Positions 1 to 29,400 of a stretch of 29,400 nt of DNA are shown piece after piece; the stretch's first letter is position 1; each line of letters starts with the position of its first letter. Source of the stretch: a virus; the IMG/VR virus record IMGVR_UViG_3300018476_000158, positions 1-29,400 of that record; one strand, 5' to 3'. Both the position numbers and the translations under genes were made by a program. Below the pieces are notes generated by a model that was not told the origin of the DNA, did not search any database, and was given only the letters and a program-made list of their open reading frames with translations.

Positions 1-36
1 CATCTGCACACTTCTCACAACCGGCTACTGTTGGTC

Positions 37-1143
37 TCAGGGACTTGTCACGTGAGTTATCTGACGTTCGCGCGCCAGCGCGTCCGTCCAGACCTCAGCC
101 CAGCGCCAAGCGTGATCGTTCAACCTCAGCTGCGCGGCTACCGATCGTCCGGCGTCCGCTAGTTCGGCGCGTCGGTTAGCGTCCGTCAGTAGTGATCGCA
201 GCGTCCGGTACCAGTCTTTCGGCCGGTCGGCTAGTAGGCCGCAGCCGAGCTCGTGCAGTCGTCGATACTCCGCACGCGGTGAACCGACCCAAGGGACGCC
301 GACGGCCGACAGCTCCAGCGGCTTCAGCCAAGACTTGGCAGCGTTGAACCGCGTGTCGGCCAGCGGCGTGATCCCGACACCGATCTGCGCGACGGCCTGC
401 GGCCAGTCGGCGAGATCGACCACGCCGGTCGGTCGCTCGACGAGCTCGTCACCGCCAGCGATGCCGAACGCGTTAGCCACGCCGTTAGCGTGGCTGGTGA
501 CGTGAAACCTCGTTCCACTCGACACCAGTCGCGCGACGGCGTTTCCGACCGCGTCGGGATCGTTGGGGTGCGACTGAAGCGACGCCGGCCAGCCGAGTAG
601 GTCCGAGTCCTCGTGCTCGACGGTGAAGTACTGGTCGGGTAGGTAGTTCGGAATGACGACACCGTTGCCGTTCGCTCCGTACTGTCGCGCCAGCGTCGGC
701 GTCGTGCAGACGACCAGTGTCGCCGCGCGACAAGCCTCACCTAGGTACCGCCACGAGTGCTTGTGAGGCTTGCCGACGTACCACTCGCTGCGCTTGGGGT
801 GCAGCATCGTCCACGCGGGATTGTCTGGGTGAATTGACGTCAGGTCGTCGTCGACGTCGATGACGACCGCCACGCCCTTACGTCGAATGACGCTGACCGC
901 TTGCGCCAGATACTTGTGCGTGACGCGCTGGAGGACGACGACGTTGGCCTGCGGTGGGATGTTGACGTCGACTACCGTGTCGTCACGATCGTCGATGACC
1001 ATTTCGACGTGGCGCTGCTGGTTGGACACGATCGTGACGTCGACGCCCTGACGCTGAAGCGCCTCGGCGGGCCAGATCGTTCTGAAGTGACCACAGCCGT
1101 ACCGGTCAGCTGGGTACACGACCACGTGTAGATCTTCAGTCAC
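37..1143 (-). CDS. GT-B (GT4-like) glycosyltransferase
   Basis: Probable glycosyltransferase that transfers a sugar from an activated nucleotide donor; 368 aa from the chosen start. The N-terminal half begins with a strand and a Gly-rich loop (YPADRYGCGHFR) like GT-B proteins. A mid-protein hinge carries GW...SHPND near residues 184-195. The C-terminal donor-site region reads GITPLADTRFNAAKSWLKPL around residues 258-277, followed by E-L-S-A-V-G-V-P, the usual place of the conserved acidic residue in GT4-like enzymes. The GTG at 1143 is preferred over the GTG at 1173 because AAGGAG lies 6 nt upstream and it makes a GTGA overlap with the preceding gene's stop. It is the last complete gene of the sugar cassette. 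The acceptor is unknown; a virion protein or the growing glycan is inferred from position. Confidence 0.8.
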   Translation of the reverse strand: MTEDLHVVVYPADRYGCGHFRTIWPAEALQRQGVDVTIVSNQQRHVEMVIDDRDDTVVDVNIPPQANVVVLQRVTHKYLAQAVSVIRRKGVAVVIDVDDDLTSIHPDNPAWTMLHPKRSEWYVGKPHKHSWRYLGEACRAATLVVCTTPTLARQYGANGNGVVIPNYLPDQYFTVEHEDSDLLGWPASLQSHPNDPDAVGNAVARLVSSGTRFHVTSHANGVANAFGIAGGDELVERPTGVVDLADWPQAVAQIGVGITPLADTRFNAAKSWLKPLELSAVGVPWVGSPRAEYRRLHELGCGLLADRPKDWYRTLRSLLTDANRRAELADAGRSVAAQLRLNDHAWRWAEVWTDALARERQITHVTSP

Positions 1144-1802
1144 CGTCGTCTCCTTGAGCCCGCGGATTTCCACGGTCGACCCGACGTGTTACCGCCGTGC
1201 CAGTGCCACCGCCACGTACGCTCGGGAACGTGCGCGAACGTAGCTCCTACGTCCAGTAGCTTTCGCCACAGCGCCCAGTCCTCGCAGCAGTTCTCGGGCC
1301 ACTCGGGACTGTTCAACGTTGGGAAGCCACCGACCTCCTCGAGCAGCGTACGGCGCACCAGCACCGTAATCGGGATGAAGTTGTTGCGCGTCCGCAGCTC
1401 CTCACGGTGGAGGTCGCCGAACGGCAACCCGAACGGCGTGATCAACCTGTTGCCGACCCGGATGCGCAGCGGGTCGTTGCGCGTGATGTCGTTGCCGGCG
1501 TTGTCCACGATCGTGAACCACGGGTACACCAGATCCGCACCGGTCTCGTCCGCACAACGCCGCAGCAGCTCGACGTGATTGGGCAGCAGTTCGTCGTCGT
1601 CGTCCAGGAACGCTATCCAGTCGGTACCAGCCAGCTGCCAGGCGCGGTTACGCGTCGGTCCAGCGCCCTCGGCGTCGGTGTCCGACGCGACGCAGACGTC
1701 TATCGGTTGGTACGTCTGCACGCTGACCGACTCGACGGCGCGTCGCAGCAGATGCTCTCGTTCGGGAAACGTCGGAATGCAGACTGCGACGTCGGGCGTC
1801 AC
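1140..1802 (-). CDS. Family 2-like glycosyltransferase
   Basis: A 220-aa GT-A fold glycosyltransferase. It starts with the first-strand signature V-A-V-C-I-P-T-F near residues 5-12 and has a DDDDE metal/nucleotide-binding motif at residues 67-71. An E-D-W motif near 174-176 (the usual catalytic-base region) and a late W-H-W-H-G segment complete the family pattern. The start is GTG at 1802, forming a GTGA overlap with the stop of the dehydrogenase gene upstream; the ribosome site is weak, so translational coupling is likely. Its own stop overlaps the GTG of the next glycosyltransferase. There is no membrane segment, so it should act in the cytoplasm. Donor and acceptor cannot be read from the sequence. 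Confidence 0.82.
   Translation of the reverse strand: MTPDVAVCIPTFPEREHLLRRAVESVSVQTYQPIDVCVASDTDAEGAGPTRNRAWQLAGTDWIAFLDDDDELLPNHVELLRRCADETGADLVYPWFTIVDNAGNDITRNDPLRIRVGNRLITPFGLPFGDLHREELRTRNNFIPITVLVRRTLLEEVGGFPTLNSPEWPENCCEDWALWRKLLDVGATFAHVPERTWRWHWHGGNTSGRPWKSAGSRRRR
1150..1155 (-). promoter_or_regulatory. Ribosome binding site deciding the 1143 start
   Basis: AAGGAG on the minus strand, 6 nt before the GTG at 1143. It lies inside the end of the preceding glycosyltransferase gene and selects the internal GTG rather than the GTG at 1173. Confidence 0.7.
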
Positions 1803-3004
1803 CGCTTTCGTCCCGGCGTGACTACCGTGACTTCCGACAACTTCGGGACATAACCGAACGGGTCGATGACGACGCTACCCTTCGGAAATTCGACCGTGCG
1901 AAACTGTTCGTGCTTCGTCGCCAGAACGTACAGCGCTGGGTAGAGTCCGACGTCGCCGTCGAAGTACTCGAAGTGACGAAACTGCAACTCACGATCACGT
2001 AGGTACTCGGCGAGTAGGATAGCCGGTGAACCGGACATCATCTCGACGTTTGGCTTATACGACCGACCGAGAACGATCACCGCCAGTCCAGTCAACTCTC
2101 GCCAGTGCAGTACCAGGTCGGCCAGTCGTTCGGTCTGTGCCTCACGCGCTCGCGTTAGAAAGCCCATCAAGTCGACGGACAGTCCGTAGCGTTGCGCCAG
2201 CGCGGACAGCGCAACGTTGTCGCGCGGGTGACACGCACCGCCGTCACCCATGCCAGCGCGCAGATACCTCGTCGAGATGATCCGATCCGTGGCGTACTCG
2301 AGTGTGTCGATCACGTCGTCGACGTCGGCACCGGTCGCCTCGCACATCTCGGCCATCGTGTTCGCGTACACGATCTTCATCGAGATAAACGTGTTGTACG
2401 CGACCTTGGTGAGCTCGGCCGACGCGATCGACGTGGTTGGGTTAGGCGCGTCGTGAATCGGCCGGTACAGCTGCTCGACGGGTACCACGTCCGGATGGTG
2501 ATCGGCACCAAAGAGAATCATCTCTGGATTGATGAAGTCGTCGACGACCGTCCCCATGGCGATGAAGAACGGGTGGTAGACCGGCTTTACCCAGGGGTTC
2601 AGCAGCGGTCGTAGGTAGCGGTCGAACGTACCGGGCAGGACCGTCGAGACCACGACCAGCGTGATCTCCTTGCGCTGAAGCTCGGCCTCGTTGCAGACCT
2701 CACGTACGGCGTTGACCAGGTAGGCGTACTCGAACTCGCGCGGCGTTGTTGGCGCGACCGTCTCGCCGCCGTACGCCAGTGGGTGCGGCGTCTGGACTGC
2801 GACGTAGACGACGTTGTCGGTCTCGGCGACCACCTTGGCTACCGTGTCGCAGAGTTCGATGGGAGGTAGTCCCTCCCACGTGTACTCGTTGGGATCGACG
2901 CCGCGAACGTCGTAGCCCCAGACGGCGTGCTCACCGTGGTAGGCGAGTGCGGCAGCGCAAGGCGCACCGAGCTTCCCGAGTCCGATCCAACCGACGCTAC
3001 TCAC
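1799..3004 (-). CDS. UDP-glucose/GDP-mannose 6-dehydrogenase family protein
   Basis: A 401-aa NAD-dependent nucleotide-sugar dehydrogenase, a family that oxidises the C6 alcohol of a UDP- or GDP-hexose to a uronic acid in two steps. The N-terminal Rossmann motif is WIGLGKLG (glycines at residues 8, 10 and 13). The central helix carries the conserved K and N of ELTKVAYN (residues 200 and 204). The catalytic cysteine lies in GGACHPRD at residue 258; the family consensus is GGxCxPKD, so a Lys is replaced by Arg here. The GTG at 3004 is chosen because TAGGAG sits 5 nt upstream and the Rossmann strand follows at once; upstream in-frame codons only read through the neighbouring gene. It probably supplies a uronic-acid donor to the adjacent glycosyltransferases. 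Whether the base is UDP or GDP is unknown. Confidence 0.85.
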   Translation of the reverse strand: MSSVGWIGLGKLGAPCAAALAYHGEHAVWGYDVRGVDPNEYTWEGLPPIELCDTVAKVVAETDNVVYVAVQTPHPLAYGGETVAPTTPREFEYAYLVNAVREVCNEAELQRKEITLVVVSTVLPGTFDRYLRPLLNPWVKPVYHPFFIAMGTVVDDFINPEMILFGADHHPDVVPVEQLYRPIHDAPNPTTSIASAELTKVAYNTFISMKIVYANTMAEMCEATGADVDDVIDTLEYATDRIISTRYLRAGMGDGGACHPRDNVALSALAQRYGLSVDLMGFLTRAREAQTERLADLVLHWRELTGLAVIVLGRSYKPNVEMMSGSPAILLAEYLRDRELQFRHFEYFDGDVGLYPALYVLATKHEQFRTVEFPKGSVVIDPFGYVPKLSEVTVVTPGRKR

Positions 3005-3009
3005 ACGCT

Positions 3010-3015
3010 CTCCTA
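3010..3015 (-). promoter_or_regulatory. Ribosome binding site overlapping the upstream stop
   Basis: TAGGAG on the minus strand, 5 nt before the GTG at 3004. Its first three bases are the TAG stop of the RmlB-like gene, so termination and re-initiation are coupled. Confidence 0.65.
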
Positions 3016-3951
3016 CTGGTCGAGGTACCACCTCACGGTGCGTTCCAGTGCATCGTCGAACGTGACGCGTGGCGTCCAGTTGCCGGGCAGCACTGGGTAG
3101 TGCTGATCGTATCCGGGTCGATACTGCGTCACGTCGTACACCTGCCACTTGGGAGTGACACCGACGATACGGGCGGCCGCCTCGACCAGTTCGAGGTTGT
3201 TGAACGTCCGCTGACCGGGCAGCTGAAGTCGACCTGCCGGCCTACCGCGACGTAGCTCGGCGAGCAGTTCGTCGACGACGTTGCCGACGTACGAGTAGTG
3301 TCGAGTCCCGAGCTTGCCGTCGGCGGTGTGCACCTGAACGATACGACCGTTCCGCAGGTCGTCGACGACGATCGGCAGGAACGCGCCGTCCTGCTGGCGT
3401 TCGCCGATCATGTTCGCGCTGTTCACTATCGTCAACGGCAGTCGGTAGGTGCGCGCCCACGCCAGACAGAGTGACTCCTGCGCGGCCTTCGACGCCGCGT
3501 ATGGGCTCGACGGTTGGTAGTCGGTGACGCTGGTCGGTTCGTTAGGCCCATACACCTCGTCGGTCGACATCTGCACGAACCGGTCAACGCGTATGTCGCG
3601 CGCGAAGTCCAGCACGTTCAGCGTCAGCCGCACGTTGTTGTCGACGAACGTCAACGGGTCGCGAATCGACTCGTCGACGTGCGACCGCGAGGCGACGTTA
3701 ACGACGTCCGTGACGCCGTGCGTCAGTGCGAAGTCAGTCTGTCGCGCCGTGAACGGAACCGTTAGGTCGTGCGTGATCGACATCACACGCTCTCGATCCC
3801 AGTTGCAGGCCTCGAGCAGGTTGACGAACTTACCGCCAGACGTGAACGAGTCGACGCTGATCACGTCCCAGTCGGTCTCCTCGAGGATGCGCTGGATCAG
3901 GTGACTGCCGACGAAGCCCGCGCCGCCGGTGACGAGTACGGTTCGTGTCAC
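3013..3951 (-). CDS. RmlB-like NDP-sugar 4,6-dehydratase (extended SDR)
   Basis: A 312-aa extended short-chain dehydrogenase/reductase. The NAD-binding glycine motif TGGAGFVG lies at residues 8-15. STDEVYG at about 129-135 and YAASK at 151-155 supply the T-D-E and Y-x3-K residues typical of dTDP-glucose 4,6-dehydratases. UDP-glucuronate decarboxylases usually have Ser in place of that Asp, so the dehydratase reading is favoured. The product would be a 4-keto-6-deoxy NDP-sugar. The start is GTG at 3951 in a GTGA overlap with the upstream glycosyltransferase stop; a longer reading from 4041 only covers that neighbour. It is followed within 8 nt by the dehydrogenase. An epimerase role cannot be excluded. 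Confidence 0.85.
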   Translation of the reverse strand: MTRTVLVTGGAGFVGSHLIQRILEETDWDVISVDSFTSGGKFVNLLEACNWDRERVMSITHDLTVPFTARQTDFALTHGVTDVVNVASRSHVDESIRDPLTFVDNNVRLTLNVLDFARDIRVDRFVQMSTDEVYGPNEPTSVTDYQPSSPYAASKAAQESLCLAWARTYRLPLTIVNSANMIGERQQDGAFLPIVVDDLRNGRIVQVHTADGKLGTRHYSYVGNVVDELLAELRRGRPAGRLQLPGQRTFNNLELVEAAARIVGVTPKWQVYDVTQYRPGYDQHYPVLPGNWTPRVTFDDALERTVRWYLDQ

Positions 3952-4595
3952 AGCGCACTCGCCGGATGGTACGAAAAGTTTTCGTGGTGAATAGGCGTTC
4001 GTCTGGGACGGTCGCGACTCATGACGCGATTCGGACGCCACAGCGTGTCGGTCGACGATGAGTGGTAAAAATACATGATGTCGTCAATGTAACACTCAGT
4101 CTTAGCGTGTCCACGCACCTGGTCAGCCCAGCTCATATCCTCGGGCGGATCACCGCGTCGAAAGTCACCCAGCAACGCCAGTTGACGACGGATTGGGTTG
4201 AGGTGACTAACGTCACGATAGTGACCGTGACGACGTACAGCGTACGGAGGATTCTTAAGGCTGTGAAACGTCGGAAGCAGTTTTCTCTTGTCGACGTACG
4301 TCTGCATACGCCATCCTACGTAGTCGACGTCGGCGTCAAGGCACGCCATGACGCGTGCAACGTGATAGTCGGGTAGTTCGTCGTCGTCGTCGACAAACGA
4401 CACGTAGTCGGAGGTAGCGTGCTCGAGCAACGCCTGCCGTACGCATCCGAGCAGCTGCTCACCGTGGTTGTAGTACGCGCACACGGTGACGTTGCCGTCG
4501 TACGGTTCGGTCTGCGCGAGCAGTCCGGTCAGTAGACGTTCAAATCGAGACCGTCGCTGACCGACGGTCGCAATGAGTATCGTCCACGTCGTCAT
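3948..4595 (-). CDS. Family 2-like glycosyltransferase
   Basis: A 215-aa GT-A type glycosyltransferase. It opens with TWTILIATVGQR, has a DDDDE motif at residues 69-73 and an E-D-M-S-W-A-D segment at 152-158, the usual catalytic-base position. A late Y-x-Y-H-S-S segment is also present. The ATG at 4595 has no good ribosome site of its own. Instead a 13-codon mini-ORF with a strong site ends 4 nt upstream, suggesting translation by re-initiation. The stop overlaps the GTG of the RmlB-like gene. It has only weak motif-level resemblance to the other two GT2 genes here, so it is probably a distinct specificity rather than a recent duplicate. Confidence 0.75.
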   Translation of the reverse strand: MTTWTILIATVGQRRSRFERLLTGLLAQTEPYDGNVTVCAYYNHGEQLLGCVRQALLEHATSDYVSFVDDDDELPDYHVARVMACLDADVDYVGWRMQTYVDKRKLLPTFHSLKNPPYAVRRHGHYRDVSHLNPIRRQLALLGDFRRGDPPEDMSWADQVRGHAKTECYIDDIMYFYHSSSTDTLWRPNRVMSRDRPRRTPIHHENFSYHPASAL

Positions 4596-4599
4596 AGCG

Positions 4600-4641
4600 C
4601 TACGCGAGATCTGCCGCGTCGAATCCGTTGATGACCCACAC
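4600..4641 (-). CDS. 13-codon leader mini-ORF (MWVINGFDAADLA)
   Basis: GTG at 4641 overlaps the TAG stop of the methyltransferase gene (TAGTG). The 13 codons end at TAG 4602-4600, 4 nt before the ATG of the following glycosyltransferase. A clear AAGGAG lies at 4648-4653, 6 nt from the GTG, whereas the glycosyltransferase ATG has no such site. I see no homologous family in so short a peptide. It may be a coupling leader that brings ribosomes to the next gene, or the relic of a longer gene. It is called from spacing and ribosome-site logic only. Confidence 0.45.
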   Translation of the reverse strand: MWVINGFDAADLA

Positions 4642-5390
4642 TATCTTCTCCTTAGGACGGCACCGAGGTAGCGGCCGTCTGGTGTCAGGTACTCACAACG
4701 TTCGACGTCGAAGAGGTCACCGAACCACGTGGTCAGCTTAGCGGAGTCGTACCAGTCGGCGTAGTCGCCGACGTCGTCGAAGAAGCGTACGAACTGGTCG
4801 AACCTAGCGTGACGCTCGGTTGCATCACGTGGTGGTTCGGTGCCGGTCGCGATCCGCCAGCCGACGTCGGAGTACACCATGAGTCGGATCTCGCCGCTGG
4901 GACGCAACAACTCGTGCGCACGTTTCACGATCGCGCGTGGCCACCGTACGTGGTGCAGTACACCGTTGCAGTAGAACACGTCAAACGAGCCACTCGGTGA
5001 GTCGACGTACGGGTAGCGATCGGAGACTAGGTGCACGTTCGTCGGTAGTTGGTCGTATAACGCCAGCACGCGTGCGGCGAGCCAGCCGTTGTCCTCGCTC
5101 AAGTCCGCCAGCGCGACGAAGTTACCGGCGATCGACAACTCGAGGGCTTCGACGCCGACACCGCAACCGAAGTCAAGCACGTCCTTTCCGGTCAGCTCAT
5201 CGAGACCCATGACGTCACGCCAACGGTTCTCGTGGTTACGTGTTCCGCTGTACCGCGTACGACGCATTCGGTCGACGGTAGCCTTGAGCTTCCTGTTCGA
5301 CCACGTGCGCATTTCAGCTGACGAGACGTATCCCACGTCGTCGACCGGTGGCTGTGACCAAGCTGCAACGTGCTGCTCCCACGTAGTCAC
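4641..5390 (-). CDS. Class I SAM-dependent methyltransferase
   Basis: A 249-aa methyltransferase. Motif I is VLDFGCGVGVEA at residues 71-82, an acidic A-D-L-S-E follows at 95-99, and the post-motif FDVFYCNGVLHHV and LRPSGEIRLMVY segments match the Methyltransf_11/25 type fold. The start is GTG at 5390 in a GTGA overlap with the upstream glycosyltransferase, with GGTGA just ahead. It lies inside the sugar cassette, so methylation of a sugar hydroxyl on the virion glycan is the most reasonable inference. The substrate is not visible, and a protein or nucleic acid target is possible but less likely in this setting. The stop TAG is shared with the mini-ORF start. Confidence 0.8.
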   Translation of the reverse strand: MTTWEQHVAAWSQPPVDDVGYVSSAEMRTWSNRKLKATVDRMRRTRYSGTRNHENRWRDVMGLDELTGKDVLDFGCGVGVEALELSIAGNFVALADLSEDNGWLAARVLALYDQLPTNVHLVSDRYPYVDSPSGSFDVFYCNGVLHHVRWPRAIVKRAHELLRPSGEIRLMVYSDVGWRIATGTEPPRDATERHARFDQFVRFFDDVGDYADWYDSAKLTTWFGDLFDVERCEYLTPDGRYLGAVLRRR

Positions 5391-6082
5391 TTATCACCGT
5401 AACTCTCGATGAACGTGCGCAACAGCGCGACGTCGTTCTGTCGCTCCGACGCGCGCTGCGCGTAGATCCGGCCGACGTCGTCCCGCTGGTGTCGCACCAG
5501 TCGTTCCTGGTGCGTCTGATCCCACTCACCCTTGCCGGCGACCGGATGCATGTGCTCGGTGTAGACGTCCGGTAGGTAGCGGCGACGACCCAGCGCGTCG
5601 GCGACCTCGGTCAACCACAAGTCGTTGTAGTCGCTCGAAAAGTACGGTGGCACGAAGTAGCCGATCGCGTCGACCCAGTTACGGTGTAGGAAGCCGTGCG
5701 TGCCGATTCGATCGTGCTGGAATCCGTCGTCACCGTGGACGAACAGGATCTTATCGTCGCTGGCCTCGAACTCGGCTAGGACGCGCGCGTCCCAACCGTC
5801 GCTGCGAAAGACGATGTCGTCGCCGCAGTGCATCATCACCGGGTAGTAGGCCGCCTCGGCGCAGAGGTTCCACATCTGCGACAGGACGATGCGTTCCTCA
5901 CCGCCGTAGACGACCTGCGCGCCGTGCCCGAAGATCTCGTCCAGTGTCTCTTGCCGGCGAGGGTCGTCGCGGTCGACGTAGAAGATGAACTCGACCTCGG
6001 TGTCGGCCGTGTCGAACGCCGACGTCAGTAGTCGCTTGACGTTGTCCGGCCGGTTGCGGGTCGGTACCAGTACTGAGATCAT
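5387..6082 (-). CDS. Family 2-like glycosyltransferase
   Basis: A 231-aa protein with a GT-A fold start (SVLVPTRNRPDNVKRLL) and a C-G-D-D-I motif at residues 86-90 in the usual metal-binding position. A Y-N-D-L-W-L-T segment in the second half resembles the catalytic-base region of GT2 relatives. It is the first gene of the sugar cassette after the tail genes. The ATG at 6082 has no obvious ribosome site; a short open frame (6079-6108) starting in a GTGA overlap with the tail gene stop ends in an ATGA overlap with this ATG, so coupling is possible. The stop overlaps the methyltransferase GTG. Donor and acceptor are unknown. Confidence 0.72.
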   Translation of the reverse strand: MISVLVPTRNRPDNVKRLLTSAFDTADTEVEFIFYVDRDDPRRQETLDEIFGHGAQVVYGGEERIVLSQMWNLCAEAAYYPVMMHCGDDIVFRSDGWDARVLAEFEASDDKILFVHGDDGFQHDRIGTHGFLHRNWVDAIGYFVPPYFSSDYNDLWLTEVADALGRRRYLPDVYTEHMHPVAGKGEWDQTHQERLVRHQRDDVGRIYAQRASERQNDVALLRTFIESYGDK

Positions 6083-6104
6083 AGTGAGATACTACGCGGT
6101 GTCG

Positions 6105-6683
6105 TCACTGCCAGATCGGCTGCACGATCAGCTCACGGTTCTGCGACTCACCCGTTCCCGACGTGACGCGACCGGCGTTGCGAACGTTGTAGCTGTTCCC
6201 CGCCGTTAGTCCCGAGACGTAGAACGTCGCTCCGTACTCGTTGTCCTCAGCGCTCATGTTGTGGATCGCGCGCGCGTCGCTCGCCGCGAGTACCGTCGTG
6301 CCCGAGCCGATGACGGCACCGTTGCGCAGTACCCAACCGACGTAGGTTCGACCGGCAGTGAGGTTGTTGTCCAACCACGAACGCATGTGGATCAGCACGA
6401 CGCCCGACGGCGGTGCGACGAATGCGATCTGCGCCGGCGTGTTACTGGTCGTGAACGTCTCGGTGAACGACGTCGACGTGAAGTTGGCTAGCGCTGCCTG
6501 AAAGTTCTGCACCGTCGCGCCGGTAGCAAACTTGTTGGTGACCGTCTGTAGCGCCGTGATGTCGGCGTTCGTCGCGTTGAGCTCGGTCTCGACGGCCTCA
6601 GCGAGCGCCTGGATCTGCGCTGCACCGTTAGGCGGGTCGGTCAGTGCTGGGTAGGGAAACGCGAAGATAGGTGTCGTGGGCAC
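6105..6683 (-). CDS. Minor tail protein (putative jelly-roll tip or fibre protein)
   Basis: A 192-aa protein starting VPTTPIFAFPYPALTDPPNG. The N-terminus and the following helical Q-I-Q-A-L-A-E-A-V-E segment are typical of actinophage minor tail proteins, where such helices trimerise. The C-terminal 110 residues are beta-rich (VLIHMRSWLDNN, YVGWVLRNG, RELIVQPIW), resembling a small jelly-roll receptor-binding or tip domain. The GTG at 6683 is chosen because GAGGAGGT lies 8 nt upstream and the start falls right after the preceding gene's TAA; the alternative at 6701 overlaps that gene. It is the last tail gene before the glycosylation cassette. The exact role is inferred from position and fold impression. 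Confidence 0.62.
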   Translation of the reverse strand: MPTTPIFAFPYPALTDPPNGAAQIQALAEAVETELNATNADITALQTVTNKFATGATVQNFQAALANFTSTSFTETFTTSNTPAQIAFVAPPSGVVLIHMRSWLDNNLTAGRTYVGWVLRNGAVIGSGTTVLAASDARAIHNMSAEDNEYGATFYVSGLTAGNSYNVRNAGRVTSGTGESQNRELIVQPIWQ

Positions 6684-6684
6684 T

Positions 6685-7812
6685 TTAGAATACCTCCTCA
6701 CCGGAGTCGAGCGTAACGCGTGTACGCGTCGTTCCGGTCTGCGGTTGGTCGGCGGTCAGTGGCGTGGAGAGCGTGTCGAGTACGTGAACGACCGAACCGT
6801 CGCGCGCCGTGACGGTGATCGCGTCAAACACCTCGAGCGCCGGATTGGGCACGGTCTGAAAGTTGATGTTGAACGGCAGACCGACCGCCTGCAGCAGGAT
6901 CGAACGTGCGGCAGACAACGCACCCGACGCTGACGTCAAGAACGACGAGAAGTAGAACCGAGGTACCTTACCGAACCGGCCGAACCAGTACGTCGGGCTG
7001 TCCGGGTTGGTGTCATAGACGACGGCCGTAATCGGTGGCACGGTGTCGTCGGTCGTCTCGCCGGTCGCCACGACGGCGTTGTAGACGCCGTCACGCGTAA
7101 GTTCACGTGACAGTCTGACGAGGACGCCGTTCGCACCGGCGTTGACCTCGTAGACGGGCACGGTCGGATCGGGTGGATCCTCGATTCGAAGTTGTCCACG
7201 ATAGTCCCAAAACATGATCTTACCGTACGACTTCGCGATGTCGGCTAGGAAGCGGTAGCGATCCTCCTCCGCGACGTGCGTTGTGTCAAACTGTGCCGCG
7301 TCTGCGTCGAAGTCAAAGAGGATCGTCGCGGTCGGATAGATCTCGTGGACCAGCGTGTCGAAGACCTCAGCGATCGTCGTTCCACTGGCGAACTGGATCG
7401 GAATAGGAATGCGACCGTCGATGATACCGACCATGCGGTCGCTGCCCGAGATCTGAATGTCGCCGTCTGGTCCCTCATCCTGGTCGACCGAGTCGATGCG
7501 GAAGTAGCCGAGTGGCACGATCTCGACAGTGCCGTTGCCGTAGTCGACACCACGCTCGACGAACAGCTCGTTCCCGTACGGCGTCAGCAAGCTGTCCGTA
7601 CTCGCGGGCCAGCGTCGTATACCGAGTGTTGTGATGTCGACGGTCTGACGGACGTCCGCCTTGGCGTCGGCACGCACGTCACCGTCGACGATTCGGATCT
7701 CGACGCCCGTCGGTGCGGTACCCTCCTGGTACGCCGTGAGCACCTTGACGCGCGAGAACATCTTGTGACTACCGCGTATCGTGGAGAGAAACGCGTCGCT
7801 GACCGGTCTCAC
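6685..7812 (-). CDS. DUF5047-like minor tail / tail hub protein
   Basis: A 375-aa tail protein. Its N-terminal 120 residues (VSDAFLSTIRGSH, TGVEIRIVDGDV, DVRQTVDITTLG) match the pattern I associate with DUF5047 of actinophage minor tail proteins. The middle and C-terminal parts (ISGSDRMVGIIDGRI, FLADIAKSYGKIMFWDYRG) resemble tail hub or baseplate proteins of the gp27/Tal type that close the tail tube. GTG at 7812 overlaps the TAG stop of the upstream tail gene by one base; the longer reading to 7926 is an Arg-rich artefact of that gene. Its place after the tape measure and before the tip gene fits a hub role. Confidence 0.7.
   Translation of the reverse strand: MRPVSDAFLSTIRGSHKMFSRVKVLTAYQEGTAPTGVEIRIVDGDVRADAKADVRQTVDITTLGIRRWPASTDSLLTPYGNELFVERGVDYGNGTVEIVPLGYFRIDSVDQDEGPDGDIQISGSDRMVGIIDGRIPIPIQFASGTTIAEVFDTLVHEIYPTATILFDFDADAAQFDTTHVAEEDRYRFLADIAKSYGKIMFWDYRGQLRIEDPPDPTVPVYEVNAGANGVLVRLSRELTRDGVYNAVVATGETTDDTVPPITAVVYDTNPDSPTYWFGRFGKVPRFYFSSFLTSASGALSAARSILLQAVGLPFNINFQTVPNPALEVFDAITVTARDGSVVHVLDTLSTPLTADQPQTGTTRTRVTLDSGEEVF
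6692..6699 (-). promoter_or_regulatory. Strong ribosome binding site for the 6683 start
   Basis: GAGGAGGT on the minus strand, 8 nt before GTG 6683 and inside the end of the DUF5047-like gene. It decides against the longer reading from 6701. Confidence 0.7.
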
Positions 7813-9215
7813 TACGGCACCACAACCTCGGTAACACTGCCGACGATTTCGATCAACGCGAGCCACGTGTCCTTGTCGTCGACGACTTCCGCCCAGTCGG
7901 TGTACTCGTCGATTACGGTCTGCCACGTACTGGTTGAACCTACGACGCCAGCGCCCGGCGCGGCGACCTCGATCAGCGGTAGCGTGAAGACGCGTAGATC
8001 TCGATTGCAGAGTCGATCCAGCAGTGGTCGAGTCTCGGTCGAGTTGTCGACGATCACGTTCATCGTTGGCAGTGGGTGGTGGAACGGCGTGTGAATGAAC
8101 AGTGGGTCACCGGTACCGATGATGACGTTCATAGCCAGCCGGTCGTCGATCGATGTGAACACGAGGTCGATCGTCAGTCGTCGTGAGCCACGTAGCTCGC
8201 TGCCAGCGGACGGCAGCGAGTGACCGACGGTCACACTGATCGGTCCACGGTTGTCACGCGAGATGCGTCCGGGATCGGGCGCACAGTTCAGCAGTCGGTT
8301 CAGAAACGGTCGACCGAGCGACTTAAGCCAGACTCCGTCCAGTGACGGTGTGATCGACGACGACTGCGAGCTGGTCGTCGGTGGGATCGATACCGAGACG
8401 CCACGCGACACGGCGGTCGCACCGCCGGTAACTGTGAACACGGCGCTGGTGACCGGAAGCGCGTTGGTCTGGATCAGTCGTCCCCACGTGATGCCTTGGT
8501 CGTCGCCGAGCGTCGTCGACGGTTCACCGATCTCGGTGAAGCCGCTAGGTGACGTGACCGACGTCCAGTCGTCCTGCTTCCAGCCGAGTGCTAGGACGAC
8601 CGAGTTATCTTGCGTGACCGTCAGGTCGGGTACCGCGATGTTCTGCGCCGTTGCGTTCAGCGCACCGGCTGCGTCGACGTACGCGAGTTGCGCGTTACGA
8701 AACGTCGCCATCTGCGCCGAGAACGACATGGTCGCGCCGCCGGTGCCCGTGAAGTTGACGGTCGGGTTAGGCTCGCTACCGTCGTGAATCTTACCGAACA
8801 GTCGTGCGTTCGCGGCGTCGACGAGCAGCTGGTAGCCGGTCGGTACGCTCGGGACGCCTTGGCCAGACGAACGCGTAGCCGCCCAGATGAGTAGTAGGTC
8901 GTTGATTGTCGAGCTGGCCGGCACGGTCGGCGTCACACTCGCGTTGGCTGCGTGCGCGGCTGTGCCGGCGTTGATGAACGTGATCGTGTTCGGGTAGACC
9001 ACGCGGTAGTAGTTGACGACGTCTGACGAAAACTCGTAGTCGTCGACCGTGGCTAGTACACCGGCAGTGACCGGAACCTGCGAAGCACCGCGCACGGTCG
9101 TCCAGACTACCTGGTTAAGTGATCGCTGGACCGTGGCGGACGTCGCGCTGCCGAGTCCGGTCGCGTTGACGTGCACGCGCGCTAATGTGCTGTCGTACGT
9201 CAGAGTCACAGTCAC
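7812..9215 (-). CDS. Minor tail protein, paralogue with inserted beta domain
   Basis: A 467-aa tail protein that is a paralogue of the gene just upstream. Residues 1-80 (LTYDSTLARVHVNATGLG) and residues from 295 onward (VWLKSLGRPFLNRLLNC, RVFTLPLIEV) align with that 271-aa protein. Between them sits an extra domain of about 200 residues (81-285) with NDLLLIWAATRSSG, GKIHDGSEPNP and SFSAQMATFRNAQL. That pattern recurs in phage fibre and secreted beta-sandwich domains. GTG 9215 overlaps the upstream TGA, and GAGGTGAT lies a few bases before it. The inserted domain could be surface-exposed and bind host carbohydrate; this is inference. Confidence 0.65.
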   Translation of the reverse strand: MTVTLTYDSTLARVHVNATGLGSATSATVQRSLNQVVWTTVRGASQVPVTAGVLATVDDYEFSSDVVNYYRVVYPNTITFINAGTAAHAANASVTPTVPASSTINDLLLIWAATRSSGQGVPSVPTGYQLLVDAANARLFGKIHDGSEPNPTVNFTGTGGATMSFSAQMATFRNAQLAYVDAAGALNATAQNIAVPDLTVTQDNSVVLALGWKQDDWTSVTSPSGFTEIGEPSTTLGDDQGITWGRLIQTNALPVTSAVFTVTGGATAVSRGVSVSIPPTTSSQSSSITPSLDGVWLKSLGRPFLNRLLNCAPDPGRISRDNRGPISVTVGHSLPSAGSELRGSRRLTIDLVFTSIDDRLAMNVIIGTGDPLFIHTPFHHPLPTMNVIVDNSTETRPLLDRLCNRDLRVFTLPLIEVAAPGAGVVGSTSTWQTVIDEYTDWAEVVDDKDTWLALIEIVGSVTEVVVP

Positions 9216-10027
9216 GGAATGATCACCTCGCTCGGCTCAGCGACGTGTTCGAGTAGATCAGCCCAGGTAGCATTGTCCGCGATGACGTCGGACCACGTCG
9301 AGTACGTCACGATGACTGAGTACCACGAGAACGTGTGACCGACGACGTCGTCCTCCGGCAGCTCGATCTGAACGAGCGGCAACGTGAAACTTCGTATGTC
9401 GACGTCGCAATCTCGGTTGCGGACCGGACGGTCCTCCTCGGTGTTCTCGACAGCGACAAACATCGAACTCAGCGGAAACGTCGCCGTCGTCTGTAGGTAC
9501 AGCAGGTCGCCAGACGCCAGGAGAAAATCGAGTCCCTCCTGCTCATCGTACGTTCGTGTCACCGTCCGCAGATTGACGTTCAGTCCACTTCGAACGTCGG
9601 TGACCGCGACGGGAAAGCTTCGACCGAGGATATCGAAGATCCCGCCACGCGACTCGCGACCGATCGGCGACGGGTTGAGTACGCAGTCCAGCTCGCGGTT
9701 CAGAAACGGGCGTTCGACGGACTTAAGCCAGACCTGGGTCTGGTTGACCGTGATCGTACAGGTCGTCGACGCGGTCTGCGCACCGCTGGAGTTCTGACCG
9801 CGTACGCGGTACGTCAGCTGGTGACCGATCGTGTACTCGTAGTCGTCCGTCGTCAGCAACGTGGCACCGCCGCTGACCGGGATTCCAGTACCACCGCGAA
9901 TGAACGCGAACGTCGATCCGGCGTCGTCACTGCGCTCGACGGTCGCTGTGACGGCGGTACCGCCCAGCGACGTCGCGTCGACGCGTACGCGTCCTAGCGT
10001 AGCGTCGTACGACAGACTGCACGCCAC
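9212..10027 (-). CDS. Minor tail protein
   Basis: A 271-aa tail protein. Residues 1-85 look like an Ig/FN3-like beta domain (SLSYDATLGRVRVDATSLG, ending in YRVRGQNSSG). The motif VWLKSVERPFLNRELDC at residues 99-115 is followed by a beta-rich domain ending in RSFTLPLVQIEL and an aromatic tail region. The N- and C-terminal parts are shared with the next gene downstream, indicating duplication. The GTG start has AAGGAG 5 nt upstream. It belongs to the tail-tip group between tape measure and hub. No enzymatic motif is seen. Confidence 0.62.
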   Translation of the reverse strand: MACSLSYDATLGRVRVDATSLGGTAVTATVERSDDAGSTFAFIRGGTGIPVSGGATLLTTDDYEYTIGHQLTYRVRGQNSSGAQTASTTCTITVNQTQVWLKSVERPFLNRELDCVLNPSPIGRESRGGIFDILGRSFPVAVTDVRSGLNVNLRTVTRTYDEQEGLDFLLASGDLLYLQTTATFPLSSMFVAVENTEEDRPVRNRDCDVDIRSFTLPLVQIELPEDDVVGHTFSWYSVIVTYSTWSDVIADNATWADLLEHVAEPSEVIIP

Positions 10028-10036
10028 GTCTACTCC

Positions 10037-10156
10037 TTAGTCACCCGTCTGATCTGCACGTTGCGTCTCTAACTCCTCTACGATCTTCTCCTGCTGCTCT
10101 AGTGTCTGTGGTGTGAGTGATTCACCTTGCGGATCGGACGTCTCGACGTCGGTCAC
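10037..10156 (-). CDS. 39-aa acidic small protein
   Basis: A small open frame reading MTDVETSDPQGESLTPQTLE at its start, then a Glu/Gln-rich helical stretch ending QTGD. GTG 10156 has AGGAG at 10162-10166, 5 nt away and overlapping the TAG stop of the upstream gene, the same arrangement as other genes here. It ends 9 nt before the next tail gene start, filling what would otherwise be the largest gap in the tail region. It is strongly acidic with coiled-coil potential. It may be a chaperone or a small tail component. I do not recognise a family. Confidence 0.6.
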   Translation of the reverse strand: MTDVETSDPQGESLTPQTLEQQEKIVEELETQRADQTGD

Positions 10157-10164
10157 GTTGACTC

Positions 10165-10893
10165 CTACGGTGCCAACGGCGGTACCCCAAACGCACCGTT
10201 GCGTCGATACGCCCACGATACGTTAAGAGATATCCGGTTGGCGGTCTCCGCCGTCACGGCAGCGTCTCCTCTAGCCTGCCCGGTGACGAGCAACTTGGTA
10301 CCGGGAACGATCGTTAACGCCTGCGAGAATGTCGACGACACGAAGCCCCACTCACCTGCGGGTACGTTGTTCGAGAACATACCGCTGCCGCTGATGTCAG
10401 GTTCGGCACCGTCGTTGACCTCCATCAACATGCGTGTGTAGAAGAACGTACTACCCGCGGTATTGTTCTTAACGTTGAGCATGACGGTCGCGTTCAACAG
10501 CGCACCACGTGCCCACGCGGGCATGTAGTACGTCTGCGTGACCTTGGACACGTGTGTCGTCGACAACGAGAAGTTGGTCGCCTCGTTGGGGTAACCGTCA
10601 AAGTCAACTGCGTCCGTCGCCAGATGCTCCGAGTTCGGCTGTACGACACGACCGAGAATGAAGTAACCTGTGAGGTACTTCAGCACGACGACGTTGTCGT
10701 CAGGAGTTAGGTTGACCGTGTCACCGATGTTCAACAGTGGAACGTTATCGATCAGTGCACCGCGAATGCGAATAATGTTAACTCCGGTCGCGCTGTCGAA
10801 CGTCACCACGGTGCCGACGTGAAAATCGAACGCGGTCGTCTGATCCTTGTCGCTCTTCAGTTCGGCCAGTAGTCGCCCGAGCGTCTCCTGCAC
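10165..10893 (-). CDS. Tail protein following the tape measure (beta-rich)
   Basis: A 242-aa protein. A short N-terminal helix (LGRLLAELKSDKD) is followed by an OB-like beta domain around residues 25-85 (VGTVVTFDSATGVNIIRIRG, then YLTGYFILGRVV). A beta-sandwich C-terminal half spans residues 105-242. The OB-like segment resembles those at the base of tail spike or hub proteins. GTG 10893 has AGGAG 5 nt upstream. The position directly after the tape measure suggests a distal tail or tip component. The C-terminal half is similar in size and style to the tip protein at 6105-6683, although I see no clear sequence identity. Confidence 0.55.
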   Translation of the reverse strand: MQETLGRLLAELKSDKDQTTAFDFHVGTVVTFDSATGVNIIRIRGALIDNVPLLNIGDTVNLTPDDNVVVLKYLTGYFILGRVVQPNSEHLATDAVDFDGYPNEATNFSLSTTHVSKVTQTYYMPAWARGALLNATVMLNVKNNTAGSTFFYTRMLMEVNDGAEPDISGSGMFSNNVPAGEWGFVSSTFSQALTIVPGTKLLVTGQARGDAAVTAETANRISLNVSWAYRRNGAFGVPPLAP

Positions 10894-10901
10894 GACGTCT
10901 C

Positions 10902-13900
10902 CTAAACCTTTCGAATGCCGGTGCCGGCGCGCGTGATTCGCTTAGCCTGACGATCACGCGTGTCGACGACTTGAACGACGACGTCCTTAAGCTCGCGGTC
11001 ACCGACGAAGACGCGAACCTTCGGCTGCGACTGGACCGTGACGTTGACCGGTGTCTGTTCGGTCGTCGTTCCTCGTCGTTGCGCGGACGGCGACGCGTAC
11101 GACGAACGTGACGTCAACCTACTAAGTCGATCCTGGTTGACCAGCATGTCTTTGGACTCGGAGTTCGAAAAGACGCGCGCCGCCTTGCCAAACGCGACGA
11201 GCTCGGGACCGTTCTCGCCGACCAGCGTCCACTCGTTCATCTTAGGCTTACCACCGGTGGCTAGACCGGCGATGTCACGACCACCAGTCGGTAGTCCGGC
11301 CGCCGCCTGCGCGTTACCGCGCACGTTAAACATGACGACCACGGTGCGTGGTCGCGTCGCGTAGTCCAGTAGACGCTTGAAGCTGGCGGCCGCAGCACGT
11401 GCCGCCTTGTCCTCGAGGACGATCTGCGCGGTGGTCTTTTTCGGGATCAGACCGAGCTGGATCGCGAAGTTGCGCGCCGCCTGCCGCGTCTTGAAGTACG
11501 GCTCCAGTAGATCCAGTAGGTCTCGCTCGTTATCCTGCAGAGCCTTGTTGACCTCGGTGATCGGAGCCTTCTCCGCCTTCAGTTGCGCGATCCGTGCGTT
11601 GCCACGCGAGACGAGCTGCGTGACAACAGCCATGTTGTCCTGACCCTCCTTGGTGTTGATGTTCAACGTCTTCGCACCTTCGGACAACTCGGTGCGTGCG
11701 GCGGCGAGCGAACGCCGGTAGTCGATCTGCGCGTTGATGCCCTGCAGGTCCTGGTTCTGCTTAGCTGACTGCGCGTCGATCAGTCCGTAGTAGGCGTCAC
11801 GCTGTGCGTTGAGAGCGCCGGTAGCAGAGTCGGCTGCTGCCTTCTGCGCGTTCTGTGCCCTGGTGTCTGCCTCACGTCCACCGACCAGTCCGTTCAAGAT
11901 ACCGAGCAGTTGGGTAGCTGCGTCCTTCTGCGCACCCAGGTCGCCAAGAACGCCGACGCCGCCGGTAACCTTGGTGTTGGCGATCTCCTCAAGCTTGCCA
12001 CGCACGTACTCGAGTGCGTCACCCTGACCGAGGTAGGCGTCAACCAGCGTGTCAGACGAGATGCCGAGCTGTCCTGCTAGATCGAGCGCCCCCTGGTCGG
12101 ATAGCTGCTGCGCCGCCTTCTTACGAATGTTCTCGTCGATGATGCCGTTCTGTTCGCGAATCGCCGCGTTCAGTTCCTGTGCCGCGCCACTCAGATCAGC
12201 CTGACTGTAACTTGCGCTATCGGACGTCAACGCAAACGTGCCGAGCAGTGCGATGGCCGCTGAGATCACGATGCCCCACGGTCCGCGCATGAGCGTCACG
12301 AACGCGCCCATAGCCTTAGTGGCGCCTCCGGCGGCGGTGGCCGCAAACGATAGGCTGGTCGCGAAGATCTGCGCAAAGCCGATGAAACCTCGCATAACGA
12401 CGATGACACCGGTGATCGACGCGATGACCAGACCGAGCACTGTGATGAACTTGTAGAAGCCTTCGGGCAGCAGCGCCATGATCGACGAGATCGCGTTCAG
12501 CACCGGCACCAGAATTCCGGACAACGCCTGAACGACGCTCGCGATGGCCGGTCCGAAGCCCGCAGTCAGGACGCCGACCAGGCGACCGACCGCACCGATA
12601 AACGCGCCGATCGCGGGTAACGCCGGCGTGATAGCCTCGAGGAACATCGCGAAACCGCGTGCGAACGCCTCAATTCCGGGACGCGCCGCGTCGATGCCTT
12701 CGCTCAGTCCGTGAATGAACGTCGTCACCGCCGGTGCCAGCGTCTTACCGATCGACACCAGTGCTGGGATCAGGTGGTTGAAGAACGCGTCGGCCGCCGC
12801 GCCGATCACCGGAACCAGTGCCTCACCGGCCGTCTTAGCGTTAGCCAGGAAGTCGCTGACCGCGTTCTTACCCTTGGCGGACGTCAAGAAGTCGCGTAGC
12901 CTAACTGTCGCCTTCTCGATCGTGTCCATCAGACCGAGACCAGACGCCTTAGCCGTCGTCAGTAGCGAGTGCAGTGCGACGATGATGTTGCCGACGCTAC
13001 GACCGAGCTGTTCGAGCGCGTCGAGTCCGCCCGAGATCCACTGCCGCAGCTGTCCACTCTCGCGCGCTCGAGCGATGAACTCTGAGAACTTAGTAGCGAG
13101 TCCAGCGACGCGCTCTCCGATCTCCGGAAGAAAGTCCGCACCGACGCTGACGACGTCGAGAATCGCCTGGCTGACCGGCTTGATGGCCGGCAGTAGCGCG
13201 CGGAAGCCACCCTCGATGTTCTTAGTAATACCGCGCAGGTCGGCGATCGTACTGGCCTGCGTCAGAAACGAGCTGAGCTGCTTACCCCCCTGGTTGAAGA
13301 TCTGCGCTAGCGATACGAAGTGCTTCTGCACCAGCGGCAGCAGCTTGTTCGCGACGCGTGACAGCTCGCGATCCATGCCCGCGAACAGCGCGTTCTGTAC
13401 TGAGTTCCTGAACGCGTCTAGGCGGGAGCGCAGCGACTCGAGAACTAGTCCGGTCTTACGCGCGTTCTTCGACATTCCGTCGAGGTGTTCTGTGAACTCC
13501 TCGGTTCCCTTAGGAAAGTCTTTCAACGCCTTGTCGACGCCGCTAAACCCAACGCGGAGTGTGCCCATAGCTGACGCGGCAGCGACCGCACCGGCTGGAA
13601 TGAGTAGTAACGATCCCGCCATTTCATACACGGCAGCTGAGAGTGATACGACTCCGCCGACGATCGCCTGCGCGGCGAGCGCACGCAGTGACAGTGTCGC
13701 CAACTTGATGCCGGGTACGATACCGGTGGCGTTTCTCGCCAGGAACCGCAGCGAGTTGTTAACCGGACGTAGGTCTCGTTGTAGGCCGCGCAGCTGCGAG
13801 TTGACCGCGTGCAACTGCGTGCGCAACTTCTTGGCGAAGTCCTTGACGTCCGGAATGATCTTAATGATCGCGCGCCCGATGACGCTCGCGCCACCGGGTG

Positions 13901-13907
13901 CGGTCAT
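10902..13907 (-). CDS. Tape measure protein
   Basis: A 1001-aa tape measure protein that sets tail length and lies in the tail lumen. It has a long helical, Ala-rich composition with hydrophobic stretches near residues 70-115 (LRALAAQAIVGGVVSLSAAV), 430-520 (VGRLVGVLTAGFGPAIASVV, ITVLGLVIASITGVIVVMRG) and 545-560, as tape measures with membrane-active segments usually show. C-terminal KMNEWTLVGENGPELVAFGK is a motif common in siphovirus tape measures. ATG 13907 is favoured over the adjoining GTG 13910 because GGGAG then has a 6-nt spacing and a TGATG overlap forms with the chaperone stop. At roughly 0.15 nm per residue the tail would be about 150 nm. The two upstream genes are the usual chaperone pair. 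Confidence 0.93.
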   Translation of the reverse strand: MTAPGGASVIGRAIIKIIPDVKDFAKKLRTQLHAVNSQLRGLQRDLRPVNNSLRFLARNATGIVPGIKLATLSLRALAAQAIVGGVVSLSAAVYEMAGSLLLIPAGAVAAASAMGTLRVGFSGVDKALKDFPKGTEEFTEHLDGMSKNARKTGLVLESLRSRLDAFRNSVQNALFAGMDRELSRVANKLLPLVQKHFVSLAQIFNQGGKQLSSFLTQASTIADLRGITKNIEGGFRALLPAIKPVSQAILDVVSVGADFLPEIGERVAGLATKFSEFIARARESGQLRQWISGGLDALEQLGRSVGNIIVALHSLLTTAKASGLGLMDTIEKATVRLRDFLTSAKGKNAVSDFLANAKTAGEALVPVIGAAADAFFNHLIPALVSIGKTLAPAVTTFIHGLSEGIDAARPGIEAFARGFAMFLEAITPALPAIGAFIGAVGRLVGVLTAGFGPAIASVVQALSGILVPVLNAISSIMALLPEGFYKFITVLGLVIASITGVIVVMRGFIGFAQIFATSLSFAATAAGGATKAMGAFVTLMRGPWGIVISAAIALLGTFALTSDSASYSQADLSGAAQELNAAIREQNGIIDENIRKKAAQQLSDQGALDLAGQLGISSDTLVDAYLGQGDALEYVRGKLEEIANTKVTGGVGVLGDLGAQKDAATQLLGILNGLVGGREADTRAQNAQKAAADSATGALNAQRDAYYGLIDAQSAKQNQDLQGINAQIDYRRSLAAARTELSEGAKTLNINTKEGQDNMAVVTQLVSRGNARIAQLKAEKAPITEVNKALQDNERDLLDLLEPYFKTRQAARNFAIQLGLIPKKTTAQIVLEDKAARAAAASFKRLLDYATRPRTVVVMFNVRGNAQAAAGLPTGGRDIAGLATGGKPKMNEWTLVGENGPELVAFGKAARVFSNSESKDMLVNQDRLSRLTSRSSYASPSAQRRGTTTEQTPVNVTVQSQPKVRVFVGDRELKDVVVQVVDTRDRQAKRITRAGTGIRKV

Positions 13908-14296
13908 CACTTACTCCCGTCGGTAACTACGACTCGCATAGACTGCATGAACGACTGCGAGGCCTCCTCGTCGCCCTGCCACCACGCGGGTGCGTTATCC
14001 TGTACGTTCTTCTGCCTAACTGGTTGCGAACTACCGATCGTGCGCCAGCCACTGACACCCAGCTCTTGATCGAGTAGTCTACGCGGCTGGTCGGGGTTTT
14101 TCTCGTCGTACGTGAGTCGTGACAACATCGCGTGATACACCACGTTGAGGAATCGACTGAACGGCAACCGTCGTAGGTCTACTCCGCGTCCGAGGTACTC
14201 GCCGTCAAGCTCTTGCCAGCGTCCTGACTCCCGGACCCACTCGACGAGGATGCGTCCGGCTCGGTAGGGCGCAGCCCGTACGATTCGAACAACCAC
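13907..14296 (-). CDS. Tail assembly chaperone, frameshift extension (GT-like)
   Basis: The second reading frame of the tail assembly chaperone, overlapping the first by about 118 nt and lying in the -1 frame relative to it. The overlap already codes sensible protein (ILVEWVRESGRWQELDGEYL), and the frame continues with FLNVVYHAMLSRLTYDEKNP to a stop overlapping the tape measure start. As in lambda G/GT and most siphoviruses, it is probably made only as a frameshift fusion of about 230 aa that recruits the tape measure. The coordinates give the open frame from its first start-like codon; the true junction lies within 14179-14296. No ribosome site supports independent initiation. Confidence 0.75.
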   Translation of the reverse strand: MVVRIVRAAPYRAGRILVEWVRESGRWQELDGEYLGRGVDLRRLPFSRFLNVVYHAMLSRLTYDEKNPDQPRRLLDQELGVSGWRTIGSSQPVRQKNVQDNAPAWWQGDEEASQSFMQSMRVVVTDGSK

Positions 14297-14601
14297 TTGA
14301 CGATGCGGTTGACCTTCTCGTAACCGATCGGATTCATCGGATCACGAAGTCGACTGATGAATCGCTCGGCTGAATCCGGGAACAGCACCATCTTGAACAT
14401 GGCGTGCAGTACGGCAACCTGATCTTCGACGGTTGCCTCGTTCTCGTCGAGCTTGTTCGACAGGTCCATGAACTCGATGGCAAGCTCGGCTGCGACGTCG
14501 GGTGCGGCCTCAAACACGTCACCGTCCACGCGAAACGGTAGCGACTTACGAGGCGACGAGAAGTCCATCATCTCGTCGTCCAGCGGAACAGAGAGCGTCA
14601 T
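14179..14601 (-). CDS. Tail assembly chaperone (G-like)
   Basis: A 140-aa acidic helical protein immediately before the tape measure pair position, typical of the G-type tail assembly chaperone. It contains AELAIEFMDLSNKLDENEAT and a F-I-S-R-L-R-D segment, and ends in a Ser-rich tail (ASSSSGSGSQDAGKS) that is probably only the unshifted C-terminus. ATG 14601 lacks a close ribosome site. A 10-codon open frame (14598-14630) ends in an ATGA overlap with it, so coupling is possible. The overlap with the next frame implies programmed -1 frameshifting; no canonical slippery heptamer is evident. Confidence 0.82.
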   Translation of the reverse strand: MTLSVPLDDEMMDFSSPRKSLPFRVDGDVFEAAPDVAAELAIEFMDLSNKLDENEATVEDQVAVLHAMFKMVLFPDSAERFISRLRDPMNPIGYEKVNRIVKWLFESYGLRPTEPDASSSSGSGSQDAGKSLTASTSDAE

Positions 14602-14645
14602 AGACGCAGACTAACCTGGTCGAACGGCACTGCTCAATTAGGGAC

Positions 14646-15050
14646 TTAAAGCGCAGAGCGCAGTGCGTCGCGCAAGAACGGGTTCGCCGTCTGACCGCGC
14701 ACGGACTTAGTGCGGACGATCGTTCCATCACTACCGCGAAACACCATGTACTTCGCGCGACGTGGACCGAACGGCCGACCGCGCGGTCCGTAGATGCCGG
14801 TACCGTTGTGCACCCACAGCGCGTAGTGCACGTCGGTGTAGACCTCGACGCCCGGTGCGCCGGACTGCATGGCGAGCCGGACCTCGATCGACCGCGCCAG
14901 GTGGCCAGAACGCGACCGCACGTTTCGACGTGCGTGCCGCTGTACCTTACGACCGCGTCGCAGCATGTTGCGCGCCACCAGACCGGTCGGACTACGTAGG
15001 ATGCGGTTGATCTGCCGGTAGTTCAGGTCGATGCGGACGCTGACCGCCAC
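14646..15050 (-). CDS. HK97 gp10-like tail completion / connector protein
   Basis: A 134-aa basic protein starting MAVSVRIDLNYRQINRILRS. It contains the alternating basic helix and the V-Y-T-D-V-H-Y-A-L-W-V-H-N-G-T motif around residues 80-94 that marks HK97 gp10-like proteins, and ends NPFLRDALRSAL. These proteins sit at the head-tail interface, often as a tail completion or neck component. GTG 15050 is chosen because AGGTG lies 5 nt upstream and the preceding gene stops at 15059; the longer frame to 15332 is Arg-rich noise from that gene. The chaperone gene follows after 44 nt. Confidence 0.8.
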   Translation of the reverse strand: MAVSVRIDLNYRQINRILRSPTGLVARNMLRRGRKVQRHARRNVRSRSGHLARSIEVRLAMQSGAPGVEVYTDVHYALWVHNGTGIYGPRGRPFGPRRAKYMVFRGSDGTIVRTKSVRGQTANPFLRDALRSAL

Positions 15051-15058
15051 GACGTCAC

Positions 15059-15577
15059 CTACCTCTCGGTCGCGACCTGAACGGTCAGCGCCGTGCCGAC
15101 GCAGCCACCCGACGGTCCGACCGTGAGCTGCTCGCCGACGATGAAGTCGACGATCTGATCGTCGTTCTTCAGCTGACAGAGCTCGACGGTCGCACGACGC
15201 AGCACCAGCGCCGCGTCTGCGATCAAGATCTCGGCGGCGACGTCGAGCTTGTTGCAAGGTACGTCGAACACGTTGCCGTCCGGCGACGGTGCGCACCGCA
15301 CGATCTGAATCTCGATCGACGCGACTACCCACGGCAGCTCGCAGGGTCCGATCCGCAGCGAACCACTCGAGTCAGACGCGTCCGGAAACGTGTCACTGAG
15401 GTTGAAGTTGCGCGGCGCGACGTACAGCGCGCCGCAGTCGCAGCCGTCCCAGGCGATCTCACCGGGTACGACGCAACCGCGCTCCGGTCGACCGGCGGGC
15501 GACTCCGCCAGCTCGGCGTCGATCCCAGTAACCAGGATCGCCGAGACGTCATAGAAGGCACGCGGTCCCCGCAGCAC
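15059..15577 (-). CDS. Head-tail connector protein (stopper or terminator position)
   Basis: A 172-aa protein between the head-tail adaptor and the gp10-like gene, the usual site of a head-tail stopper or tail terminator. GTG 15577 overlaps the upstream TAG by one base. It is unusually cysteine-rich, with eight Cys by my count, including D-G-C-D-C-G-A, G-P-C-E-L-P and V-R-C-A-P. C-terminal beta strands (EQLTVGPSGGCVGTALTVQV) suit a connector ring. I do not recognise a specific family, so the assignment rests on order and size. Confidence 0.6.
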   Translation of the reverse strand: MLRGPRAFYDVSAILVTGIDAELAESPAGRPERGCVVPGEIAWDGCDCGALYVAPRNFNLSDTFPDASDSSGSLRIGPCELPWVVASIEIQIVRCAPSPDGNVFDVPCNKLDVAAEILIADAALVLRRATVELCQLKNDDQIVDFIVGEQLTVGPSGGCVGTALTVQVATER

Positions 15578-16380
15578 TACGTACCTACCCGACGGGCCGG
15601 TGACGAGTCGATCGAGTAAACACCAGACCGACGCGTCAGTCGGTTCGGGTTGTACGTCTGGATGAACAGGTTGACCAGGTACAGGTTCGTCATGCCGAGT
15701 CGTAGTAGTTCGATCGAGTCCGGCATCTGGATCGTGACACCCTGTCGGATCAGTTGTGTGACGTTCGTCGGCAGGAGGCAGTCCTCACCGGTTCGTGCAC
15801 GCAGCAGCTGACAGGCCAGTTCGCCGACCGCCAACCGTCCGAGCGTCGGAACCTCGCGACCGTACTCGGCGGTAACCGACCAGGTTCCCTCCTCGGTGTC
15901 GTCCAGGTTCAGGTCGTTGCAGCGCGGCCACTCACCACCGTCCGTCCGAACCAGTCGACGGGCGTCGTCCAGTCGGTACGCGCCGGTCACCAGCGGCGTG
16001 CCGTCGACGCGAACCTCGACGATCCGGTAGACCGGTACGGGCAGCAGCACCTCTGAGACGGTCGTGCACGAGCAGCCGCTGGTGCAGCGACCGCAGACGA
16101 AGTTGAACCACGCGCCGCCGACCAGTGCGACGGACAGCCAGCCGCTACCTGGCCACTCAGACCAGGTGCCGGCGAGACCAGAGTTCGGCCACGGGTACGT
16201 CGCGCAGCCCTGTCGACAGGGCCGAAGCGTCACCTCGCAGAGTCCGAACTGCCGACCGGACAGCGCCCAGACAACCTCGGTGGCGGCAGCGGCGGCCTCA
16301 CCGGTGACGCCCGGAGACTCGCAGGCGACGTCACAGTTCCAGAGCGGATCCCACGTCTCGCAGGGACCGTACGTCGCCAC
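15577..16380 (-). CDS. Head-to-tail adaptor protein
   Basis: A 267-aa connector protein. GEAAAAATEVVWALSGRQFG (residues 27-46), followed by C-E-V-T-L-R-P-C-R-Q-G-C, is the pattern seen in actinophage head-to-tail adaptors, the ring that binds below the portal. A later helical part (LAVGELACQLLRARTG) and M-P-D-S-I-E-L-L-R-L agree. It holds about 13 cysteines, including the cluster C-G-R-C-T-S-G-C-S-C near residues 95-104, high for an intracellular protein. GTG 16380 has GGAGGTG a few bases upstream. It leads the connector group of three genes. Confidence 0.78.
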   Translation of the reverse strand: MATYGPCETWDPLWNCDVACESPGVTGEAAAAATEVVWALSGRQFGLCEVTLRPCRQGCATYPWPNSGLAGTWSEWPGSGWLSVALVGGAWFNFVCGRCTSGCSCTTVSEVLLPVPVYRIVEVRVDGTPLVTGAYRLDDARRLVRTDGGEWPRCNDLNLDDTEEGTWSVTAEYGREVPTLGRLAVGELACQLLRARTGEDCLLPTNVTQLIRQGVTIQMPDSIELLRLGMTNLYLVNLFIQTYNPNRLTRRSGVYSIDSSPARRVGT

Positions 16381-16408
16381 GTTCCACCTCCGTGTTCAGC
16401 GTAACGGG

Positions 16409-16765
16409 CTACACGACCGGCGGCACGCCAACCGGCAGGCAGACCTGCCAGACGATCAAAATGGACGCGAACTGCGTCGTCCCGTCGTTGACCCAAAACA
16501 TACCAGCGTGCGTACCCGGTTCGGCGAACTCGTCACCGTCCCACTCGTAGGTAGCGATACCCGACGTCGCGTTCGTTATGATTGCCGGTTCGGTCACGGC
16601 GTTGACGATCTGCCCCTGGATAAGGTGACCCCAGTTGAACACGACGTTGACGAAACCTGATAGGTCGATCGGCTGACCGTCCGCGTCTAGGTACTGGTAG
16701 TCCAGCGGGAACGGAACCTCGCCGACGACGAACGATCCGAGCTGCGTAAACGGGCGCTCGATCAT
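16409..16765 (-). CDS. Small beta-rich virion protein
   Basis: A 118-aa protein, MIERPFTQLGSFVVGEVPFP at the start, then LDYQYLDADGQPIDLSGFV and GMFWVNDGTTQFASILIVWQ. The arrangement of short strands around D-L-S-G faintly recalls the N-terminal domain of phage baseplate upper (BppU) proteins; this is weak. The ATG start forms an ATGA overlap with the stop of the LamG repeat protein, and AAGGAG sits 7 nt upstream. It is probably a partner or adaptor for that protein. The function is otherwise unknown. Confidence 0.5.
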   Translation of the reverse strand: MIERPFTQLGSFVVGEVPFPLDYQYLDADGQPIDLSGFVNVVFNWGHLIQGQIVNAVTEPAIITNATSGIATYEWDGDEFAEPGTHAGMFWVNDGTTQFASILIVWQVCLPVGVPPVV

Positions 16766-18660
16766 ACATCACTCCTTGGTTCGTTGCCCTGCACTAGCTG
16801 TCTGGGCTCTCGCGTAGTGTACCCGTTCACGTTGTCGCGTGGCTCGTTTCCGTGCGCGTGAATACGACCGATCGGTAGCGCGCCGAGCACGAGTACGTCG
16901 TAGGCCGTACCCACGCCGACGGCGACGCCGACCGCTACCAACTGGTCGTTGTTCGCCGTCACCGTGACGTCGTACGCCTCGCCGGTACTGGCTGCCACGC
17001 CGACCGGAACCGACGTCTCGGTCAGTGTCGTCACCGTTGCGTCGAACGCCGCACCGACGCCGAGCGCCACGTCGACACCGAACGTCAGCAACACCGAACC
17101 GAGGTCGACCGCCTGACCGGTCGCCAGCGCCGTTTCGACCTGAACGACGGCGTCGTTACCGGTGGTCACCGTTGGGCCGTACGCCTCGCCGACCGCGAGT
17201 GCCGCCTCGACCGCTGGCGACGTCGAGGCCGACGTCGTCGCGTCGTACGCCTGACCGATCGCCAGCGCCTCGGTGACGTCGACGTTCGTCTCAGCTGCGG
17301 TCTGCACGTCGACGTCGAACGCCTGACCGGTCGCGGTAGCCGGCTCGACGCCGACGCCGGTCGTGATGGCGACATCCTGCGCCGCGCCGTCGGCGAGCGC
17401 GGGTGCCGGTGACGCCGTCTCGGACGTCGTGGTCGTGACGTCGTTAGCTGCACCGGTCGCCAGCGCTGCCTGCGGCGTCGCCGACTCGCTCGTGGCGACG
17501 GTCGCGTCGTTCGCCGCGCCGGTACCGGTGGCGGTCGGAACGTCGACGTTCGTCAGCGTCTGCGTAGTCGCGCTGACGTCGAACGCGGTGCCGATACCGG
17601 TCGCGCTGTCGACCGGAACCGACACGGCAGCGGAGGTGTCGTTCGCCTGCCCGATCGCGTCTGCACGACCGACCGTGACCGACTCGCTGATCGTTACGGC
17701 AGGATCGAACGCGGCACCGGTCGCCGTCGCGACGTCTGGGTTACTCGACAGTGCGGCACTCGGCGTATTCGCGTCGCCGGTAACGGTCGCCGCGTTGCCG
17801 TTCGCCGCGATCGACGAGGACGCGTTGCTTGCGTCACCGGTTGCCGTTGCGGCCGTCGGACTCGGTCCGACGTTTGCCGTTGGAGTCTGCGCGTCACCGG
17901 TCGCCGTCGCAGCCGCTGGGTTACTCGAGATCGACGCAGCGGCCGTCTGCGCGTCACCGGTGCCGGTCGCCTCCGTGACGTTGACGTTGGTCGCCGCCGT
18001 ACCGCTGGGCAGGATGAGACCACTGGGAGTTCGTGCGTGCCACGAGATCGGCGGCCCGTCTTCGCGTGCGACGGTCGCGCCGCCGGTGAACGTCGTGCCG
18101 TTACCCGAGAAGTCGACCGCCGCGCTGGTCACGAACGGTAGGTACACGCGTAGGTTCGCTGTGCGGTACGGCTGGTACTGCATCGACTCCTGCGCGACCT
18201 CAGCGGCGGTCAGCCCGGCCTGCCAAAACTTGAACGCCGCGACGCGGCCGTTCAGGAACTCGCCGTACCGGTTGTTACCGATCAGCATACGTGTGATCGT
18301 GCGCGCTGCACTCGTCCAGGTGTCCGTCGACAGCGTTAACGTGTTCGCGGTTCGCCAGTACAGCGTGCCGGACGTACCGGAGACGGTGACGGCCATGAAG
18401 TACCAGCTGCCGACCGTCTGCGCGACGCCGTTCGCGACCTGCCCGGGCGCGTTGTCGTCGTACAAGATCAGGCTCTGACCGTCCTCATCGGTCTGCAGCA
18501 TCATCGCCGTGCCGTCGGTGTTAGCGTCGAACGACCAGAATGACGACCACGTGTTGCGGTCGACCGAGATCAGGCCCCAACAGGTGAACGAGAAGTTCGT
18601 CTGCGAACCGAGAGTCAGCGTAGAGACGTACTCCTCCGCCGCGTCGAAGCGAACGGCCAC
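16762..18660 (-). CDS. LamG-domain virion protein with tandem repeats
   Basis: A 632-aa protein in three parts. Residues 1-200 form a LamG/concanavalin A-like sandwich (NFSFTCWGLISVDRNTWSSF, WYFMAVTVSGTSGTLYWR, NGRVAAFKFWQAGLTAAEVA). Residues about 225-592 hold some 17 degenerate repeats of about 22 residues centred on A-T-G-x-A-x-D-x-T-V. Residues 593-632 are a Pro/Arg/Asn-rich tail with G-N-E-P-R twice. GTG 18660 has GGAGGTCGC upstream. No signal peptide or transmembrane segment is seen. It could be a capsid decoration or a fibre-like protein that binds surface glycans; placement between head and connector genes fits a virion component. Confidence 0.7.
   Translation of the reverse strand: MAVRFDAAEEYVSTLTLGSQTNFSFTCWGLISVDRNTWSSFWSFDANTDGTAMMLQTDEDGQSLILYDDNAPGQVANGVAQTVGSWYFMAVTVSGTSGTLYWRTANTLTLSTDTWTSAARTITRMLIGNNRYGEFLNGRVAAFKFWQAGLTAAEVAQESMQYQPYRTANLRVYLPFVTSAAVDFSGNGTTFTGGATVAREDGPPISWHARTPSGLILPSGTAATNVNVTEATGTGDAQTAAASISSNPAAATATGDAQTPTANVGPSPTAATATGDASNASSSIAANGNAATVTGDANTPSAALSSNPDVATATGAAFDPAVTISESVTVGRADAIGQANDTSAAVSVPVDSATGIGTAFDVSATTQTLTNVDVPTATGTGAANDATVATSESATPQAALATGAANDVTTTTSETASPAPALADGAAQDVAITTGVGVEPATATGQAFDVDVQTAAETNVDVTEALAIGQAYDATTSASTSPAVEAALAVGEAYGPTVTTGNDAVVQVETALATGQAVDLGSVLLTFGVDVALGVGAAFDATVTTLTETSVPVGVAASTGEAYDVTVTANNDQLVAVGVAVGVGTAYDVLVLGALPIGRIHAHGNEPRDNVNGYTTREPRQLVQGNEPRSDV
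16885..17988 (-). repeat. About 17 tandem 22-residue coding repeats
   Basis: A region coding degenerate repeats such as N-P-D-V-A-T-A-T-G-A-A-F-D-P-A-V-T-I and V-D-V-T-E-A-L-A-I-G-Q-A-Y-D-A-T-T. The DNA has a period near 60-66 bases, with recurring tcaccggt-containing segments on the plus strand. The upstream copies are D-A-Q/D-A-N type and the downstream copies A-Y-D/A-F-D type, suggesting two expansion phases. Confidence 0.75.
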
Positions 18661-18668
18661 GCGACCTC

Positions 18669-19166
18669 CTACGTGTCAGAGTAGGAGAGTGTCGCTAGAG
18701 TTAGGATCACATCGTTTACCATCGTATCGCTAGCACCGGTATCGCGATAGATCCTAATCCACACGGCGTCGTCCAACGTCAGCGAGTCGAGGTTGCTGAC
18801 CGTCACGTCGATCGTGTGCAGTCGTTGACCGGTCGTACCCAGGTGACTGTCGGTCGCCGTGTTGGCCGTCGCCAACGCCTTCGTCTCGACGTCCTGCGTG
18901 TCGGTGTTCGGCGTGATCGCCGCCAGTTGAACACCCCACGTGACGTCGCCGGTCGTCGCCGTATCGGCGTACCACTCGACGGTAACTGTTAAGTTACCCG
19001 AACCGTAGCGAACAGCACGAAAGTGCCAAAACGCAGCTTCAATCGTTGTGGCATCGTACGCTAATCCCACTACAGGAAAGTTAGTACCGTTCTTTACCAG
19101 CGCTGGAAACGCGGTCGCTAGGAACTGCGCCGCGCCCGGGTCGAGCAGGTGGTAGACGGTTGCCAA
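18669..19166 (-). CDS. Beta-rich virion protein with TTG start
   Basis: A 165-aa protein beginning MATVYHLLDPGAAQFLATAF. The middle is beta-rich (NLTVTVEWYADTATTGDVTW, VWIRIYRDTG), like a virion sandwich domain. The only well-placed start is TTG at 19166, with GGAGGAGG (19176-19183) 9 nt upstream and the preceding stop 1 nt away. It ends 8 nt before the LamG gene. No family is recognised. It is likely a structural protein acting with its neighbours. Confidence 0.6.
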   Translation of the reverse strand: MATVYHLLDPGAAQFLATAFPALVKNGTNFPVVGLAYDATTIEAAFWHFRAVRYGSGNLTVTVEWYADTATTGDVTWGVQLAAITPNTDTQDVETKALATANTATDSHLGTTGQRLHTIDVTVSNLDSLTLDDAVWIRIYRDTGASDTMVNDVILTLATLSYSDT

Positions 19167-19167
19167 C

Positions 19168-19431
19168 TTACCCGTCCTCCTCCACTCTCAGCAGTCCAGC
19201 GCGACGCATCGCGACGAACCCGACGACCGCCGCCTTCTGCGCGGTCGTCGCGGACGTTCGAAACGTCGCCGGGAAGGCGTTGTTGACGGCGGTGGCGTTA
19301 TCCTCGAGAAACGTGTCGATCGCGTTAACCGCCGCCTGTAACTGGTCCTTGGTAAATCCGGCGTTGCCGAGCTGCTGTCGCATGAAGTAGCGATACACGC
19401 GATTTCGATCCACGTCCGGAAGTACGGCCAT
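19168..19431 (-). CDS. Small helical virion-associated protein
   Basis: An 87-aa protein, MAVLPDVDRNRVYRYFMRQQ then LGNAGFTKDQLQAAVNAIDT, mostly helical. Similar small proteins of this type occur among actinophage head-tail genes in my recollection. The ATG at 19431 is preferred over 19464 because TAGGA lies just upstream and the conserved-looking sequence starts there. A T-S-A-T-T-A-Q-K-A-A segment leads into a C-terminal helix. The role is unknown. Confidence 0.62.
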   Translation of the reverse strand: MAVLPDVDRNRVYRYFMRQQLGNAGFTKDQLQAAVNAIDTFLEDNATAVNNAFPATFRTSATTAQKAAVVGFVAMRRAGLLRVEEDG

Positions 19432-19468
19432 GGTTCCTACCCCCGATTTGCGCGGCGTAGTCATGTCG

Positions 19469-19945
19469 CTACAGCGTAAACCGGAAGATGCCGCTGGCGT
19501 TCCAGACCAGCGTGAGCGTTCCGTTCGTGACGCTCTGCGAACCTCCGAAGTAGTTGTAACAGATCCCACGGTCAGCGGTGGCCGTCACGGTGTCGTCGTA
19601 GACCAGGCAGCCGAAGACGTTAGCGAGCGTCGCCGCCGAGCCGGACGCCGTGTCGGTTCCGTCGAAGAACACCACACCGGCGGTGCCGGCGTTGACCGAC
19701 TGCCCCGACAACGTGACACCGGCGGCCGGCCACTGCACAGCCTGTGAAACCTCGTTGGTGTTAGCCCACTGACCGGTGTTGTACGCCGTGCTTGCCGCTG
19801 CTGCGTTCTGATCAGGCGTAATGCTGTTGTTGTAGAGCGCCACCTTGATCGTGTCGGCGTCCAGACCGCCGTACGTCGTCAAGTTCGCCGCGATGATCAG
19901 GTCCTCGACGTAGGACCGAAAGATCTCGCTCGAGGACCAGGCCAT
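19469..19945 (-). CDS. Virion structural protein, unknown
   Basis: A 158-aa protein: MAWSSSEIFRSYVEDLIIAA, then GGLDADTIKVALYNNSITPD, and a beta-rich C-terminal half ending GTLTLVWNASGIFRFTL. GGAGAG is 4-5 nt before the ATG. The style (helix, then A-L-Y-N-N and V-V-F-F-D) matches a common phage structural protein whose function is not settled. It could be a decoration or fibre-base protein. It is flanked by small virion genes. Confidence 0.58.
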   Translation of the reverse strand: MAWSSSEIFRSYVEDLIIAANLTTYGGLDADTIKVALYNNSITPDQNAAAASTAYNTGQWANTNEVSQAVQWPAAGVTLSGQSVNAGTAGVVFFDGTDTASGSAATLANVFGCLVYDDTVTATADRGICYNYFGGSQSVTNGTLTLVWNASGIFRFTL

Positions 19946-19956
19946 ATTCTCTCCAG

Positions 19957-20244
19957 CTAGTCGGTCGATACCGCCGTGGCGGTACCGACGTAGATCGTGC
20001 AGTCCTGTCCGTCGTCGCGCGTCGTCACGGTTGACATGACGACGTTGCCCTCGCCGTCGACCTGGGCGAGCTCCCTGCCGACGTAGTCCTCGCGCTCGCG
20101 CGTCTCGGTCTTAGCCTTCGTTCCCTGCAGGACCAGCGGTGCTACCAGACCCTTGATCCCGACGCAGGTGTGCATCGGGAGCGCCGCGTCGACCGTCCGG
20201 GCCTGCGCGTCGCAGTTGGGGCAGTACCACAGCTGCGGTGACAC
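19957..20244 (-). CDS. Zinc-ribbon-like small protein
   Basis: A 95-aa protein starting VSPQLWYCPNCDAQARTVD, with a C-x-x-C pair at residues 8 and 11 and a later M-H-T-C that could complete a zinc site. The rest (GIKGLVAPLVLQGTKAKTE) is partly basic. GTG 20244 overlaps the TAG of the major tail protein gene (TAGTG). Small proteins with this CPNC...MHTC arrangement occur among actinophage structural genes. A structural or assembly role is probable; nothing suggests DNA binding beyond the ribbon itself. Confidence 0.62.
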   Translation of the reverse strand: MSPQLWYCPNCDAQARTVDAALPMHTCVGIKGLVAPLVLQGTKAKTETREREDYVGRELAQVDGEGNVVMSTVTTRDDGQDCTIYVGTATAVSTD

Positions 20245-20915
20245 TACGCCAGCGTCCCCGGTCCGCACTGCGCGGTCGGTAGTGCGGTAGTGGTGATGTT
20301 CCAGAGCCAGTGCTCGTCGGCCTCGACGACCTCGCCGACGGGCAGCCACGACGTCGCGCCCGGTCCGTCACCCCACAGCGTCGACGCCGGAAACGTCTCG
20401 CCGACGAACTGAAGCGTGGAGCGGCCGTTCTCGATCGTGTACGTGCCAACCATGGTGTTACCAACGTGCGGCCAGGCGTTGTAGATGTACCGCTGTGTAC
20501 CAGACGCGTCGCACGCGCCAGACCCCGCTACGCGCTGCCAGACCTCCATCGAGAACTTGTTCGCCGGCTCGCCCTCGGCCATGGCCCAACCGGTGCCGGT
20601 GACCGGCGTCACCGCCGTGTCGAGCAGTCGCGCCGACATGACGTACGCGGCCAGCACCGGGTCGACGTCACACCAGTCGACCGTCAGCTGGTACCGCTTC
20701 AGCGACGGGCGGTCCTTCTGGTTGACGCAGAGCTCGCCGTCCGCGTTGCGCTCGACGAACTCCTCGCCCTCCTCGTAGTCCGGCTCCATCTGAACCTGGA
20801 CGAAGCCCTTGGTGACGATCGACAGCGCGCCCGCGCCGGTGACCGGCGCACCGCAGTCGTCGACCGCGACGACACGCAGGTGGGTTCCCTTAATGGGAGC
20901 TGCACAGATAGCCAT
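20244..20915 (-). CDS. Probable major tail (tube) protein
   Basis: A 223-aa protein. The beta-tube pattern includes GFVQVQMEPDYEEGEEFVER, NADGELCVNQKDRPSLKRYQ and LTVDWCDVDPVLAAYVM, followed by VEWQ-like F-S-M-E-V-W-Q-R and NAWPHVGNTMVGTYTIENG. This order of elements is what I expect of actinophage major tail proteins, which polymerise into the tail tube. AGGAG is 6 nt before ATG. It lies before the connector genes rather than between connectors and chaperone, which is unusual and lowers confidence. Confidence 0.62.
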   Translation of the reverse strand: MAICAAPIKGTHLRVVAVDDCGAPVTGAGALSIVTKGFVQVQMEPDYEEGEEFVERNADGELCVNQKDRPSLKRYQLTVDWCDVDPVLAAYVMSARLLDTAVTPVTGTGWAMAEGEPANKFSMEVWQRVAGSGACDASGTQRYIYNAWPHVGNTMVGTYTIENGRSTLQFVGETFPASTLWGDGPGATSWLPVGEVVEADEHWLWNITTTALPTAQCGPGTLA

Positions 20916-20927
20916 AAGTCACTCCTG

Positions 20928-21845
20928 TTAAGGTGTCCCGAGGTTGACCTGGACCGCCACCAGGCAGCAGTCGAAGCCGAGTACGTACGTGCGCTCCGCG
21001 ATCATCTGCACGTCGTTGGTCTCACGATTGATCGACTGGTTGCGTGACGCGATCTTGACGTCACCGCGTCGCATAAACACAGGACCGGTGGCGTAGATCC
21101 ACGTCGTGTCCTGCGTCGGTGCGGCACCCGTCGGACTGGTACCTGGATAACCTGCACCGGCCGCTACCAGGTTACCGTTGAGCGTCTGGAGCTGTCGATC
21201 GAACTGACCACTGCCGACGTTGCGCGCGTTGACGACGCGCAGCAGTCCCAGCGCATCCAGCGTCGGCAGTAGCTTTACCGGTACGTGAATGACACCGGTA
21301 CCGCCGAAGCAGTCCGCGAGCTCCTGCTCGAGCAGGCCGAGTCCGGTCGCAATGTCCAGTGCACCGCCGGTCGCCGCCGGACTGGCCGCCGACTGCAGGA
21401 TGATGCCCGACGAGTCCAGTACCTGAGCGTTAGCCGCCAGGTGCGGAAACGCGAGTGTGCGACCGTCGACGATTCCGGTCCAGAACGACTGCTCGACCTG
21501 AAACGTCTCGGTCCGCGCGAGCGCCTCACGTGCGGTATCGACCGCCGCATCGTTGCCGACCGTGGCGCAGTCGAACCGCGCGTACACCGTGAACGGCGTC
21601 GCCCCACGGTGCGAGGTGTCGACGTTCGGTGTCTTAACCGACGGCTCCGGCGGCGGACCGCCGGAGCCGGTTACCGCGATGCACTCGTCGTACGTCGCGG
21701 CACCGGCGTCGGGACAGTACGACGTCCAGGTGACACCGTTCTGCCAGTGCGCGTCACCGAGCGCCGGCGTCTGAACGACGCTCAGCAGCCCGTACGGCGA
21801 AGGTGTGAACGTCGGCGCGTCGACTAGCTGTCGGGGTCCGGCCAC
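20928..21845 (-). CDS. Virion structural protein, actinophage type
   Basis: A 305-aa protein directly after the major capsid gene. It opens AGPRQLVDAPTFTPSPYGLL with H-W-Q-N-G-V-T-W and C residues near 43 and 55. Later come TETFQVEQSFWTGIVDGRTL, F-G-G-T-G-V-I-H-V-P and TTWIYATGPVFMRRGDV, ending in E-R-T-Y-V-L-G-F-D-C-C. Proteins with these landmarks recur in actinophage structural regions, often without a defined role. It may be a second shell or tail-base protein. GTG 21845 has GGAGGTGA 6-7 nt upstream. Confidence 0.6.
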   Translation of the reverse strand: MAGPRQLVDAPTFTPSPYGLLSVVQTPALGDAHWQNGVTWTSYCPDAGAATYDECIAVTGSGGPPPEPSVKTPNVDTSHRGATPFTVYARFDCATVGNDAAVDTAREALARTETFQVEQSFWTGIVDGRTLAFPHLAANAQVLDSSGIILQSAASPAATGGALDIATGLGLLEQELADCFGGTGVIHVPVKLLPTLDALGLLRVVNARNVGSGQFDRQLQTLNGNLVAAGAGYPGTSPTGAAPTQDTTWIYATGPVFMRRGDVKIASRNQSINRETNDVQMIAERTYVLGFDCCLVAVQVNLGTP

Positions 21846-21894
21846 CGACGTTCACCTCCCTCGAGTGTTCCACGACCACGTCACGCGGTACGGC

Positions 21895-23670
21895 TTACAG
21901 GTTGGTGCAAGCCGCGCCAGCCGCCAGCTGGCCACCGGTCTTACCGTTGACGCAGAAGTTGATCGTGTACTGGCGCGACTCGTGTCCGACCATCGCGATC
22001 AGGTGGCACTCCTCGGACCAGGCGGCCGTGTGGTCGTTGGTCTCGTTGAGCGTCGAGTCGCGAACCACGCCGAGGTCGAGCGACAGGCCGTTGCCCTTGA
22101 TGAAGGTACCGGCCGCGTAGAGCATGATCGTCGCGCTGACCGGCCAGTCGTCGATCTCGGTGGCGTTACCGAACTGACCCGCACCGCGCACCTGCCAGTC
22201 GTTGACCCACTGCACGCGGACGTTGAGTGCCGCGAAGTGCGAGTTGATCTCACCGTCCGAGACCTGCCGGACGTCGACGCCGTTGCGCCACGCCAGGTCG
22301 GCGCGGATGACGGCCTTGAGCCAGAACGGCGCGACGGCCTCGAGGACGTCGCCCTCGCACATGCCGTAGCGAGCGCGGTAGTCGGTCGCGGCGAGCGACA
22401 GACCGCCGTACACCTGCTGGTACACGGGCTGACCGGTGACGGCGAACGAGCCGGTGTCGATGGCCGCGCTGGACCGCGACACCATGTGCGCGATCAGACG
22501 GCCGTTGATGGCGTGCGCGTGCGCGGCCATCATCAGCTGCAGGAAGTTACGCGTCGCCTCGGGATACGCGTCGTCGGTCAGGTTACCGGCGGTGACGCAG
22601 AGGCCGTAGCACTCCAGGCGCTCCTCGTCGAACGTCGGGCATGGGACGCGAATGCACGGCTTGGTCGGCGAACCGGTGACGGCCGCGATGTCGTCAGCCT
22701 CGGTCCAGAGCCACGGAATCGACGTGCCCGAGAACGGCTCCGAGAAGCCACCGAACGCCTGGTTGGTGGTACCGAACACGTCAGCCAGCGACGGCGAGAC
22801 GGGGAACTGGATACCACCACGCGACACACCGAACGTCGGCAGGTCGATCAGACCGTCCTCACAGGCGATGTTGAAGAAGTCGTAGCGGATCTCGGACGGG
22901 GCGCACCAGCCGCCAGCCGCGACGAGAGAGTCCTTCTTGTCCTGCGAAGTGAGGTGTTCGAAGAGTTCGGCGACCTGACCGGGAGCGGTACGGTCGTCGA
23001 TGGTGTGCTCGAACTCGTTACGGATCGAGGCTACGAGCTGCATGTTCGGGTTGCCGTTCGAGACCGGCATCGACTTCGCCTTGCGCTGGACGATGTCCAC
23101 GAGACGGTTCAGGTCGTCGACGCCCTCGCCACGTGCGACGCCCGGAATGTCGACCGACGCTGTGACGGCGAGCTTCTGCTTCGGCAGGTCCGACTGCGGC
23201 GCGTACCGACGAGCGTCGGACAGCGACGGACGATCCATGACGCGCGTCAGTTCACGACCGGCGACGCGGTCACCGAGCACGGACACGAGAGCGGCAGTCG
23301 CGCCTCGCGCGGCGGCGGCGGCGATACTCTCAGCGTCGACCGACGGAGTCAAGTCACCCGGCTGCACACCGGCGGCGTTGTCGTCGCCCGGTCCGTGAAC
23401 GCGCAACCTGAGGTTCTGCTGATCGCTGAGCAGCTTAGACTGCGCAACGCGCGCAGCCTCCTCGGCGCGAGCCTTGCGCGCGGCCATCTCGGCGCGGATG
23501 CGATCCACGTCGTCGGCGAGACGCATGCCGTACTGGACGGTGTCGGGAGTCACCTCGTCCAGCGTGTTGATGCGGTCAAACTCCTTGACGGCCTGTGTGC
23601 CGTACTCCTCGAGCTCCTTGTCGCTGACAAGCGTGAGGTCCTCGGGGATGTGCACAAGCTCCTCAGGCAT
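21895..23670 (-). CDS. Major capsid protein with long N-terminal extension
   Basis: A 591-aa HK97-fold type capsid protein. GGWCAPSE, followed by D-F-F-N-I-A-C-E-D-G-L-I-D-L-P, near residues 252-280 is the core signature shared by actinophage major capsid proteins. Residues about 15-90 are highly charged and helical (RIRAEMAARKARAEEAARVA), consistent with a built-in scaffolding (delta) domain cleaved by the upstream protease; residues to about 230 form the extension. Eight or more Cys occur in the core. AAGGAG lies 7 nt before ATG. Portal and protease upstream complete the head module; no separate scaffold gene is seen. Confidence 0.85.
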   Translation of the reverse strand: MPEELVHIPEDLTLVSDKELEEYGTQAVKEFDRINTLDEVTPDTVQYGMRLADDVDRIRAEMAARKARAEEAARVAQSKLLSDQQNLRLRVHGPGDDNAAGVQPGDLTPSVDAESIAAAAARGATAALVSVLGDRVAGRELTRVMDRPSLSDARRYAPQSDLPKQKLAVTASVDIPGVARGEGVDDLNRLVDIVQRKAKSMPVSNGNPNMQLVASIRNEFEHTIDDRTAPGQVAELFEHLTSQDKKDSLVAAGGWCAPSEIRYDFFNIACEDGLIDLPTFGVSRGGIQFPVSPSLADVFGTTNQAFGGFSEPFSGTSIPWLWTEADDIAAVTGSPTKPCIRVPCPTFDEERLECYGLCVTAGNLTDDAYPEATRNFLQLMMAAHAHAINGRLIAHMVSRSSAAIDTGSFAVTGQPVYQQVYGGLSLAATDYRARYGMCEGDVLEAVAPFWLKAVIRADLAWRNGVDVRQVSDGEINSHFAALNVRVQWVNDWQVRGAGQFGNATEIDDWPVSATIMLYAAGTFIKGNGLSLDLGVVRDSTLNETNDHTAAWSEECHLIAMVGHESRQYTINFCVNGKTGGQLAAGAACTNL

Positions 23671-23684
23671 TGCGTCACTCCTTG

Positions 23685-23694
23685 TTTACGTAAA
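23685..23694. repeat. 10-bp palindrome TTTACGTAAA
   Basis: A perfect self-complementary decamer in the capsid gene's leader, just upstream of its ribosome site. It could be a protein-binding site or chance. Confidence 0.4.
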
Positions 23695-23696
23695 GA

Positions 23697-23711
23697 GCGA
23701 GCGTAGCTCGC
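23697..23711 (-). terminator. Short hairpin in the capsid leader (weak terminator-like)
   Basis: A GCGAGC/GCTCGC perfect 6-bp inverted repeat with a 3-nt loop, followed on the minus strand by TCTTT. The stem is short and the T-run weak. It could attenuate or, more likely, form a 5' structure that protects or sets the level of capsid mRNA. Confidence 0.3.
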
Positions 23712-23762
23712 GCACTTTTGACGGCTTTCCTGCCTGCGATGTAGCGTAACAGGCGAACATAA

Positions 23763-23936
23763 CTACTGTGCCGTGCTCTCGGTACCAGTCCTCGAGTACG
23801 GTCCATTCTCAGGTCGCCACGTCGGTTCAGGTGTCGACGGGGTGGGGCTCGCCGACGCGATCCGAGCCGCGCGTTCGGCCAGCATCTCTTCCTGACGTAG
23901 GACGCGCTGCTTACGCTTGTTGCAGTTGCAACCCAC
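23763..23936 (-). CDS. 57-aa Cys-x-Cys small protein
   Basis: A small open frame: GTG 23936 overlaps the TAG of the protease gene (TAGTG), with GGAGGAGG at 23944-23951, 7 nt away. The product starts MGCNCNKRKQRVLRQEEML, so has a C-x-C pair at residues 3 and 5 followed by a basic, then acidic helix, and ends in a Pro/Ser/Thr-rich tail. Small proteins with an N-terminal GCxC and basic stretch are familiar beside capsid genes in actinophages, but I know no function. It may bind a metal or assist the protease or capsid. Confidence 0.7.
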   Translation of the reverse strand: MGCNCNKRKQRVLRQEEMLAERAARIASASPTPSTPEPTWRPENGPYSRTGTESTAQ

Positions 23937-26590
23937 TAGTCTGCCTCCTCCGTCAGCGACAGTCGACCTCTCGACAACTGAACGCGCTGCACGAGAAGTC
24001 CCATGACGCGCTTCATCGCGAGCTGATCGAGCTGCTCGTCGTTGGGCGCTACGTCCGGACCACTGCCGACCGTGGTTCGACCGGCCGCGATCAGAGCCTG
24101 TGGCGCACCGGACGCCACGCGAGCGCGCGGTGCCTGGATCGGGAAGCCCGGTACGTTGACGGCCAGTAGACCGACGAGTCGCAGCTGGCCACCGATGCGT
24201 CGCCAGTCGCCAGATACGCGACCGGACGCGCGCAGCTCGTGTACACGCGACGCGGCAACGCTCGCGCGGATCGCACCGGCGACCCAGATGCCGAACTTGT
24301 CGTTGCCGACGGCGACGTCGGCCACCGATGCGCCGGTGTTGTCGTAGTGCTCCGCCGCGTGCGACGCGCGGTACGACAACGGTGCGTGTCCGGTGCCGAC
24401 CGTGATCTGTCCGACCGCGACGCGCGTGCCGTCCGAGCAGACCAACTCGCCGGTCATGAAGTACGGGTGCGCGTCCTCAGCCGGCAGTGTGACGCACTGG
24501 TCACTGAAGCCGATGTGGCACTCACCCCACTGCGCGGCGTGACCGTAGACGCGACCCTCGTCGGTGACCGTGATACCGGTTGGTACCGACAGGTTCGGGT
24601 TGACGAACCAGCTCGACTCGGGTCGCCAGTCGTCCAGGACGATGGCCGCCGCGATCGACTCACGATCCTCGAGCGGCTGCGGTTCCTGCCCGGCGTCACG
24701 CAGGTGCGCCGCCATGTGCGCGTAGATCGTCGCGCGCTCGACGTCACTGACGCCACTGGTGCGCAGTTCGGCGATCGCGGCCGCGCATGCGGTCAGGTTA
24801 GCCGCACCGACGGTGCCGTCCTCGTCGACCTCGTGGTGTAGGAATCGACAGTCGGTCTTGCCGACTCGGCCGTTGACGTCCTCGCCGTGCCACGCGTACG
24901 CGGCCTCAGCGAGCTCCAGCGGCAGCACGTTCGGCAGTCGTCGGACGGTCGAGCTAGCGTCCCAGGGAGCGTCCGACGTCGGCGTGCTGTGCGCCGCGAC
25001 GACGAACCTGAAGCGCTCGTCCGACGCGCCCGCGACGAGCTCCTCGATCGCGGTCTCACGGGTGCCCAGCTGGATGCGTGCCTCGACGAACGCCGGGATG
25101 TCGACCAGTGTAGCGGCGCGAATTCGACCGGCGTGAAAGATCATCTTCTTAGGTGTGTCGAACAGCAACTTCAGCGGGTCGTCCTCGTCGGTGCCGTCCG
25201 GTTCGTCCGCCCAGACGAACTCGACGTCGGCGTCCGAGATGTCGTCCGCGTCGATCGAGATGCCACCCGCGAAGCCGTTGCCCAGCCGTCGCCAGATCTC
25301 GTAGCCGTCGGCCGACTCGAGGTCGATGACGCCCTCGCCGTAGAGCTGGTTACCCTCACGGTAGACGCGGTCGATTCGACCGACCGACACGGTAACGTCG
25401 TTCTGTCCGCCGTGCGCGCCCTCCTTCTGCCAGCGCAGCAGCATGGTGTCGGCCCACGTCAACGCGTCCGGCGCGAACTCGCGACCGTCACCGGTCGTCA
25501 CACCCTCGACGACGAGCGTGCCGTGCCACGCAGACATGGTGGCGTAGTCGTCGTCCGAGACGCAGTCGCCGTTCGGCAGCTTGCGACTGCCGGGAGGACA
25601 GTCGGTCTTAGACTTGTCGGCGAAGTTTGTAGCGTCGCCCTCGGACGACGACTTCTTCTTAGGCTTGAACGGCGGTGCCTTACCGTCGCCACCGGTAGCG
25701 TCTGGGCTGTCCGTCGGTACGTCGGCCTTGGTCTTGTACGTCAACGTGTTCGAGTTCGGCAGTAGATCACCACCGAGGTTCTTAAACTCAATCTTATCGG
25801 TAGTCGCGGTGCCGTCGCTCACGTCTGCTCCTAGATCTTCGGTGGTGCCGCCGTCGCTTCCACCGTCCTCGGACGCGTACAGTGCCGCAAGCTGGTCGTT
25901 CGCGTCGGACTCAGAGGTGTGACAACCGGCGACGGAACCGTCGGCGTCCTTGACGACCGCCCAAGGCTTTCCGTCGGTGCACTCCGCGTGATTCTTAACG
26001 ACGTGCCACGGCACTATGACACCTCCTGAAGTCGACGCAACGGTAGCAGTCACTCCTAGCGGAACGTCGAAAACTTGACCGGCAAAGGCGAGACGCACGC
26101 GGTCAAACGTCACGTCGCCGAGTCGCCGCGCGCACTCGGCGGTCCAGTCGTCGGCGGCGTACGCCAGACAAATGTGCGGTACCCACGGCGAGTGCTGCAC
26201 CGGCATGACTAAGTTAACCATACCGTCGGCGAGCGCCTCGGTCATCATGCCTCGAATCGCGCCGAGCCCGTCGGTCGTCAACTCGTCGGCCGGCAGGTCA
26301 CCGACGTTGAGCACCCACGCTGGATTGTCACTCGTCGGGTTCCAGTGCGCGTAGCCAAACGCTCGGCCGTGAACGACCGGTAGCGATCGATTCTCGATCA
26401 TGGACGTGACCGCGTTGACCAGTTCGCGTCGAGTCGCGTCGTCGAAGTCGGCACCATTGCCGAGGTAGAACAGCGTCAGGTGAAGCTCGTCGCGCGGCTC
26501 CGCGCCGTCCTCGTCGATCGCGAGCCGATCCAGGTTCGCGTCCGTCGGGATCAGCGCGATCATGGCGCCGGTGCTGGCCTCACTTCCCAC
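23936..26590 (-). CDS. 2H phosphoesterase-capsid maturation protease fusion
   Basis: An 884-aa multidomain protein. Residues 10-185 form a 2H phosphoesterase (2'-5' RNA ligase-like) domain with H-L-T at 37-39 and H-I-C at 139-141. Residues 194-240 hold a small Cys/His module (VPWHVVKNHAEC, AGCHTSESDAN). About 100 residues of Ser/Gly/Lys linker follow. Residues about 350-530 match a prohead protease (SAWHGTLVVEGVTTGDGREF, G-F-A-G-G-I-S-I-D, LVDIPAFVEARI). A further C-terminal region holds K-T-D-C-R-F-L-H-H and YAHMAAHLRDAG. GTG 26590 has GGAG 5 nt upstream and overlaps the portal gene; ATG 26563 (residue 10) is an alternative. The protease should cleave the capsid extension. The role of the 2H domain is unknown. 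Confidence 0.8.
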   Translation of the reverse strand: MGSEASTGAMIALIPTDANLDRLAIDEDGAEPRDELHLTLFYLGNGADFDDATRRELVNAVTSMIENRSLPVVHGRAFGYAHWNPTSDNPAWVLNVGDLPADELTTDGLGAIRGMMTEALADGMVNLVMPVQHSPWVPHICLAYAADDWTAECARRLGDVTFDRVRLAFAGQVFDVPLGVTATVASTSGGVIVPWHVVKNHAECTDGKPWAVVKDADGSVAGCHTSESDANDQLAALYASEDGGSDGGTTEDLGADVSDGTATTDKIEFKNLGGDLLPNSNTLTYKTKADVPTDSPDATGGDGKAPPFKPKKKSSSEGDATNFADKSKTDCPPGSRKLPNGDCVSDDDYATMSAWHGTLVVEGVTTGDGREFAPDALTWADTMLLRWQKEGAHGGQNDVTVSVGRIDRVYREGNQLYGEGVIDLESADGYEIWRRLGNGFAGGISIDADDISDADVEFVWADEPDGTDEDDPLKLLFDTPKKMIFHAGRIRAATLVDIPAFVEARIQLGTRETAIEELVAGASDERFRFVVAAHSTPTSDAPWDASSTVRRLPNVLPLELAEAAYAWHGEDVNGRVGKTDCRFLHHEVDEDGTVGAANLTACAAAIAELRTSGVSDVERATIYAHMAAHLRDAGQEPQPLEDRESIAAAIVLDDWRPESSWFVNPNLSVPTGITVTDEGRVYGHAAQWGECHIGFSDQCVTLPAEDAHPYFMTGELVCSDGTRVAVGQITVGTGHAPLSYRASHAAEHYDNTGASVADVAVGNDKFGIWVAGAIRASVAASRVHELRASGRVSGDWRRIGGQLRLVGLLAVNVPGFPIQAPRARVASGAPQALIAAGRTTVGSGPDVAPNDEQLDQLAMKRVMGLLVQRVQLSRGRLSLTEEAD

Positions 26591-28466
26591 TGAGACTCCA
26601 GCCGTTCACGGTCACCAGCTCGTCCTCGTGCGGGAAGACACGACGACCGATACGTACCTCACCGGTCGGTCCCATGAAGCACTCGTAGTCGCCACCGGTA
26701 CCCGGACGGATCGTGACACCATCGCGCGTCGCATACGTAAACGGACAGGAGAACAACTTCTCCTGACAGAGTAGTGGGTGCTTGAGCTTCCAGCCAGCGA
26801 CGCCGAACTCCATGATGTGCTGCGACCGCGCCTGCAGCAGCGTGAACGCGTCACGCTTATTGATCCGCGACTCGGTCTTCGACGGATCACCGCCGTCGCC
26901 GGCACCTCCGGCGTCCGCGTTACTGGACGGGTCGCCCGGCTCGCTGGCGTCGTCGGCCTCGTCCGGTAGTCCACGACTGCTCTGGTGGTTGGTCTTCTGC
27001 TCGCCCACGACGTCGGTGTCGGGCTGTCCCATGGTCATGTCGGGCGGCATCATGCCGGTCAGCTCGTGCAGCGCTAGGAAGCCGATCTGCGGGTTGGTCG
27101 CCAACTTCTTGAGCACGATGGTCTCGAGCTCGTCGTCGGTCGGTGCGTCGTCCTCGGTCAGTCCGACTTCGCGACGCAGCGCCTTGCCGCTGACCTCGAA
27201 CCGGTCGTACAGCTTCAGTACGTTCGCAGAGCGGTCCGGCCGTGCGATGATCTCGGAGGCGTCGTACCAGACGACCCACTTTTCCCAGTCGTCGACGCCC
27301 TGTGCCTGCAGCATCGGGTGTAGGTAGCCACGCGTCAGTCCGCCGCAGATGATCTCGACGTCCGGCGCGATGTGAATCTTGATCGCCGACTCCTCGAGCT
27401 GCCACAAGCCCCAGTGGTTCAGCGAACCCGCGTCGAACAGCAGTTCGGTAGGAACGTTGATCATCGACGCGAGGTTACGACGCGCGTTGTCGCGCTTATC
27501 GACGATCTTGTCGTCGATCTTCAACGTGAAGTCGACGTGTCGAATCTTGTCGATGTACTCACCGGGTACACGGATCGGAATCGGCACGACAGCGGCGGCG
27601 GTGCCCGGTGTCTTGATCGCCTCACGCGCGGTCTCGATCCACTCGCGTACGAACGGATCCGGCTCGTCCTGGAACTCGTCACGCACTGGAAACGTGATCT
27701 CGTCCGGAAAGATGACTACACCGGCGGACGCCAGACGCGACAGATACTGCGCCTGAATGTGTCGATTGACCAGCTCCAGTTCACGCATGGCGGCGCGTGC
27801 CGCCTTAGCCGGCGAGTACGCTAGGTGACGATACCGCTTGTGAGGTCGCCAGATTCGAACGATGTAGTGATCAGCCGCCAGGTCGCGCCACTCCATGTTG
27901 CCGAGCGATGACGCCTCGTCGATCACCTGGTACGTGTTGCTGCGCTTACGGATCTCGTCGTTAGATCGAACCTGCCAGATGTTCTTATCACCAACGGATT
28001 CGCCGATCAGCCAGCCCTCACCGGGAATGTCCAGCATAGTCGACATAGTCGACATGACCTCAGTGGTCGAGTTCACGTCGCTGGTCAGCTCGGCGACGAT
28101 CTCAGCGGCCGGTCCGTTGTCGAAGATCGTCGGTTCGTCTGCACCCGTCTCGAGCTTGGCGGCGCGCAGTCGAACGCGACTGATCATGTTGGCGCGCCAC
28201 GTTACGGCGTAGCCGAACTCACCGAGGTCGTCGTAGTAGTCCCAGAGTTCGCGCTGCCAGGACTCGTACTGCGGCACGAGCGCGCGCCGTCCGCCCGCGA
28301 TGGCGTTGATCGACAGCGCGGCGGCCGTCAAGTTGCCTCGGTCGATCGGCGTCACGCTGGCGAGCGCAGCGGACGATACGTCGATCGGCGGCGCAAACGC
28401 CTCGACGGCGCTGCCGTTGACGGTGAGAGGCGCGGTCGGCCACTTACGCTGCCAGGGCCAGGGCAT
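26580..28466 (-). CDS. Portal protein
   Basis: A 628-aa portal protein, the dodecameric ring through which DNA enters and leaves the head. The central portion (YRHLAYSPAKAARAAMRELE, F-P-D-E-I-T-F-P-V, D-N-A-R-R-N-L-A-S-M-I-N-V-P, LFDAGSLNHWGLWQLEESAI) follows the order of siphovirus portal proteins. Residues about 475-515 are a low-complexity acidic linker. The last 110 residues form an extra region (WKLKHPLLCQEKLF, GDYECFMGPTGEVRIGRRVF) beyond the usual portal core. AGGAGG lies 4 nt before ATG. The stop overlaps the protease start. Confidence 0.87.
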   Translation of the reverse strand: MPWPWQRKWPTAPLTVNGSAVEAFAPPIDVSSAALASVTPIDRGNLTAAALSINAIAGGRRALVPQYESWQRELWDYYDDLGEFGYAVTWRANMISRVRLRAAKLETGADEPTIFDNGPAAEIVAELTSDVNSTTEVMSTMSTMLDIPGEGWLIGESVGDKNIWQVRSNDEIRKRSNTYQVIDEASSLGNMEWRDLAADHYIVRIWRPHKRYRHLAYSPAKAARAAMRELELVNRHIQAQYLSRLASAGVVIFPDEITFPVRDEFQDEPDPFVREWIETAREAIKTPGTAAAVVPIPIRVPGEYIDKIRHVDFTLKIDDKIVDKRDNARRNLASMINVPTELLFDAGSLNHWGLWQLEESAIKIHIAPDVEIICGGLTRGYLHPMLQAQGVDDWEKWVVWYDASEIIARPDRSANVLKLYDRFEVSGKALRREVGLTEDDAPTDDELETIVLKKLATNPQIGFLALHELTGMMPPDMTMGQPDTDVVGEQKTNHQSSRGLPDEADDASEPGDPSSNADAGGAGDGGDPSKTESRINKRDAFTLLQARSQHIMEFGVAGWKLKHPLLCQEKLFSCPFTYATRDGVTIRPGTGGDYECFMGPTGEVRIGRRVFPHEDELVTVNGWSLSGK

Positions 28467-28474
28467 CGCGCCTC

Positions 28475-28804
28475 CTAGTCACGTCGGAAGAAGTCCTCCA
28501 AGTGGCAGAGCCACGGCGCGACGGCGGCGCACCCGCCCCAGAACAGCAACGGATAGGGTACGTCCATCGTCAACGCTGCCAGCAGCGTAGCCGCTCCAGA
28601 CACCCAGACGCTTACGCACCAGTAACAACCTGCCAAGTACTCGAGCCAGAAGGGCACCCAACCTGCCGGCCGGATGCCCTCCGCGTCGTTACCGGTCAAC
28701 TTCTCGCGAGCCCAGAGAATCGGCGGAAAGTTGTCGACGACCAGTAGGCGAGTCAGTCGATACGACGTCAACGCCAGTAGGACGAAGATCAGAACTGGGT
28801 GCAC
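28475..28804 (-). CDS. DUF1360-like membrane protein
   Basis: A 109-aa membrane protein with three hydrophobic segments: residues 3-13 with S-Y-R-L-T-R-L-L following, about 50-80 including L-A-G-C-Y-W-C-V-S-V-W, and 84-100. The T-R-L + C-x-W-C + V-W arrangement matches DUF1360 proteins found in phages and bacteria. It lies between holin and portal with GTG directly after the holin stop, so it is probably an accessory lysis protein or an inner-membrane protein. The function of the family is not established. Confidence 0.68.
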   Translation of the reverse strand: MHPVLIFVLLALTSYRLTRLLVVDNFPPILWAREKLTGNDAEGIRPAGWVPFWLEYLAGCYWCVSVWVSGAATLLAALTMDVPYPLLFWGGCAAVAPWLCHLEDFFRRD

Positions 28805-29035
28805 CTAGTTGCCACCGCGCATGACGGACGTCGTGCCTCGATCACCAACCGGTGCCGAAATGATCGACGTCAGCAGCGAAACGACCAGCGCACCCGCACC
28901 GATACCGAGCGTCTGAACCCAGTTGACCTCGAAGATGTTGAACACATCGGACGCGCCCCACAGGACGAGCAACATCTGGGCGAAGGACTTGATGGCGCGG
29001 TCGAACGCACCGGTCCAGAACGCAGCGGTGTACAT
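28805..29035 (-). CDS. Holin (r1t-like)
   Basis: A 76-aa protein: MYTAAFWTGAFDRAIKSFAQ, then M-L-L-V-L-W-G-A-S and a second hydrophobic segment LGIGAGALVVSLLTSIISAP. The F-W-x-x-A-x-x-R-A-x-K-x-F-A-Q start and V-S-L-L-T-S-I segment are the pattern of the lactococcal phage r1t holin family, which makes pores at the end of infection so endolysin can reach the wall. ATG has AGGAGG 5 nt upstream. It follows the endolysin gene, as expected. Confidence 0.85.
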   Translation of the reverse strand: MYTAAFWTGAFDRAIKSFAQMLLVLWGASDVFNIFEVNWVQTLGIGAGALVVSLLTSIISAPVGDRGTTSVMRGGN

Positions 29036-29044
29036 AGGTGCCTC

Positions 29045-29400
29045 CTAGCTGACGTCGAACCCTAAGATGTCAAGTGAGTAAGCGGTCGGTACCCCGGTCG
29101 GCGACTCGTCGATCGTGCGCTGGTAGTCGGCGTACGCCTTACGTGTGTCGAAGTCAACCTTGCCCTGGTCGTTGCCAGGCTCGAAACCTCGATCGTGCAG
29201 CGCGTACTGGACGTACCGCACCGACCGTGACGACAGCGCGTTGTTGAACGCGTTTGCGACGGTCAACACGTTCAGCGTGACGTCGAGTCGCTTGCCGCGT
29301 TCGATCGGTGGCTTGCCAGACGGTGCGACAGCTGCGCGACTGGACGCGGTAGTGATCGGTGTTGCCGTGACGTTGCCGCTATCGGTGCCGGACGACGACG
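29045..29400 (-). CDS. Endolysin C-terminal part, partial (peptidoglycan-binding domain)
   Basis: An open frame that runs to the window edge without a stop; the GTG at 29269 is probably not its start. The visible 118 codons are a Ser/Thr/Pro linker (SSSGTDSGNVTATPITTAS), then R-L-D-V-T-L-N-V and a peptidoglycan-binding-like repeat region (YVQYALHDRGFEPGNDQGKV, T-R-K-A-Y-A-D-Y-Q-R, ending I-L-G-F-D-V-S). The catalytic domain would lie beyond 29400. It sits immediately before the holin, so endolysin is the best reading; another cell-wall-binding protein remains possible. Confidence 0.65.
   Translation of the reverse strand, partial: SSSGTDSGNVTATPITTASSRAAVAPSGKPPIERGKRLDVTLNVLTVANAFNNALSSRSVRYVQYALHDRGFEPGNDQGKVDFDTRKAYADYQRTIDESPTGVPTAYSLDILGFDVS

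Follow-up and report, generated by a model that had tools for sequence, protein, structure and literature searches.

The window, the whole of a 29.4-kb virus fragment from IMG/VR, carries on its minus strand a long gene that sits between the genes for the portal and the major head protein. Table 1 collects the features of this gene and of its surroundings. The reading frame starts with a GTG codon, and the closest relative that we found (L002) has ATG in the same position. The structural block ends with genes for a UDP-glucose/GDP-mannose dehydrogenase, an NAD-dependent epimerase and a methyltransferase (1799-4041 and 4641-5390, minus strand), which suggest virion glycosylation. PADLOC gives no match.

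Table 1. The fusion gene, its domains and motifs, and the adjoining head genes, in the order in which they are transcribed
Feature	Coordinates	Strand	Description and basis
Portal protein gene	26580..28466	-	Adjoins the fusion gene upstream, 11 nt overlap; phrog_776, E 2e-105
GGAG ribosome-binding-like site	26596..26599	-	5 nt upstream of the GTG start; read from sequence
Whole fusion gene	23936..26590	-	884 aa; 2H domain, small Cys/His domain, linker, herpes-fold capsid protease and second conserved C-terminal domain
2H phosphoesterase domain	26051..26572	-	Residues 7-180; predicted by AlphaFold (pLDDT 92.7); fold matches to LigT, CPDase and Usb1
First motif, H37-L-T39	26474..26482	-	Invariant, 94/94 relatives
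Second motif, H139-I-C141	26168..26176	-	H139 in 93/94; position 141 C82/T10/A2
Small conserved domain	25856..26014	-	Residues 193-245; signature HAEC..KPWAVVKDADG.VAGCH; matches to a purpose-built HMM in many loci
Low-complexity linker	25556..25855	-	Residues 246-345; from sequence; varies between relatives
Capsid maturation protease domain	25028..25555	-	Residues 346-521; structure matches and conserved residues
Helical domain	24671..24904	-	Residues 563-640; purpose-built HMM matches 34 loci
C-terminal domain	24041..24655	-	Residues 646-850; invariant H692 and H735; PHROG 18402/29860
Major head protein gene	21895..23670	-	Directly downstream of the fusion gene; phrog_777, E 1.5e-132

A 2H phosphoesterase domain with Cys in the second motif

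A preliminary description of this DNA had read H-L-T and H-I-C in the N-terminal 185 residues as the paired motifs of a 2H enzyme. Both are present, and the fold predicted around them agrees with that reading. The AlphaFold model of the domain, built with 94 sequences, is confirmed as a bilobal 2H fold by its structure matches, for which Foldseek was also used. The best solved structures are all 2H enzymes: TT0787 (Z 14.6), drCPDase (Z 14.5), E. coli LigT and human Usb1 (both Z 12.9). Rotavirus VP3 (Z 11.9) and the phage nuclease Acb1 (7t26, Z 10.2) follow. H37 and H139 are predicted to lie at the start of two strands, their canonical positions. At the sequence level, the PHROG family phrog_2659, named "RNA ligase", matches residues 4-184 with E 6e-22, and Pfam PF13563 matches the isolated domain with E 1.5e-4 and 22.3 bits, under its 27-bit gathering cut-off; two relatives, L208 (33.7 bits) and L213 (30.7 bits), pass that cut-off. 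Fold, PHROG score and conservation together rule out a chance match of the motifs.

The His of both motifs are conserved in homologues. Amongst 94 diverse relatives, T39 is as invariant as H37, and a single relative departs at H139. Because the first 2H search pattern itself contained H37 and T39, we counted separately the 25 of these relatives that were found via the protease instead of via 2H patterns. Here H37 and T39 are kept in 25/25, and H139 and C141 in 24/25 each. Three Trp residues (W83, W92 and W136) are conserved as well. The domain is under purifying selection, with w between 0.30 and 0.43 against four relatives, of the same order as that of the protease domain.

Of the two H-x-[T/S] motifs, the first is an invariant HLT, and the second keeps its His with mostly Cys in the third position. 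The preliminary description was right that the second motif is altered. The Cys is not peculiar to the window: it occurs clade-wide (82/94), which rules out a one-off mutation or an error, and it is the norm in head-fused members. A second set of 94, which shares some members with the first and takes in distant phage members, has C72/T18/A4 at this position. Ala stands there in L064, L067, L068 and L079. In L134 the second catalytic His is replaced by Arg, and the first motif is HCT.

These replacements bear on whether the domain is an enzyme at all. A degenerate 2H fold that is kept for structure or binding only, the Cys of motif 2 marking lost catalysis, would agree with Cys or Ala at position 141 in most members and with the one Arg in place of H139. 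We consider such a fold very improbable, given the purifying selection on the domain and how little H37, T39 and H139 vary. Apart from the Cys in motif 2, the active site appears intact.

The capsid protease and the other domains

The partner had been described as a capsid protease, and it is one by both structure and context. Residues 346-521 match T4 gp21 (Z 10.0), the VZV protease (Z 9.7) and other herpesvirus proteases, and this assemblin-like fold lying beside portal and major capsid genes supports the identification. In this domain S445 is kept in 74/75 sequences and H486 in 71/75; Ser445 with His393/His486 are the candidate catalytic residues.

Around the protease, the small domain at 193-245 precedes it with or without the 2H domain, and it is kept in two relatives (L100 and L104) that have no 2H. 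The helical domain at 563-640 resembles, as we take it, DUF6582. The C-terminal domain at 646-850 is the slowest-evolving part of the protein (w 0.06-0.33). An AlphaFold model of residues 346-884 resolves the first protease domain, and a structure search with it assigned no fold to the C-terminal domain, which may be a second protease-like domain.

Architectures of the fusion

With the 2H domain as query, tblastn yields 399 phage records, whose hosts are all actinobacterial. Amongst 97 viral or phage ORFs with a 2H domain, 69 include window-type protease domains and 8 include a MuF-like domain, a call that relies on a purpose-built HMM and on phage annotation, with TIGR01641 below cut-off. Most of the others adjoin such domains. 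In the IMG/VR loci, likewise, the 2H domain is joined to the protease, to MuF-like domains or to the two together, or is adjacent to them. In bacterial and archaeal genomes, searched with one genome per species, we find 47 2H relatives, all in records named as actinobacterial. In 42 of these, the 2H domain is in one ORF with window-type head protease domains, including four cases in Nocardia and Rhodococcus in which it lies between the two protease domains. The remaining five are three fusions to a Mu-I-like protease (L213-L215), one fusion to an ADP-ribosyltransferase (L208) and one relative with no protease assigned (L174).

The position of the 2H domain varies. It can precede the protease domains, lie between them or follow them; elsewhere it stands ahead of MuF-like domains or is encoded by a neighbouring gene. 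In TurkishDelight it is found inside an annotated "capsid maturation protease and MuF-like fusion". In the Gordonia phage GTE6 it follows the protease in a single gene, and in Twister6 it is in the next gene, gp19. In relatives with large genomes (Wally gp94, E3 gp74 and RedWattleHog gp19), it is a separate gene amongst the head genes.

The protease family varies too. The 2H domain shares one ORF with an XkdF-like protease (PF14550) in ValentiniPuff gp7 and Shrooms gp18 (L019 and L020), with a Mu-I-like protease (PF10123) in L213, L214 and L215, and with a ClpP-type head maturation protease in L024 (NF045542, 192.6 bits for a cut-off of 120). We take XkdF-like, Mu-I-like and window-type proteases to form one herpes-protease-like clan, and ClpP to be an unrelated fold; therefore, at least one fusion involves an unrelated protease fold. 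In the tree, the head-fused clade takes in the ClpP case and the Mu-I cases. Long branches lead to the XkdF cases, whose placement is unsure.

Three other observations come from these loci. In L208, from Dactylosporangium fulvum, a prophage-like ORF of 873 aa (6980-9598) with a MuF-like ORF upstream combines a 2H domain (10-165) with a C-terminal ADP-ribosyltransferase exoenzyme domain (711-869; PF03496, 3e-18), a protein that is polyvalent effector-like. In L142, the ORF from 695 has a MuF-like domain split by approximately 390 residues (about 227-617), with intein-like ends (CLAPEVLV... ...VHNC). Head proteins with a 2H domain are annotated inconsistently in public records: the phage records H65, H70, H77 and H180 name them "portal protein", "RNA ligase", "aldolase class I" or "head maturation protease".

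Loss of the 2H domain

Of the relatives found via the C-terminal domain, 55 have a portal gene visible upstream. The 2H domain is present in 45 of these and absent from ten; the ten include same or near-identical contigs, such as L004/L104 and L140/L141. In L100, 87% identical in its C-terminal domain, precisely the 2H domain is missing, with the rest of the protein kept. L100 retains LG.TATVASTSGGVIVPWH, the stretch that ends the 2H domain and continues after it. There is no copy of the 2H domain anywhere in the 100.9-kb contig of L100, by a search that detects four positive controls. The 2H domain is dispensable. From these patterns of presence and absence we conclude that the slot before the protease holds a 2H domain, a 2H domain plus MuF, MuF alone, or nothing.

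An essential role in assembly is made unlikely by L100 and by the other relatives without the domain. A broader assembly role, in which the 2H domain aids prohead assembly or rids the prohead of RNA or nucleotides before DNA is packaged, would agree with the constant link to a maturation protease. The same losses (10/55, and the clean one in L100) argue against it, as do the shifting place of the domain within the protein and its joining a ClpP-type protease, and we find it quite improbable. In general, an accessory enzyme accounts better than a purely structural or assembly role for the losses and for the conservation of the His pair.

A proposed packaged enzyme

On balance, we lean towards an accessory 2H enzyme with its His pair intact that enters the prohead attached to head-internal proteins and is then delivered with the DNA. 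The capsid maturation protease would be drawn into the prohead during assembly, bringing the fused enzyme inside; in relatives, it could also be MuF-like proteins or head proteases of another kind that carry it. The low-complexity linker could allow proteolytic release of the enzyme, which would stay in the head, enter the next host together with the DNA, and there break a 2'-5', 3'-5' cyclic or 2',3'-cyclic phosphodiester.

The steps of this proposal differ in strength. Effector domain and head protein are found in one polypeptide encoded in the head module, and this architecture strongly supports an association of the 2H domain with the head. Packaging of the enzyme is probable. Delivery into the cell is an even call. 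Fragments of HK97-type proteases are thought to leave the prohead; therefore, fusion to the protease need not mean retention. Against packaging, the free-standing 2H genes of Wally, E3 and RedWattleHog show no packaging route. In the literature, searched for Bxz1-, E3- and Streptomyces-type phages, we found no virion proteomics of any member of the fusion family. As for the substrate, we infer a phosphodiester that comes from the host, in a nucleotide signal of its defence or at the end of a damaged RNA. Defence signals are a tentative choice, cyclic-phosphate RNA ends a rather doubtful one, and another kind of RNA cleavage is more doubtful again.

The main rival is an enzyme that stays in the cytosol and acts late in infection, in RNA repair or counter-defence, never being delivered and owing its fusion to the protease solely to co-expression and dosage. 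Free-standing 2H copies near the head genes of large genomes would be expected of such an enzyme, and T4 Acb1 (57B) is a free-standing 2H enzyme (PMC9117128). However, co-expression alone gives no reason for the fusion partners to be head-internal proteins, with several protease families and MuF-like domains amongst them, and a partner that enters the prohead would take the enzyme out of the cytosol. We judge it unlikely.

Somewhat less unlikely is that the enzyme, delivered or not, heals RNA ends, opening the 2',3'-cyclic phosphates that host defence nucleases leave on the tRNAs they cut, so that a ligase can repair these. The closest solved structures are RNA 2',3'-cyclic phosphodiesterases (LigT and the CPDases), and the name of the PHROG family points the same way. 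Yet there is no RNA ligase or kinase amongst the genes scanned in the window, itself a fragment, and, according to Iyer et al. 2017 (PMC5512222), this kind of 2H domain has never been seen with RNA ligases.

If a packaged and delivered enzyme is correct, then Gordonia, Streptomyces and other actinobacterial phages, many of them sequenced and tractable, carry a pre-made enzyme in the particle that could blunt a response of the host ahead of all phage gene expression, and the capsid protease both matures the head and serves as a delivery vehicle. A more speculative generalisation, which we offer as a possibility short of probable, is that actinophage head maturation proteases of any family act as adaptors that load an immune-evasion phosphodiesterase through a modular slot (2H, MuF, both or nothing), with proteolysis perhaps freeing the cargo.

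Comparison with known systems

In sequence, the nearest family is LigT/ThpR (PF13563/PF02834, "2'-5' RNA ligase"), which has the fold and the His of both motifs in common with the window domain. The window domain differs in falling below the Pfam cut-off, in having HxC for the second HxT/S, and in being fused to head proteins. The anti-CBASS nuclease Acb1 (T4 57B, FBB1) is a phage 2H fold like the window domain and offers a plausible function. In T4, however, it is free-standing, whereas the window 2H domain is fused. Acb1 is characterised by the aromatic base-stacking residues Y12, W74, F107 and W147, and by E141. Amongst our 94 members, the Pfam Acb1 model (PF23474) has no match at E 0.01, and hhalign of the 2H family against T4 57B gives a probability of 1.4%. 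Membership in Acb1 thus has no sequence support, and we therefore do not class the window domain as Acb1. In the T4 genome, 57B directly adjoins ipI, a gene for an internal head protein (L221:1092-1911).

Enzymes carried on head-internal proteins have been described before. In Microbacterium phages, a VIP2-like toxin, an ADP-ribosyltransferase, is fused to MuF (PMC7302621). This toxin and the MuF polymorphic toxins (PMC5576092) are, as here, enzymes on a head-internal protein thought to be part of the virion. In those systems other enzymes sit on MuF, whereas here a 2H domain stands before MuF or directly before the protease. Close in design, too, are the polyvalent 2H proteins of Iyer et al. 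2017 (PMC5512222), in which phage 2H domains fused to MuF or portal, 2H and head protein being in one polypeptide as in the window, are listed amongst packaged and injected proteins and proposed to be RNases or degraders of nucleotide signals. A later paper (PMC9503650) repeats the packaged-2H proposal and also mentions Nudix domains fused to a capsid-processing peptidase.

The interpretation in the preliminary description is partly supported: strongly for the link to the head, and as inference for packaging, delivery and an anti-defence substrate. Packaged 2H enzymes had already been proposed in the papers above; on a 2H domain fused to the capsid protease we found no paper, in a literature coverage that is incomplete. 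Relative to the published systems, the partner in the window is a capsid maturation protease, a pairing repeated across several protease families; the head-fused clade has HxC as its second motif; and a close relative has cleanly lost the domain. The published idea of packaged 2H enzymes is thereby extended, by the coupling to the protease, by its recurrence with several protease families and by the Cys variant. If they are indeed packaged, a head-borne 2H enzyme acting against nucleotide signals, as already hypothesised in print, becomes directly testable in cultured phages.
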